DNA from: Bacteroidota bacterium
GTDB lineage: Bacteria > Bacteroidota > Bacteroidia > Chitinophagales > Chitinophagaceae
DNA length: 64,000 nt
Assembly (NCBI GenBank): GCA_013286425.1
Contig: JABDFS010000001.1
Location: 1 to 64,000, forward strand
Direction of reading: 5' to 3'
Shown here: piece after piece, positions 1 to 64,000 of the stretch
Layout of the letters: each line of letters starts with the position of its first letter
Position numbering within the stretch: position 1 is the first letter of the stretch
The notes under the pieces: model-generated
Databases searched by the model: none
What the model was told of the DNA's origin: nothing
The model's input: the letters and a program-made list of their open reading frames with translations, nothing else
Translations under genes and position numbers: made by a program

Positions 1-375
1 TTTCTTGGTTTTTCTGAAAATGTAACCTCTTTTTTTGAAGAGGCTCATTGTTTTGTGCTGCCTTCTTATTACCAGGAAGGCGTGCCAAGATCTTTACTGG
101 AAGCATGTGCAATGGAAGTGCCTTGCATTACAACTGATAACAATGGCTGTAAAGAAGTAATAAATGATAATGTAAACGGATTCATCTGTAATAAAAATGA
201 CGCAGCTGATCTTGCTTTAAAAATGCAACAAATGCTTTGCTTGCCGGCAACTCAATTATCTGAAATGGGCAGGAGAGGCAGAGAGATTGTTTTGGAAAAA
301 TTTGATGTTCGTATAACTATAGAAAAATATGATGAAGCTGTAAAGAAAATAATTAGTAAAAAAGATTTTGTGTAA
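1..375 (+). CDS. Glycosyltransferase, GT4 family (C-terminal fragment, truncated by window start)
   Basis: Frame open from base 1 (FLGFSENVTSFFEEAHCFVLPSYYQEGVPRSLLEACAMEVPCITTDNNGCKEVI); the VLPS-EGxPxxLLEAxAxxxP motif is typical of GT4. Confidence 0.85.
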   Translation, partial: FLGFSENVTSFFEEAHCFVLPSYYQEGVPRSLLEACAMEVPCITTDNNGCKEVINDNVNGFICNKNDAADLALKMQQMLCLPATQLSEMGRRGREIVLEKFDVRITIEKYDEAVKKIISKKDFV

Positions 376-385
376 TCTGATTATT

Positions 386-1189
386 TTATTTACCCGGCTT
401 ATAATACGTTAACGCTTCAGGCATTAAGTCTTTCAGTTTTTGTATGCGTGAAGCATCGCTCGGATGATCGCTTAACCATACAGGCGGTGCAGACCCATTA
501 TTTAAGTTCATCATGCGTGTCCAGAAAGGTATGGCTTGCTGCGGGTCATAACCAGCCATAGCTGCGAATATCAGCCCGTAATGATCGGCTTCATATTCCT
601 GGTTACGGCTGTTAGGAAGCAACACGCCCACCTGGGCTGATGACCCATAAACACTATTGAAAATATTAACGGTTTGAGGATTACTTCCCAATGCTACATC
701 TCCTGCTACCTGTATTCCCTGTGCTACCATTTCCTGGCTCATTCTTTCTCTTCCATGACCTGCAACTGCGTGCGTGATCTCATGCCCTAATACTATAGCT
801 AAAGCAGTTTCATTTTGTGTAACAGGCAATATACCTGTATACACAACAACTTTTCCGCCGGGCATACACCAGGCATTTACTTCTTTGCTTTCAACAAGAT
901 TGAATTCCCATTTGTAGTTTGAAATATCATTTGCTATGCCTTTTTGCTGATAATATTGTGTAATGGCATTGGCTATGCGCTGGCCAACACGTTTAACCAT
1001 TTCAGCATCGGTACTTGTGGCGGCTACAACTTTATTAGAAGACAGGAATTGCTTGTATTGGGTTAATGACAATTGTTCAACCTGGCTCTCAGATACAAGA
1101 TTGAGTTGATTTCTGCCTGTAATAGCATTTCTTGTGCAGGAAAAACATGAGCTTACAGCAACTAACAGCAGGATTACTTTTAATTTCAT
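386..1189 (-). CDS. M48-family metalloprotease, lipoprotein
   Basis: HEITHAVAGHGRERMS (HExxH), lipoprotein-like N-terminus (VSSCFSC), downstream EYEADHYGLIFAAMAGYDP. Confidence 0.9.
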   Translation of the reverse strand: MKLKVILLLVAVSSCFSCTRNAITGRNQLNLVSESQVEQLSLTQYKQFLSSNKVVAATSTDAEMVKRVGQRIANAITQYYQQKGIANDISNYKWEFNLVESKEVNAWCMPGGKVVVYTGILPVTQNETALAIVLGHEITHAVAGHGRERMSQEMVAQGIQVAGDVALGSNPQTVNIFNSVYGSSAQVGVLLPNSRNQEYEADHYGLIFAAMAGYDPQQAIPFWTRMMNLNNGSAPPVWLSDHPSDASRIQKLKDLMPEALTYYKPGK

Positions 1190-1211
1190 AATTAAAACTT
1201 CAAAAAATAAT

Positions 1212-1880
1212 TTATGATCTTCTTCTTTTTTGCCTGTTGCTGCGGCGCCGGTCGCGGTGTTTAAGAATGGGTACTTTACTTTCAGTTCCGTTAAGTAAGC
1301 GGTTTATATTTTTTTGATGCGTAAGTATTACCATCAAAGCAACTGCAACTGAAAACACCCTGTACAGAGTAACATCGTCATTAAAAATAAACAAGATAAA
1401 TACTGCAAACGCTATACTTGAAAGTATTGAGCTAAGAGAAACGAACCTTGTTAAATATAACACCAGCAAAAAAACTCCCACACAACACACAGCAACAATT
1501 GGTTGAATAGCCAATATCATTCCAAATAAAGTTGCAACGCCTTTACCGCCTTTGAAACCGGCCCAGATGGGGAATATATGGCCCGCTACTGCGGCAAGTC
1601 CAAGGCCAATCATAAAATTAGTTCTGTCCCAGTCATTTGATTTTGTTACATAGTAAGGTATCAGTATGTAGAGAGAAGTTGCAATAACACCTTTAAGCAT
1701 ATCAACTACCATTACGAAGGTTCCCCATTTTGGGCCAAGAACGCGGTAAGTATTGGTAGCGCCGGCATTGCCGCTTCCATAATCGCGTATATCAATTCCA
1801 AAATAATAACGGCTAACCCAAACAGAGGTAGGGATAGAACCAATCAGGTAGGCTGCTATGATCAATAAAAGTTCATTCAT
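1212..1880 (-). CDS. plsY: Glycerol-3-phosphate acyltransferase PlsY
   Basis: AYLIGSIPTSVWVSR, DYGSGNAGATNTYRVLG, GGKGVATLFG motifs; multi-TM. Confidence 0.93.
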   Translation of the reverse strand: MNELLLIIAAYLIGSIPTSVWVSRYYFGIDIRDYGSGNAGATNTYRVLGPKWGTFVMVVDMLKGVIATSLYILIPYYVTKSNDWDRTNFMIGLGLAAVAGHIFPIWAGFKGGKGVATLFGMILAIQPIVAVCCVGVFLLVLYLTRFVSLSSILSSIAFAVFILFIFNDDVTLYRVFSVAVALMVILTHQKNINRLLNGTESKVPILKHRDRRRSNRQKRRRS

Positions 1881-2079
1881 CAGGAGCTAAGCAAATTAAT
1901 TCAAGGTTGGCAAATATAAGCGCATTGTGATAAAAAAAACAGATAAAATTATGATATCCACGAAATTGGTTTTGCTTTTTGTTTCTTAAATCAAACAGAT
2001 AAACCATTTAATAAATTACCTAATGGATTGTGAAACAAAATAGAAAGCGAAGGTTACATTTGCAAAAATTTAAGAAATA

Positions 2080-2619
2080 ATGGCTGACATATTACACCCA
2101 TGGCATGGCGTTTCTTACGGCGATAAAGCACCCAGAATAGTTAATGCAATAATTGAAATTTCCCAAGGCTCAAGATGTAAATATGAAATTGACAAGGAGA
2201 GTGGCCTTCTGAAACTTGACAGGGTGATTTATTCATCATTCTATTATCCCAATAATTACGGTTTTATTCCACAAACCTATGGCGATGATAAAGATCCTTT
2301 GGATATACTTGTAATAACTTCTTTGCCTGTGCAACCGCTAACTTTAATGGAAGCAAAAGTTATTGGTGTTATGCAAATGATCGATAGCGGCGATGCAGAT
2401 GACAAAATTATTGCTGTAGCCAATAATGATCCGGCTGTAAACCACTATAATAATATTGAAGAATTACCACCACATTTTTTTGAAGAACTCCGTCACTTCT
2501 TTGAGGAATATAAAACACTTGAAAAGAAAACCGTTAAGGTTGCAGATTTTGGTGATAAGGCAAAAGCGCTGGATATAATTACAGACGCTATTAATTTGTA
2601 CAAGAAAAAGTTTCGCTGA
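2080..2619 (+). CDS. ppa: Inorganic pyrophosphatase
   Basis: [20 protein letters not shown] signature; full-length 179 aa. Confidence 0.95.
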
Positions 2620-2777
2620 AAATATAAACGTTTTTCAACTTATAAATTAGTGATTTAATTTTTTACCGGTAAATGAACCTTGATACTTTACGGTTCTGTC
2701 ACTTCGCTTGCCTGTCCCGAGAGCAAAGCGATTCGGGATACTGCATATCATTGAGCAGCTACGGTTTCCTGTTTATA

Positions 2778-5330
2778 CTACGCAGAATTTCTTCCCGCAT
2801 TAATAATTCCGAATGAACAGCGCATAGCCAGCTTTTCATACTTTTCTTTAAAAGCTGCATCACTGCCTTCTCTTATTTTCATTAACGCATATTGTTGTAT
2901 GGTTACAAGCGGAAGCACAATGCGTTCGCGCATATTAATGCTTGAATGTTCAACCGGAAGCCCTTCCATCAAACTTTTATTGCCTGAAAGCTTTTTAAGA
3001 TACTCTAGTGTAAGATTAAATTCATCATACATCATCTTCCAAAGCTTGCCGAAACGCGCATCATTGGAAACATATTTTGTAAGCGGAAAAAAGCATTTCA
3101 TCATTGCCATCTCGCAATTGTCAAGCAAGGTTCTGAAGAACATTGAATTTTTATAGAGATATTGTACCTGTCTCCATTTTCCTGATGCTTCTGCCTGTTT
3201 TAAAGCAGTTCCCACACCATAATAACCGGTAACATTTTGTTTTAACTGACTGAAAGCGCCAACAAAAGGAATAGCGCGCAGGTCTTTTAATGAAAGCCCT
3301 GATGTTTTACCGCGTTTTGTAGGCCTGCTGCCAATATTTGTTTCTGAATAAAATCTCAGTGGACTTATCTCTGCTAAATAATCAACAAATGCAGGATGAT
3401 TTTTAAGCTGCATATAAGCCTTGTAACTGTCTTCAGATAATTGCTTCAGCAATTTTTCTTCGCTTCTTGTTAATGTATTTTCTTTAACAGAGAATAATTC
3501 ATTGGCAACACCTGCATGCACCAATTGTTCAATATTGAATTGAGCTGAATCTATTGTTCCGAAGTTTGAGCTTACCGTTTGTCCTTGCACAGTCAACTGG
3601 ATTTCTTTGTTGGAAATATCACGCCCCATTGATGCATAGAACCTGTGGGTTTTGCCACCGCCACGTGCAGGCGGGCCACCACGTCCATCAAAAAAGATAA
3701 CATCAATATCATAATTTTTGGAGATAGCTGTAAGCTCTTCTTTCGCTTTATAAATACTCCAGTTGGCCATCAAATAACCGCCATCTTTTGTACCGTCAGA
3801 AAAACCAAGCATGATGGTTTGTTTGTTGCCACGCAATTTTAAATGTTCACGATACTCTTTATTCGAGTATAGTTTTTTCATTATTGCAGAAGCATTTTCC
3901 AGGTCATCAATTGTTTCAAACAGAGGCACAATATCAACAGTTAATGCTTCTTTCTTCCATCCGTTCAACAAAAACAAGGCATATACCTCGATCACGTTCA
4001 ACGCACTGTTGCATTGACTTATAACATACCTGTGACAAGCTTCTTTACCATTTTGCTGTTGAATGGTTTTAACAGCTTCTGCAGATTTAAGCGTATCAGT
4101 AAAAAGTTCATTGTCAGAAAATGAAACGGTTGTTTCATGCACTTTTAATAACGCTGCGATCTTCCTGTTCTCATCCAGGCTGTTGTAATTTGAAGGCAGA
4201 ACATCCTGTTCTATCAATGATTCAAAAAAGCGTGTGTGCACCGTACTTTCCTGCCTTATATCAAGCGAAGCGAAATACAAACCAAATATCTCTGCTTTGA
4301 ATAACAGCTTATAAACATCTTCAATAAAAAGGTTGTTGTTATCTTTTAGAATAACAATGATCTTGTTGAGAATGCCTTTGATTTCTTCCTTGCTTATTTT
4401 ATCTGTTGCATTGTTATATAAATTATCATACAACCTTTTTTCAAGCTGCGTGATCAATTCATGAGCGCCTTTAAATGTAAGCCTGCGTTTAAGCCATTTT
4501 GCATTTCTGTGATAAGAACGCAAAACGCCCATGCGCAATGTTTCTGCAACTTTTAAAGTTATCTCAGTTGTAACAAAAGGATTGCCATCGCGGTCTGCGC
4601 CGGGCCAGAATCCCATCTGGATTAAAGGATGCTTTATTGCTTCCGACTGATCAAATTCATTTTTAAAAATGAACATGATGTTTCCAATAGCATCGTAGAA
4701 AACATTTTCTAAAAACCATAACAAGCTTATGGCTTCATCGTATGGAGTTGGCTTCTGCTTTTTGAGAAAAGGCGTTCTTCCTAATTGTTGCAGGTAAATA
4801 TTAACCAGTTCAGTTTCGTCGGTTTTTAATGCTTTTGAAAGATCGTTGATAATACCCAAAACTTCGCCTGTATAAAACTGCGTTGGATGCGCTGTTAAAA
4901 CAATACGCACTGCAAAATCGTTCAGCTTTTTTATGAACTCTTTTTCTTTATGCATCTGATCGATCTGCGAACACAACTGCTTTAACGTGCCCGGGCCATT
5001 CACATCGTTCACATGTGTAAATGCTGCATCTTCCAAAGCATCAAACAAAACAACCTGTCTTTCGGCATATTGAACAAAGCGAAATAAAAGATCTATCTGT
5101 TCATCTTTTTCATACGAAGTGTTTTGCTTGAGAAAATTATCAATGATTTCAGCCGGGCTTTTTTCTTTGCTGTATCCTTCTTCGCACTCCAATAAAAACA
5201 ATGAAAGCAATACACCTGTTTTTTCAATGCGGTGAAAGGGCAATGAAGTAAATAAACTGTTATATAACTGAAACTTTAACGCAACAAGATTCTTAAACTC
5301 CTGCAACGCTGCGGAAGATAGCTGGCTCAT
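2778..5330 (-). CDS. ppc: Phosphoenolpyruvate carboxylase
   Basis: VLTAHPTQ, FWPGADRDGNPFVT, FFDGRGGPPARGGGKTH, GYSDGTKDGGY-like (GFSDGTKDGGYLMANW) motifs. Confidence 0.95.
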   Translation of the reverse strand: MSQLSSAALQEFKNLVALKFQLYNSLFTSLPFHRIEKTGVLLSLFLLECEEGYSKEKSPAEIIDNFLKQNTSYEKDEQIDLLFRFVQYAERQVVLFDALEDAAFTHVNDVNGPGTLKQLCSQIDQMHKEKEFIKKLNDFAVRIVLTAHPTQFYTGEVLGIINDLSKALKTDETELVNIYLQQLGRTPFLKKQKPTPYDEAISLLWFLENVFYDAIGNIMFIFKNEFDQSEAIKHPLIQMGFWPGADRDGNPFVTTEITLKVAETLRMGVLRSYHRNAKWLKRRLTFKGAHELITQLEKRLYDNLYNNATDKISKEEIKGILNKIIVILKDNNNLFIEDVYKLLFKAEIFGLYFASLDIRQESTVHTRFFESLIEQDVLPSNYNSLDENRKIAALLKVHETTVSFSDNELFTDTLKSAEAVKTIQQQNGKEACHRYVISQCNSALNVIEVYALFLLNGWKKEALTVDIVPLFETIDDLENASAIMKKLYSNKEYREHLKLRGNKQTIMLGFSDGTKDGGYLMANWSIYKAKEELTAISKNYDIDVIFFDGRGGPPARGGGKTHRFYASMGRDISNKEIQLTVQGQTVSSNFGTIDSAQFNIEQLVHAGVANELFSVKENTLTRSEEKLLKQLSEDSYKAYMQLKNHPAFVDYLAEISPLRFYSETNIGSRPTKRGKTSGLSLKDLRAIPFVGAFSQLKQNVTGYYGVGTALKQAEASGKWRQVQYLYKNSMFFRTLLDNCEMAMMKCFFPLTKYVSNDARFGKLWKMMYDEFNLTLEYLKKLSGNKSLMEGLPVEHSSINMRERIVLPLVTIQQYALMKIREGSDAAFKEKYEKLAMRCSFGIINAGRNSA

Positions 5331-5374
5331 ACGCGATAAATATATAAAATATTGCGCAAGCGATTAAACTGCCT

Positions 5375-6229
5375 TTATAAAATATTAAGCTGGTTGCGTA
5401 ATCCTGCCTTTGCGAGAATGAAAATTTTGGTGTGATCAGCAATGCGGATTCTCTTTTGCAATATTGATTTAGGCTGAAGTTTTTTTATTTTTTTGAACAA
5501 TGAATAATAATACTGATAGGCAACATATACACCAAACTTTGCGCTTGCAGGAAGCTGCATAATGCCTTTATAAGCATGATCAAAATCTCTTTGGATACCT
5601 GATTCTATTTTTCTCTTTTCTTCATTGCTGAAGTTTTTAAAGTTGCAGTTTGGAAAATACATGCGGTCAAGCAATTCATTATCAACTTTCATATCGCGTA
5701 AAAAATTTACTTTCTGAAATGCTGCACCAAGGCTGCATGCATATTCTTTCAAACGCGTGAACAACTGTTTGTCTTTTGCGCAAAAAATACTCAGGCACAT
5801 TAAACCAACTGCTTCAGCACTTCCATAAATATATTCTTTATAAGAAGCTTCATCATGCACATTTTTATACAAATCTTTTTGCATGCTGCAGAAAAAAGCA
5901 TCGATCAATTTATGATCAATTGAATACTTATTTACTGTAAGCTGAAAACTATTCAGGATTGGATTGAGGCTTATTTTTTCATAAATAGCTTTATATGTTT
6001 CTGCTTTAAAATTTTGCAACATTGCTGCTTTGTCAAATTCATGAAATGTATCTACGATCTCGTCAGTAAACCTAACGAAACCATAAATATTATGTATATC
6101 GCTGCGAATATCTTTATGCAATAACTTAACTGCAGCAGCAAACGAAGTGCTGTAATTTTCAGTAACTATTTTACTGCATTGCCTGCTTGTTTCATGAAAA
6201 CGTTCAATCATAATAAAAGTCTTAAACAA
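5375..6229 (-). CDS. crtB: Phytoene/squalene synthase family protein
   Basis: YGFVRFTDEIVDTF and FQKVNFLRDMKVD Asp-rich motifs; directly downstream of crtI. Confidence 0.9.
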   Translation of the reverse strand: MFKTFIMIERFHETSRQCSKIVTENYSTSFAAAVKLLHKDIRSDIHNIYGFVRFTDEIVDTFHEFDKAAMLQNFKAETYKAIYEKISLNPILNSFQLTVNKYSIDHKLIDAFFCSMQKDLYKNVHDEASYKEYIYGSAEAVGLMCLSIFCAKDKQLFTRLKEYACSLGAAFQKVNFLRDMKVDNELLDRMYFPNCNFKNFSNEEKRKIESGIQRDFDHAYKGIMQLPASAKFGVYVAYQYYYSLFKKIKKLQPKSILQKRIRIADHTKIFILAKAGLRNQLNIL

Positions 6230-6289
6230 AAGAATGCAAATAATTAATTTTTCCCTGTGTTTAAATTAACGCAAAAAAGCAATGAATGT

Positions 6290-7780
6290 TTACCTGAACA
6301 ATTTATTTATACAGGCTGATACAACTTCGCCGCTTATTAAAGCCGGCGGAACGCCCGGGCCCGGAACAGTGAACTGGCCTGTGTAAAATAAATTCCTTAC
6401 TTTTTTATTTTTTATGGATGGTTTTAACATCGCTGTCTGCATCAATGTATTAGCTAAACCATAAGCATTGCCTTTATATGCGTTATAATCACCTACGAAA
6501 TTGCTATATGCATAAGATTTTTTTACAATAATATTTTGCCTGATAGTTTCACCGGTTTTCTTTTCAAAGCGATCTATGATCTTTTCAAAATAACTGTTTC
6601 GCAGATCTTCGTTGTCATCTGTAAGCCCTGATGCAACAGGAATTAAAAAGAAAAGATTCTCACACCCTTCCGGCGCTGATGAATTATCAGTCACCGATGT
6701 TGCACTAACATAAAATAAAGGGTCAGTTGGCCATTGCTTTGTTGTATAAATTTCTTTTGCATGCTGTTCAAACGAAGTATCAAAAAACAATGAATGATGA
6801 TGAATGTTATTGAGCTTCTTATTTAATCCAACATAGAAGATAATGCACGATGGCGCCAATACTTTTTGATTCCAATATGCTTCTGAATAATTCCTGTATG
6901 CAGCAGGCAAAAGTTTGTTTTCTACATGATGGTAATCTGCATTCGCAATAACAACATCAGCTTTATAAACTGAGATTTCGCCATCTATATTTTGTGCAAT
7001 TACTTTTGAAGCAAGCCCACCTTTAATTTCAATATTCTTAACATCCTGGTTGAAGCAGAACTTTACATTCAGCTCAAGCGCAAGTGTATACATTGCTTCA
7101 ACAATTTTGTACATACCACCTTTGGGAAACCATGTTCCGCCTTTTATGTCTGCATAATTCATCAGGCTGTATAATGCGGGAGTTTTTTCAGGTAAAGCAC
7201 CAAGAAACAAAACAGGGAATTCCAGCAACTGCTGCAAATGCGGATGATGAAAATATTGCTGTATATGTCTTTTAATTGAAGTAAAAACGTCAAGCTTTAT
7301 TATGCCTTTCAATAAGTCAACATCAAAAAATTCAGTAACAGAAATACCGGGTTTGTATACAAGCCTGTTCATTCCGGCTTCATACTTGAATGCAGCTTCT
7401 TTTAAAAATAAATCAAGTTTATTGCTGCTTCCGGGTTCAATACTTTCAAATAATTTTTTTAATGAAGTATAATCCGCAGGAACATCCATCACCCCATCAT
7501 TCCAATAAATGCTGTACGACGGATCAAGCCTTATTAAATCATAATAGTCGCCGGCTTTTTTATTGAACTGGTAAAAGAATCTTTCAAACACATCCGGCAT
7601 CCAATACCAGCTTGGGCCCATGTCAAAACTAAACCCATCAATTTTTAATTGGCGTGCCCTGCCTCCGGGCTCATCATGTTTCTCAAGCACCGTTACATTC
7701 CATCCTGCCTTCGCCATAAAACAGGCAGCCGACATGCCTGCAAACCCGCTTCCGATTATAATGGCATTTTTATTATTCAC
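6290..7780 (-). CDS. crtI: Phytoene desaturase
   Basis: N-terminal NNKNAIIIGSGFAGMSAACFMAKAGWNVTVLEKHDEPGGRAR dinucleotide-binding motif; C-terminal NLFYTGQFTVPGPGVPPALISGE signature. Confidence 0.93.
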   Translation of the reverse strand: MNNKNAIIIGSGFAGMSAACFMAKAGWNVTVLEKHDEPGGRARQLKIDGFSFDMGPSWYWMPDVFERFFYQFNKKAGDYYDLIRLDPSYSIYWNDGVMDVPADYTSLKKLFESIEPGSSNKLDLFLKEAAFKYEAGMNRLVYKPGISVTEFFDVDLLKGIIKLDVFTSIKRHIQQYFHHPHLQQLLEFPVLFLGALPEKTPALYSLMNYADIKGGTWFPKGGMYKIVEAMYTLALELNVKFCFNQDVKNIEIKGGLASKVIAQNIDGEISVYKADVVIANADYHHVENKLLPAAYRNYSEAYWNQKVLAPSCIIFYVGLNKKLNNIHHHSLFFDTSFEQHAKEIYTTKQWPTDPLFYVSATSVTDNSSAPEGCENLFFLIPVASGLTDDNEDLRNSYFEKIIDRFEKKTGETIRQNIIVKKSYAYSNFVGDYNAYKGNAYGLANTLMQTAMLKPSIKNKKVRNLFYTGQFTVPGPGVPPALISGEVVSACINKLFR

Positions 7781-7790
7781 TGTATAAATA

Positions 7791-8288
7791 TCAGAAACGT
7801 TCTACCTGAGACTTTAATAATTTACGCGCAAAATGTACACGGCTTTTTATAGTGCCCAAAGGTTCGGAAAGTATATCTGCTATCTCGGTGTATTTATACC
7901 CATCGAAGTGTAACAGGAATGGGTGTTTAAAAATTTCGGGCAGATTTATAATAGCCTTTTTTATTTCTTTAATGTTGATGGAAGCCACTGCATCATTGTA
8001 TGTAACTGCCCTGGTTGAATTGATGTAATAATCGCCCGCCGTTCCATCAAATATTAATTGTTGCCTGCTTTTCTTACGATAATCATTTATAAAAATATTC
8101 CGCATGATGGTATATAACCATGCTTTGAGATTTGTGCCTGTGCTATATTTCTCTTCATTGGCAAGCGCCTTATATATCGTTTCCTGGAAAAGATCGCGCG
8201 CTTCTTCATGATCCTGGGTTAATTTGAATGCAAAAGGCATCAGGAATTCTGCACTGTTCAATAAGACATGATTAAAATCAATCTCCAT
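7791..8288 (-). CDS. RNA polymerase sigma factor, ECF-like sigma-70 family
   Basis: DLFQETIYKAL region 2 (AWLYTIMRNIFINDYRKK) and region 4 (YTEIADILSEPLGTIKSRVHFARKLL). Confidence 0.9.
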   Translation of the reverse strand: MEIDFNHVLLNSAEFLMPFAFKLTQDHEEARDLFQETIYKALANEEKYSTGTNLKAWLYTIMRNIFINDYRKKSRQQLIFDGTAGDYYINSTRAVTYNDAVASINIKEIKKAIINLPEIFKHPFLLHFDGYKYTEIADILSEPLGTIKSRVHFARKLLKSQVERF

Positions 8289-8368
8289 TTTTGTTTAATT
8301 TTTCACATATCAAACTTAAACAAAAAGTATATACAAAACCTCTTTTAAAAATTCAAACCCAATTTTTT

Positions 8369-9181
8369 TTACACACTTACATTAAAATCTCTCAGGGCAT
8401 CGTTTAGACTTGTTTTAAGATCTGTGCTGGGTTTGCGTTTGCCGATGATCAATGCACAGCTTACCCCAAAAGAACCTGCGGGAAAATCTTTGTTGTATGT
8501 GCCGGGAATAACAACACTGCCGGCCGGAACATGGCCTTTGTATTCAACAGGCGAGGATTTACTTACATCTATAATTTTTGTGGATTGTGTAAGCACTACG
8601 TTTGCACCAAGCACTGCCTCTTTTTCAACGATAACGCCTTCAACCACTATGCAACGGCTGCCGATAAAACACCCATCTTCTATAATTACAGGCGAGGCTT
8701 GTAACGGTTCCAAAACACCGCCAATACCAACACCGCCGCTCAGGTGAACATGCTTGCCTATCTGCGCACAACTGCCAACAGTTGCCCATGTATCAACCAT
8801 GGTTCCTTCATCTACATACGCACCAATATTTATGAAGCTTGGAAGCTGTATCACGTTCTTTGCAACATAAGCGCCGTAACGCGAAACAGCACCGGGAATA
8901 GTTCTGACGCCTAAGCTTTTAAAATCTTTTTTTAATGGGATCTTATCATGGAACTCAAAGGGCGGCATTTGTATGGTTTCCATCGGCTGCACAGCGAAGT
9001 ACATAAGTATTGCCTGTTTTACCCACTCGTTTACCTGCCATCCGTTCTCAGTTGGTGAAGCTGTGCGCAACCTTCCTTTATCCACTTCTTCAATAACTGC
9101 TTTTACTGCGTCTGAATATTTCTGATCTTTTAATAATTCCCGGTTGGACCATGCTTCTGAAATCAATGATTGTAATTCCAT
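8369..9181 (-). CDS. dapD: 2,3,4,5-tetrahydropyridine-2,6-dicarboxylate N-succinyltransferase
   Basis: Hexapeptide/LbH repeats, VDEGTMVDTWATVGSCAQIG, NGWQVNEWVKQAIL. Internal Met (MELQSLISEAW) is the likelier start than ORF start 9220. Confidence 0.93.
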   Translation of the reverse strand: MELQSLISEAWSNRELLKDQKYSDAVKAVIEEVDKGRLRTASPTENGWQVNEWVKQAILMYFAVQPMETIQMPPFEFHDKIPLKKDFKSLGVRTIPGAVSRYGAYVAKNVIQLPSFINIGAYVDEGTMVDTWATVGSCAQIGKHVHLSGGVGIGGVLEPLQASPVIIEDGCFIGSRCIVVEGVIVEKEAVLGANVVLTQSTKIIDVSKSSPVEYKGHVPAGSVVIPGTYNKDFPAGSFGVSCALIIGKRKPSTDLKTSLNDALRDFNVSV

Positions 9182-9397
9182 GAATTTTTTTTGCGAAGAT
9201 AAATATTGAACAATTCGCAAAAGAAATTATAGCCAGGTACAGGCAGGATTAAGCAAACGTCACGGGGAAAGTAAACGAAGCTGAAAATTGAAAGGTTTTT
9301 TCACTACCAGCCTATAAGGAATGACAGGTGTATACCTGCAAGCTGTACTGATCATCTTATTTATCAATTACCTGTTTTATATTTAACAGGGAGCATA

Positions 9398-9503
9398 TTT
9401 TTACGATAAAACTTCGATATTTATTCGACATTTCTTCGATCTTATTGATCGAAGTTATATCGAAGTTTTATCGAAGAAATATCGAAGTTATATCGAAGAA
9501 ATG
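9398..9503 (+). repeat. Palindromic 11-bp-phased repeat element, copy A
   Basis: CGA triplets at 9404, 9415, 9426, 9437 | 9450, 9461, 9472, 9483, 9494: 11-bp spacing with one central 13-bp step; right arm is CGAAGTTATAT-type units ending CGAAGAAATG. Confidence 0.9.
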
Positions 9504-9605
9504 AACTGCCAGATATTTTTTGTTAAATGAGTTTAGGATGAGACAACAAAAAACTTTAAAGGTTAGTAGTTAGCCGGCTAAAAGGTTGCAGTTTATATTA
9601 TGAAA

Positions 9606-9643
9606 CAAAAAACCTTAAAGGCATTATGCCTCTAAGGTTTTTG
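9606..9643 (-). terminator. Rho-independent-like hairpin downstream of the DNRLRE gene
   Basis: AAAAACCTTAAAGGC-ATTAT-GCCTCTAAGGTTTTT inverted repeat. Confidence 0.7.
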
Positions 9644-9693
9644 AAGAATTTTTAAGTAAACAGTTTGATTATACTATTTCACTTCTTTATGAA

Positions 9694-10482
9694 TTAAAAA
9701 TATACAACAACTAATTTGGGTCTGTAATTCACGGTATTTTCTGATGTACCAAAAGTTATAGAACGATATGGAGTTTCGCTCAGTAAAGACATTAACATCC
9801 CGTTATTCGGAGTTCCGTTTACCCAACTTTGAACAAAATTTGTAATGTTAACTACTTTATTTTCACTCCATTGCTGCGAAGTTGCCGGAATTAAAACCTG
9901 GTTTCCAATTGTGCCAGGTTGTGTAGCCCAGGTAACAGTATTTTGATTCCACATTGGTGTTGCAGCACACATTTGTAAAAAGCTTTTGTTATTTTGATAG
10001 CTTGGTGGAGTGTTGGGATGAAATGAATTTCCCTGCGGGCAATTAGGAGAACCTCCTGCAGGCAATCCATAGAGGTACAGTGTTGCTGAAACGATGGTTG
10101 AATTTGCAGGTATTAAAGAAAGCTGTGTGAATTTAATAAGATCTCTGCGATAAGTAGGTATTCCACCGGCAGTCCAGGTTAATGCAGGTATATCTACTTC
10201 GTGACCTTTGTTCATATTCACATATGTTGGATCAGGATCATACCTTAAAATCATAGCATCCTGTCCACTGTCTTTTGCCGGGCGAAGCGTAAGTTTAATA
10301 TTGCCATTAGCGGTGCTTGTTGTTGCTGTTGCAACGCCTTCTTCTGAAGAAATTACGGTTTCACCTACAGATTGCGAACCAACGCTTTCTGTTTCCGGTG
10401 CTATATCCTGCGATTTTTGACAGCCTGTAGCTGTAAGTATTAGCATCGCAACTGCTAAAACTGTGTTTGTGATCTTTTTCAT
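9694..10482 (-). CDS. DNRLRE-domain-like secreted lipoprotein
   Basis: Lipoprotein signal (LILTATGCQ); ASLYLYGLPAG...VNITNFVQSWVNGTPNNGMLM...RPKLVVVY pattern of DNRLRE/carbohydrate-binding-like domains. Confidence 0.65.
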   Translation of the reverse strand: MKKITNTVLAVAMLILTATGCQKSQDIAPETESVGSQSVGETVISSEEGVATATTSTANGNIKLTLRPAKDSGQDAMILRYDPDPTYVNMNKGHEVDIPALTWTAGGIPTYRRDLIKFTQLSLIPANSTIVSATLYLYGLPAGGSPNCPQGNSFHPNTPPSYQNNKSFLQMCAATPMWNQNTVTWATQPGTIGNQVLIPATSQQWSENKVVNITNFVQSWVNGTPNNGMLMSLLSETPYRSITFGTSENTVNYRPKLVVVYF

Positions 10483-10526
10483 TTTTGATAGTTTTTAAAT
10501 TTTGTTTGATAAATGCTGTTTTAAAT

Positions 10527-10625
10527 CAGCACCACAAAAATGATATTGCATAAACCCTTTTCATAGAGTAGTGCTACTGAATCTTACTTCGATGTTTACC
10601 TGAAAAAACTGCGTAGAAATACGTA
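10527..10625 (-). promoter_or_regulatory. Duplicated upstream regulatory block, copy 1
   Basis: Ungapped similarity over about 100 bp to 13627-13725, including TACTTCGATRTTTACCTGAAAAAAMTGCGTAGAAATACGTA. Confidence 0.75.
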
Positions 10626-10663
10626 TGAGTGCAGGCAGTTTTATCTTCGTTATATAACAGCAA

Positions 10664-10711
10664 AAATGTTTGTTCAATCTTATCGATCATGATGAGATTG
10701 AACAAACATTT
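10664..10711 (-). terminator. Strong hairpin terminator downstream of 10730..12343
   Basis: AAATGTTTGTTCAATCT / AGATTGAACAAACATTT, perfect 17-bp stem, followed on the minus strand by a short T tract. Confidence 0.75.
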
Positions 10712-10729
10712 ACTTTTTAGGAGTACTTA

Positions 10730-12343
10730 TTATTGCTTTATAATTTTTTGTACTGCCTGGCCATCTGCGTGAACTATATAAATTCCATTGGCCTCTTTGG
10801 ATAGGTCTATTTTAGTTAAAGTGCTGCCCTTGGTAGAAATATTAAAAAGCATTCTGCCCATCATATCAAACACCTGTAATTGTTTTATCGCAGTTGAATG
10901 CTGAATAGTTACAGGACCACCCGTCGGATTGGGATATATAATCAGTTTGAATTGTGCATCTTTACCTTGGCTATCGGCATAAGCATTTGCTTCATTTTGC
11001 TTTGTGCCCTGCTTCTTAATTATCATCGGTATGCCCGGCCCGCAACCATCTAATGCCTGTGCTATAAAAACACAACCTGCCTGGGTTTCAAATCCCGGAT
11101 CGAGCTCTACGTAACCTGCTGTTGGTTCCGCGTCTAATTTTACAGTAGCGTTTGAAGGGATTGTTGTAGTGCCATTGTTCCTGATCCAGTTTTGTGATTG
11201 TGTAAGTGGTTGTGTATAGTTACCGCTGATGGTTATGTTTGGAAGACAAGGTGGAGTGCAGGAAAATACCTGGCTGTAATTTTCATAATCCAATTGCTTG
11301 GGTAAGGTAAAAAAGCCGGATGCATTACTGGTAACCGTCATACTTATTGGCGTAGTATTGTATGAAGCATCTATGCCTGTTAAACCATTTGCAGAGGCGG
11401 TATATATTTTTCCATCCAATGCCTTTTCCAGATTACTGTAATAATACATGCTGTTGCTGATTTTTAGCGTTGAGGTTGGGATTGAAGTTAAATTAGCTTC
11501 GTATATGCCGCCGTTTGTTCCGCTGCCTGCAGCAACCATAACCTTTGTATTATCAATAAACTCAAGTCCGTATGCAGGGTACAAAGACGGTGATGCATCT
11601 TTTGTTTGTATAGTTAAAAAATCGCCGTTTGCATCGAGATTAATCCAGCAAATACTGTAAGCGTTTCCACCAAATGCATTAGCCCAGGCTAATTTATCTC
11701 CTGTTGGAGAAACTTCTGCATCGGCAGCATTGCTTGAAGTATTCTGGTTAAAAGAACTTACAAATGAAATTCCTGTGCTGCTTATTAAATATTTATACGC
11801 AAAGGCATTACCAACTGCATATAAAAACCGGTTACCATTTGCCTGGGGCTTTGATACACATATAGCAAGAGAAAGATTATAACAATCAAATATATCGGTG
11901 CCGGCAAAATAGTTTTGCTGAATTGTTAATGCATTTCCTGTATGCGTGATTCTTGTAACCAACACTTTTTTTATGTAATTACATCCGCTGCCAACAATAA
12001 TATCGGATGAAGTATGAATAATTAAATGCGCATTACAATTGCCCGGATCAGGAATTATGATAATATCTCTGCCGTTATTGCCAAAGCCTGCAGATAGATT
12101 TCCTGCTAAGACCCCGGTTTTATCGTACACCTTTCCATCAACAACATAGAACAATATACTACCTGTATTATCATACCCGCAATTGGCGGCGGTGTAAGGT
12201 GTTGTATAAGTGCCGGGCATTGTACCCGTGGTAACAGCAGATGTAGAAAAATTCAGCGTTTTCGGTACAATCGTCCAATCAGGGCTTTGAGCCCAAACGC
12301 AATAACTGTACATAAATAAAATGGTTATAAATATTGGTTTCAT
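10730..12343 (-). CDS. Secreted protein with T9SS type A C-terminal sorting domain
   Basis: Signal peptide, C-terminal LIIYPNPTGGPVTIQHSTAIKQLQVFDMMGRM...GIYIVHADGQAVQKIIKQ. Confidence 0.85.
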   Translation of the reverse strand: MKPIFITILFMYSYCVWAQSPDWTIVPKTLNFSTSAVTTGTMPGTYTTPYTAANCGYDNTGSILFYVVDGKVYDKTGVLAGNLSAGFGNNGRDIIIIPDPGNCNAHLIIHTSSDIIVGSGCNYIKKVLVTRITHTGNALTIQQNYFAGTDIFDCYNLSLAICVSKPQANGNRFLYAVGNAFAYKYLISSTGISFVSSFNQNTSSNAADAEVSPTGDKLAWANAFGGNAYSICWINLDANGDFLTIQTKDASPSLYPAYGLEFIDNTKVMVAAGSGTNGGIYEANLTSIPTSTLKISNSMYYYSNLEKALDGKIYTASANGLTGIDASYNTTPISMTVTSNASGFFTLPKQLDYENYSQVFSCTPPCLPNITISGNYTQPLTQSQNWIRNNGTTTIPSNATVKLDAEPTAGYVELDPGFETQAGCVFIAQALDGCGPGIPMIIKKQGTKQNEANAYADSQGKDAQFKLIIYPNPTGGPVTIQHSTAIKQLQVFDMMGRMLFNISTKGSTLTKIDLSKEANGIYIVHADGQAVQKIIKQ

Positions 12344-13527
12344 TTTTTCTGTTTTTTGGATGAATCAATAGTTGTTTTCAAAGCAGCATTTTCTTTTTCT
12401 ACTGTTTCAAGGCGTTCATTTATTTGAATAAGTTGCAGTGTTAATTCTTCTATTTTCTGCATTTGTAATGCTGCCATAGAACCGAGATCCAGGCCGTTGT
12501 TTTCCATTTCTTTTGCTGAGGGTACATCGGGTAAATGTTTATTGGTTTCCACGTATTTTTTCACCTCTTTAAGTGGCATCAGTTTATAGCCGGGTGCGAA
12601 TACATAATCAGCCCAGTTAGATGAATTTTTTACGGCAACTTTTACTTTTTCTGTTAAGATACCTGTCTCAACATATAGCTTATATCCTGCCGGAAGTGTG
12701 GTGGTTGAAGGATCGCCTATCAGCATATTTCCATTTACAGTTAATTGTGCAGTTGGATTATCAGTATTAACGCCAACCATGCCATCATTGTGAAGAAACA
12801 AAAAGCTGTTGCCTGATGTTCCTGTTGAGCCGAATGGTTTCCAGAAATTTAACCCATCATGGCCCGGAGTTGCAGTAGTGTATTCAATTCCCCATTCGCC
12901 ACCGCTTGCAACTGTAGAACTTCCGCCAAAAAGTATCATTGGGCCTCCTGAAGGATTTGGTCCCGTAATTCTGATTGCACCATTATCTACATGAAATTTT
13001 GCAAGTGGGTTACTTGTACCTACACCAACATAGCCGTTATTTTTAATAATTAATTGAGGCGATACATTATTGGTAGAAAATGCCATGTCGGGGATCAAAG
13101 AATTAGGTGTAGGATGCAGGATAAAATTGCATGAGCCACCAGTGGTTCCACCGCCGCTAAATGAGGAAGTTGAAAAATCGATGGAAAGTGCACCATCCTG
13201 ATTGCTGCCGCCTGCATCTGCCCGCTGAATATACAGGCCCTGGGCCAGGGGATCTCCTATTCCACCAAGAATATGAACTCCATAGTTTGTTAAGGGCGTT
13301 GCGGTTCCGATTCCAATATTAGAGAGGGTAGGGCTATGTTTAAAAGTCATCCTGACTTTATTGCCCGTTATCACGTTCAGGTCAAATGCATTTGTTGTTC
13401 CTACTTTGTTAGCTGACTGAGGAGATACGCCTGTGTTCCCGCCAATGTACCAGGGAGTTTGTGCCTGTATCCCTGTTGTAATAACCAAGGCCGATACAAG
13501 CATCAAAGTGAATAATAGTGTTTTCAT
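12340..13527 (-). CDS. Secreted tail-fibre/adhesin-like protein with C-terminal coiled coil
   Basis: Signal peptide; repeated GIGTATPLTNYGVHILGG / VGVGTSNPLAKFHVDNG / VGVNTDNPTAQLTVNGN units; C-terminal YVETNKHLPDVPSAKEMENNGLDLGSM; coiled-coil tail; overlaps next gene by 4 bp. Confidence 0.75.
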   Translation of the reverse strand: MKTLLFTLMLVSALVITTGIQAQTPWYIGGNTGVSPQSANKVGTTNAFDLNVITGNKVRMTFKHSPTLSNIGIGTATPLTNYGVHILGGIGDPLAQGLYIQRADAGGSNQDGALSIDFSTSSFSGGGTTGGSCNFILHPTPNSLIPDMAFSTNNVSPQLIIKNNGYVGVGTSNPLAKFHVDNGAIRITGPNPSGGPMILFGGSSTVASGGEWGIEYTTATPGHDGLNFWKPFGSTGTSGNSFLFLHNDGMVGVNTDNPTAQLTVNGNMLIGDPSTTTLPAGYKLYVETGILTEKVKVAVKNSSNWADYVFAPGYKLMPLKEVKKYVETNKHLPDVPSAKEMENNGLDLGSMAALQMQKIEELTLQLIQINERLETVEKENAALKTTIDSSKKQKK

Positions 13528-13626
13528 AAATTATAGTTTTAATTTTTATTGCCTACTCTAACCGGTTTTCGGCTTACCCGTTTTTATTTAATAATTGTTG
13601 TTTGCAGTTGTATGAGTAACTTTAAA

Positions 13627-13725
13627 CAGCACACCAAAAATGACATTGCTTAAAACTTTTGCATAGCGTGCTGCTACTGATTCTTACTTCGATATTTACC
13701 TGAAAAAAATGCGTAGAAATACGTA
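13627..13725. promoter_or_regulatory. Duplicated regulatory block, copy 2 (between divergent genes)
   Basis: Ungapped alignment with 10527-10625; contains GCGTAGAAATACGTA. Confidence 0.75.
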
Positions 13726-13776
13726 ACAGGTTAAAAAGGGCCAATACTATTTTCGTTTAGAAAAAAAACACCATTT

Positions 13777-14244
13777 ATGAAAAAGAAATTACCACTGATT
13801 GCCAGCTTTTTATTTGTAGCAATACTGATAATAAACCTGGATGCATGTACAGCTAAATGCAAAGACTGTGTTGAAATACCACCCGCAGTTGCACCACAAG
13901 CCATCGCGTTACAAAACATTAATCATTTAATTGATACTGCAACCAGCAATGCATGGATTGCACGTTACAAGTTATATAAAGACAGTATCTGTAATAACAA
14001 AGTCGGCGCAGATTCCAACATCTTATCAAATGGTGAAAATTTTAATAAACAGGGCATTCTTCAAATTCTGTGTATTAAAGATTGTATTGGTATTTCCATA
14101 GCTTATGGAATGGACAGTAGTTTTGAAGTACACCAGATTATTTCAGGTATCAGTAAAAACTATACTGAATTGCTTATACCTGACAGCATTACAGGTAATG
14201 CTGCTTACAGAATAGAAACAGGTCAAATGCCTTGCTGCCCATAA
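13777..14244 (+). CDS. Hypothetical secreted/lipoprotein-like protein
   Basis: ATG with hydrophobic N-terminus followed by Cys (IINLDACTAKCKDC); 155 aa; in line with downstream genes. Confidence 0.65.
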   Translation: MKKKLPLIASFLFVAILIINLDACTAKCKDCVEIPPAVAPQAIALQNINHLIDTATSNAWIARYKLYKDSICNNKVGADSNILSNGENFNKQGILQILCIKDCIGISIAYGMDSSFEVHQIISGISKNYTELLIPDSITGNAAYRIETGQMPCCP

Positions 14245-14257
14245 TATAGATACGATT

Positions 14258-14923
14258 ATGAATGGATTATTATCTTTTATACTATCGATGGTATGTGTTG
14301 TTCCATTACTTGTTGGCCTTGCCAAATGGAGAACTGTAAAAAAAGAATACTATCCATTTATTATATTGATGCTTGCTGCTTTTCTCACAGAACTAATTGT
14401 AGGTATAGGTAAGCATAAATTTAATAACCAGGAAATATACATACCTGTTTATAATCTTTACTTTCTTGAAGAATACATTTTGTATTTGATGCTGTTTAAA
14501 AATTGTACAATTATCAATAAGAAGGTTTTTGTATCACTTATTATTTTGGGTGGTATAATTCAGATACTTGAATTATGTTTTGCTGGTAAGGATAATTTTT
14601 TAGAAATGTTTTGGAAGCATTTTTCTATATACACAGAAATTATTTTATCTCTTATCATATTCTTTCTCTCGGTAAAACAATTAAGCATGCAGATTTTTAA
14701 GAATGCACCATTTATTACAAATGCAGAGAATTTTATAGCTATCGGTACATTGCTTATGAAAGGTTATAGCATATTAGCTTTTAGTTTTGTAGCACTAAGG
14801 GTATCGCATTTATCATCAGTGCTTGCCTATAGTATCTTTCAATTTTTAAATCCTGTTTGTTACCTTATATTCACCTGGGCTATTTTATGTATTCCTCACA
14901 GAAAGAAATATCAAATATTATAA
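14258..14923 (+). CDS. Multi-TM membrane protein, putative sensor partner
   Basis: About 6-7 hydrophobic segments; 3' end overlaps the histidine kinase ORF. Confidence 0.75.
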   Translation: MNGLLSFILSMVCVVPLLVGLAKWRTVKKEYYPFIILMLAAFLTELIVGIGKHKFNNQEIYIPVYNLYFLEEYILYLMLFKNCTIINKKVFVSLIILGGIIQILELCFAGKDNFLEMFWKHFSIYTEIILSLIIFFLSVKQLSMQIFKNAPFITNAENFIAIGTLLMKGYSILAFSFVALRVSHLSSVLAYSIFQFLNPVCYLIFTWAILCIPHRKKYQIL

Positions 14924-15648
14924 TAACGGTTGTTATTTTTTTAGGTGTCATTGTTTTTTACATGATCTATACTTTCAGTAAACAACATCGTAAAATTACA
15001 AAGTGGCAGGAAGCCCGTATTAAAGCTGAAATTGATACACTGGAAAATGAGCGCAAACGCATTGCAAGCGACCTGCATGATGATATTGGCCCAATGCTTT
15101 CAGCTATAAAATTGCAGGTAAATCATGTAGAGCCGGTAAATGAAGAAGAAAAGATCATCATTGAAAAATCAGGTAAACTGATGGATGAAGTAATTGGCCG
15201 CTTTCGCGAAATTGCTTATGATCTTTTGCCCAACACACTTATACGAAAAGGACTGATAAAGGCAGTAGCGGAATTCATCACTAAAATGAATGAAGCACAT
15301 GCATTGCAAATACGTTTTGTACATGATGAAAACATTCCGTTATCGTCTGAAGGCGAATTAAACCTTTACCGCATTGTTCAGGAAATAATTCATAACACTA
15401 TAAAACATGCAGAGGCATCTGAACTTATTATTGAACTAAATAAAAAAAATAACCAGCTTGTTTTTGCAGCAACAGACAATGGAAAAGGCTTTAATTATAA
15501 TCAGACAAGCCAATTGCCTGCACAAGGTTTAGGCTTAATGAACATACAAAACCGCGTTGCACTCCTTAATGGAAAATTAGTTATAGAAAGCCAACCGCTA
15601 AAAGGTACTCATTATAATATTTTGATACCTTTAGAATACAATGACTAA
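14887..15648 (+). CDS. Sensor histidine kinase, HisKA_3/NarX-like
   Basis: One TM near N-terminus, ERKRIASDLHDDIGPMLSAIKLQ phosphoacceptor motif, HATPase motifs (EIIHNTIKHAEAS, ATDNGKGF, GLGLMNIQNRV). Internal ATG 14887 preferred over 14857. Confidence 0.9.
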   Translation: MYSSQKEISNIIITVVIFLGVIVFYMIYTFSKQHRKITKWQEARIKAEIDTLENERKRIASDLHDDIGPMLSAIKLQVNHVEPVNEEEKIIIEKSGKLMDEVIGRFREIAYDLLPNTLIRKGLIKAVAEFITKMNEAHALQIRFVHDENIPLSSEGELNLYRIVQEIIHNTIKHAEASELIIELNKKNNQLVFAATDNGKGFNYNQTSQLPAQGLGLMNIQNRVALLNGKLVIESQPLKGTHYNILIPLEYND

Positions 15649-16306
15649 CGTGCTTCCTGATATTAAAGTCGTTATTGCAGACGATCATGAGATCTTCAGA
15701 GATGGATTAAAACTAATGCTTGGCAAATATCCTGAAATACATATTGCGGGTGAAGCGCAGAACGGTTTGGAGCTTGTTGAAATGGTAATTGAACATGCGC
15801 CTGATGTTATTTTAACGGATATAAAAATGCCTGTGATGGATGGCATTGATGCAGTGAAAAAAATTATTTCAGCAAATAAAGATGCGGCTATTATCTGCCT
15901 TTCAATGTTTGATGAAGACGATCTTATACTTGATATGATTGAGGCAGGTGCGAAAGGTTACCTGCTCAAGAACAGCGATAAAACAGAGATCATAGATGCT
16001 ATCACAACTGTTTATCATGGCAATTATCATTATAGTAAAAGCACCAGCCATAAAATGATGAACATGCTTGCAAAAAGCAGGTTTAATCCATACGCTAAAA
16101 AGATGAAACCCGAATTCAGCGAACGTGAAATTGAGATCATCAATCTTATCTGCAGCGAAAAATCCAATAAAGAAATAGGTGAACAATTATTTTTAAGCAG
16201 CCGCACCGTTGAAGGCCACCGCCAGCGCATCATGGAAAAAATGGATGTAAAAAATTCTGTTGGGCTTGTAGTTTATGCTGTAAAAAATGAGCTTGTAAAA
16301 CTTTAA
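15641..16306 (+). CDS. Response regulator, NarL/LuxR family
   Basis: Receiver (VVIADDHEIFRDGLK, DVILTDIKMPVMDG) plus GerE HTH (SEREIEIINLICSEKSNKEIGEQLFLSSRTVEGHRQRIMEKM). Confidence 0.95.
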   Translation: MTNVLPDIKVVIADDHEIFRDGLKLMLGKYPEIHIAGEAQNGLELVEMVIEHAPDVILTDIKMPVMDGIDAVKKIISANKDAAIICLSMFDEDDLILDMIEAGAKGYLLKNSDKTEIIDAITTVYHGNYHYSKSTSHKMMNMLAKSRFNPYAKKMKPEFSEREIEIINLICSEKSNKEIGEQLFLSSRTVEGHRQRIMEKMDVKNSVGLVVYAVKNELVKL

Positions 16307-16325
16307 GCCATTTACCTTCGCATTC

Positions 16326-17363
16326 ATGCAAAAATTTTTGATTATTCAAACGGCGTTTATCGGCGATGTTGTGCTGGCAACGGTTTTAATTGAAAAATTG
16401 CATGCATCGTTTCCTGATGCACAAATTGATTTTTTATTACGCAAAGGCAATGAAGGTTTGCTTGCAGATCATCCTTATTTGAATGAGGTTTTGATTTGGG
16501 TGAAGAAAGAAAATAAAACAAAAAATCTCTTTAAACTTATCAATATAATTCGCTCAGGAAAATATGATAAGGTTATAAATGTGCAGCGTTTTTTTTCAAC
16601 AGGATTGATAACTGCATTATCAAATGCAAAAGAAAAAATTGGATTTGATAAAAACCCTTTGAGCTTTTTGTTTGATGTAAAAGTGAAACATATTGTCGGT
16701 ACAAAAGAACAACCTGTACATGAAGTAGAGCGTAACCTTTCTTTACTAAAACACTTTACAAATGCTTCGCCTGCGCGAATGAGATTATATCCTTCAGAAG
16801 AAGATTTTGAATTCGTCAAACGTGAAACGTCAAACGTGAATGTAATAATTCATAGCCCGCAGCCCGCAGCCCGCTACATCTGCGTTGCACCTTCATCAGT
16901 GTGGTTTACGAAACAATATCCTATAGAAAAATGGACAGAGTTTTTAAAGGAAGTTCCATCATCCATAAACATTTATTTTTTAGGCGCGTCTTCAGATAAA
17001 AATTTATGCGATGATATTATTGCTGCCTTGCCTGGTCGCTCAACAAAAAATTTATCAGGTAAATTAAGTTTTCTTCAATCCGCCGCATTGATGAAAAATG
17101 CATTGATGAATTATGCGAACGATTCTGCGCCGCTGCACATTGCTTCTGCAATGAATGCACCAGTTACTGCTGTTTTTTGCTCAACTGTTACATGGTTTGG
17201 TTACTGGCCTTTGAGTGATGTAAGTTTTGTTGTAGAGAAAACCGAGCCTTTATATTGCAGGCCTTGTACAACGCACGGCAAAAAAGAATGTCCTGAAAAA
17301 CATTTTAAATGTGCACTTGATATAAATAAACAACAACTGCTATCAACACTTGAATATGAATGA
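16326..17363 (+). CDS. Glycosyltransferase family 9 (heptosyltransferase-like)
   Basis: FLIIQTAFIGDVVLATVLIEKL, NDSAPLHIASAMNAPVTAVF; C-terminal CRPC...CPEKHFKC cluster. Confidence 0.9.
   Translation: MQKFLIIQTAFIGDVVLATVLIEKLHASFPDAQIDFLLRKGNEGLLADHPYLNEVLIWVKKENKTKNLFKLINIIRSGKYDKVINVQRFFSTGLITALSNAKEKIGFDKNPLSFLFDVKVKHIVGTKEQPVHEVERNLSLLKHFTNASPARMRLYPSEEDFEFVKRETSNVNVIIHSPQPAARYICVAPSSVWFTKQYPIEKWTEFLKEVPSSINIYFLGASSDKNLCDDIIAALPGRSTKNLSGKLSFLQSAALMKNALMNYANDSAPLHIASAMNAPVTAVFCSTVTWFGYWPLSDVSFVVEKTEPLYCRPCTTHGKKECPEKHFKCALDINKQQLLSTLEYE
16814..16841 (+). repeat. Heptanucleotide tandem array (CGTSAAA)x4 inside GT9 gene
   Basis: CGTCAAA CGTGAAA CGTCAAA CGTGAAT. Confidence 0.9.
16854..16874 (+). 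repeat. Heptanucleotide tandem array (AGCCCGC)x3 inside GT9 gene
   Basis: Three perfect copies. Confidence 0.95.
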
Positions 17364-17931
17364 AGAAATTTTTATTGATGATGCAGAAAACGCATTGAAT
17401 GTTTTGCGGCAGGGTGGAATTATTTTATATCCAACCGATACCATTTGGGGCATTGGCTGTGATGCGACGAACGCTGAAGCCGTCGGAAAAATAATTGCAC
17501 TTAAACAACGGCCGCCGCAAAAAAGCTTTGTTGTATTAGCAACTTCAGAAAAAGATATTTTACAATACACTGCATCACCTGACCTTGCTGTGTTTGATTA
17601 CCTGCAAACAGTTACAAAACCTACCACTGTTATTTACGAGCATGCTTTAGGCCTGGCAGAAAATGTAATTAATGAAGATGGCTCTGTCGCGATCCGTATT
17701 TGCAGCGATGAATTTTGCAGGTATATTATCAAACGTTTTCGCAAACCAATTGTAAGCACTTCAGCCAATATAAGTGGTGAAATATCACCCGCAAACTTTG
17801 ATGAAATTTCAAGTACTGTAAAACAAAGTGTGGATTATATTGTGCAATACAGGCAACAGGATAAAAGCCGTAACACTGCTTCATCCATTATTAAGTGGAA
17901 AAATGGTGTATTACAAATCATCCGGCCTTAA
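17356..17931 (+). CDS. L-threonylcarbamoyladenylate synthase (Sua5/YciO/YrdC family)
   Basis: GGIILYPTDTIWGIGCDATN, KPIVSTSANISGE; ATG at 17356 overlaps the preceding stop. Confidence 0.92.
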   Translation: MNEEIFIDDAENALNVLRQGGIILYPTDTIWGIGCDATNAEAVGKIIALKQRPPQKSFVVLATSEKDILQYTASPDLAVFDYLQTVTKPTTVIYEHALGLAENVINEDGSVAIRICSDEFCRYIIKRFRKPIVSTSANISGEISPANFDEISSTVKQSVDYIVQYRQQDKSRNTASSIIKWKNGVLQIIRP

Positions 17932-18010
17932 TTTATACGCATTCACGCAACCAAATCCTGCATTGCACAGTTTTTGGATTTTACCTGTTTTATTCGCTAA
18001 ATGTTGTGTT

Positions 18011-18187
18011 ATGGAATCACCAGCTAAAATAATTTCAAAAAAGCCTGCTCGTAGTATTATTAAGGTTAAGAACCAATATGTAAAGAGTAAGGCCCGTGAG
18101 ATAAAACATATCATTCAAAGCCTTATTCATCCTGATTATGTTTTGTTCGACTGGGAGTTCTTTAATAACCAGCTTGAATTTGAATAA
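18011..18187 (+). CDS. Possible small basic protein (58 aa)
   Basis: [58 protein letters not shown] between Sua5 and cca; ORF only, no recognised family. Confidence 0.35.
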
Positions 18188-18213
18188 AAGAACGCTTACT
18201 TTTTTCGCGCCCG

Positions 18214-18221
18214 TATCTTTG
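18214..18221 (+). promoter_or_regulatory. Bacteroidota-type -7 element (TATCTTTG) for cca
   Basis: TAnnTTTG match 6 bp before the likely ATG (18228). Confidence 0.45.
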
Positions 18222-18227
18222 CACTGT

Positions 18228-19646
18228 ATGCAAATACAGTGTACGGATAAAGAGTTATTCATCTTTAATAAGATAGCAAAGGCATCGAAAGCACTTTCGA
18301 TGCCTTGCTATCTTATCGGAGGTTTTGTACGTGATAAATTATTGGATCGCGAAACAAAAGATGCAGATATAGTTTGTATTGGCGATGGTATTAGGCTGGC
18401 GCATACTGTTGCTGAACTCTTTAATCCCAAACCGCCAGTTGCTTTCTTTAAAAATTTTGGAACAGCTCAAATAAAAATTCCGGGGCTTGATATTGAATTT
18501 GTTGGCGCAAGGAAAGAAAGTTATGCTGAGCATTCACGCAAACCTTCTGTTGAAACAGGAACGCTGGAAGAAGATACAAGTCGTCGCGATTTTACCATTA
18601 ACGCACTTGCAATAAGTTTGAATGAAAATGATTTTGGAGATCTGCTTGATCCTTTTAATGGCATTGAACATCTTGAGCAAAAAATTATTCAAACACCACT
18701 TGAGCCGATAAAGACTTTTAGTGATGATCCTTTACGTATGATGCGTGCAATTCGTTTTGCAACGCAATTGGGTTTTACAATTGAAGCAAATACATTTAAT
18801 GCTATTAAGACAGATGTGGAACGTATTAAAATTGTTTCGCAGGAACGCATAACAGATGAACTGAATAAAATAATGCTTGCTTCAAAGCCTTCTGTAGGTT
18901 GGTATTTGCTACGTGATAGTGGTTTACTCGAAATAATTTTTCCTCTGTTGTTACAGTTGCAAGGCGCTGAATATATTGATGGCGTTGGTCATAAAGATAA
19001 TTTCTCGCACACATTGCAGGTACTCGATAATATTGCAACAAATACAAACGATCTTTGGTTACGTTGGGCTGCTTTATTGCATGATATTGCAAAACCTGCA
19101 ACAAAGCGATTCAGCAAAGAAGAAGGATGGACATTTCATGGCCATGAAGTTGTTGGTGCACGCATGGTACCCAAAATTTTTACAAAGCTGAAGCTGCCTC
19201 AAAATGAAAAGATGCGTCTCGTTCAAAAGTTAGTTGCACTGCATCTTAGACCTATCAGTTTAACAAAAGAAAATATTACAGACAGTGCTATAAGGCGTTT
19301 ATTGTTTGATGCAGGTGAAGACATTGATGCATTGATGTTGTTATGTAATGCAGACATCACGAGCAAGAATAGAGCAAAGGTGAAGCGTTACCTGGCCAAT
19401 TTTGAAATTGTTCGCAAGCGTTTAATTGAAGTTGAAGAAAAAGATAAGATGCGTAACTGGCAACCACCAATAACCGGTGAGATCATCATGCAAACTTTTG
19501 GTTTACCACCAGGCAGAAATATCGGAATAATAAAGGATGCAATACGCGAAGCTATATTAGATGGTGAAATTCCTAATGAATACGAAGCGGCTTATGAACT
19601 TATGTTGAAAAATGCAGCCAGGCTTGATCTTAAGCCAGTAATATAA
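18228..19646 (+). CDS. cca: CCA tRNA nucleotidyltransferase with HD domain
   Basis: [55 protein letters not shown] motif [15 protein letters not shown] at 18228 ([11 protein letters not shown]) preferred over 18138. Confidence 0.92.
18269..18315. other. Near-perfect intragenic hairpin in cca
   Basis: TAAGATAGCAAAGGCATCGAAAG-CA-CTTTCGATGCCTTGCTATCTTA: about 23 bp pairing with a single bulged A (18278). Confidence 0.9.
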
Positions 19647-19809
19647 TTTTATTGCGTAACAGATTTTTATGTATGTTGCCGCCTGTTTTTATAGGTGAAA
19701 ACGGGTAATAACGAGTATAATTTTTGTTTAAAACAAACAGCATTAAAATAAAAATATTTAAGTTGCAATAAGCTAAGCTTATCGGGCAACAAACTAAAGA
19801 ATTCCATCC

Positions 19810-20397
19810 ATGGCAGTTTTAAAATTCAGAGCATACTACGAGGAAGATGACGCAGTTTACCGTGATGTTGTAATTAAGCATTCGCAAACTTTTTTTGATC
19901 TGCATAATGCTATTCTTAAATCTTTCGAATTTGACAATAAACACCAGGGAACTTTTTACAGGAGCAATGATAACTGGCAGCGCGGAAGAGAAATTACATT
20001 GGACAAATATGATAAAGAGTATAAGGCAGAACCTTTGTTAATGGTGAGCACAACAATCGGCAGCGAGATTCGCGATACCAACCAGAAATTTGTATATGTT
20101 TATGATTTTGTGAAAAACTGGACATTTCACCTTGAGTTAATTAATATCTCGAAAGAAGAAAGCAGCAAGATCGCATATCCTGCAACATCAAGAACAGAAG
20201 GTATTGGCCCGCAACAATATGGTACACGCAGTTTGCTGGGAAAAAAGTTTGTTGATATTGAAGAGAAATATGACCTGCCTCAGAAGAGTGAAGGTTTTAG
20301 TGATGAAGGTGAAGGTGAAGATGGAGAACAAACAGAAGATGAACAAACAGAAAGCACGTCCGAAGAGGATATTATAGAAAGTACAGATGAGGAATAA
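19810..20397 (+). CDS. pRiA4b ORF-3-like protein with acidic C-terminal tail
   Basis: LKFRAYYEEDDAVYRDVVIKHSQTFFDLHNAILKSFEFDNKHQGTFY pattern; tail DEGEGEDGEQTEDEQTESTSEEDIIESTDEE. Confidence 0.7.
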   Translation: MAVLKFRAYYEEDDAVYRDVVIKHSQTFFDLHNAILKSFEFDNKHQGTFYRSNDNWQRGREITLDKYDKEYKAEPLLMVSTTIGSEIRDTNQKFVYVYDFVKNWTFHLELINISKEESSKIAYPATSRTEGIGPQQYGTRSLLGKKFVDIEEKYDLPQKSEGFSDEGEGEDGEQTEDEQTESTSEEDIIESTDEE

Positions 20398-20425
20398 TCT
20401 TAGAAAAATTTTAAGTGAAAATTTT

Positions 20426-20456
20426 AAAGCAGGCTTAATGCCTGCTTTTCTTTTAC
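20426..20456 (+). terminator. Rho-independent terminator
   Basis: AAAGCAGGC-TTAAT-GCCTGCTTT followed by TCTTTT. Confidence 0.85.
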
Positions 20457-20493
20457 ATAGCGAAGCTTTTTCTTTGCAATTAATTTTGTTTTA

Positions 20494-21495
20494 ATGAAGG
20501 TTCTTGTTATTCGTTTTTCTTCCATTGGTGATATTGTTCTTACAACGCCTGCAATACGTTGCCTTAAGCAACAACTGCCTGGTGTTGAAGTTCATTTTCT
20601 TACCAAGGAAAAAATGAAAGCAGTAACAATTGCAAATCCGTATATAGATAAATTTCATTACTTCAAAGATGATCTCTCAACTCTTGCTGCTGATTTGCGC
20701 CAGGAGAATTACGATTACATCATTGACCTTCATAAGAACATTCGTACTTATTTGTTGCGTTTAAAACTTATGCGCAACAAAGCCGTTTGGTATAGCTACA
20801 AAAAGCTGAGTATTCAAAAATTTATTCTTACGAAGTTTAAAATAAATCTTATGCCTGAACGGCATATTTCTTTGCGTTGTATTGATGCATTGTCGCCGCT
20901 TGGTATTGTTGACGATGGTAAAGGACTTGATTATTTTATTAGTGATACAGAAAAAATAAAAGATGAATACCTGCCTTCGGGACATTTGTTCGGTTATGTT
21001 GCAATTGTTATAGGCGCATCGTATTATACAAAAAAGCTTCCGGTATATAAGCTGCAGGAAATATGCTCACTGATAAATTATCCAATCATTTTAGTTGGCG
21101 GCAAAGAAGATGCAAAGGAAGGAGAAGAAGTAGCATCCGTTAATCCTGAAAAAATATATAATGCCTGCGGAAAATTCACATTGAATGAATCTGCAGACAT
21201 TGTACAAAGAGCACACCTTGTAATTTCTCACGATACAGGCCTTCAATACATTGCCAGCGCTTATCAAAAACCAACATTGGCAATCTGGGGCGGCACTTCA
21301 CCCAAATTACAGGTTGAACCTTTTTACGGAACATCCAACAAACCTTTATATAAAAACTTTATTGTGCCTGATTTATCTTGTCAGCCTTGTTCAAACTTTG
21401 GAACAAAAAAATGCCCGCGCGGCCATTTTAAATGCATGCGTTTGCAAAAGACAGAGTTAATTGTATCAACGGCCACATCTATTTTAAAACAATAA
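20494..21495 (+). CDS. Glycosyltransferase family 9 (heptosyltransferase-like)
   Basis: VLVIRFSSIGDIVLTTPAIRCLKQQ, SHDTGLQYIASAYQKPTLAIWG, CQPC...CPRGHFKC. Confidence 0.92.
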   Translation: MKVLVIRFSSIGDIVLTTPAIRCLKQQLPGVEVHFLTKEKMKAVTIANPYIDKFHYFKDDLSTLAADLRQENYDYIIDLHKNIRTYLLRLKLMRNKAVWYSYKKLSIQKFILTKFKINLMPERHISLRCIDALSPLGIVDDGKGLDYFISDTEKIKDEYLPSGHLFGYVAIVIGASYYTKKLPVYKLQEICSLINYPIILVGGKEDAKEGEEVASVNPEKIYNACGKFTLNESADIVQRAHLVISHDTGLQYIASAYQKPTLAIWGGTSPKLQVEPFYGTSNKPLYKNFIVPDLSCQPCSNFGTKKCPRGHFKCMRLQKTELIVSTATSILKQ

Positions 21496-21533
21496 TTTAC
21501 TTTAGCAGCAATTTGAAACAGCAACATATTTAT

Positions 21534-22175
21534 ATGAAAAAAATAATTTTCTCTTTTTTAGCCTTAGCTCTTTTTGTAACTGCACAATCGCAGACGGATA
21601 CATCATTGGACAAAACTGCAAATGCGGTTTGTGATTGTCTTGGAAAATCCAGTATAACTGATAAAAGTTCGCAGGAAGATATAGAAAAAGCATTTACGAG
21701 TTGTGTGATTCAATCAGCGCCTGATCTTGTTTCTAAAATTGTTTCAAGCGGTAAAGATTATGAAACTGCAGGGCAGGAAATAGGCACCCAGCTTGTAATG
21801 GCAATGATGAAAAATAATTGTGCTGCATTTATGAAAATCGCAGGCGCCTTATCAGCAAACGGTGGTAATGGTTTTGAAATGACTTTGCCGGGTGAAACAG
21901 AAACTGAAGCAACAAACGCCCAAAGCACAGACGGTACGGTAATAAAAGTTGAAGAAAGAGATTTTACTTACATAACTATTAAAACAACATCAGGCCGAGA
22001 ACTTACTTTTATGTATTATGAATACGTTCCCGGTTCAGATGATTGGATTAAAAGTGCTACAACCAAACTTACAAATAAAAAAGTTACGCTTTCTTATATT
22101 GAAACAGAAGTATATCAACCAAAATTCAAACAGTTTATGAATGTGAAGGAAATAAAAACACTTACCATTAAATAA
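21534..22175 (+). CDS. Hypothetical secreted protein
   Basis: Signal peptide MKKIIFSFLALALFVTAQSQ; ATG 21534 preferred over 21432. Confidence 0.7.
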   Translation: MKKIIFSFLALALFVTAQSQTDTSLDKTANAVCDCLGKSSITDKSSQEDIEKAFTSCVIQSAPDLVSKIVSSGKDYETAGQEIGTQLVMAMMKNNCAAFMKIAGALSANGGNGFEMTLPGETETEATNAQSTDGTVIKVEERDFTYITIKTTSGRELTFMYYEYVPGSDDWIKSATTKLTNKKVTLSYIETEVYQPKFKQFMNVKEIKTLTIK

Positions 22176-22189
22176 GAGCTGTACCGGCA

Positions 22190-22492
22190 ATGAGTGATCA
22201 GGATAATAAGTCGCCGCAGATATTAAATTCATCATCCAATTTATTAGGCTTCTGCTTTGTTGTATTGACCTCGATCAAATTCTTTAAGCTTTCCGATATA
22301 ACAATAGTCGACAATATAACTGCTGTTTGTTTTGTATTGTTTATGACCAGTAGTTTATGCGCGTTTCTTTCTATCAGGAGCAAAACAAAGCGTGCTGATT
22401 TGTATGAAACTATTGCTGAATATGCTTTTCTTGGAGGGTTGATCATTATCTTTTTTATGACACTTTTATTTTTGATGGAAGTTATTCATTGA
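22190..22492 (+). CDS. Hypothetical small membrane protein
   Basis: 100 aa with about 3 hydrophobic segments, short intergenic distance. Confidence 0.6.
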   Translation: MSDQDNKSPQILNSSSNLLGFCFVVLTSIKFFKLSDITIVDNITAVCFVLFMTSSLCAFLSIRSKTKRADLYETIAEYAFLGGLIIIFFMTLLFLMEVIH

Positions 22493-22511
22493 TTGATATG
22501 AGTGAAAAATA

Positions 22512-23210
22512 TTAAACGACTGAAGCAAGTTTGCTCACATAGTCATTTATAAACTCATCTTTTCTTTTCAACCTGTATTGCATTACAAATCTTGGATGCG
22601 CCAAAGTTTCAATCTTATCAAACCAATTGTATTGCGAATTTAATTTTTGCAAATACTTAAAATTTTCACCTTCGCCAATACAAAAACAAACATCAGTGGT
22701 TAAGCCAAATGCAATTTGTTGTTGCATAGAATCAATTACAAACGGCTGAATGCGTTGCATGAGTTCTTTGTCGTCATAATAATTCAAATTCTTTGCATGT
22801 TTTACAAATCCAAGCGGACTAATTGCAGAAATATAGAATTGATGATAAAACTTTTTTGCTCCACCAAATGCTTCTATCATTTCATAAATAAACACAGAAG
22901 ATAATTCCTGTTTCTTTTGAAAATCATTTTGGATATCGCAAACTTTTTCTAAACGAATTGGATCAGTAAACGGAATGCCTGTAATACCGCCGCCAAACCT
23001 CCCGGGATTAATGCCTAACAATAAATGGCGCTTATGATCATCGCTATAATATTTCTTGTAAAATGAAACACATGCCTGTTGCACATCTTTGCGTTTGTGT
23101 GCATCAAGCACTTCAACATCTTTTGGCAATCTGAAAGGAAGCTGAAGATTGAAGATAAAATTGAGGATAGCAGTATCAAAATTCATAATGCGAATAAACA
23201 AACTGTTCAT
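22512..23210 (-). CDS. SMUG2-like uracil-DNA glycosylase family protein
   Basis: LLGINPGRFGGGITGIPFTDPIRLEKVC active-site-like motif, C-terminal AHPRFVMQY. Confidence 0.8.
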   Translation of the reverse strand: MNSLFIRIMNFDTAILNFIFNLQLPFRLPKDVEVLDAHKRKDVQQACVSFYKKYYSDDHKRHLLLGINPGRFGGGITGIPFTDPIRLEKVCDIQNDFQKKQELSSVFIYEMIEAFGGAKKFYHQFYISAISPLGFVKHAKNLNYYDDKELMQRIQPFVIDSMQQQIAFGLTTDVCFCIGEGENFKYLQKLNSQYNWFDKIETLAHPRFVMQYRLKRKDEFINDYVSKLASVV

Positions 23211-23253
23211 CGCATATGAACAATAAAATAGTTTCTTTTAAATATAGATGTGC

Positions 23254-23574
23254 TTAAAACTCGCCGATAACCTGGGTGTAATTAATATCTGTTAAAATGG
23301 TGCGCAACTGGTCTTTTACTTTTATTATATGCATTACCAGTTTTGATTCTTTGCAGCTATGCAGGAATTCAATGATCTCTTTAAAGCGTGGATTATCGCT
23401 GCCCTTTTCTTCTTTGTGCGATTCATTTCTTAACTGAAATAAATGCAACAGCTTTTTTGTTTCCTGCGGTGTAGATTCAAGGTAATCTTTTATATCATGC
23501 ACATCTTCAGCGATCTTTCTGAAGAATTTCTGATAATAGATCTTTGATAAAATCTCAAGATTAAGAATAGGCAT
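23254..23574 (-). CDS. Hypothetical protein
   Basis: 106-aa ORF without overlapping competitor. Confidence 0.5.
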   Translation of the reverse strand: MPILNLEILSKIYYQKFFRKIAEDVHDIKDYLESTPQETKKLLHLFQLRNESHKEEKGSDNPRFKEIIEFLHSCKESKLVMHIIKVKDQLRTILTDINYTQVIGEF

Positions 23575-23704
23575 GGCAAAGGCTTTTATTGGTTAGAAAT
23601 AAACTTCACTTAAACAATGCAATAACAGCAATTGGCGGCAAGTTATATTTTACAGCGATAGTAACGCTGCAATTTTTTCCACATAACAATTTAATAACGC
23701 AACC

Positions 23705-23887
23705 TTAATCTTCACCTTCAAGTTGTGCTAATTCACCTTCATCCAAATCATCAGCGGGATCTTTTGGCGGAGTAAGATCCAGGTCTTTTTTTATATCAGC
23801 TTCTGCAGCATTTTCAGCTGCCTTTGTATCGTTATCGTTATGTTGCTGTTTTAAAATCTCTTTATCTTTTTCGAGGTTCTTATCCAT
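23705..23887 (-). CDS. Hypothetical small acidic protein
   Basis: 60-aa charged ORF directly downstream of polA. Confidence 0.45.
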   Translation of the reverse strand: MDKNLEKDKEILKQQHNDNDTKAAENAAEADIKKDLDLTPPKDPADDLDEGELAQLEGED

Positions 23888-23905
23888 AGAATCAAAATTA
23901 TTTTA

Positions 23906-26728
23906 TTAATGCGCTTCCAGCCAATTATCACCAACACCTAATTCTGCATCCACAGGTACATCAAACGGCAAAGGCAATGCCGATTTCATATTGTTTAAAA
24001 TTAATGGCTGCAATACATCCAGTTCTAAAGGCAAAGCATCAAACACCAATTCATCATGCACCTGCATGATCATTTTGCTTTTTAAATTTTCTTTTTTTAT
24101 GGCATCATGAATTTTTATCATCGCCATTTTAATCATGTCTGCTGCAGTGCCTTGTATGGGTGAATTGATCGCATTGCGCTCTGCATAACCACGCACCGTA
24201 AAGTTTGATGAGTTGATATCTTTCAGCCAGCGTTTTCTGCCCATCAATGTTTGCACATAACCATGTTCGCGGCAAAAATTTATCATATTGTCCATGTACT
24301 TTGTAATACCATTAAATTCCTTTTTATAGTTGTCGATAATTTCTTTTGCTTCTGTTCTGCTTATTCCCAGGTTATCGGCCAAACCAAATGCACCCTGCCC
24401 ATAAATAATTCCAAAGTTTACGCTCTTTGCTTTATAGCGCATTTCTTTGGTTACATCTTTCGCATCAACATTAAATACTTTAGATGCAGTTGCCGTATGA
24501 ATATCTGCGTTATTGCGAAATGCATTGCACATGTTTTCATCGCCGCTGATGGCTGCAACAATTCTTAGTTCTATCTGCGAATAATCTGCGCTGATAATTA
24601 CATTGCCCTGCCTTGGAATAAACGCTTTGCGGATTTCTTTTCCGCGTTCTGTTCTTATTGGTATGTTTTGAAGATTCGGATTGTTGCTTGCCAATCTTCC
24701 TGTTACTGCAACTGCCTGCCCGTATGTTGTATGTACTCTTCCGCTTTTGCGGTTGATCAGTGAAGGCAATGCATCAACATAGGTTGATCTTAGTTTTGTT
24801 AATTGACGATACGCTAAAATATCATCAACAATAGGATTGGAATGTGCAAGTTTCGTCAACACATCTTCACCGGTTGCATACTGGCCGCTCTTGGTTTTTT
24901 TAGCTGATGGATTAAGCTTTAATTTTTCAAACAACACTTCACCCAATTGCTTGGGCGAACCAATATTAAACTTAACACCAGCGCCTGCATACACAGCCTG
25001 TTCGGCCTGGTAAGCTTCACGTTCCAGGTCTTTTGAATAATTTACCAGGAAAGGCACATCGATCATTACGCCTTCATATTCCATATCGGTCAATACTTTT
25101 ACCAATGGATTTTCCACTTCATAAAAAACACGTTCAACATCTTTCGCTTTTAATAAAGGATGCAATGAATTCTTTAACTGCAACGTAATGTCTGCATCTT
25201 CAGCTGCATAATCTTTTAGCTTTTGAATTTCAACATCACGCATTGTTCCCTGGCCTTTTCCTTTTTTACCAATCAGTTCTTCAATATGAACAGGCTCATA
25301 ACTTAAGAATTGTGCACTCAATAAATCCATGCTACGCTTACCATCCGGCTCAACAACATAATGTGCAAGCATGGTATCATAAACGGCGCCTTTTATTTCG
25401 CGGTTGTAATATTTTAAAACAAGCAGGTCGTATTTTAAATTATGGCCAATCCATATGAGGTCCGGATTATCAAATAAAGGCTTTAATAATTCAAGCAAGT
25501 TGCAGGTGGCCTCATAATCATCTTTGCAGGTAACAAAATAAGCTTCGCCGGGTTTATAAGAAAAACTCATTCCAACCAGCTCTGCATCGTTGGCATCAAT
25601 GCCTGTGGTTTCTGTATCAAAACAAATTTCTGTTTGCTGCATCAATACATCAACCAGTTCTTTTATCTTCTTTTCATCATCAACTAAAATATATTCATGC
25701 TGTGTGTTGTTGATGTTATTCGATGCGGATAGGCCGCTATCTTCAATCTCGTTGTCTTCTGTTTTTTCAATGATGGTTCTTGCCGCAGCACTTTCAATTG
25801 CATTACCAAACAGATCTGTCTGAACGCCAACAGGCGCACCACCAAACACATTAAAATCATCTCCGAGAATTCTTTTGCCAAGTGTTTTAAACTCAAGTTC
25901 GGTAAACACTTCTATCAATGCCGGTTTATTCCATTCTTTTAAACAAAACTCTTCTTCATGAAACTGAACCGGGACATTGGTGATAATAGTTGCAAGCTTC
26001 TTGCTCAGTATGGCTGATTCTTTTCCCGCAACAATTTTTTGTCCCAACGCGCCTTTAATGTTCTCTGCATTTGCAACAACGTTTTCTACATTGCCATATT
26101 CTTTCAACAATTTTGCTGCAGTCTTTTCACCCACACCTGCAATGCCCGGGATATTATCCACCGCATCGCCCATCAAACCCAAAATATCAATTACCTGGCT
26201 TACATCTGCAATATCCCATTTTGCACAAACCTCTGCAGAACCCATGATCTCAACATTGCTACCCTGGTAACCGGGTTTATAAATTTTTACACCATCACGC
26301 ACAAGCTGGCCATAATCTTTATCAGGCGTAACCATGAACACTTCATAACCCGCATCATGCGCCTGCCATGCCAATGTGCCAATTACATCATCAGCCTCAT
26401 AACCGGCAACGCCAATGCATGGAATATTAAAGCCTTCAATGATCTTTTTTATTTCGGGAATAGATTCAACCAGGTCTTCCGGCGCTTCCTGCCGGTTGGC
26501 TTTATAATCAGAGAAATCTGTATGGCGTTCTGTTTTTCCTTCCACATCAAAACATACAGCAAGGTGTGTAGGCCTTTCTTTGTTAATGAGATCAATCAAT
26601 GTATTGGTGAAACCAAATTGTGCATTGGTATTTTTTCCTTTTGAAGTTATGCGCGGGTTGCGAATGAGTGCATAATAGGCACGAAAAATAAGTGCATAGG
26701 CATCCAGCAAAAACAAACGTTTATCCAT
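23906..26728 (-). CDS. polA: DNA polymerase I
   Basis: 5' nuclease (RLFLLDAYALIFRAYYAL), 3'-5' exonuclease (CFDTETTGID), polymerase (SADYSQIELRIVAAISGD, KSVNFGIIYGQGAFGL, QVHDELVFD). MDKRLF start at 26728 preferred. Confidence 0.96.
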   Translation of the reverse strand: MDKRLFLLDAYALIFRAYYALIRNPRITSKGKNTNAQFGFTNTLIDLINKERPTHLAVCFDVEGKTERHTDFSDYKANRQEAPEDLVESIPEIKKIIEGFNIPCIGVAGYEADDVIGTLAWQAHDAGYEVFMVTPDKDYGQLVRDGVKIYKPGYQGSNVEIMGSAEVCAKWDIADVSQVIDILGLMGDAVDNIPGIAGVGEKTAAKLLKEYGNVENVVANAENIKGALGQKIVAGKESAILSKKLATIITNVPVQFHEEEFCLKEWNKPALIEVFTELEFKTLGKRILGDDFNVFGGAPVGVQTDLFGNAIESAAARTIIEKTEDNEIEDSGLSASNNINNTQHEYILVDDEKKIKELVDVLMQQTEICFDTETTGIDANDAELVGMSFSYKPGEAYFVTCKDDYEATCNLLELLKPLFDNPDLIWIGHNLKYDLLVLKYYNREIKGAVYDTMLAHYVVEPDGKRSMDLLSAQFLSYEPVHIEELIGKKGKGQGTMRDVEIQKLKDYAAEDADITLQLKNSLHPLLKAKDVERVFYEVENPLVKVLTDMEYEGVMIDVPFLVNYSKDLEREAYQAEQAVYAGAGVKFNIGSPKQLGEVLFEKLKLNPSAKKTKSGQYATGEDVLTKLAHSNPIVDDILAYRQLTKLRSTYVDALPSLINRKSGRVHTTYGQAVAVTGRLASNNPNLQNIPIRTERGKEIRKAFIPRQGNVIISADYSQIELRIVAAISGDENMCNAFRNNADIHTATASKVFNVDAKDVTKEMRYKAKSVNFGIIYGQGAFGLADNLGISRTEAKEIIDNYKKEFNGITKYMDNMINFCREHGYVQTLMGRKRWLKDINSSNFTVRGYAERNAINSPIQGTAADMIKMAMIKIHDAIKKENLKSKMIMQVHDELVFDALPLELDVLQPLILNNMKSALPLPFDVPVDAELGVGDNWLEAH

Positions 26729-26747
26729 GGTGCTAAGATAAACCCCA

Positions 26748-26770
26748 TCCCATAAAGGGGAGTAAAATTT
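26748..26770. repeat. Short G/C-tract palindrome AACCCCATCCCATAAAGGGGAGT
   Basis: Reverse complement ACTCCCCTTTATGGGATGGGGTT resembles ACTCCCCTTCAGGGGTTGGGGGC inside pdhC (about 30430-30452). Confidence 0.55.
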
Positions 26771-26880
26771 TTTGGTCAAAATGTAAACCGGTAATTAATG
26801 CACAGGCATTTTAATTCTGCTTCTAATCAATTGATTATTTTATTTATTACTTGCTGGTCTTATGTTTACCCGGTAGCTTA

Positions 26881-26975
26881 TTTTTACGATATAATTTCGA
26901 TATAACTTCGATATTTATTCGATCTAATTAATCGAAATTATATCGAAGAAATATCGAAATTACATCGAAGAAATG
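26881..26975 (+). repeat. Palindromic 11-bp-phased repeat element, copy B
   Basis: CGA at 26887, 26898, 26909, 26920 | 26933, 26944, 26955, 26966; ends CGAAGAAATG; left flank similar to copy A. Confidence 0.9.
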
Positions 26976-27298
26976 TGTTTACAAGTACGAATAAATTAAT
27001 CCGCAAATATGCAGATCATGAAAAATAGCCAACTTGTTACAAGCCGGAAGGTTATGAATAAGATAATTAGCCAAACATCTTTCCTGCTTTATCTCTTATA
27101 AAAAAACTTCGCCAGGGAGTTAAACCATTAAAATTTTATTTATTAATGAACAGAGCCAACATAACATCTGATCTTCATCATATCACACAGCAGCCTGTTT
27201 CATTAATTCTCATAATGAAATTATAAATCGAATAAAAAGCCGGGTGCACATAACACCTTCAGAAAGATTCTTCGTATTCAATTTTAAATTTTGCATTT

Positions 27299-28621
27299 AT
27301 GGGAAAAATTTTCGCTCTTTTCCCTGCTGTATTCTTCTGTTTAAATCTCTATGCTCAAGTCTCTGACTCCTTAAGAAATGTTGATTCAATACCTTACCCG
27401 GGTATACATGGCCATAGCGCCCCTAACGGAACATGCGATAGTTTAAATCTGTATGCTGCTAATAATTGGTCGGCATATTATTATGAATACCGGGGTGGCG
27501 GTTCTGTTTTGGGCGTATGCAACCTGCAGACGCCGGATCATTCAAGAATTTTAGAAACGGCAAATTACTTCGATGCCTCTGCCGATAAATACAATTACAT
27601 TACAGGCGGCCTTGTTTATTTTGCCTTTGCCAATTCAACAGATTCTACTCACATGACTCGTCATGTACTATTTAAATTGTATGACGATGCAGGTGGATTA
27701 CCCGGGAAAGCACTTGATTCAGCAGGGCTAACGCTTGCCGAAATTCACCAGGATGTTTTGGCGGGAAAGATGACTGAGTTTAAGTTTAAATCCCCGGTTC
27801 TTTTGCCTTCTTCCAAAAAGTTTTACATCTCGGTAGATGCACAAAGCTTTAACTGGGGGCCGGTTATAAAGGATTCAATTGCAGTGGTTGCTACAGGCAA
27901 TAATACAACTGATCCGAAGGCTTATCAATACATGTCGAGCGACTCAATACCTTATTACTGGAGGTCTGTTGATTCATTTTTCCTGAGTAATAACCAATCG
28001 CTTAATGTATCGCTGTTTGTTTTTCCTTACGTGGTTACCACTACCAATGCATGTTCTGTTTTACCTGTAAGTATTTTTAATTTTGGAGGGATTATAAAAA
28101 ATTACGGGGCTTATTTAAACTGGAGCACTGCAATGGAAAGCAATAACAAAGGTTTTTATATTGAAAGGAGTAAAGACGGAAGGAATTTTACAGACATTGG
28201 ATTTATTGCAGGTGCAGGTAATTCAAACCAGGTAAAAAACTATGCTTTTACAGATGGCAGCTTAAAGGATATAACTGTGAGCACAACTTACTATCGTTTA
28301 AGGCAGGTTGATGATGATGGGCAATTCAGTTATTCGCAGGTATTGGCTTTAAATCTTCAAAATATTACTTCTTCATTAAAGTTGTATCCTAACCCGGTTA
28401 AAGATGTTGCAACAATAGAAACAAATTTGGATGCAGCATCAAAGGTTGAGGTGCGGGTTGTAACAGGTAACGGGAAAGTAGTGCAGGATCTTGATAAAGG
28501 TGTATTGAATGCAGGCCTTCAACAGATTTATATTAATACTTCAGGCCTTGCAACAGGTTCTTATGTTGTACAGGTAACCGTTGGAAACAATCATTATTCG
28601 CAGGTTTTGATAAAAGAATAA
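27299..28621 (+). CDS. Secreted protein with T9SS type A sorting domain
   Basis: Signal peptide; YLNWSTAMESNNKGFYIERSKDGRNFTDIGFI; C-terminal LKLYPNPVKDVATIET...YSQVLIKE. Confidence 0.88.
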   Translation: MGKIFALFPAVFFCLNLYAQVSDSLRNVDSIPYPGIHGHSAPNGTCDSLNLYAANNWSAYYYEYRGGGSVLGVCNLQTPDHSRILETANYFDASADKYNYITGGLVYFAFANSTDSTHMTRHVLFKLYDDAGGLPGKALDSAGLTLAEIHQDVLAGKMTEFKFKSPVLLPSSKKFYISVDAQSFNWGPVIKDSIAVVATGNNTTDPKAYQYMSSDSIPYYWRSVDSFFLSNNQSLNVSLFVFPYVVTTTNACSVLPVSIFNFGGIIKNYGAYLNWSTAMESNNKGFYIERSKDGRNFTDIGFIAGAGNSNQVKNYAFTDGSLKDITVSTTYYRLRQVDDDGQFSYSQVLALNLQNITSSLKLYPNPVKDVATIETNLDAASKVEVRVVTGNGKVVQDLDKGVLNAGLQQIYINTSGLATGSYVVQVTVGNNHYSQVLIKE

Positions 28622-28637
28622 ATCTTATTTACAATTT

Positions 28638-28668
28638 AAAAAGAGCCGCAATTTATTGCGGCTCTTTT
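28638..28668. terminator. Bidirectional-type hairpin terminator
   Basis: AAAAGAGCCGCAAT / ATTGCGGCTCTTTT between convergent genes. Confidence 0.85.
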
Positions 28669-28680
28669 GTTTTATATAAT

Positions 28681-29028
28681 TTAGTAAAATTCCAGTACTC
28701 CGTAATCTGAAGATTTATTTAAGGCCTCAATATCTTCAATATGTTTTATAAGAAGTCCGAGAATAAAATTATTGCTTTGATTGCCGGTTTTTAAAAGCAC
28801 AATTTTAGGAGAAAAACCTTTTATGTTTAAAGGGTTTAAAAAATCTTCATCATTTGTTACAATGATGAAATTTTCGTTTAAGGCATAATTCCATATTTCG
28901 ATATCTTTTGCAGGAATAACCAAACCAATATTATCAACGTGAAAACATTCTTCAAAATACAATTTCAAGTTTGCTATTAAACGCCAGGATATATTAGCAT
29001 CTAAAGGCAGCTTCATGTTATGCTGCAA
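28681..29028 (-). CDS. DUF5615 family PIN-like protein (putative toxin)
   Basis: KLPLDANISWRLI, DIEIWNYALNENFIIVTNDEDFLN; overlaps the DUF433 gene. Confidence 0.8.
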   Translation of the reverse strand: MQHNMKLPLDANISWRLIANLKLYFEECFHVDNIGLVIPAKDIEIWNYALNENFIIVTNDEDFLNPLNIKGFSPKIVLLKTGNQSNNFILGLLIKHIEDIEALNKSSDYGVLEFY

Positions 29029-29245
29029 TTATTTTAATTACAGATTCACGGTTGGCAGCAAAAGCAAGGGCAGCAAAAATATCATCTTTTGTAAGCGCGG
29101 GATAATCATTCAAAATTTCTTCCTGTGTCATGCCTGAAGCAAGCCATTGCAATATGTCAGATACAGCTATCCTTGTTCCCTTAATGCAGGGTTTGCCGAA
29201 TCGTATTTCAGAATTAATGGAAATATGAGCAGCTATTTCTTTCAT
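29018..29245 (-). CDS. DUF433 domain protein (putative antitoxin)
   Basis: INSEIRFGKPCIKGTRIAVSDILQWLASGMTQEEILNDYPALTKDDIFAAL is a classic DUF433 pattern. Confidence 0.88.
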   Translation of the reverse strand: MKEIAAHISINSEIRFGKPCIKGTRIAVSDILQWLASGMTQEEILNDYPALTKDDIFAALAFAANRESVIKIIAA

Positions 29246-29438
29246 GCTTTAAAGGTAACTAAGATTAATAAAGATTTTTACTTGTGTAAGTGAAGTGAAT
29301 TTTTAGAATGTATGTTTGCATTTTACATTAATTTCACCGCGAAAAAAAGCATCATAGCATTAATGCAGATGACGGTAGTGCGACGCAACGAAGCTCAATC
29401 GGAGTTACTGCTGCCTGCCACCAAAAAATAAAACTATT

Positions 29439-31133
29439 ATGGCTGAAAAAATTTTAATGCCGCGTTTGAGTGATACCATGACTGAAGGTGTTATTGCCGC
29501 ATGGCACAAGAATGTTGGCGACCCTGTAAAGAAAGGCGATCTGCTTGCTGAAATTGAAACGGATAAAGCAACAATGGAATTAGAAAGTTATAAAGATGGC
29601 GTACTGCTGCATCGTGGCGCTGAACAGGGCAGCAAGTTACAGGTGAACGACCTGCTGGCAATTGTGGGTGATAAGGGTGAAGATGTAAGCGGATTGGTAG
29701 GCGGAAATGGAAAACAAGTTGCAAGTTCCAAGGTGCAAGATTCAAGTATCAAGGCCCAGGATGCAAGTGCTAAAAAACCTGCGCCTGAAAAACAACCTGA
29801 AACAGTTAATCAGCAACCGGCAACTGAAAGTGTTGATATTTCAAAAATGGAAGAAGTGGTTTTAATGCCGCGCTTGAGCGATACAATGACAGAAGGTGTT
29901 ATTGCATCATGGCAAAAGAATGTGGGTGATGACGTGAAGAAGGGTGACATTCTTGCCGAGATAGAAACGGATAAAGCAACCATGGAACTGGAAAGTTATA
30001 AAGACGGAAAGCTTTTATTCCAGGGCGCAAAAGCAGGTGAGAAAATTGCTGTGAATGACCTGCTTGCAATAATTGGTAAAGAAGGGATTGATATAAATAA
30101 AATTGTTGCGGCAGCAAAAGGTGGCGCAACTGCACCTGCAGCTTCAACAGAAAATAAAGAACAAGCTACAGGCATACAGGAAACAGGTAAGCAAGAGACT
30201 GCACCTGAACAACAGGTAGTGAATGAAGGAAGAATATTTGCATCTCCGCTGGCTAAAAAATTAGCAGAAGAAAAAGGCATCGACCTTAAATATGTAAAAG
30301 GCAGTGGCGATAACGGAAGAATAACAAAGAGCGATATTGATAGCTATAAACAGTCAACAGTCGACAGTCAACAGTCAATAGAAGAACAGAAACCAGTAAC
30401 TGAAACGAAAGCTCCGGCACCTGTTGCTTACTCCCCTTCAGGGGTTGGGGGCGAAGAGTTTGAAGAAGTTCCTGTATCGCAGATGCGCAAGACAATTGCA
30501 AGGAGATTGTCTGAAAGCATGTTCACAGCTCCGCATTTTTATCTTACTATGAGCATTGATATGGATGCATGTGTTGCAGCACGCAAACGTATTAATGATC
30601 TAAGCCCGGTTAAGATCAGTTTTAATGATATGGTGTTGAAAGCTGTTGCAGTGGCATTGAAGCAGCATCCTAAAGTTAACAGCAGTTGGCTGGGTGATAA
30701 GATCCGCATCAACAAACATGTAAGTATTGGTGTTGCTGTTGCTGTTGAGGAAGGCTTATTGGTTCCTGTTGTACGCTTTGCTGATACAAAACAATTAAGC
30801 CAGATCGCAACTGAAGTAAAAGCATTGGCTGATAAAGCAAAGAATAAAAAATTGCAGCCTTCAGAATGGGAGGGAAGCACATTCACTATTTCTAATCTCG
30901 GTATGTTTGGAATAGATGAGTTTACTGCGATCATTAATCCGCCGGATGCATGCATTCTTGCCGTTGGCGGTATTGCACAGGTTCCTGTTGTAAAGAATGG
31001 TACAATTGTTCCGGGCAATGTGATGAAAGTAACATTGAGTTGTGACCATCGTGTTGTTGATGGCGCAACAGGTTCTGCTTTCCTGCAAACGCTGAAAAGC
31101 CTGCTGGAAGAGCCTTTGAGAATGTTGGTATAA
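29439..31133 (+). CDS. pdhC: Pyruvate dehydrogenase complex dihydrolipoamide acetyltransferase (E2), two lipoyl domains
   Basis: Two copies of LMPRLSDTMTEGVIA.W.KNVGD.VKKGD.LAEIETDKATMELESY; E3-binding domain; catalytic LSCDHRVVDGATGS. Confidence 0.93.
   Translation: MAEKILMPRLSDTMTEGVIAAWHKNVGDPVKKGDLLAEIETDKATMELESYKDGVLLHRGAEQGSKLQVNDLLAIVGDKGEDVSGLVGGNGKQVASSKVQDSSIKAQDASAKKPAPEKQPETVNQQPATESVDISKMEEVVLMPRLSDTMTEGVIASWQKNVGDDVKKGDILAEIETDKATMELESYKDGKLLFQGAKAGEKIAVNDLLAIIGKEGIDINKIVAAAKGGATAPAASTENKEQATGIQETGKQETAPEQQVVNEGRIFASPLAKKLAEEKGIDLKYVKGSGDNGRITKSDIDSYKQSTVDSQQSIEEQKPVTETKAPAPVAYSPSGVGGEEFEEVPVSQMRKTIARRLSESMFTAPHFYLTMSIDMDACVAARKRINDLSPVKISFNDMVLKAVAVALKQHPKVNSSWLGDKIRINKHVSIGVAVAVEEGLLVPVVRFADTKQLSQIATEVKALADKAKNKKLQPSEWEGSTFTISNLGMFGIDEFTAIINPPDACILAVGGIAQVPVVKNGTIVPGNVMKVTLSCDHRVVDGATGSAFLQTLKSLLEEPLRMLV
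29718..29773 (+). repeat. Degenerate heptanucleotide array (GNNNCAA)x8 in pdhC linker
   Basis: GTTGCAA GTTCCAA GGTGCAA GATTCAA GTATCAA GGCCCAG GATGCAA GTGCTAA. Confidence 0.8.
30351..30378 (+). repeat. Heptanucleotide array (CAGTCAA)x4 in pdhC linker
   Basis: CAGTCAA CAGTCGA CAGTCAA CAGTCAA. Confidence 0.92.
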
Positions 31134-31161
31134 TATCAATACAATAGTGATTATAAAATTA

Positions 31162-31185
31162 AAGCCCCGCAATGCGGGGCTTTTT
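31162..31185 (+). terminator. Rho-independent terminator after pdhC
   Basis: AAGCCCCGC-AAT-GCGGGGCTTTTT. Confidence 0.9.
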
Positions 31186-31207
31186 ATGTGATGTTTACTA
31201 TAAGAGT

Positions 31208-32689
31208 CTATTTGCTTATTACTATTTTTTGTACTTCACCGGTGCGGTTGTCTTTCACATAATATATACCTGCAGGCAACTTACTTATATTTATAGTGCG
31301 TGTGTTTTTTATTTGTTGAGTAAACACAACTATGCCTTGCTGGTTGATCAAAGAAATATTTGTTTCGGTATTGGTATTTATATGCAGAACATCTTTAACT
31401 GGATTAGGGTAAACGATAAAACTTTTTGTTTTGGCAACTGCATCAGACATTGTAATATTTTTTATTAATGATGGTTTTGCAGTTGTATCAGCCAGGACAA
31501 CTGGCCAATAGTCGAAGCCACCTAACGTTTTTTTCGTTTTGTCGCCTGCGATACCGCTGCTGGAGATACCTCCCAGTAAGTAAATGTTGGGCCTTAGCTC
31601 TTTCAGATCTTTTAAATAACTGGAGCTGCCATCCACTATTTTTGACCATTGTGGAGAGCCTGCACTATTTAATTTAAGCGTGTAATACTGGTATCCTCCA
31701 CCATGATTGGTTGTACTTCCAACCAGGTAACCTCCATCGCTTGTTTGCAATATTGAAATATCAAAACTGGCCGAGAATTTAGTTTCATCAGCTATAGTAG
31801 TCCATAAAAGATTACCTGCCTTATCTAATTTGTGAACAATCAGCTTAAAGCGAAGGCGCCTGCCATCTCCGTTTGTAACAGACTCTGAGTAGTTTACATA
31901 TACACCGCACATTATAAAACCGCTGTCTTTTGTGCATTGTGTTTTAAAGCGACATTCTACAATAGTATCATAATCACGCCTCCACAAAATGTTTCCTAAA
32001 GAATCTGTCTTTTGAATTTCTCCGAAGGGAGATGTTACTATATACCCTTTATCTAATGTTTCCGATGTATAAGCGGCACCATCATTTGATACAGCATTAT
32101 TTATCCATTGTATATTTCCATATTGATCTGTTTTTATTAAGCCAGAATTTGTTGTTAATATACAACCGCCATCATCCGTTGTATCCATGTCATAAGCACG
32201 GTCACTTTGAGAAAGTGCGCTACCCACAGTTTTTTGCCATGCAATACTTCCGTCAGCATTCAATTTCACTAACCAGATTCCTGTTGTTTTTGTTATATCC
32301 ACCGTTTTGTTGCCGGATATGCCGGAATAAGAATTGCCTGCAAGTATATAGCCGCCATCCCTGGTAGACCGTGCGGCAATCAATGTATCATCTTTATCTC
32401 CTCCAATTGTTTCATCCCATTGTATTGTTGCCTTGCCTGTTATTTTATCTTCTGCAAATTTTATTACCCAATAATCATTTGCGCCCCAACTGTTTTGTGT
32501 TTTATACTTTGAGTGATCGGAGAATGAAGTGCCGGCTAAAAGAAATCCATTATCGGACAAACAAATATCAGATAACAATTCATTGTAGGCGCCTCCAACA
32601 TCTGCCTGGGCTTTTATTTGTGTTTGAGCAAAGCTGCTTAAGGACATAAGAACTGAGAAGGCTGTTAAAGCGAATAGTTTACATTTCAT
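31208..32689 (-). CDS. Secreted protein with T9SS type A sorting domain
   Basis: Signal peptide; repeated DGGYILAGNSYS/DGGYLVGSTT/DSGFIMCG motifs; C-terminal FIVYPNPVKDVLHINTN...IVISK. Confidence 0.87.
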   Translation of the reverse strand: MKCKLFALTAFSVLMSLSSFAQTQIKAQADVGGAYNELLSDICLSDNGFLLAGTSFSDHSKYKTQNSWGANDYWVIKFAEDKITGKATIQWDETIGGDKDDTLIAARSTRDGGYILAGNSYSGISGNKTVDITKTTGIWLVKLNADGSIAWQKTVGSALSQSDRAYDMDTTDDGGCILTTNSGLIKTDQYGNIQWINNAVSNDGAAYTSETLDKGYIVTSPFGEIQKTDSLGNILWRRDYDTIVECRFKTQCTKDSGFIMCGVYVNYSESVTNGDGRRLRFKLIVHKLDKAGNLLWTTIADETKFSASFDISILQTSDGGYLVGSTTNHGGGYQYYTLKLNSAGSPQWSKIVDGSSSYLKDLKELRPNIYLLGGISSSGIAGDKTKKTLGGFDYWPVVLADTTAKPSLIKNITMSDAVAKTKSFIVYPNPVKDVLHINTNTETNISLINQQGIVVFTQQIKNTRTINISKLPAGIYYVKDNRTGEVQKIVISK

Positions 32690-32839
32690 AATGGTGTTTT
32701 TAATTTATGCAATAGGTTAGATAAAGTTTAGCGCATGTATATTATCTGCGTTAATTAAATAATAGTAAACGGGAATCAACGAACAATGAAATTAAACATT
32801 ATTCTAAAGCCTAAATGATTTTAAACAAGAGCAAATTTT

Positions 32840-32878
32840 AAAAGCGAAAAGCCCGCATTTGCGGGGCTTTTCGCTTTG
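32840..32878 (-). terminator. Hairpin terminator downstream of tricorn-like protease
   Basis: AAAGCGAAAAGCCCGC-ATTT-GCGGGGCTTTTCGCTTT. Confidence 0.85.
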
Positions 32879-32890
32879 TATGAATAATAT

Positions 32891-35800
32891 TTATTTGTAT
32901 TCAAACGATTTATCCGGATGTGGCGGCGCCTGTGGTACGTCAACAGGATTATCTTTTATCTGTTTCTTTAAATAATCAACTGCATATTCAAGCTGTGCAT
33001 CTTTACCATTAAATGTTGCAAAAGGTAAATTGTCAACCGTAATATCAGGCTCAACACCGTGGCCTTCTATTAACCATTTACCTTCTGGTCCGTATACTCC
33101 CAATTCAGCAGCGCTGGCAATACCATTATCCACTAAACGGTTATCCGAGCTTAACCAGATCTCTCCGCCCCATGTACGCATACCGATCACTTTTCCAAAA
33201 CCTAATCTTCTGAATCCTTCTGTGATTGCTTCACCGTCAGATGAAGTTTCCTGGTCGCACAAAATAACCATGTGGCCGCGAAATGCATACGGCATATTCC
33301 ATGTTGGCCCGCCGCTTCTGCTTTGCCAGTACATCCATGCTTTACGCATTAATTTTTCCAGCACCCAGCTATCAATATTACCACCAAAATTGTCACGCAC
33401 ATCCAATATCAAGCCTTTGCGGTTAAACACAGGATAAAATTGTTTTACAAAATCATCCATATCGCTTCCGGTCATTGCTTTTAAATGTATATAGCCAATA
33501 TCGTTGTTGCTCATGCTGTCAACTTTTTCACGATTCGTCAGTTCCCATTCTTCATATCTCAGCGTAAATGCATCTCTCGCTGAACAAGGTTTTACAACCT
33601 GGTCATACGCTTTACCTGCTTTGTCGATCAAACTTAATTTTACAGGTTGCTGCACTTTATTCGCCAGCAACATATCCATATCCGGTTCATTTTTTACAGG
33701 CATATTGTTGACAGAAGTAATAATGTCGCCTTCTTTAATTTGTAATTCAGGTCTATTCAATGGAGAAGAAAAATCAGGGTAATCAGGATCGCTTTTATAA
33801 ATATGATCAATGCGCAAGCCTTTTGATGTTGCAGTAAGGTTTGCGCCTAAAAATCCTGTCTGAATATTATCATCGGCCCTGCGTTGATCGCCGCCATACA
33901 CAAATGTGTGCAATGCAGAAAGCTCACCAACCATTTGCGCCAGCAGGTCGTCTAATTCATACCTGTCAGTCAGTCTTGAAACCAATGGCAGGTATTGATC
34001 ATGTACAGCCTGCCAGTTTACTTTATGCAGGTCGCGGTCATAAAAATAATCACGCATCATACGCCATGCATCGTTGAACATTTGATTCCAGTCCTGCTGC
34101 GGATCAACAACAAAGCTCCAGTTGTTTAATTGCAGCTTGCTTTTATCTGCATCAATCTTTGCGCCATCTGCATCTGCAATAGCCATTGATTTATTTGTGA
34201 AGAATACCAACAATTTTTTCCTGTTAGCTGATGGTGTAAAGTCTGATACACCTTCTGCAACTAATGTTGGATCATATTTTTTGCTTTCCGTAATTTTTAA
34301 TGCATACAATTTATTACCGCTGTTATCATTCTGATCTGAAGATGCGTTTTCCCAATATAAATAGCCATTCATGGCAACTGCATTAAAAATGTTCCCGCTT
34401 TTTACAGGCACCTGGTAAAGCAATGTTTTTATGTATTCCCAGTTAATATTTTTTGCCTTTGCATTTTTATTTTTTTGTTTATCGTTAATTGAAGGATTGA
34501 AAGTTGAATCCGCAAGCCATGAATCTGTTTGAAGAAAAGGAAATCTTGCAGCGCTATCCAATGGCATTGCATAAATATTTTCGGTATTGGTGTAATACGG
34601 TTCCGGTTGAAGCGACCCCCATGGTGAACGCGTTTGCGTTACAATATTTCTTTCAGAAACAAAGAACAACCAATTGCTGTCAACAGACCATGAAGGATTA
34701 TAGCTGTTCATCCGCTCCGTTGTTAAAGGCAACAGCTTCATATCATGCGTATCCACTATGCATATCTGCGAATTAAGGTTTGCAATATTTTGTGTGAAAG
34801 AAAGGTACCTTCCATTGGGTGACCATACCAATTCATTAATTCCCCGGTAAGCGCTGTCATACCGAAACTTTACTGCACCTGTTGCGATATCAGCAATATG
34901 CAGCACTTCATTTTTATCATCATAAGCAATATATTTTCCGTCAGGTGAAACACTGAAAGAGCTAATAATCGTTTTTGTATTTTTAGTGATTTGTGTTGCG
35001 CTGTCACTTCCATCTGCATTCATCCTCCATATTTCATATTCACCGGAAGCATCAGATAAAGCTGCCAGTGTTTTTTCATTTATAAAGTGAACTTCTTTAA
35101 AACGAATACCGCTTTTCCTGCTCACTTCCTGCCAGCGATCGCTTTTAGCGGGCGATACAAAAACTCTTCCGCGACTAACAATAGCTGCATAATTTCCGCC
35201 AGGTGAAATATCTGCCTGCGATATAGTTTCAACAGGGCTTTTTATCCATTTGGGTTTGCGCTGATCAAAGTCTGACACAAGATTGATGTCTAACAATTTT
35301 TCCTGGCTAGTACTGATGTCATATAAATAAATATCAGCGCCTTTCTGATAAACAATTCTTGAACCATTAATTGATGGCGATTGAATATCCCAGCGTTTTG
35401 CAAATGTTTGTTGCTTCATATCTTTTCCATCTTTATTCATGCTCCAGATATTCATTGTGCCATCACGATCTGATAAAAAATATACACGGTCATTGTACAA
35501 CATCGGGCTGGTGCTTGTTCCATCAAAATCTGCAGTAAGATTTGTTGCTTCATGTGAGCCGTCAAACTTCCATACCTGTTCTATAAAACCACCTTTGTAT
35601 CTTTTTGTTTTGCTGCCCTGGTTTTGAAATCGCGTAAAGAATAAAGTATTGTTATCGTCGTAACAGCCATACGATGCCTGCCACAACGGAATTTTTTGTT
35701 TGGTAAGCGTTGCCGGATCAAGCTTAATAATCTGTGCTGATGGTATTGAACTGTAAGCATTGGTGCGGTATAAGAGTTTGCTATCTTTTGTCCAGCTATA

Positions 35801-36136
35801 TGCCTGTACTAAATTGCCTGAATAATCATAAGTAATACGTTTGGGAACGCTGCCATTTATATCCATTATATACAATTCAGAAGCGCCTTCATACTGACCT
35901 GTAAAAACAACCTGCTTTCCATCCGGCGATATACAGGGATATGTTTCCAAACCTTTATCAGTTGTTAAACGCGTAGTGAAGCCGTTGCTTATATCATATT
36001 TCCATAAGTCGCCTTCTGCAGTAAAAATTACCGTGTTTCCATTAATGGCGGGCGTGCGGTAATAACCTTTTTGCTGACTGTAAACCAATACAGAAAAAAG
36101 CAATGAGATGATCGTTAGAGAAATGGCGGGACGCAT
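32891..36136 (-). CDS. Tricorn-like protease with WD40-like beta-propeller, PDZ and S41 domains
   Basis: Signal peptide, SPDGKQVVFTGQYEGASELYIMDINGS propeller repeats, PDZ-like region, S41 region QETSSDGEAITEGFRRLGFGKVIGMRTWGGEI. Confidence 0.92.
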   Translation of the reverse strand: MRPAISLTIISLLFSVLVYSQQKGYYRTPAINGNTVIFTAEGDLWKYDISNGFTTRLTTDKGLETYPCISPDGKQVVFTGQYEGASELYIMDINGSVPKRITYDYSGNLVQAYSWTKDSKLLYRTNAYSSIPSAQIIKLDPATLTKQKIPLWQASYGCYDDNNTLFFTRFQNQGSKTKRYKGGFIEQVWKFDGSHEATNLTADFDGTSTSPMLYNDRVYFLSDRDGTMNIWSMNKDGKDMKQQTFAKRWDIQSPSINGSRIVYQKGADIYLYDISTSQEKLLDINLVSDFDQRKPKWIKSPVETISQADISPGGNYAAIVSRGRVFVSPAKSDRWQEVSRKSGIRFKEVHFINEKTLAALSDASGEYEIWRMNADGSDSATQITKNTKTIISSFSVSPDGKYIAYDDKNEVLHIADIATGAVKFRYDSAYRGINELVWSPNGRYLSFTQNIANLNSQICIVDTHDMKLLPLTTERMNSYNPSWSVDSNWLFFVSERNIVTQTRSPWGSLQPEPYYTNTENIYAMPLDSAARFPFLQTDSWLADSTFNPSINDKQKNKNAKAKNINWEYIKTLLYQVPVKSGNIFNAVAMNGYLYWENASSDQNDNSGNKLYALKITESKKYDPTLVAEGVSDFTPSANRKKLLVFFTNKSMAIADADGAKIDADKSKLQLNNWSFVVDPQQDWNQMFNDAWRMMRDYFYDRDLHKVNWQAVHDQYLPLVSRLTDRYELDDLLAQMVGELSALHTFVYGGDQRRADDNIQTGFLGANLTATSKGLRIDHIYKSDPDYPDFSSPLNRPELQIKEGDIITSVNNMPVKNEPDMDMLLANKVQQPVKLSLIDKAGKAYDQVVKPCSARDAFTLRYEEWELTNREKVDSMSNNDIGYIHLKAMTGSDMDDFVKQFYPVFNRKGLILDVRDNFGGNIDSWVLEKLMRKAWMYWQSRSGGPTWNMPYAFRGHMVILCDQETSSDGEAITEGFRRLGFGKVIGMRTWGGEIWLSSDNRLVDNGIASAAELGVYGPEGKWLIEGHGVEPDITVDNLPFATFNGKDAQLEYAVDYLKKQIKDNPVDVPQAPPHPDKSFEYK

Positions 36137-36396
36137 AAGCTGTTTTTGATTTTAGTAAAAATATCAATAATAAATAATGAGTTGGCAGGAAAATTTTTAG
36201 ATTGTTTTTTGGTTATCTACTAATGAACTCCGATGAAGCACGGTTGCGTCGCATCACTTGTACTGCATGTCATTGATCAACTACTGCTCACTGTTCATAA
36301 CACTTTTTTAGCGGTTAGTTTTAACAAGTTTTAAATATAAATAGACAAAGATTTAGTTGTAATTTTGTAAGGTAAACTTATAAGTTTAGTGAATAA

Positions 36397-36840
36397 ATGG
36401 CAAAGCAATCTGACATAGAATTAATTTCTGAAATACGTACAACAATTACAAGATTGGTAAAAAAATTACGTAAGCATACTGTTACGGGCATGGCACTTTC
36501 TTTAACAGAAAGATCTGTATTGGGCCTTTTAAATGAAGAAAAAGAAATGTTGCCAAATGAATTAGCCACAAGAGAAAAGATCACCAACCAATCCATGTCG
36601 CAGATATTAAACCATCTTGACGAATTAGGTTACATCTTAAGGCGTATTTCAAAAGAAGACAAGCGTAAATCGCTGATAACATTATCCGCGAAAGGCACTG
36701 CTGCCATTAACCAGTTGCGCAACGAAAAAGATACCTGGTTATATGAAGCCGTAATAAACTCCTGTACTGCAGAAGAAATTTCCATATTAAAAAAGGCGTT
36801 AGCGCCATTAAAAAAATTAGTTGATTTTGAAGACGACTGA
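36397..36840 (+). CDS. MarR-family transcriptional regulator
   Basis: LPNELATREKITNQSMSQILNHLDELGYILRRISKEDKRKSLITLSAKG. Confidence 0.9.
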   Translation: MAKQSDIELISEIRTTITRLVKKLRKHTVTGMALSLTERSVLGLLNEEKEMLPNELATREKITNQSMSQILNHLDELGYILRRISKEDKRKSLITLSAKGTAAINQLRNEKDTWLYEAVINSCTAEEISILKKALAPLKKLVDFEDD

Positions 36841-38116
36841 AGAAAAAAAGAAGAGTAAGATCACTACGTTCACCGCGTTTAAAAGTAGGAATTACAGGTT
36901 ATATTTTGTTGGGCAATCCTTATCACTCATCGGCACATGGATGCAGAAGACCGCAGTAAGCTGGGTTGTTTATTCCCTCACACATTCAAAGTTCATGCTT
37001 GGCCTTTCTTTATTTGCCAGCATGTTTCCGGCGTTCGTGTTTTCGTTTGTAGGCGGTGCAACAGCAGACCGCTATAACCGTTACAGGTTGTTATTGATAA
37101 CACAGATCGCATCTATGGTACAGGCTGTGTTGCTTACGTTACTGGTTCTTTCCAATCATTATAATGTATGGGCAATTCTTTCGCTGAGTTTTATATTGGG
37201 AATTATAAATGCGTTTGATGTTCCTGCAAGGCAATCACTCGTAAATGAATTAATAGAAGACAAAAAATATTTGAATAATGCCATTGCATTGAATTCATCC
37301 ATGGTGAATTTATCAAGGTTGATCGGCCCTGCTATCGCCGGGTTTATTCTTGAAAAATTTGGTGATGTATTTTGTTTTGGATTAAATGCAATAAGCTTTA
37401 TCGCAGTTATTACTTCTGTGTTATTAATAAAACTTCCACCACAAAAAGTGCAGCATCATACAAAAAATATTCTGCAGGATGTAAAAGACGGATGGAACTA
37501 TCTGAAAGAAGTAAAAGAGTTGAAGTTTATTATTTCAATGCTGGGTTTAATTGCATTGTTTGTGTTGCCTTATACAACAATGATCGCTGTATATGCAAAA
37601 GATATTTTTAAAGGTACCGCATCAACGTTTGGTATCATTGACAGCATGATCGGCCTGGGTGCTTTTGGCGGCGCACTATTTCTTGCTTCATTAAAACCCG
37701 GTAGTAATCTTAGAAAAATACTTGCAATAAATACGTTATTGTTTGGAACAGGATTAGTGCTATTCTCACACATGCATTCTTATCCGCTCGCACTTGCATG
37801 CGCAATGCTTACAGGCTTCGGAATGATGTCACAGGTAACCATTACAAATACATTAGTGCAAACAACAGTTGACCCGAATATGCGCGGAAGAATGATAAGT
37901 TTTTATGCAATGGCTTTCTTTGGAATGCAACCTTTAGGTGGCTTAATTGTTGGTTCTGTTTCGCAGCTAATTGGTGTACCTAATACCGTTTTGGCAGAAG
38001 GATGTATTGCATTGCTGATCGGCTTGTTACACCTGAGATTTTTGAAACGCAATAAAGTAAAGACGATTCAAATGAATATGCAAACTGATGCAAGTCGCGT
38101 TGAAGTTGCTTCTTAA
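36821..38116 (+). CDS. MFS transporter (MFS_3/EntS-like)
   Basis: FVGQSLSLIGTWMQKTAVSWVVYSLTHS, GGATADRYNRYRLLL; overlaps the marR gene. Confidence 0.9.
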   Translation: MILKTTEEKKKSKITTFTAFKSRNYRLYFVGQSLSLIGTWMQKTAVSWVVYSLTHSKFMLGLSLFASMFPAFVFSFVGGATADRYNRYRLLLITQIASMVQAVLLTLLVLSNHYNVWAILSLSFILGIINAFDVPARQSLVNELIEDKKYLNNAIALNSSMVNLSRLIGPAIAGFILEKFGDVFCFGLNAISFIAVITSVLLIKLPPQKVQHHTKNILQDVKDGWNYLKEVKELKFIISMLGLIALFVLPYTTMIAVYAKDIFKGTASTFGIIDSMIGLGAFGGALFLASLKPGSNLRKILAINTLLFGTGLVLFSHMHSYPLALACAMLTGFGMMSQVTITNTLVQTTVDPNMRGRMISFYAMAFFGMQPLGGLIVGSVSQLIGVPNTVLAEGCIALLIGLLHLRFLKRNKVKTIQMNMQTDASRVEVAS

Positions 38117-38153
38117 TTAAGTTTGAATTTGTGTCAGGATGTGAATACTTTAA

Positions 38154-38196
38154 GCCACGAATGCACTAATGATAAAACTATTCGTGCATTCGTGGC
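38154..38196. repeat. Intergenic palindrome GCCACGAATGCAC...GTGCATTCGTGGC
   Basis: Perfect 13-bp arms, 17-nt loop, with further partial outer complementarity. Confidence 0.85.
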
Positions 38197-38324
38197 AAAT
38201 TAAGTATTGTGATGAAAGCAAGAACAGCAAAGCAAAAGCTGCTAAATACAGTAATGAATCTTACACTAAACAATCGGGCTAATCATTTAATCCCATAAAT
38301 CGTGGTTCAGACAATTATTGCTAT

Positions 38325-39392
38325 TTACTTTTTCTGCATTGCCTGTTTAAAGAATTCCCCGGTAGGTGTAAGGTCATAATTCCATGATTGCAGCATTTGC
38401 GGCCACCACTCAGGATCGTACACCCAGGCCAGCCAGCTGATGCCATTGTTTTCGAGATAAGTTGTTATGCGCGATCCATAATTATCAGCGCCATCCGCAG
38501 GCCCGCCTTTCTGTGTGATAAAGCCAATCTCCGTTGCAATGATGGGATAACGTTGTGCAGCGAAACCAAAATCTTCTTCCCATTTAGGCTCCCATGGCTG
38601 AGAGCGTTTATTGGGATAAGGATGCGTAACATACGCAACGTTTGGTGCATTGACAGGCTCTTCGCGCAAAGGCGTAAGATCATAAGCCCAATCGAAACCC
38701 GCAACCAATGGAATGGTTTCCTTATCATAAGAACGTATAAGATGTATAATGTTTTCATTTATCTTTTTCCAGTCGCTCCAGCTTATTGAACCTAATTGGC
38801 CGTTGTATGTTGTAGGCTCGTTGAAGAGTTCATAAAAAGCAACGGTGTTATTGCCTGTAAAATGCTTGGAAATAGTACGCCAGAACTCATACGTTTCCTG
38901 CTTGCTTGTATTATACATCGGGTCCTGGAACAATTCCATTTCAAGATTGCCGATAGAATGCCAGTCAATGTCTACATACATATTAAGATCAGCGCACCAG
39001 CTTACAGCAGAATCAAGCAAAACAAGGTAAGCAGCTGGTGTTCTTTCACGCCATGCAACCGGATGTACAGGAATACGTACCAACATTGTGCCCATACTTT
39101 TTACTGATTGAAACAATTGTTTGTTCCAATGGCCTTCATGTTCAATTTTATCAGGGTCGGCAATAGATAAGCCGCGAAATAAAACAGTATCGCCTTTGTC
39201 ATTAATAAACTTATTTCCTTTCACAGAAATCAAGGGAAGCAGTTTTGCTTTTGAATCTCTTTTTTGCATGGAAGGATAATCGTCTTTCCACCATGCGTGA
39301 TAGTTGTTTGCAGAGGTTGTTTGTGCAGATAAACTATTAATCAAAAAAAGCTGAATGATGATGATTGAATAAGCAATGCGTTGTAGTTGCAT
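38325..39392 (-). CDS. Glycoside hydrolase family 5 (cellulase-like)
   Basis: FRGLSIADPDKIEHEGHWNKQLFQSVKSMGTMLVRIPVHP, FYELFNEPTTYNG, YPIIATEIGF. Start MQLQRIAYS (39392) preferred over 39470. Confidence 0.88.
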   Translation of the reverse strand: MQLQRIAYSIIIIQLFLINSLSAQTTSANNYHAWWKDDYPSMQKRDSKAKLLPLISVKGNKFINDKGDTVLFRGLSIADPDKIEHEGHWNKQLFQSVKSMGTMLVRIPVHPVAWRERTPAAYLVLLDSAVSWCADLNMYVDIDWHSIGNLEMELFQDPMYNTSKQETYEFWRTISKHFTGNNTVAFYELFNEPTTYNGQLGSISWSDWKKINENIIHLIRSYDKETIPLVAGFDWAYDLTPLREEPVNAPNVAYVTHPYPNKRSQPWEPKWEEDFGFAAQRYPIIATEIGFITQKGGPADGADNYGSRITTYLENNGISWLAWVYDPEWWPQMLQSWNYDLTPTGEFFKQAMQKK

Positions 39393-39536
39393 AGATAAAT
39401 TGTGAGGAGTAAAAATATTGAAATCTATACAACTGTGTAATGCTTTAATAACTATAAGGCAAACATTCAAAGCTAATTTATTACTGACCCTGGCTATGTA
39501 ATGTTTTTACTCTAATCATCTCAATAACAACAAGCT

Positions 39537-39640
39537 CATTTCTTCGATATAATTTCGATATTTCTTCGATATAACTTCGATATAACTTCGATCAATTAAA
39601 TCGAAGAAACATCGAAGTTATATCGAAGTTTTTTCGTAGA
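39537..39640 (-). repeat. Palindromic 11-bp-phased repeat element, copy C (inverted relative to A/B)
   Basis: CG at 39545, 39556, 39567, 39578, 39589 | 39602, 39613, 39624, 39635; central step 13 bp. Confidence 0.9.
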
Positions 39641-39778
39641 AAAGAAGAACTTGGTATTTTTTAACTCCATGGTTGTATGCCTTCAGTGCCGTAATGGCTT
39701 AGCTTCTTATTGTGTCTAAGCAGGTAAATAGGAAATTGCGTAAATTGGTTTTATATTAGCAAAAAGATTAACTGTTGT

Positions 39779-42592
39779 ATGCCCTTAAGCTGGAATGAAA
39801 TTAAATCGAGAGCCCTTGCCTTTACCAATGAATGGAAAGATGAAGTAAGTGAAGATGCAGAAGCAAAAAGTTTCTGGGATGATTTTTTCAATGTATTTGG
39901 TATCAGTCGCCGCCGTGTTGCAACATTTGAGCAACAGGTAAAAAAGATCGACGATAAGCAAGGCTTTATTGATTTGCTTTGGAAAGGAATGATCCTTATT
40001 GAGCATAAGAGCCGAGGTAAAGATTTAGAAAGAGCATATAAGCAGGCTAAAGATTATTTTCCCGGGCTCAAAGAAAAAGAGTTACCACGTTATATTTTAG
40101 TAAGCGACTTTGAACATTTTAAACTATATGATCTTGAAGCTAACTATAACCACAATTTTGTTATCACCGATTTTGTAAATAATGTACACCTTTTTGGTTT
40201 TATCGCAGGATATGAGAAACGTACCTATAAAGAGCAAGACCCTGTAAACATTGATGCAGCAGAACTAATGGGAAAGCTGCATGATAAACTAAAAGCAGTT
40301 GGATACACAGGGCATGCCTTAGAAAGATATTTAGTACGATTAGTATTTATGCTGTTTGCTGATGATACTAATATTTTTGAACGAGGCATTTTTTATGAGT
40401 ATTTAGAACTGAAAACAGCCGAGGACGGCAGTGATCTTGCAGCGCATCTTGGACAATTATTTGAAGTATTGAACACACCCAAAGAAAACCGTTTAAGAAA
40501 TCTTGATGAAAGCCTGAATGCTTTTCCTTATGTAAATGGCAGGCTGTTTGACGAACATTTGCCAACGGCATCTTTTGACAGTGAGATGCGTAAAATATTA
40601 GTGGATTGTTGTTTACTTGATTGGGGTAAAATCTCTCCCGCCATATTTGGTTCGCTTTTTCAAAGTGTGATGGATGCGAAAGCAAGAAGAAATCTAGGTG
40701 CGCATTATACGAGTGAAAAAAATATACTGAAGCTTATTAAGCCTTTATTCCTGGATGAATTTTGGGCAGCTTATGAAAAGGTAAAAGACAATCGTATTCA
40801 GCTTCAAAAGCTGCATGAAAGCATAACAAACCTTCGCTTTCTTGATCCGGCTTGTGGTTGTGGCAATTTCTTAATTGTAGCCTATCGTGAATTGCGTTTG
40901 CTTGAAATAGAAATCATTAAAGGATTATTGAAAGATGTTTTAGAGAGGAAACAAGCAGTTACCAACATTGATATTTATTTTCAGTTAGACGTTGACCGTT
41001 TCTATGGAATAGAATATGAAGAATTTCCGGCGCAGATAGCACAGGTTGCAATGTGGCTGATAGACCACCAGATGAATATGAAAGCGAGTGAGATTTTTGG
41101 CGAATATTATGTGCGTTTGCCATTACGGAAAAGTGCAAATATTGTTCATGGAAATGCTTTGCGTATTGAGTGGCAAAGTTTGATTGATTCTTTGCCTTGG
41201 GAAAAAAGAGAGCCGAAGTTTAATTACATATTGGGTAATCCTCCGTTTATTGGCTATGCTTTAAGAAATGATCAACAAAGACAAGAAATGGATTTATTCT
41301 TTAATCAAATTCGTGGAGGTGGAGAATTAGATTATGTTGCTTGTTGGTTTATAAAAGCATCAGAATACTTGGAAAAATATAATGCTGTTGAACAAAAAAA
41401 TGTTGAGTTAAGCAAAATTGCATTTGTAAGTACGAATTCGCTCATACAAGGTGAACAAGTCGGTGTTTTATGGAATGTGCTTTTTAATAAATATCATATC
41501 AAAATACAATTTGCACATAGAACATTTAGCTGGAGTAATGAAGCAAAAGGAAATGCTGCTGTTCATGTAGTAATTATTGGATTTTCAAATTTTGATATTA
41601 CAGACAAAATACTGTATGAATATTTAAATCTCAAAAGCGAACCACATGAAGTAAAAGCCAAAAATATAAATGGCTATTTAGTTGATGGAAAAGATGTGTT
41701 TATTCAAAATAGGAGCTTTCCAGTTAATAATGTTTCGAAGATGGTTTATGGGAGTAAGCCAACAGACGGAGGTAATTTCCTGTTAGATGATGAACAAAAA
41801 GAAATTTTAATAAAGGACGAACCCTTAACTGAGCAATATATTAAACCTTTTTTATCCGCTTATGAATATTTGAATGGGAAAAAAAGATGGTGCTTATGGT
41901 TAGAAAATATAAACCCAACTGATTTAAAGAAGTTTCCTGCAATTTATGAACGCGTAATTAATGTAAGAAAGTCAAGGCTTAATAGTAGTAAAGCAGCGAC
42001 AAGAAAATTAGCTGATTTTCCAACAAGGTTTGAATACAATTCTCAACCTGATTCTGATTATATTTTAGTACCCTTACACACGTCAGAAGGAAGAACCTAT
42101 ATTCCGTTTGGCTTTTTTAGTAAAAACTTTATTGCAGGCAATAGTTGTTCTGTAATACCGAAAGCTTCACTATATGAATTCGGAGTAATCAGTTCCATTA
42201 TGCACATGGCATGGGTAAAAACTGTTTGTGGTAGAATTAAGAGTGACTATAGATATTCTGGGACAATCGTTTACAACAACTTTCCATGGCCAGAAAGTTC
42301 AACAGAAAAGCAAATACAAGGGATAGAAACAGCCGCACAAAATGTTTTAGATGCAAGAGCACAATTTCCAGATGCAAGCCTTGCAGATCTATATGATCCT
42401 AATACAATGCCGCCAGTCTTAGTAAAAGCACACCAAGCTTTAGACAAAGCAGTAGATTTATGTTACAGGCCTCAGCCTTTCATAAATGAAACTAAGCGAA
42501 TAGAATTTTTATTTGAGTTGTATGATAAATATACCAGCGGGTTATTTGCAAAAGAAAAATCAAAACGTAAAAGGAAAGCTGACAATCTATAA
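39779..42592 (+). CDS. MmeI-like (type IIL) single-chain restriction-modification enzyme: N-terminal nuclease plus gamma-class N6-adenine methyltransferase
   Basis: DLLWKGMILIEHK (D-x9-ExK nuclease motif), FLDPACGCGNFL (SAM motif I), YILGNPPFIGY (catalytic NPPF), C-terminal region similar to a target-recognition domain. Confidence 0.85.
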   Translation: MPLSWNEIKSRALAFTNEWKDEVSEDAEAKSFWDDFFNVFGISRRRVATFEQQVKKIDDKQGFIDLLWKGMILIEHKSRGKDLERAYKQAKDYFPGLKEKELPRYILVSDFEHFKLYDLEANYNHNFVITDFVNNVHLFGFIAGYEKRTYKEQDPVNIDAAELMGKLHDKLKAVGYTGHALERYLVRLVFMLFADDTNIFERGIFYEYLELKTAEDGSDLAAHLGQLFEVLNTPKENRLRNLDESLNAFPYVNGRLFDEHLPTASFDSEMRKILVDCCLLDWGKISPAIFGSLFQSVMDAKARRNLGAHYTSEKNILKLIKPLFLDEFWAAYEKVKDNRIQLQKLHESITNLRFLDPACGCGNFLIVAYRELRLLEIEIIKGLLKDVLERKQAVTNIDIYFQLDVDRFYGIEYEEFPAQIAQVAMWLIDHQMNMKASEIFGEYYVRLPLRKSANIVHGNALRIEWQSLIDSLPWEKREPKFNYILGNPPFIGYALRNDQQRQEMDLFFNQIRGGGELDYVACWFIKASEYLEKYNAVEQKNVELSKIAFVSTNSLIQGEQVGVLWNVLFNKYHIKIQFAHRTFSWSNEAKGNAAVHVVIIGFSNFDITDKILYEYLNLKSEPHEVKAKNINGYLVDGKDVFIQNRSFPVNNVSKMVYGSKPTDGGNFLLDDEQKEILIKDEPLTEQYIKPFLSAYEYLNGKKRWCLWLENINPTDLKKFPAIYERVINVRKSRLNSSKAATRKLADFPTRFEYNSQPDSDYILVPLHTSEGRTYIPFGFFSKNFIAGNSCSVIPKASLYEFGVISSIMHMAWVKTVCGRIKSDYRYSGTIVYNNFPWPESSTEKQIQGIETAAQNVLDARAQFPDASLADLYDPNTMPPVLVKAHQALDKAVDLCYRPQPFINETKRIEFLFELYDKYTSGLFAKEKSKRKRKADNL

Positions 42593-42612
42593 CTACTTTT
42601 TAAAATATTATT

Positions 42613-44316
42613 ATGGAACTAACATCGGATAAAATTAAGATTAAGGATTTACTTGAATGGAAACGTGGTAATATTTTACGAATCAATTCAGAATATCAAA
42701 GAGGAGCAGTATGGAAAGAGAATCAGCAAAAAAAATTAATTGATAGTGTTTTAAGAGGCTACCCTCTTCCGCTAATTTATCTGCATCATAAAAAACAGGT
42801 AGTTGCTGGCATTACAAGAGAAGATTTTGAAGTTATCGACGGGCAGCAAAGAATAAATGCATTGTACTATTTCGCTGAAGGCGCAATTAAACTTTTTGAT
42901 CCCGTAGAAGATGATAAAGAAGCAAGGTTTCCTCAGTTTATCAAAGATGCACCATGCCTATGGTCGCATTCCTTTTATGACATGCTTTCTGAAGAGTTAA
43001 GAAAAAAATTCGATGACACTGAAATATTCATAGTTAAGATCATAACAAATAATGATGATGAAGCACGAGATCTATTCATACGCTTACAGGCAGGGCTGCC
43101 TTTAAACCCACAAGAAAAAAGAGATGCATGGCCTGGAGGTTATACAGAGTTTGTTTTAAAATATGGTGGGAAAAAAGAAATACCACGATATCCGGGCGAT
43201 GAATTTTTTAGAAAAGTTGTAGCAAACCCTTCTTCTGACAGAGGTGAAGTGCGAACACTTTGTGCCCAACTTGGAATGCTTTTTTTTGAAGAAGCTACTA
43301 AAGGCAATTGGATGAATATATCTACAAAAAACATCGATGATTATTATTACCAGAATTTAAATTTTAATGTTTATTCTGATGAGGTGATGCGGTTTGGAAA
43401 AGTTCTTCATGTTACAACAAATATTTTCCATGGCTATAAAGGCCCAAAATTAAAAGTTCATGAAGTAATACATGTAGCATTATTAATCGATAGCTTACTA
43501 GATGATTACACAAATTCATGGCAAGCAAATTTTATTAGCGCTTTTGATGAATTTCGACACAAATCAGCGGTGGATAAGAGACAAAAAAGCGGTGAGTATT
43601 GGTATAGTTATGTTGCTCTTACAATGACATCTGCAGCGAATGCAGCAACTATACAAACTCGGCATGAATTCTTTTCCGAAAAAATGTTAGAGTTCTTAGT
43701 TCCTATTAAAAAAGATAGTACAAGAATTTATGGTCAGGTTGAAAGAGAAATTTTATATTTTAAATACAAGAAATTATGTGCAGTATGCGGCAAAGAAATT
43801 GACTGGAAAGATTTAGATATTCATCACATTAATGAGCATCAAAATGGTGGTGAAACAAGTTTGGAAAATGGAGTGCCAGTACATAAATTTTGTCATCCAA
43901 AAGGTGGGGCAGCAGATATTTTTTATAAGCGATGGATGGAAAAAAAAGCTGATGAGGAAAATATGCAGACTAGTTTCAGCAGTACTTTATATGAAAATGT
44001 GCCACGCAGCTTAAAAATAGAAAACGACAAAAAAAATATACTTGCTTTTGCTTCTGTCACTGATGCAGGAAAAATAATTGTCTTCAGAGGATCAAGAATT
44101 TCATCCGATGTCTCACAAAACTTTGAAGAAACCTGTGAAGCTGCTGCGAAACGTCGATATAATTTAATTCAGGATGGAAGTATTGATAAAAACTTTGAAT
44201 TTACAAGAGATGTTATGTTCAATTCCAAAAGCAATGCTGCAAGTTTGGTTTTAGGGTTTTCTGCAAATGGCAATACTGCATGGGTCGAAACATCTGTCGT
44301 AGCAGGTCCTGCATAA
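42613..44316 (+). CDS. DUF262 (ParB/GmrS-like) - HNH - DUF4357 protein, putative restriction/defence nuclease
   Basis: NSEYQRGAVWKENQQKKLIDSVLRGYPLPLIYL...VIDGQQRINAL (DUF262); CAVCGKEIDWKDLDIHHINEHQNGGETSLENGVPVHKFCH (HNH); C-terminal FRGSRIS...RRYNLIQDG...FTRDVMFNSKSNAASLVLGFSANGNTAW (DUF4357-like). Confidence 0.85.
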   Translation: MELTSDKIKIKDLLEWKRGNILRINSEYQRGAVWKENQQKKLIDSVLRGYPLPLIYLHHKKQVVAGITREDFEVIDGQQRINALYYFAEGAIKLFDPVEDDKEARFPQFIKDAPCLWSHSFYDMLSEELRKKFDDTEIFIVKIITNNDDEARDLFIRLQAGLPLNPQEKRDAWPGGYTEFVLKYGGKKEIPRYPGDEFFRKVVANPSSDRGEVRTLCAQLGMLFFEEATKGNWMNISTKNIDDYYYQNLNFNVYSDEVMRFGKVLHVTTNIFHGYKGPKLKVHEVIHVALLIDSLLDDYTNSWQANFISAFDEFRHKSAVDKRQKSGEYWYSYVALTMTSAANAATIQTRHEFFSEKMLEFLVPIKKDSTRIYGQVEREILYFKYKKLCAVCGKEIDWKDLDIHHINEHQNGGETSLENGVPVHKFCHPKGGAADIFYKRWMEKKADEENMQTSFSSTLYENVPRSLKIENDKKNILAFASVTDAGKIIVFRGSRISSDVSQNFEETCEAAAKRRYNLIQDGSIDKNFEFTRDVMFNSKSNAASLVLGFSANGNTAWVETSVVAGPA

Positions 44317-44458
44317 TTAGCTAATGAGCATAGCTGCGACCCCGCGTTATTTACTTCTCTAAATTTAATTCAGTTTAGTAATCTGCCTGAAAAACGGAGG
44401 GTCGCCGCATCAACACAAAAGCGGTATCACAGAATCTGCTAAGGACCAAAATTTCCTG

Positions 44459-44486
44459 GTGAGTAGTGAGTTGTCAGTAGTGGGTA
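44459..44486 (+). repeat. Heptanucleotide array (GTGAGTA-like)x4
   Basis: GTGAGTA GTGAGTT GTCAGTA GTGGGTA. Confidence 0.8.
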
Positions 44487-44509
44487 ACAGGCTTACACCT
44501 TAATCCTTC

Positions 44510-44571
44510 TGCCTTTTACCTTTTGTTCCCTTTTGTGCCTTTTTATTCCTTTTCGTGCCCTTTTGTGCCCA
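44510..44571 (+). repeat. C/T-rich degenerate tandem repeat
   Basis: ccttttaccttttgttcccttttgtgcctttttattccttttcgtgcccttttgtgccc. Confidence 0.75.
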
Positions 44572-44693
44572 AACGGGAAATGATGTTTTCAGCCTGTTCT
44601 AATCTTGCATATCGGTTTTACGGAAACAATGTTGAAATGGTTTTGAAACCGGAGTTCTTTGAAATATGGAGTTTAAACAGATTGCATAAAAAA

Positions 44694-44718
44694 GGCTGAC
44701 TCAACATTTGAGACAGCC
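44694..44718 (-). terminator. Terminator of the NQ-heptad protein gene
   Basis: GGCTGaCTCAA-CAT-TTGAGaCAGCC with T-tract on the minus strand (CAGCCTTTTTTATG). Confidence 0.85.
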
Positions 44719-44742
44719 ATATTCTTCAGGTATAAAGTAAGA

Positions 44743-45159
44743 TTATTTTTTTACTAACTTAAGTATTGCTTCCTGGTTTTTAATAATCACTTTAAGGCTC
44801 TTTTGATTATCAAGTATTGCCTTTTGGTTCTTCAGAATTGTCTGCTGATTCTTAAGAATAGTTGTTTGATTAGTTTTTAAACCTGCTTGATTTTTAAATA
44901 TAGCAGACTGGTTGGTTTTTATGTCGGCCTGGTTTTTTACGATCGTGCCCTGATTGGTTTTAATTACACCCTGGTTCTTTACGATTGTACCCTGGTTATC
45001 TTTCAACAATTTTTGATTACCAAGAATTGTTGTTTGGTTGCCTTTTAATGCCTTTTGATTTTCCTGAATAGCAGCCTGGTTATCTTTTATAGCCGTTTGG
45101 TTGTCTAAAATAGCTCCCTGGTTCTTTAGTAACACGTCGTCGTTTTCAACAGTGCTCAT
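44743..45159 (-). CDS. NQ-heptad repeat coiled-coil protein
   Basis: 138 aa; 17 NQ pairs, 16 in strict 7-residue register (I/L-x-x-N-Q-x-x); own terminator; no signal peptide. Confidence 0.85.
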   Translation of the reverse strand: MSTVENDDVLLKNQGAILDNQTAIKDNQAAIQENQKALKGNQTTILGNQKLLKDNQGTIVKNQGVIKTNQGTIVKNQADIKTNQSAIFKNQAGLKTNQTTILKNQQTILKNQKAILDNQKSLKVIIKNQEAILKLVKK

Positions 45160-45308
45160 AGTAATTTTTTTAGGTTAATTAATAATTTCAGTAAAATTAA
45201 AATAGCAATTTAAAACATATTCATAAAACTTTATATGATTCATTGCCTGTATATTTTTTCTTATGCCGCATTCAGATTATTTTCGACACGTATTTGTAAA
45301 CTTTTTGT

Positions 45309-46139
45309 ATGGCAGGCACTATGAGCTCCGCAACTTTACCGAAGAAAACAACAGTTCAATCTGCAACTGCAAAAAAAAGCAACCGTGCTTTATCATATGT
45401 ATTGCCTGTAGCAGTATTACTTTTTTTTGTACTTGGCTGGTGGTTGATTTCTCATTTTAATTTATTCCCCGCATATGCATTACCAACACCTGCAGATGTA
45501 GTAAAAAGCTTTGGAGAAGAAATAACTTCAGGAAGGTTGTATAACGATGTGATAGCCTCTCTTTGGCGCGTTGCTGTTGGTTTTATTCTTTCTGCCGGCC
45601 TGGGTATACCGCTTGGTTTATGGCTCGGCCAGCATTTACATGCAAGGCAGGCCTTTTTGCCCATGCTAAATTTCTTTCGCTTCCTTTCACCGCTTGCATG
45701 GATACCTTTTGCCATACTTTGGTTTCATATTGGTGATAAGCCTGCTATCTTTTTAATATTCATGGCAACGTTTTTTCCGTTGGTGATTGCAACAATGTCT
45801 GCCGTTTCTACTATACCGGCAATTTATTTTCGGGTAGCGCATGATTATAAATATAAAGGCGCTGAATTGTTGACGAAAGTTACTTTCCCTGCTGTGCTTC
45901 CGCAAATCATCACATCGCTGCGTGTTAGTTATGGCATTTCATGGGTAGTGATTGTTGCTGCAGAAATGGTGGGTTGCCAGGATGGTTTGGGTTACGGCAT
46001 TTGGGAAGCACGTAATGGACTAAGGCTTGACTCCGCCGTTTGTTATATGGTCGTTATTGGAGTGCTCGGAATGCTGATTGACCGGTTATTGATTCAATTT
46101 ACAAAACTTCCTAATGTACGCTGGGGTTATGAAAGATAA
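45309..46139 (+). CDS. ABC transporter permease (NitT/TauT type)
   Basis: FFRFLSPLAWIPFAILWFHIGDKPAIFLIFMATFFPLVIATMSAV; 6 TM. Confidence 0.88.
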   Translation: MAGTMSSATLPKKTTVQSATAKKSNRALSYVLPVAVLLFFVLGWWLISHFNLFPAYALPTPADVVKSFGEEITSGRLYNDVIASLWRVAVGFILSAGLGIPLGLWLGQHLHARQAFLPMLNFFRFLSPLAWIPFAILWFHIGDKPAIFLIFMATFFPLVIATMSAVSTIPAIYFRVAHDYKYKGAELLTKVTFPAVLPQIITSLRVSYGISWVVIVAAEMVGCQDGLGYGIWEARNGLRLDSAVCYMVVIGVLGMLIDRLLIQFTKLPNVRWGYER

Positions 46140-46872
46140 TGTAACTACAAGGCTTATACTTGAAAATGTTTCGCATGATTACGGGTCACTCGCAGTGCTG
46201 CGTAATCTTAACCTTGCGGTTATGCATGGTGAATTTTTGGTATTGGTGGGCCCTTCGGGTTGTGGTAAAACAACTTTGCTCAATATTTTATCCGGTTATA
46301 TAAAACCTGTTTCGGGTAATGTGCAGATCAACGGGATTATTCGCACCGTGTACCAGCAGGATGGCCTTTTTCCCTGGCTTACTGTTGCTGAAAATATAAG
46401 CATGAGCCTGCGCGATGTAAAAGACAAATCATTGCGGGAGAAAGAAGTAAAAGAACTGATAGCGCTTATTCATCTGGAAGGTTTCGAAAATCATTATCCG
46501 CACCAGTTATCGGGTGGTATGCGCCAGCGTGTTGAACTTGCACGTGTGCTTGCCGGTGACTCTGACATTTTATTGATGGACGAACCTTTTTCTGCGCTTG
46601 ATTATCAAACAAGGTTACGCATGCGGTACGAGCTTGTGCGACTGCTTTCCAAACGGAAGCGTACCGTGGTTTTTGTAACGCATGATATAGAAGAAGCTGC
46701 GCAGCTTGCAGACCGTGTGTTGGTGTTAGCAGACCGCCCGGCACATATCAGTAAAGAATTGAAGATAGAAGCAGCACGGCCACGCAATCCTACAGATGAT
46801 GCAGTTATCGAAGCAACGAAAACTATATTGGGTGAACTCGGATTGCATTCATCCGTAATAAAAGAATTATGA
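46129..46872 (+). CDS. ABC transporter ATP-binding protein (NitT/TauT type)
   Basis: GPSGCGKTTLLNILSGY, LSGGMRQRVELARVLAGDSDILLMDEPFSALD. Confidence 0.93.
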   Translation: MKDNVTTRLILENVSHDYGSLAVLRNLNLAVMHGEFLVLVGPSGCGKTTLLNILSGYIKPVSGNVQINGIIRTVYQQDGLFPWLTVAENISMSLRDVKDKSLREKEVKELIALIHLEGFENHYPHQLSGGMRQRVELARVLAGDSDILLMDEPFSALDYQTRLRMRYELVRLLSKRKRTVVFVTHDIEEAAQLADRVLVLADRPAHISKELKIEAARPRNPTDDAVIEATKTILGELGLHSSVIKEL

Positions 46873-46889
46873 GTATTTTTCTTTGCTGA

Positions 46890-46956
46890 GTAATGAACAA
46901 AAGTACAAGGGAGTGATCCCGCATTGGCGGGACAAGCTATAACGAAGCTTCATAGC
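46890..46956 (+). repeat. Dispersed intergenic repeat, variable-middle copy
   Basis: AATGA...AGTACAAG...GTGATCCCGCATTGGCGGGACA...GCTTCATAG; shares ends with 36219-36285 (inverted). Confidence 0.5.
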
Positions 46957-47019
46957 AGTATTGCAGTTAAGTTAATAAATACATTACTAATTTTGTATAA
47001 ACACTTTTGAAATAACGTC

Positions 47020-48075
47020 ATGAAATTATCTACGAAACTTTTTATTGCCGGCACCATTCTTATAATTGTTGTGCTGGGATTACTGCGGTATAAGCCGTGG
47101 AGCAGCAATGGCGCTGTCAATGTAAGAGATGTAGTACATGAAGGGCCGAATGATAAAGCAAAACGATCATTAACGGTGGGTTTTCTTCCGGTGACATGCC
47201 ATCTTACCTGTCCCGTTACAGATTTTGCATCAAAGACCACGCAATCGAATACCAATTTCAATTCAAGAGTGTTCACTGATTTTCCAACGGTAGTAAGTGC
47301 ATTGGAAGCAAAGCAGATAGAGGCAACATTTATGATTGTCCCTCTTGCTATGAAATTGCGTGAAGAAGGTGTACCTGTTAAAATATGTTATCTCGGCCAC
47401 CGCGACGGCTCTGAGATCATTGTTGCAAAAAAGAGTTCCGCAAGAAGCCTTAAGGACCTCAAAGGCAAAACGATTGCTATACCCAGCTTATTCAGTAACC
47501 AGAATTTTGTTATTCATAAATTGATGGGGGATTACGGTTTAAAAAGTACTGACATCAATTTTGTGGTGTTGCCTCCGCCTGATATGCCTACATCGCTGGC
47601 ATCGGGCGCTATTGACGGCTATTTTGTTGGCGAACCTTTTTGTGCAAAAGCTGAATTAGATGGCTATGGGCGTGTGTTGTATTATGCAAGAGATATATGG
47701 CCCAATTTTATTTCCTGCGCATTGGTGGTACATGAAGACCTGATAAAAGAGCATCCTGAAATTGTACAGGATCTTGTACGTGGCATTGCGCAATCAGGTG
47801 CATGGGCAGAAACACATCGCGCAGAAGCTGCGAAACTGGTAGCACCTTATTACAGGCAGGATGAAAAGGTTTTGAATTATGTATTGACATCTGAACCACG
47901 CCGGGTAAGTTATGTACAGCTAACGCCTACAGACCAGGATTTCCAGCTGATACAGGATATGGGAATCAAAATGGGCTTACTAAAAAAACACATTCCCATG
48001 GATGAGCTGATCGACCGTGATTTTATACCAAAAGAAATTACACCTGCACCAATTGATGCAGCAAAGATTCCTTAA
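47020..48075 (+). CDS. ABC transporter substrate-binding protein (NMT1/NrtA-like)
   Basis: N-terminal TM anchor, VGFLPVTCHLTCPVTDFAS, LKGKTIAIPSLFSNQNFVIHKLMGDYG, DGYFVGEPFCAKAELDGYG. Confidence 0.87.
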   Translation: MKLSTKLFIAGTILIIVVLGLLRYKPWSSNGAVNVRDVVHEGPNDKAKRSLTVGFLPVTCHLTCPVTDFASKTTQSNTNFNSRVFTDFPTVVSALEAKQIEATFMIVPLAMKLREEGVPVKICYLGHRDGSEIIVAKKSSARSLKDLKGKTIAIPSLFSNQNFVIHKLMGDYGLKSTDINFVVLPPPDMPTSLASGAIDGYFVGEPFCAKAELDGYGRVLYYARDIWPNFISCALVVHEDLIKEHPEIVQDLVRGIAQSGAWAETHRAEAAKLVAPYYRQDEKVLNYVLTSEPRRVSYVQLTPTDQDFQLIQDMGIKMGLLKKHIPMDELIDRDFIPKEITPAPIDAAKIP

Positions 48076-48127
48076 CTGTTATGCATACACAATAGATACG
48101 AAATCATAAATCGTATATTTTTGATGC

Positions 48128-49303
48128 ATGCAAAGCAATAATTTACGATCACAGTTTTTATTAAACCCAAACATTACATTTTTAAACTTCGGATCATTTG
48201 GTGCCTGCGTTAAACCGGTGTTTGAATTATATCAAAAACTGCAGCTTGATCTTGAATCAGAACCTGTACAATTCATAGCATTTAACGGCCCTGTTAATTT
48301 AAAAAGATCGCGCGAAACGCTTGCTGCATATGTGCATTGTGATGCAGATGATCTTGTATATGTTACCAATCCTTCTTATGCAGTAAATGTTGTTGCAAAG
48401 AATTTTAAATTAAATCCCGGAGATGAGGTGTTAAGCACCGATATTGAATACGGAGCATGTGATCGTACATGGAATTATTATTGTGAAAAAGCAGGCGCAA
48501 AATATGTACGCCAGCGTATAGAGTTGCCGCTTGTTTCAAAAGGAAAATTTATTGAAGATTTCTTTAAGGGGGTATCATCAAAAACAAAAGCAATTTTTAT
48601 AAGTCATATTACAAGTACTACTGCATTAAAATTCCCGGTGAAAGAAATTTGCGCCCTTGCAAAAGAAAAAGGTTTGTTCACTATGGTGGATGGCGCTCAT
48701 GCGCCGGGCCATATTCCACTTGATATAACCGATATCAATGCCGATGCTTACACCGGCGCTTGTCATAAATGGATGTGTGCGCCAAAAGGTTGTTCATTTT
48801 TGTATGTAAGAAAAGAATTGCAGCATTTGTTTGATCCGCTTGTTGTAAGCTGGGGTTATAAAAGTGCGATGCCTTCCAATTCCCAGTTCATAGATTATCA
48901 CCAGATGAATGGTACAAGAGATTTTTCCGCATTCTTAACAGTACCCAGGCTGATTGAATTTTTAAATGAGCACAACTGGCCGCAGGTAGCTGCTGATTGC
49001 AGGAAATTAGCGCATTTAAATTATCAGCGCTTTTGTAATTTATTAAATACACAACCGCTTGCACCAATATCAGATGAATTTTTAGGGCAGATGTGCAGCA
49101 TGCAGATTAAAACAAATGAACCTGAAAAATTGCAGCGTTTGTTGTATGAAAAATATAAAATTGAAATTCCTGTAATGCGGCAGGATGAGAAGGTTTATCT
49201 GCGTTATTCCATCAATGCATTTAACAGCCAGGATGACCTGGATAAATTATATGATGCGTTGAATGAAATTGTTCTGCAAACAACTTCGCTGAATATTAAA
49301 TAA
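48128..49303 (+). CDS. Class V aminotransferase (isopenicillin-N-epimerase-like)
   Basis: FLNFGSFGACVKPVFELYQ, MVDGAHAPGHIPLDITDINADAYTGACHKWMCAPKGCSFLYV (PLP lysine in HKW). Confidence 0.9.
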   Translation: MQSNNLRSQFLLNPNITFLNFGSFGACVKPVFELYQKLQLDLESEPVQFIAFNGPVNLKRSRETLAAYVHCDADDLVYVTNPSYAVNVVAKNFKLNPGDEVLSTDIEYGACDRTWNYYCEKAGAKYVRQRIELPLVSKGKFIEDFFKGVSSKTKAIFISHITSTTALKFPVKEICALAKEKGLFTMVDGAHAPGHIPLDITDINADAYTGACHKWMCAPKGCSFLYVRKELQHLFDPLVVSWGYKSAMPSNSQFIDYHQMNGTRDFSAFLTVPRLIEFLNEHNWPQVAADCRKLAHLNYQRFCNLLNTQPLAPISDEFLGQMCSMQIKTNEPEKLQRLLYEKYKIEIPVMRQDEKVYLRYSINAFNSQDDLDKLYDALNEIVLQTTSLNIK

Positions 49304-49341
49304 AGTTGATTGTATATTTATCTTCAATCATCAAATTGTAA

Positions 49342-50229
49342 ATGAAAAAGTTTTTTGGAATACTGATTGCAATTGTATTTACTCATATGGAAAGTACATC
49401 ACAAATTCTTGCCCCCGGCGCAAAACTTACTTTGATTGACAGCAGTTTTAGTTTTACTGAAGGCGCGTCAACAGATAAAGCAGGCAATGTTTTTTTTACT
49501 GATCAGCCCAATGATAATATCTGGAAGTATGATATTGATGGCAAGCTTTCATTGTTTATGCATGGCACAAAAAGATCGAATGGAACATACTTCGATGCAA
49601 AAGGAAACCTGGTAAGCTGCGCAGATGAACAGGATGAATTGATATCAATATCTCCTGATAAAAAAATAACTGTTCTTGTAAAAGATTATGAAGGCCATAC
49701 ATTGAACGGGCCGAATGATGTTTGGATTGATGCAAAAGGCGGCATGTATATTACCGATCCATATTATCAACGTGATTACTGGACGAGAACCAAACCTGAT
49801 GAAGCATTAGGGGGTGAAAAATTATATTACCTGCCTCCACATTCAACGCAATTGATAAAAGTTGACAATGATGTTAAAAAACCTAATGGCATTGTTGGCA
49901 CTCCCGATGGAAAATATTTATATGTAGCGGATATGGGGGCCTGGAAAACGTATCGTTATGATATAAACAATGATGGCTCGTTAAGCAACAAAACTTTATT
50001 TGCAAACGAAGCATCTGATGGAATGACATTGGATGATCTTGGAAACGTTTATTTAACCGGCAATGGTGTTATTGTTTATAATTCAAAAGGAGCGAAGATC
50101 GAACATATTGATGTGCCTGAAAAATGGACGGGCAATATTTGCTTTGGCGGAAAAGATAAAACCATGTTGTTTATTACAGCGTCTAAATCTATATATACTA
50201 TTCAAACAATAGTGAAGGGAATTGAGTAA
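49342..50229 (+). CDS. SMP-30/gluconolactonase/LRE family protein, secreted
   Basis: FTEGASTDKAGNVFFTDQPNDNIWKYDIDGKLSLF, LNGPNDVWIDAKGGMYITDPYY. Confidence 0.9.
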   Translation: MKKFFGILIAIVFTHMESTSQILAPGAKLTLIDSSFSFTEGASTDKAGNVFFTDQPNDNIWKYDIDGKLSLFMHGTKRSNGTYFDAKGNLVSCADEQDELISISPDKKITVLVKDYEGHTLNGPNDVWIDAKGGMYITDPYYQRDYWTRTKPDEALGGEKLYYLPPHSTQLIKVDNDVKKPNGIVGTPDGKYLYVADMGAWKTYRYDINNDGSLSNKTLFANEASDGMTLDDLGNVYLTGNGVIVYNSKGAKIEHIDVPEKWTGNICFGGKDKTMLFITASKSIYTIQTIVKGIE

Positions 50230-50264
50230 AATGTTTGCAATAACTTCATGCTTCAAAAAAACTT

Positions 50265-50567
50265 ATGGAACACAAAACACATTACGATACTGTTTCAAAT
50301 GCAATTGATGCATTGCGTAAACAAGGTTATACTTCAGATTTTAAAATTCAGAACGATAGCATAACCTGTGATGAAGGGAAGTTTAATGCAAACAATTTTG
50401 AAGTAGTGGATGTGTATCGTTATGAAGGTAATTCAGATCCTGCAGATGAAGCTGCCGTATACGCTGTTAAATCTTCCAATGGATTAAAAGGAATTCTTAT
50501 TACCGGATACGGTGCTTCTGCAGATACCGCTTCTGCAGAAATATTAGAAAAGCTTGGCAGGCATTAA
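50265..50567 (+). CDS. Hypothetical small cytosolic protein
   Basis: 100-aa ORF ([30 protein letters not shown]...); stop overlaps the convergent phoH stop. Confidence 0.7.
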
Positions 50568-51538
50568 ACCTGCTGGTTTGTTTCTTTATGATATTCTTTA
50601 TCGTAAGCTCTGATGATAGCTTTTACAAGGCGGTGACGAACCACATCTTCTTCATCTAATTCTATCTGTGCAATGCCATTAATATTTTTAAGTATGCGCA
50701 TGGCTTTATCCAAACCGCTACGCTGATTTTTAGGAAGATCTACCTGCGTAGGATCACCTGTAATAATAGCTTTTGCACTTGCGCCTATACGCGTTAAAAA
50801 CATTTTCAACTGAAGATCATTCGCATTCTGCGCTTCATCCAGTAATATAAAAGCATTATCCAATGTACGGCCGCGCATGTATGCAAGCGGTGCAATTTCA
50901 ATGGTGCGTGTGCTCATATAATAACCTAACTTATCGGCAGGTATCATATCATCCAATGCATCATATAAAGGCCTTAAATACGGATCAATTTTTTCTTTCA
51001 GATCACCGGGCAAAAAGCCAAGGCTTTCACCGGCCTCAACAGCAGGACGTGTTAAGATGATCTTCTTTACCAATTTGTTTTTTAAAGCTCTTACTGCAAT
51101 GGCAACTGCAGTATATGTTTTACCGGTTCCGGCAGGGCCAACTGCAAACACAATGTCATTGACATCTGCTGCCTGCACCATTCTTTTTTGGTTAACGGTT
51201 CTTGCGCGAACTGTTTTACCGTTTGGTCCAAATACGAGGATATCATTCGGGTTTTTATCAACAAAGTTGTCTATTGTTTCAGCATCATCACCCCCTAAGA
51301 TCTGTTCAAAATAATTCTCACTCATGCCGCCGTTGCGTTCCATGTATTGTACCAGCAAATCAATTTTTTCTTTTGCTGATTCTACCTGTTCCGGTGCGCC
51401 ACTGAGTTTTAGTTGTGTGCCTCTTGAAAGTATTTTAAGCAGCGGAAATTTTTTTCTGAGTATGTCGAGCTTTCTGTTGTTAACACCGAAGAATTCTATT
51501 GGATTTAATGTATCGAGGTTAATTATTGTTTCTGTCAA
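50564..51538 (-). CDS. phoH: PhoH family protein
   Basis: [62 protein letters not shown]. Confidence 0.94.
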
Positions 51539-51726
51539 AGGTTTCTAATTTTAAAGATGGATTAATCATGTTTACTATTACTTGCTAACCTGTTCTCAAA
51601 TATATTTCCTTGAAAAGGTGCAAAGCAATTATTGTTGTTCACATGATGTTAATTGTTCTTTCTAAAGGTACATTGAAAAATGAAAATATTATCTTAAACA
51701 GATGTTATGAAATTGAGTACAGCGTT

Positions 51727-54210
51727 TTATAAAGTGAGATTAAAACCAAAGAAGACGCCAAAACGTTGTGGTTTTTCTTCAGGTAGCGGAGTGGGTAAAA
51801 CACGCCAGATAAAATCAACAGAAAAGAATTTGAAAATATTATCAATGCCTGTCCCTAATTCAAGATACATTTTATTATTAAGTGTTTGAAAGGGATCGCT
51901 GTTACTAAAATTGAGTTTATAATTTGCATCTGATAAATCGCCTACTATACCTTTTGCTTCCCAAAACTGGCGCAGCTTTAATTTACGGGTAAGTTTTGTA
52001 TAACGAAATATTCCTGAACCAAGATGATGCTGAATGCTAAAGCCTGCATACTGATCAGTAAGATATTGAAAACGGTTCATGAGATTAAAAGAATATTTGC
52101 TATAATAAAACCAATCGTTGCCCGGCAATATATCTAACATCTGGTAAGGCAATGTTCCAAATAATTTCCCTGCAAACACATTATAATATAAATATCCGTA
52201 TGGAGAAATATTTATATAATCAGAAACAGAAAGATCAATCTTATCATATTTATAACTGCTGTTAAAAACGCCGGGGAAACCATGTACATAACGTAGTTCT
52301 ATTATGGGGAAATCACTGCCTAAACTGTAACGCGTAAAATTATCTTCAAAAGTGCGTTCCTGGTAAGCATACCTTATACGCAAACCAGTTTCAAAAGTAT
52401 TAAACGGCTCGCCTTCTTTTGTTGGATACAATTCTGATCCGGGTAGGTTTAATAAAGCTTCATATTGCCTGCTGCTTCCTGTAATACCAAAACCGAAACC
52501 GTTATTTGTTTCAGCATAGTATTCTAATTTCTTTTCTGTTACCTGCTGGTATTTATATGTTATGCCCGGTTTGCGAAAGAAGAACGCAAAAATGTTATCT
52601 GAACCTAACTGATCATAAAACACCTGGCCGTTATCAATATCTTTTTTATAATACGCATCAATATAACTCCACGGTGTGCGGCTGAGCTGATATTTTACTT
52701 CAGCCTGCCCTTTGTATGTTTGATCTTTAAAACCATAAGCAAGATATCCGCGCAGGTTGAGGTTTTTATTAAAGCCTGAGTTGGTTGCAAGATCAAACCT
52801 TAACCTTGTTCCTTCATATTGATTTGCCGATATCCAGTTATACCACGGGCCTATGCGAACGTTGCCGATATCTTTTGTTCCTGTAGTTAGAAAATTAACA
52901 TCGTTGCGGTAATGTATGTAGGTTTTATTTTTTTCTAAAGTATCCAATACTTTATATACTGTTTGCTCATCTGAGTTTAAAGGTTCATGCCTTCGCTGCA
53001 ACCAAAAAGAATCAGGTTTGTTCTGCGCATCTTTGTTCAATAAAATATCTTCATTTGATTTATTTGAATCAAGACTTGCCGTGACCAGGTCACTATTGAC
53101 CAGGACATTCTTGTAGGTTGCCGTTTTTCGCGCTTTAAAACCAATATGATTTTTCCCGATGGGCGATACATCTGCAACAAACTTATCTTTATATAAAAAC
53201 CATATAGAATCATTTACCAGTTTAAATTCCTGTATTAATGTAAGGCCTGTTACGAAATTCAGATTAGCATCCATTGAAGGCCGCAACATTATTTTCTGAA
53301 TGGAAAAACTGCTATCGTGAATCCAGCAATCTCCTGTAAACAAATCGCCGCCCGGATGTTTGGGCGTGAAAGCAAAATGAACCAATCTTTTACCGGCAAG
53401 ATATTGTGTATCCAGTAATTTGAAATTGTAATAGATCTCGCCATAATCACTAAAAGGGCCAACATACATTTTATTGAACACCGGGATTAAATTGGCATAT
53501 GCATCAATGTTCTGATAAGTAGAACCCAATTGTTTTATGATGCTTTCATTATCTATGCCATTGGTGATGGTAGCTTTAATTACTTCACGTGTTTTTCGAG
53601 GGTCGCGCTGGTAATAATAATCAGAAAGCGTTTCTGTTAAATATACAGGCAGGTAAGGTTCTTTTTCTGTTGTGCTGTCAACATAATCCAATACAAAACC
53701 AAGCTTTTTAAGAAACATGGTTTTCTCAAGCTTTTCTTTATTTACATTGTTAAGATCAAGCTCAAGTTTGTTATATACTTCGTAACTGAAATTATCAAAC
53801 TTGCGCCGGTCGTTTGCAGGTTTATGTTGAATTACTTTTTTCCAGAACCATAAAGCGCGGTTATATTTTGTTTTCACAACAACTTCCTGTTGTGGTAACA
53901 GGATAAGATGAACAGTTATAAACGAAGAATCTTTAAGATCGGCTTCGGCAATTTTTAAAGGCGTATATCCAACACTTGTAATTTGCAAGGTATCGTGTGC
54001 GCCAATGTTATTTAATGAAAGAGAAAACCGGCCTAACGTATCGGTAAGCATACCACTTCCATTCACCAAAAATCTTACAGAAACAAAAGGTATAGGCTCA
54101 TCGCTTTGCTTATCCAGTACTTCCCCGCTTATAGTTTTTGTTTGTGCTGATAAATGAATAGGTACATATAGAGCTAAAATCAATAAAACCTGCCGCAACA
54201 CTTTATGCAT
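51727..54210 (-). CDS. DUF5686 and carboxypeptidase-like regulatory domain outer-membrane protein
   Basis: Signal peptide; N-terminal ISGEVLDKQSDEPIPFVSVRFLVNGSGMLTDTLGRFSL; 827-aa beta-rich C-terminus. Confidence 0.85.
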   Translation of the reverse strand: MHKVLRQVLLILALYVPIHLSAQTKTISGEVLDKQSDEPIPFVSVRFLVNGSGMLTDTLGRFSLSLNNIGAHDTLQITSVGYTPLKIAEADLKDSSFITVHLILLPQQEVVVKTKYNRALWFWKKVIQHKPANDRRKFDNFSYEVYNKLELDLNNVNKEKLEKTMFLKKLGFVLDYVDSTTEKEPYLPVYLTETLSDYYYQRDPRKTREVIKATITNGIDNESIIKQLGSTYQNIDAYANLIPVFNKMYVGPFSDYGEIYYNFKLLDTQYLAGKRLVHFAFTPKHPGGDLFTGDCWIHDSSFSIQKIMLRPSMDANLNFVTGLTLIQEFKLVNDSIWFLYKDKFVADVSPIGKNHIGFKARKTATYKNVLVNSDLVTASLDSNKSNEDILLNKDAQNKPDSFWLQRRHEPLNSDEQTVYKVLDTLEKNKTYIHYRNDVNFLTTGTKDIGNVRIGPWYNWISANQYEGTRLRFDLATNSGFNKNLNLRGYLAYGFKDQTYKGQAEVKYQLSRTPWSYIDAYYKKDIDNGQVFYDQLGSDNIFAFFFRKPGITYKYQQVTEKKLEYYAETNNGFGFGITGSSRQYEALLNLPGSELYPTKEGEPFNTFETGLRIRYAYQERTFEDNFTRYSLGSDFPIIELRYVHGFPGVFNSSYKYDKIDLSVSDYINISPYGYLYYNVFAGKLFGTLPYQMLDILPGNDWFYYSKYSFNLMNRFQYLTDQYAGFSIQHHLGSGIFRYTKLTRKLKLRQFWEAKGIVGDLSDANYKLNFSNSDPFQTLNNKMYLELGTGIDNIFKFFSVDFIWRVLPTPLPEEKPQRFGVFFGFNLTL

Positions 54211-54436
54211 GTGGTCAAAATTATTCTCAAACTGCGAGAAAACAGAAATCGTAACTTAAAACAAGTAATTATTAAACTTGGTTTTAACAACCTCTACGCG
54301 GTTCAACAGTACAAGATGCATTAAACGCTTAAATGGTTTGCCATGAATTATTTAAAAAAATTTAGAATTTCAAAGTGTCTAATTGGTATGAAATTAGATT
54401 TCACTATTACAATAAATCCAATATAAAAACAACTAT

Positions 54437-54997
54437 ATGAAAAAAGAAACAAGCGAAGCTCCACGAAAAACCGCAGCAGGTAAGTCTGCTTCCAACGATT
54501 CGAACAATAAAGAAAATCTATCAAAAATCTTTGAAGACACTTTAAAAGATATTTACTGGGCAGAAAAACATCTTACAAAAGCTTTACCTAAAATGAGTAA
54601 AGCTGCATATGATGAAGACCTTAGTAGTGCCTTCACTAATCACCTACAGGAAACACAAGGACATGTTGAAAGACTGGAACGTGTTTTTGAACAATTAGGT
54701 AAAAAAGCCCAGGCAAAAAAATGTCCCGCAATGGAAGGTTTAGTTGAAGAAGGGAGCGAAGCTATTGATGAATATGAACCGGGTTATGCACGTGATGCCG
54801 CACTTATTATCGCAGCGCAAAAGATAGAACATTATGAAATTGCTGCATACGGAAGTTTAAAGGCTCATGCAAAATTGATGGGCGAGGAAGATATTGCAGC
54901 TTTGCTGGAAGAAACAGAAACAGAAGAAGGCAACGCTGATAAAAAGCTTACAGAAATTTCGGAAACAGTGAATCAGCAAGCTTACAACGGTGAATAA
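54437..54997 (+). CDS. Ferritin-like DUF892 (YciE-like) protein
   Basis: IFEDTLKDIYWAEKHLTKALPKMSKAAYDEDLSSAFTNHLQETQGHVERLERVFEQLG. Confidence 0.92.
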   Translation: MKKETSEAPRKTAAGKSASNDSNNKENLSKIFEDTLKDIYWAEKHLTKALPKMSKAAYDEDLSSAFTNHLQETQGHVERLERVFEQLGKKAQAKKCPAMEGLVEEGSEAIDEYEPGYARDAALIIAAQKIEHYEIAAYGSLKAHAKLMGEEDIAALLEETETEEGNADKKLTEISETVNQQAYNGE

Positions 54998-55041
54998 ACG
55001 ATAAAAAACATTTTATTATTTAACTATAAAAATTAAACATT

Positions 55042-55212
55042 ATGACAAAGAAAATAATAACCGGTGCTGTATTAGCACTTGCTGCAGGTGTAGCAACATA
55101 TTTCTATAGAAAGAACAAGAATAGAATAAATGAAGCAGCTTCAAATGCGTACGATAAGGTGAATGATGCAGTTAATTATACTGAAGATAAAGCAGAAAAT
55201 ATTTTTTCTTGA
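55042..55212 (+). CDS. Small YtxH-like membrane protein (56 aa; absent from supplied ORF track)
   Basis: MTKKIITGAVLALAAGVATYFYRKNKNRINEAASNAYDKVNDAVNYTEDKAENIFS; Gly/Ala TM then amphipathic helix. Confidence 0.75.
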   Translation: MTKKIITGAVLALAAGVATYFYRKNKNRINEAASNAYDKVNDAVNYTEDKAENIFS

Positions 55213-55228
55213 TTGTTCATTTCAGACT

Positions 55229-55258
55229 AAAACCTCCTGACAATCGTCGGGGGGTTTT
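55229..55258 (+). terminator. Terminator-like hairpin
   Basis: AAAACCTCC...GGGGGGTTTT (one G-U). Confidence 0.55.
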
Positions 55259-55380
55259 GGTATATATATTTTCAACCTGACTTAATTAAATTATACCAAA
55301 CATTTTTTCTGACCTGATTTTTTCATCTTACTCATCATGCATCAATTGCAGAATCTTACATTTGCGATTTATTTCGACTG

Positions 55381-57483
55381 ATGAAATTATATCCAGATTC
55401 TGCAGAGCAACAGCTTGAATTCTCAAAAATAAAAAGCCTTCTTTCTTCTTTTTGCAATACAGAATACGCCAAAGAAAAAGTTTTGAATTTGCGTATTCAC
55501 ACAAAAAAAGAAATCATTATACTGCAGTTGCAACAATCGTACGAGTGCAAACTTATTCTTGAACAAAGCCAATCGTTACCGAATGATTTCAGTATAGACC
55601 TTAGTCGTGCTTTAAAACTATTAAGCATTCAGGGCGGTATTTTACAGGTAGAAGATTTTATGCATATACGCAGGCTTGCTGCAAATACAGAAAGAATCTT
55701 TCGCTGGTTCGATGGTGAACGTAAACTTGCTTATCCTGGTTTATATAAAGTGATCGAAGATTCACATTACGAAAAAGCGATCACAAAAATGATTGATGAA
55801 GTTTTTGATGAAGCAGGAAACATAAAAGACAATGCAAGTGAAGCGTTGCAGAAGATAAGGCACAATCTTTACCGCAAACGCAACGAATTAAGACGTGTGT
55901 TTGAAAAAGAAGTATCGCGTTTAAATAAAGCGGGTTATAGTGCAGAGATAGATGAAAGTTTCAGCAACGGAAGGAGAGTGGTTGCAGTATTCGCAGAATT
56001 TAAACGGCAGGTAAAAGGAATTTTGCATGGTGAAAGTGATAGTCGCAAAACAGCATTCATAGAACCTGAAGAAACCATTGAATTAAATAACGAAGTTTTC
56101 TCCTTGGAAAATGAAGAACGAAAAGAAATACAGCGCATATTAAAATCGCTTACTGCAAAGCTTTCTGTTTACAGCAACCTGTTACAACAATGGCTGCAGA
56201 TTGCAGGCGAATTTGATTTCATCAATGCAAAAGCAAAGCTCGGCATTGAAATAAAAGGCAATTATCCAAACTTAACAGACGGAGCGATACTTGATCTGAA
56301 AGAAGCTTATCATCCGCTTTTGATCTTACATAATAAACAAACAAATAAACCAACAATTCCGCTTACATTAAAGCTGAATGAAAAGAATCGCATTCTGGTA
56401 ATAAGTGGCCCGAATGCAGGTGGAAAAACTGTTGCCATGAAAACTATCGGGCTTAATCAAATGATGTTGCAAAGTGGTTTATTGGTTCCGGTTCGCCAAG
56501 ATTCTGAAATGGGAATTTTTAAACAGTTATTCATTCATATTGGCGATACGCAAAGCATAGAGTTTGATCTCAGTACCTATTCATCGCATTTGCTGCACAT
56601 GAAATATTTTATTGAAAATTGCAACGGCAAAACTTTATTCTTTATTGATGAACTCGGTAGCGGAACAGATCCTAATCTTGGAGGCGCATTTGCTGAAATT
56701 ATTTTAAGCGAACTGAATCGCAGGCATTCCTTTGGCGTTGTTACAACGCATTATCTTAATCTTAAAATTTTCGCCAATCACACATCAGGAATTATTAATG
56801 GATCGATGATGTTTGATGAGGAAAATTTACAGGCGTTATATAAACTTAATATAGGAAAGCCAGGAAGCTCTTACACTTTTGCTATAGCAGAGCGTATCGG
56901 CTTGCCAAAGCATTTGATAAATCATGCAAAGAAACTGGTTGATGAAGATCATTTTCGATTGGATAAATTATTAAACCGCACAGAACAAGACCTTCAGCAA
57001 ATACAAAAAGAAAGAAAAGAGTTAAATGATCTTATTGCTGAAAATGAGCGCTTGAAAAAACAATTATCAGTTACACTCGATAAAGAAAAGCACACGCAAC
57101 AGGTTGAATTATTAAGACATCAAAATAAAATAACCGAAGAACGTATTGTTTATTTAAAAGACATGGAACGCAAGCTGAAACAGGTTGTTATTGACTGGAA
57201 AAAAGCAGACAATAAAAATGAAGTGATGAAGCAATTGCAGGAAATGTTATTTAAGCGAAAAGAAAGCCAGGTTAAAAATAAGTTGGAGAAAAAAATAGAA
57301 TCAAAATACCGCGAAGTGCAGGCGCCGATCGCAGTTGGCTCTAAAGTGAAAATGAAAAAAAATTACCAGGTTGGTGAAGTAAAAGAAATCCGTGGTAAAA
57401 GAGCAGTGGTGCAAATTGGTACTGTGCCGATTAATATTAACTTAGATGATCTTGTAGTGATTGAAGAAAAGCAGGTAAGTTAA
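55381..57483 (+). CDS. MutS2-like protein lacking a recognisable C-terminal Smr domain
   Basis: VISGPNAGGKTVAMKTIGL Walker A, FIDELGSGTDPNLGGAFAEIIL; C-terminal KOW-like segment (VGSKVKMKKNYQVGEVKEIRGKRAVVQIG) then stop. Confidence 0.88.
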   Translation: MKLYPDSAEQQLEFSKIKSLLSSFCNTEYAKEKVLNLRIHTKKEIIILQLQQSYECKLILEQSQSLPNDFSIDLSRALKLLSIQGGILQVEDFMHIRRLAANTERIFRWFDGERKLAYPGLYKVIEDSHYEKAITKMIDEVFDEAGNIKDNASEALQKIRHNLYRKRNELRRVFEKEVSRLNKAGYSAEIDESFSNGRRVVAVFAEFKRQVKGILHGESDSRKTAFIEPEETIELNNEVFSLENEERKEIQRILKSLTAKLSVYSNLLQQWLQIAGEFDFINAKAKLGIEIKGNYPNLTDGAILDLKEAYHPLLILHNKQTNKPTIPLTLKLNEKNRILVISGPNAGGKTVAMKTIGLNQMMLQSGLLVPVRQDSEMGIFKQLFIHIGDTQSIEFDLSTYSSHLLHMKYFIENCNGKTLFFIDELGSGTDPNLGGAFAEIILSELNRRHSFGVVTTHYLNLKIFANHTSGIINGSMMFDEENLQALYKLNIGKPGSSYTFAIAERIGLPKHLINHAKKLVDEDHFRLDKLLNRTEQDLQQIQKERKELNDLIAENERLKKQLSVTLDKEKHTQQVELLRHQNKITEERIVYLKDMERKLKQVVIDWKKADNKNEVMKQLQEMLFKRKESQVKNKLEKKIESKYREVQAPIAVGSKVKMKKNYQVGEVKEIRGKRAVVQIGTVPININLDDLVVIEEKQVS

Positions 57484-57497
57484 TCTAAGTAAAATCT

Positions 57498-57887
57498 ATG
57501 GCAGTGTTTGAGAAAGTATTATTTGTTGATGATGATCCCATCATGGCGAAAATATCTGAGCGCACCATGCAGCTGCTTGATTTTTCCAACCAGTTTATTT
57601 CTAAAAAAGATGGTTTGCAGGCAAAAGATTACCTCATCAATAATACAGATGGATTACCTGATATAATTTTTGTTGACCTGCACATGAATGTTATGAATGG
57701 ATGGAAATTTATTGAATGGTTTAATGACTGGTCTTTATCTGAAAATATTAAAATACCATTGTATGTGCTTTCATCAGGTTTAAATGAAGATGGTTCAAGT
57801 CTGAATGATATTGAAGGATATTTACTGAAACCGATAACAGCAGAAAATCTTTCTGATATTTCTCAAAAGCACTCAGTTAAAAACTAA
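57498..57887 (+). CDS. Stand-alone response-regulator receiver
   Basis: VLFVDDDPIMAKISE, IIFVDLHMNVMNGW, GYLLKPI. Confidence 0.9.
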   Translation: MAVFEKVLFVDDDPIMAKISERTMQLLDFSNQFISKKDGLQAKDYLINNTDGLPDIIFVDLHMNVMNGWKFIEWFNDWSLSENIKIPLYVLSSGLNEDGSSLNDIEGYLLKPITAENLSDISQKHSVKN

Positions 57888-57911
57888 ACTTTGTCAATAC
57901 TAACAACTGTT

Positions 57912-57919
57912 TATTTTTG
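57912..57919 (+). promoter_or_regulatory. Bacteroidota-type promoter (-33 TTG at 57891, -7 TATTTTTG)
   Basis: TTG-N18-TATTTTTG upstream of the acyl-CoA dehydrogenase. Confidence 0.55.
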
Positions 57920-57947
57920 CCGCGCTTAAAACACTAAATAAAAAACA

Positions 57948-59132
57948 ATGGCTGTTAAAACAGATACATTTCAATCACCGGATTATTACCTGGTTGATGA
58001 GTTACTGACTGAAGAACAAAAGCTGGTGCGTGATACCGTGCGCAATTATGTAAAGAAGGAAATATCGCCTATAATAGAAGATTATGCTCAGCGTGCAGAG
58101 TTTCCTGAGTTTATTGTAAAACAAATGGGAGAGCTAGGTTGTTTCGGCCCAACCATTCCACATGAATATGGCGGCGGTGGTTTGGATTATATAAGCTATG
58201 GTTTAATGATGCAGGAACTGGAACGTGGTGATAGCGGCGTGCGCTCAACTGCAAGTGTGCAAGGCAGTTTGGTAATGTATCCAATTTATGCTTATGGAAA
58301 TGAAGAACAGCGGAATAAATATCTGCCTAAGCTTGCAAGCGGCGAATGGCTTGGGTGTTTTGGATTGACTGAACCTGATTTCGGAAGCAACCCTGCAGGC
58401 ATGATCACAAACTTTAAAGAAGATGGTGACGATGTTATTTTAAACGGCTCTAAAATGTGGATCAGCAACGCACCTTTTGCGCAGGTTGCAGTGGTTTGGG
58501 CAAAAGATGAAAGCGGTGAAATATGCGGGCTTATTGTTGAGCGCGGGATGGAAGGTTTTACAACTCCAACCACACACGGAAAATGGAGTTTACGAGCAAG
58601 CGCAACAGGAGAGTTGGTTTTTCATGATGTACGTGTTCCCAAAGAAAATATACTGCCCAATGTAAAAGGTTTGAAAGGTCCGCTGGGTTGTTTAACAAAA
58701 GCCCGTTATGGAATTGCATGGGGCGCACTTGGCGCTGCTATGGATTGTTATGATACGGCTTTACAGTACAGCAAAGAGCGGGTGCAATTTGACAAACCTA
58801 TTGGTGCTTTCCAATTGCAGCAAAAGAAACTGGCTGAAATGATAACTGAAATTACCAAAGCGCAATTACTCGTATGGCGCGTTGGTTCTTTAATGAATGA
58901 AGGGAGAGCAACTCCGCAACAGGTAAGCATGGCAAAGCGTAACAGTTGCGAAATTGCAACCAACATTACACGTGATGCACGCGCAATGCTTGGTGGAATG
59001 GGCATTACCGGTGAATACAGTATCATGCGCCACATGATGAATCTTGAAAGCGTACTTACGTATGAAGGCACGCACGATGTGCATTTGTTGATAACCGGTA
59101 TGGATGTAACAGGCTTTAATGCATTCAAATAA
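57948..59132 (+). CDS. Acyl-CoA dehydrogenase (glutaryl-CoA dehydrogenase-like)
   Basis: GCFGLTEPDFGSNPAGM, RESFDKPIG-like KERVQFDKPIGAFQLQQ, TYEGTHDVHLLITGMDVTG. Confidence 0.93.
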   Translation: MAVKTDTFQSPDYYLVDELLTEEQKLVRDTVRNYVKKEISPIIEDYAQRAEFPEFIVKQMGELGCFGPTIPHEYGGGGLDYISYGLMMQELERGDSGVRSTASVQGSLVMYPIYAYGNEEQRNKYLPKLASGEWLGCFGLTEPDFGSNPAGMITNFKEDGDDVILNGSKMWISNAPFAQVAVVWAKDESGEICGLIVERGMEGFTTPTTHGKWSLRASATGELVFHDVRVPKENILPNVKGLKGPLGCLTKARYGIAWGALGAAMDCYDTALQYSKERVQFDKPIGAFQLQQKKLAEMITEITKAQLLVWRVGSLMNEGRATPQQVSMAKRNSCEIATNITRDARAMLGGMGITGEYSIMRHMMNLESVLTYEGTHDVHLLITGMDVTGFNAFK

Positions 59133-59200
59133 TTAGAACAGAATTTCTGCGATCAATAAATTGATGGAATTATTTTCTGATTGACGCATGCTATTAAAAA

Positions 59201-60067
59201 CTAATTCCATTCTTTATTATCTTTTTCAACCTTGCTTTTATAAACTTTACGGCAGAGATAAGCACTTAGTTCATACAGTGCAAATAATGGAAGAAATACA
59301 ATTGTTTGACTGTACCAATCCGGGCTTGGTGTAATCACTGCTGCGATCACCAGTAAAATAACAATGGCATATTTACGTGTACGTTTTAAAAACTGCGGCG
59401 TAACAATACCAATTTTTGTAAGCGCATAAGTAAGTACAGGCATTTCAAAAGCAATTCCGCATCCAATAATTACATTAGTTAAATTATCAATATAATCGTT
59501 TATCGTTGGCCGGGTTGTAACCATATTAAGTGCGCTTACCTGAAAAGTGGCAAGAAAATTAAAAGTAAATGGCCCTAAAACAAAATACCCAAATGCTGAA
59601 CCCAAAAAGAAAAAGAATGACACCCAAAAAATAATAAAGCTTGTCCCCTTTATTTCCTTTGCATTTAATGCCGGTTTTACAAACCGCCAGAATTCCCAAA
59701 AAATATATGGAAATGCTGCTATTAACCCTCCTATAAACGCAATTGAAAAACTACTGAAGAACTGTCCGCCAAAAGTGGTGGTTTGCATACTTATCTCAAC
59801 GGGAGGGAGGCATAATTCATTACCTAAACCAAGATGATTACTAAGGCTGCAAATTACTTTGTAACTTATAAAATTGGGATTGATGGGGCCTGCTATCACA
59901 TTATCAAAAACCCACTGTATTTTAATAAATATTATTATCGATATAATAATCACCGCCAATAAGGAGCGGATAATATGCCATCTTAATGCTTCCAAATGAT
60001 CTACAAAAGCCATCTCAGCTTTACCCTGGTTTCTTCGGTTTAAAAAACCTGCTGTTGTCATACTCAT
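59201..60067 (-). CDS. tatC: Sec-independent protein translocase TatC
   Basis: MAFVDHLEALRWHIIRSLLAV, FWEFWRFVKPALNAKE, AFEMPVLTYALTKIGIV. Confidence 0.95.
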   Translation of the reverse strand: MSMTTAGFLNRRNQGKAEMAFVDHLEALRWHIIRSLLAVIIISIIIFIKIQWVFDNVIAGPINPNFISYKVICSLSNHLGLGNELCLPPVEISMQTTTFGGQFFSSFSIAFIGGLIAAFPYIFWEFWRFVKPALNAKEIKGTSFIIFWVSFFFFLGSAFGYFVLGPFTFNFLATFQVSALNMVTTRPTINDYIDNLTNVIIGCGIAFEMPVLTYALTKIGIVTPQFLKRTRKYAIVILLVIAAVITPSPDWYSQTIVFLPLFALYELSAYLCRKVYKSKVEKDNKEWN

Positions 60068-60190
60068 CTATTTTATGAATGCATTCATTTCAAAAAATAT
60101 TTCTGCATCTAAATCTTAGAATATTATAAATCAAAATAAAAAAGCACCATTTGCTTGATGATGCTTTTTTATTTTTTTGTTTAACAGTAA

Positions 60191-61021
60191 CTATGAAACA
60201 ATAAAAGGTTGAATAAGCGCTAACACCTGTGCGGTTGTAAGCGGCTCATCAAATGCTTCAGATGCATCTTCCACACTAATATTAAAACCATCAATGCCCA
60301 CAATATTAATTCCGAGCTGTACTGTATTATCTTCACCTGCATAATTTCCTGCAACGGAAGAACCTATTCCCGCAGTTGACGCGCCGGTTATCCAAGGCCT
60401 TATTTTTTCATCATTATAATAAGAAGAACGCAGGCTTCTTACATAAGATGCATGTCTTGCTTCAACAGAATGTATTTGCAAAGCGGCTGTAAGTACCGTA
60501 TCATTCATTTTTAAATTAGGAGCCTGCCCCTTGTATGCTCTTACGCCGGTATCTTCAAATGTTTGAGATACTGCTAAAAATGTTTCATAATCTGAAAAAA
60601 CAGTTGGAAAAGTTCCGCCTGCTGTAAAATCAAAAACCGGTGACTTTTGTGGAATGCCTCCCAATGCGGTAATTGTTGCTGAAAGAAAATCTACGTGCTC
60701 TTTTTCATGCTGCTGAATAATTTTATAACCCTGCAAAGCGGAAGCATCTTTTATTAATCCCGGAGTGCTTACTCCTGTGTTGTAAAACTGCGATTCAAGA
60801 TGTTCAAGTACTAAAGCAAAATTTAAAACATGTGTTACGGTATCAGGTGTTTGTCCATATGCTTTTTTAAAGATTCCACCTAAGGCAAGCGGTAAAGCAG
60901 TAAGTGCAATTTTGCCACCGATACGTGCAAATTCACGCATAGAATCACGGCGTGTATCTACGCGGTTATATACCTCCGGATCTTGCTTTTCTATATCAGA
61001 AAATATTTGTTCAATATTCAT
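60191..61021 (-). CDS. Ferritin-like domain protein (Ferritin_2-like), possibly Tat-exported
   Basis: DTRRDSMREFARIGGKIALTALPLALGGIFKKAYG leader; LNFALVLEHLESQFYN, EKEHVDFLSATITALGG, SVEARHASYVRSL. Confidence 0.85.
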   Translation of the reverse strand: MNIEQIFSDIEKQDPEVYNRVDTRRDSMREFARIGGKIALTALPLALGGIFKKAYGQTPDTVTHVLNFALVLEHLESQFYNTGVSTPGLIKDASALQGYKIIQQHEKEHVDFLSATITALGGIPQKSPVFDFTAGGTFPTVFSDYETFLAVSQTFEDTGVRAYKGQAPNLKMNDTVLTAALQIHSVEARHASYVRSLRSSYYNDEKIRPWITGASTAGIGSSVAGNYAGEDNTVQLGINIVGIDGFNISVEDASEAFDEPLTTAQVLALIQPFIVS

Positions 61022-61031
61022 AATATTTTTT

Positions 61032-61754
61032 TTAAATGGTGTAAGGAAATGATTTAAGATCAGGCATTACTTTAAGGTAAGGTGAAATTGTTTGCACAAC
61101 ATTATAAGGTTTATTGGCAACATCTAAACCATTGGAATCAACAATGGTACTATCTGCAAAAGATAACGGATCTATTAAGTCTCTTATGTAAGCAGCATGC
61201 CTTGCTTCCACTGAAACAATTTTACCGGCAGCCGTTAAATAATCCGAGCTTTTGATAGCATACGCAATACCATTGTAGGCAGATACTCCTGTGTCTTCAA
61301 AACTTTTTGAAGCGCCTAAAACACTCATCCTGTCAGAGAAATTAATTGAACTGAAATCAAATTGCATATCAGGAAGCGCACTGCTGCCTAGAGCAGTTTT
61401 AAAAAATTCCCTGTGCGAGATCTCATGATCCCTGATCTGTGCAAGTCTCGTTTTCTCCCAGGAAGAGCCGCCTGAATAAAAATTGCCAACTACCATAATG
61501 TAAAATGCCGCTTCCAGTTGCTCAAGCAAATAAGCATAATTTAAAATGTCGATATCGTTATACGTACCCGTTTTAAGCGAGTCACTAACGCTACCGGTGT
61601 TAAGTGCATTTGAAGTTTCTGATTTAGTACAGGCAGTAAGGCCGGTTATGGCAACTGCTGTAAGACCAAGATTGCTTAAAAATTTTCTTCGATGCAGAGT
61701 AGGCGATTGAACCTGGTCTTCATTTTCTGAAGAAGATACATGTGGTTGTTTCAT
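61032..61754 (-). CDS. Ferritin-like domain protein with Tat-type lipoprotein leader
   Basis: LHRRKFLSNLGLTAVAITGLTACTKS (twin-Arg plus lipobox LTAC); LNYAYLLEQLEAAFY, DHEISHREFFKTALG, SVEARHAAYIRDL. Confidence 0.88.
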   Translation of the reverse strand: MKQPHVSSSENEDQVQSPTLHRRKFLSNLGLTAVAITGLTACTKSETSNALNTGSVSDSLKTGTYNDIDILNYAYLLEQLEAAFYIMVVGNFYSGGSSWEKTRLAQIRDHEISHREFFKTALGSSALPDMQFDFSSINFSDRMSVLGASKSFEDTGVSAYNGIAYAIKSSDYLTAAGKIVSVEARHAAYIRDLIDPLSFADSTIVDSNGLDVANKPYNVVQTISPYLKVMPDLKSFPYTI

Positions 61755-61975
61755 AGTTGTGATTTTAAATGAGTAAATAAAAAAGCAAGTGCAACTACGA
61801 AGGATAACATCGGAAGGTTTTAGGATTATTAAAAAAAGAAAAAGAATTGTATAATTGATAATTAATATCTACAAAAAGAATTGTATTGATATAAGCATTT
61901 AATTTATTTGATAAAATAGTTTTCTTTTTGAAACCTTAGAAAAATTTATTGCGTAATTGCATCAAAATAATTTTT

Positions 61976-62179
61976 ATGAGTACTCCTGGTATATCTGAAT
62001 GGGTATTAATAATACTTGCTGTATTGATTTTATTTGGCGGAAAAAAAATCCCTGATTTTATGAGAGGCCTTGGAAAAGGAATACGTGAATTCAATGATGC
62101 TAAAAATAATGTTCGTAAAGAAATTGAAGATGGCATTAATGAAACGCCTCGTCAACCTGTGAACAATACGCAGCCATAA
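61976..62179 (+). CDS. tatA: Twin-arginine translocase TatA/TatE family subunit
   Basis: MSTPGISEWVLIILAVLILFGGKKIPDFMRGLGKGIREFNDAKN; ATG 61976 preferred over 61949. Confidence 0.93.
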   Translation: MSTPGISEWVLIILAVLILFGGKKIPDFMRGLGKGIREFNDAKNNVRKEIEDGINETPRQPVNNTQP

Positions 62180-62295
62180 TAATTTTTGATCTTTATTATA
62201 AAGCTGTATTAGAAAACTCAGTTATATAAATTTATATAACCTTGCTGTTGTAGTGTATTATTATAATAACACAAACAAGAGCGAAACAAATAAAT

Positions 62296-62739
62296 TTATT
62301 GCTCTGATTCGTCTGTGTTTTTATACAGTTCGTTATTCAACTCTACAGGTTTTTCAAACTCTTCATTGCAATCATAGCAATGCCAAACCTGTTCAACACC
62401 GATGGCATAACTACCCAACATCCATGTAAATAGGGCACTTATCACATTAGAAGGTTTACGGCTAGTAGTTATGTATTCAATATTGTGACTACCACAATGC
62501 GGGCATGCAAAGCTTTTCCGTTTTATTTCTTTAATTGCATTTAATATTTCTGTAGCCTTATCAGTATCATTTTTTTCGATCATTAATTTTATTCCGCCTA
62601 TTGCATTGCTGAGTATAGGATTAAGCGTAACTGTCTGTTCATCCTTCAACCAACAATTTATACCTGCTTCCTCAAGCCTTCCCATCATTAAATTGGCTTC
62701 AATGTAATTGTCAAATGTTTCAATAATTATAAAGTCCAT
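62296..62739 (-). CDS. DUF2007-like protein with zinc-ribbon-like CxxC pairs
   Basis: ETFDNYIEANLMMGRLEEAGINCWLKDE...GGIKLMIEKNDTDKATEILN; CPHCGSHN and CYDCNEEF. Confidence 0.85.
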   Translation of the reverse strand: MDFIIIETFDNYIEANLMMGRLEEAGINCWLKDEQTVTLNPILSNAIGGIKLMIEKNDTDKATEILNAIKEIKRKSFACPHCGSHNIEYITTSRKPSNVISALFTWMLGSYAIGVEQVWHCYDCNEEFEKPVELNNELYKNTDESEQ

Positions 62740-62962
62740 AATTATTAAATGTAAAGCATAAAGTTTATTGTTATTATAATTCTATCCTATCGATATGAAT
62801 GAAATATCAATAACAAATATTTCTTTATGTTTGACAACATAAAATTTTCAGCAATAAAAACCATATACGATATTTCCGTACATGCATAAAAAGATTTAAT
62901 AAATTCAGATCGGTTTAATATTGTTGTAAAAGCTAACTCTTAATTTTTTTTGTTATAACCCG

Positions 62963-64000
62963 ATGCATTGTTTCTATAATTATATAAAAAAGGTTTTGTT
63001 GCTTTTAAGCGTTATGTATTTGTTTTCCGCCGGCAAGGTTATGGCACAGGTAATTCATCAGTTGCCACCCAATCAACCTGAACAAGATGCCTGTAATGCT
63101 TTGCAGTTATGTGGCAATAGTTTTAATACGCCTTATAGTTATGTAGGAACAGGAAAAAAAATTGATTTAAACAGTACGCCATGTTTTTCCGGTACGGGTG
63201 GCGGAGAAGTAAACTCTGTATGGCTAAAAGTAAATGTACAAACTGCAGGCAGCATCGTATTTAAAATTATGCCCGTGAATCATGATGACGATTATGATTT
63301 TGCTGTACTGAATGCAACAGGCATAAGTTGTAGTTCTTTAGCGTCAAGTGATGTGGTGCGGTGTAATTTCAACAACAACTTTCCGGGTAGTAATGTTAAT
63401 GGAGTTGTCGGACTAGATTCTCTCAGTACATTTTCCTTTGTTGAGGCAGGGGCAACGGGTGGCTCTTTCTGCAGGGAAATAGCAGCCAAACAAGGAGAGG
63501 TTTACCTGATCATGATAAATAACTATGGTAACTATAATTCAGCTGGTCCCAGTGAAGGCTTTACAATTGATTTTTCAGGTTCAACAGCCTCCTTTAATAA
63601 TACAATTCCACCCAAATTAATTTCCATAGATCCGCCGTGTAAAAACGCAAGAAGCATTATAGTAAGAACGAGCACCGAAATTTTATGTGGCTCTATCGCT
63701 GTCGATGGAAGTGATTTTACATCAACGGCACCTGTAAAAATAGTTAGTGCTGCAGGCATTAACTGTACTAACGTTGGTGGTTATACAAATGCCGTTGTTA
63801 TTAATTTTTCAACGCCGTTGCCTGCAGGCACTTATTTACTTAATGCACAAACCGGCAGTGATGGTAATACACTCATGAATCTTTGCAACAATCAACTGCA
63901 ATTACCTGATGCAGGAATACAGTTTACAATATTACCGGCAGGTAAAGAACCGGTAGATAATGAATCTATCTGTTATAGTCAGCTTCCGTATTTATGGAAT
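62963..64000 (+). CDS. Large secreted surface protein (5' part, truncated by window end; absent from ORF track)
   Basis: Open from ATG 62963 to base 64000: MHCFYNYIKKVLLLLSVMYLFSAGKVMAQVIHQLPPNQPEQDACNALQLCGNSFNTPYSYVGTG...; signal peptide; pattern seen in Bacteroidota gliding/T9SS-associated surface proteins. Confidence 0.75.
   Translation, partial: MHCFYNYIKKVLLLLSVMYLFSAGKVMAQVIHQLPPNQPEQDACNALQLCGNSFNTPYSYVGTGKKIDLNSTPCFSGTGGGEVNSVWLKVNVQTAGSIVFKIMPVNHDDDYDFAVLNATGISCSSLASSDVVRCNFNNNFPGSNVNGVVGLDSLSTFSFVEAGATGGSFCREIAAKQGEVYLIMINNYGNYNSAGPSEGFTIDFSGSTASFNNTIPPKLISIDPPCKNARSIIVRTSTEILCGSIAVDGSDFTSTAPVKIVSAAGINCTNVGGYTNAVVINFSTPLPAGTYLLNAQTGSDGNTLMNLCNNQLQLPDAGIQFTILPAGKEPVDNESICYSQLPYLWN

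Follow-up and report, generated by a model that had tools for sequence, protein, structure and literature searches.

The window analysed here, a 64,000-nucleotide stretch from a soil Bacteroidota genome (G000; 3.45 Mb in 178 contigs, 64% complete), raises the question of what an intergenic palindrome built from CGA-bearing units in strict 11-bp phase might be, and of what such an element does in a genome. An earlier note had described three of these palindromes, and the phasing that it reported is exact: in copy A, nine CGA trinucleotides begin at 9404, 9415, 9426, 9437, 9450, 9461, 9472, 9483 and 9494, in steps of 11, 11, 11, 13, 11, 11, 11 and 11 bp, and the same rule is obeyed by copy B (CGA from 26887 to 26966; steps of 11, 11, 11, 13, 11, 11 and 11) and copy C (CGA from 39545 to 39624; steps of 11, 11, 11, 11, 13, 11 and 11). 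The unit pattern has 17 matches in the window where 0.21 would be expected, the highest number in any shuffle being 2. The coordinates given in the note leave out tails that the copies share (Table 1).

Table 1. Phased elements of the window and the features beside them.
Feature	Positions	Strand	Remark
Copy A, short (irregular) arm, 4 units at 11 bp	9395..9440	+	faces start of dapD-like gene
dapD-like gene	8369-9220	-	Pfam THDPS_N_2
Copy A, centre, 7 bases, TTCGAT to ATCGAA	9441..9447	.	
Copy A, long (regular) arm, 5 units, end CGAAGAAATGA	9448..9504	+	
Copy A, type I tail	9266..9394	+	~70-77% identity to other copies; terminal repeat degenerate
Copy B, short arm	26878..26923	+	faces polA (23906-26779, -)
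Copy B, long arm, 4 units	26931..26976	+	
Copy B, type I tail remnant	26830..26877	+	
Copy B, right type I terminal repeat	27103..27115	+	AAAACTTCGCCAG (consensus AAAACTCCGCCAACGGGT)
Copy C (inverted), long arm, 5 units	39536..39592	-	
Copy C, short arm	39600..39645	-	faces MmeI-like restriction-modification gene (39779-42592, +)
Copy C, type III tail	39646..39697	-	resembles palindrome-to-ATG stretch of DUF6266 genes
Solo period-10 array	44498..44617	+	84-86% identical to array upstream of contig C39 DUF6266 gene

The period-10 array listed last in Table 1 was absent from the earlier note; a second solo copy near it shows 84-86% identity too, and a conserved stretch, GGGAAAT..CCTGTTCTAATCTTGC, follows the array of the window. 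Two further features of the window were recorded: a match above the gathering score to the Rfam DUF805b cis-regulatory RNA motif (13550-13582, minus strand), and a 138-aa ORF composed of degenerate tandem repeats of 21 bp (44743-45159, minus strand), possibly a short coiled-coil repeat protein.

The three copies belong to a much larger family. In a genome-wide search, TTCGAT-N{4,12}-ATCGAA was found at 51 places, and among those listed the centre is exactly 7 bases with one exception, an unrelated palindrome rich in GC. To the roughly 50 copies that share the 7-base centre, a broader search pattern added about 17 loci with a CGG-type variant, and the family in this genome comprises at least 65 scattered copies rather than three. 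Sixty aligned copies share a fixed asymmetry in which a long regular arm is set against a short irregular one. The long arm has two to eight regular units, typically in the order TT, TT, AA, TT, AA, and ends in CGAAGAAATGA; the short arm has about four, with irregular sequence (CGTA.., CGTAAAAATAAGC) in the third and the fourth. Elsewhere the CGAAG type is rare: among 40 relatives searched it occurs in one, a member of the same genus (G006, whose contigs are those of the soil MAG JABDAV01), and the only addition from a scan across 84,980 species genomes was UBA7600, labelled Chitinophagaceae.

The type III tail leads to a gene family. It corresponds to the stretch between a palindrome and the start codon of a DUF6266 gene (PF19781), and copy C is probably the remnant of a unit composed of array and DUF6266 gene, since its tail matches that stretch. 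At the type III loci the gene is intact on contig C14 and reduced to broken remnants on C12 and C63, and in UBA7600 an intact DUF6266 gene lies about 150 bp downstream of the palindrome. On C63 (L067), a CRISPR array whose repeat is 47 nt long (GTTGTGATTTGCTTTCAAATTAAGTTCTGACGATCTTTGATAACAAC) lies about 640 bp from the type III palindrome. We sought DUF6266 in the 40 relatives and in 297 sampled Bacteroidota genomes, of which 21 (~7%) encode it, and examined 42 usable 400-bp upstream regions for strong arrays, defined as a period of 10 or 11 with z >= 6. Such arrays were present in 28 of the 42, compared with 8 of 55 control regions from neighbouring genes; on inspection, all eight control arrays proved to be the same arrays, reached from a divergent gene, or a dispersed copy, or to come from a DUF6266 gene itself, and once these are explained the independent background of upstream arrays is near zero. 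Even with those controls counted, the association is strong (Fisher P = 2e-7), and it persists when the CGAA class is left out (P = 3e-6).

The arrays upstream of DUF6266 have many unrelated sequences, whether of period 10 (TGCCCTTTCA, GGCATAACAA, GCATTTCACT) or of period 11 (AAAGAGGGACC, TTTATATAGGT, AGATGGTACGA, GCTAACTATAT, TCTTTGACTCT). A distal period-11 array is combined with a proximal period-10 array in G003 (C4b), G010, G325, G146 (C7) and G329; the upstream loci recorded with this pairing of 11 and 10 bp are L132, L119, L151, L152 and L153. The CGAA palindrome class corresponds to a single DUF6266 clade with 100/100 support, UBA7600 included. In G002 and G003, arrays of this class are found essentially at the DUF6266 locus alone, with one extra weak place in G002, and none was found in G001, G004 or G007, genomes without a DUF6266 match. 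At the top-scoring DUF6266 genes of other families in the class (G320, G236, G122, G328 and G095), a clear array is missing.

Array and gene also appear, from sequence comparison, to move together. Between G000 and G006, one pair (C5/C102) is shared from the outer array edge at -196 to the stop codon with 90% identity, a second (C14/C88) from -168 to the stop codon with 86%, and a third, with a period-10 array (C39/C32), from -186 to the stop codon with 76%, while the flanks, compared over about 1.5 kb on each side, show no similarity. In contrast, for the array-less DUF6266 genes of G122 and G328 the similarity of the flanks extends past the gene. The stop codon is the limit of the shared unit, which has no conserved 3' end. 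Dispersal of the array was also seen in another family of the same class, where the single DUF6266 gene of G160 is preceded by (GCTAACTATAT)n and this array recurs at about 14 further loci (~15 in total) beside unrelated genes; in these copies a regular long arm, with four to six units, precedes an inverted and irregular one that stays in 11-bp register. Dispersal is not universal among array classes, given that the TATAGG array of the G003 DUF6266 gene has no dispersed copies and that the GGATANACAA array of G320 has one extra site. We consider it probable that the palindromes are dispersed, helically phased binding arrays whose home is upstream of DUF6266, forming with that gene a mobile unit, and that they have spread as solo arrays and within MITEs.

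The mobile, MITE-like side of the family is well supported. Terminal inverted repeats of two unrelated types enclose elements of the family, ACCCGTTGGCGGAGTTTT-like in type I and CTGCYGTGTACCCACA in type II, and ends of both types have made 9-bp target duplications. A blind scan for such duplications gives many chance matches of 7-8 bp, and we kept those adjoining consensus ends: four are perfect at 9/9 (TAATAAAAA at L042, GCGGCAGGT at L053, CTTTTGAAG at L057 and TTTATTAAA at L081) and four match at 8/9 (the C42 element, L055, L072 and L083). In many further copies the ends are degenerate. A search of the 64% complete assembly for an autonomous parent with these ends found no pair of ends at the distance expected of an insertion sequence. 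These features, together with the number, intergenic position and short length (310-346 bp) of the copies, and with the precedent of BrickBuilt, described in PMC4596501 as a Porphyromonas gingivalis MITE with an internal minisatellite, would suit an ordinary MITE, in which the palindrome is the passive core of non-autonomous transposons moved with 9-bp duplications by the transposase of an insertion sequence and the link to DUF6266 is an accident of capture. We nevertheless think this unlikely. The same core lies inside two unrelated types of end, neither of which was seen around type III or G160 copies, and phased arrays of other sequence recur upstream of DUF6266 across the phylum. Moreover, the array inside the type I ends on C25 is an unrelated one with an 11-bp unit, TCTCTRTAAGG (z 10.8), and the shells therefore contain arrays rather than one particular sequence.

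Less probable still is that the arrays are the sites of a transcription factor, either of the OmpR/PhoB type or DUF6266 itself, that controls many promoters. Of 45 copies in G000, 29 lie between divergent, 15 between tandem and one between convergent genes, figures whose baseline, the gaps of the window itself, is a small sample. The short-arm side faces a gene start in 39 of the 45 and the long-arm side in 34, as would be expected of a regulon, and the regions upstream of pheT-dnaB, atpG and aspS carry copies in both G000 and G006. However, G160 copies also occur between convergent genes, the neighbouring genes are diverse housekeeping genes without a common theme, and the copies are recent, their tails sharing repeats. 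The positions common to the two sister genomes (L053 and L083 at pheT-dnaB, L051 and L086 at atpG, L069 and L080 at aspS) may be read either as independent arrivals or as insertion hot spots. The tails of these copies differ, and the pheT-dnaB pair has opposite orientations and different duplications. At L053, a second, decayed CGAA/CGGT palindrome (ctcatttcttcggtatttactcgc...gagcgaataaatggcgg) lies within 240 bp to the left of the type II element.

The earlier note had offered two explanations for the phase, a protein multimer bound to one face of the DNA or a long A-form RNA hairpin, and the first of these fared better. A hairpin, whether of RNA or of extruded DNA, might serve as a transcript stabiliser, a terminator or a substrate of RNase III, and 11 bp is one turn of the A form; RNA folds of copies A, B and C, at z of -6.0 to -8.0, agree with it. 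Nonetheless, the arms within an element are no more complementary than arms paired at random (24.5/33 in both cases; permutation P = 0.5), which bears out the observation that phase is kept more strictly than pairing, and no compensatory base changes, the mark of a conserved RNA hairpin, were detected between the arms. Since the complementarity of the arms comes without co-variation inside copies, the hairpin is not supported. In addition, the innermost units have a near-fixed mismatch, with AA in 38 of 43 short arms and TT in 41 of 43 long arms, and the single G160 copy that was folded pairs poorly (z -1.9) and yet keeps the 11-bp phase and the dyad plan. Given that phase prevails over pairing, that the first-unit mismatch is fixed and that the G160 copy folds poorly, binding of protein on one face is favoured over an A-form hairpin. 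Taken with the many DUF6266 arrays that consist of direct repeats alone, the occurrence of arrays of period 10 and the near-absence of convergent sites, this makes a hairpin very improbable. The terminator reading was rejected on the orientation of the flanking genes (1/45 convergent).

It is scarcely credible that the elements are REP or BIME palindromes mobilised by a RAYT (Y1) transposase, as the earlier note had suggested checking, for although they are palindromic, intergenic and multicopy, only one of five Y1_Tnp genes, itself weakly matched, is found at about 1 kb from a copy (on C93), those on C16, C71, C106 and C29 not being beside copies, and REPs are palindromes of 20-40 bp (PMC3733652) with a GTAG or CGTC tag, whereas these elements measure about 100-350 bp, with internal tandem units and cores of about 100 bp made of repeated CGAAG units. 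A viral origin was rejected: no palindrome copies were found in 2.9 million viral contigs, DUF6266 was found in no plasmid and matched one phage record weakly (30% identity), and the single viral contig matched in the DUF6266 search contained no DUF6266-like ORF.

For the phased arrays that have their home upstream of DUF6266, we propose the following model. One unit per helical turn would present identical contacts on one face of the DNA, and a protein multimer likely binds there, in an assembly that would resemble those on iterons or on tandem response-regulator sites. Because a long regular and a short irregular arm, of opposite direction, meet at the dyad, the protein would form two opposed filaments there, or else a single asymmetric complex. 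The array and its DUF6266 gene would form a small unit that changes its place in the genome, the array perhaps driving the movement or the expression of the gene. Where the gene decays or is lost, solo arrays would remain, and some arrays may have entered MITE shells, which carry terminal inverted repeats and are moved with 9-bp target duplications.

The least certain part of the model is the identity of the binder. We regard DUF6266 as the first candidate, since the gene travels with the array and since, in the CGAA class at least, array sequence tracks the clade of the gene. It is conceivable, and we suggest it tentatively, that DUF6266 proteins bind and perhaps move their own upstream arrays, in which case they would be candidate mobile units found across the phylum without a recognisable recombinase, each paralogue having its specific 10- or 11-bp unit and leaving solo arrays behind. 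The protein itself offers few clues. No relatives were found in the PDB, where the profile search did no better than chance, in NCBIfam or in PHROGs; the invariant residues form no evident catalytic or DNA-binding motif; structure prediction for two sequences gave a pLDDT of 30 and no usable model; and no paper in the literature library that we searched contains the term DUF6266.

The palindromes are a real, non-random family of phase-constrained arrays, dispersed in the genome and tied to an uncharacterised gene family, and together with DUF6266 they point to a small unit, mobile or regulatory, of a kind not yet described. An unexplained gene family is now tied to a striking DNA architecture; this linkage, the terminal repeats with their 9-bp duplications and the apparent mobility of array and gene as one unit all lie beyond what the earlier note had in view. 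Should the array prove to be a mobile unit's address, genes would be moving without a known recombinase. If, instead, it is a regulatory array spread by transposition, a mobile promoter-proximal element would sit upstream of genes that include polA, dapD, pheT/dnaB and atpG.

Several known systems share parts of this organisation. The centromeres of ParMRC systems, such as parC of plasmid R1, consist of short iterons in phase, which precede the operon for the protein that binds them, and short phased repeats upstream of a gene are what we see here. However, DUF6266 is no relative of ParR by the searches run, and its genes are chromosomal, without a plasmid match. The integron gene cassette, one gene with one imperfect palindromic site, is likewise a small unit that changes its place. 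There the recombination site is downstream of the ORF, whereas the array described here is upstream, much longer and phased, and the shared unit stops at the stop codon. REP and BIME sequences with their RAYTs are also dispersed palindromes with a possible tie to a gene family, but the present elements are larger, have internal 11-bp units and lack a Y1 linkage. The nearest published element found is BrickBuilt, which, in the text of PMC4596501 that was available, is a multicopy, intergenic Bacteroidetes MITE with small terminal repeats, an internal minisatellite and promoter activity. Its unit is 23 nt long, arranged head to tail, with 19 copies in one strain, in contrast to the 10- or 11-bp units found here, and that portion of the paper describes neither an 11-bp dyad plan nor a link to a gene family such as DUF6266. 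For the proposed manner of binding, a precedent is offered by ArcA and other regulators of the OmpR/PhoB type. ArcA recognises direct repeats 11 bp apart centre to centre, three to five per site, for which phase is critical, a step of 12 bp leaving the DNA unprotected (PMC3798270); PhoP sites are given as 7+4 bp in the abstract of PMC4832192. Direct repeats at 11 bp are likewise found in the window copies. Those sites are degenerate versions of the target of one regulator, whereas the sequences of our arrays vary with the DUF6266 paralogue; moreover, the arrays contain a dyad, and array and gene appear to move as one.
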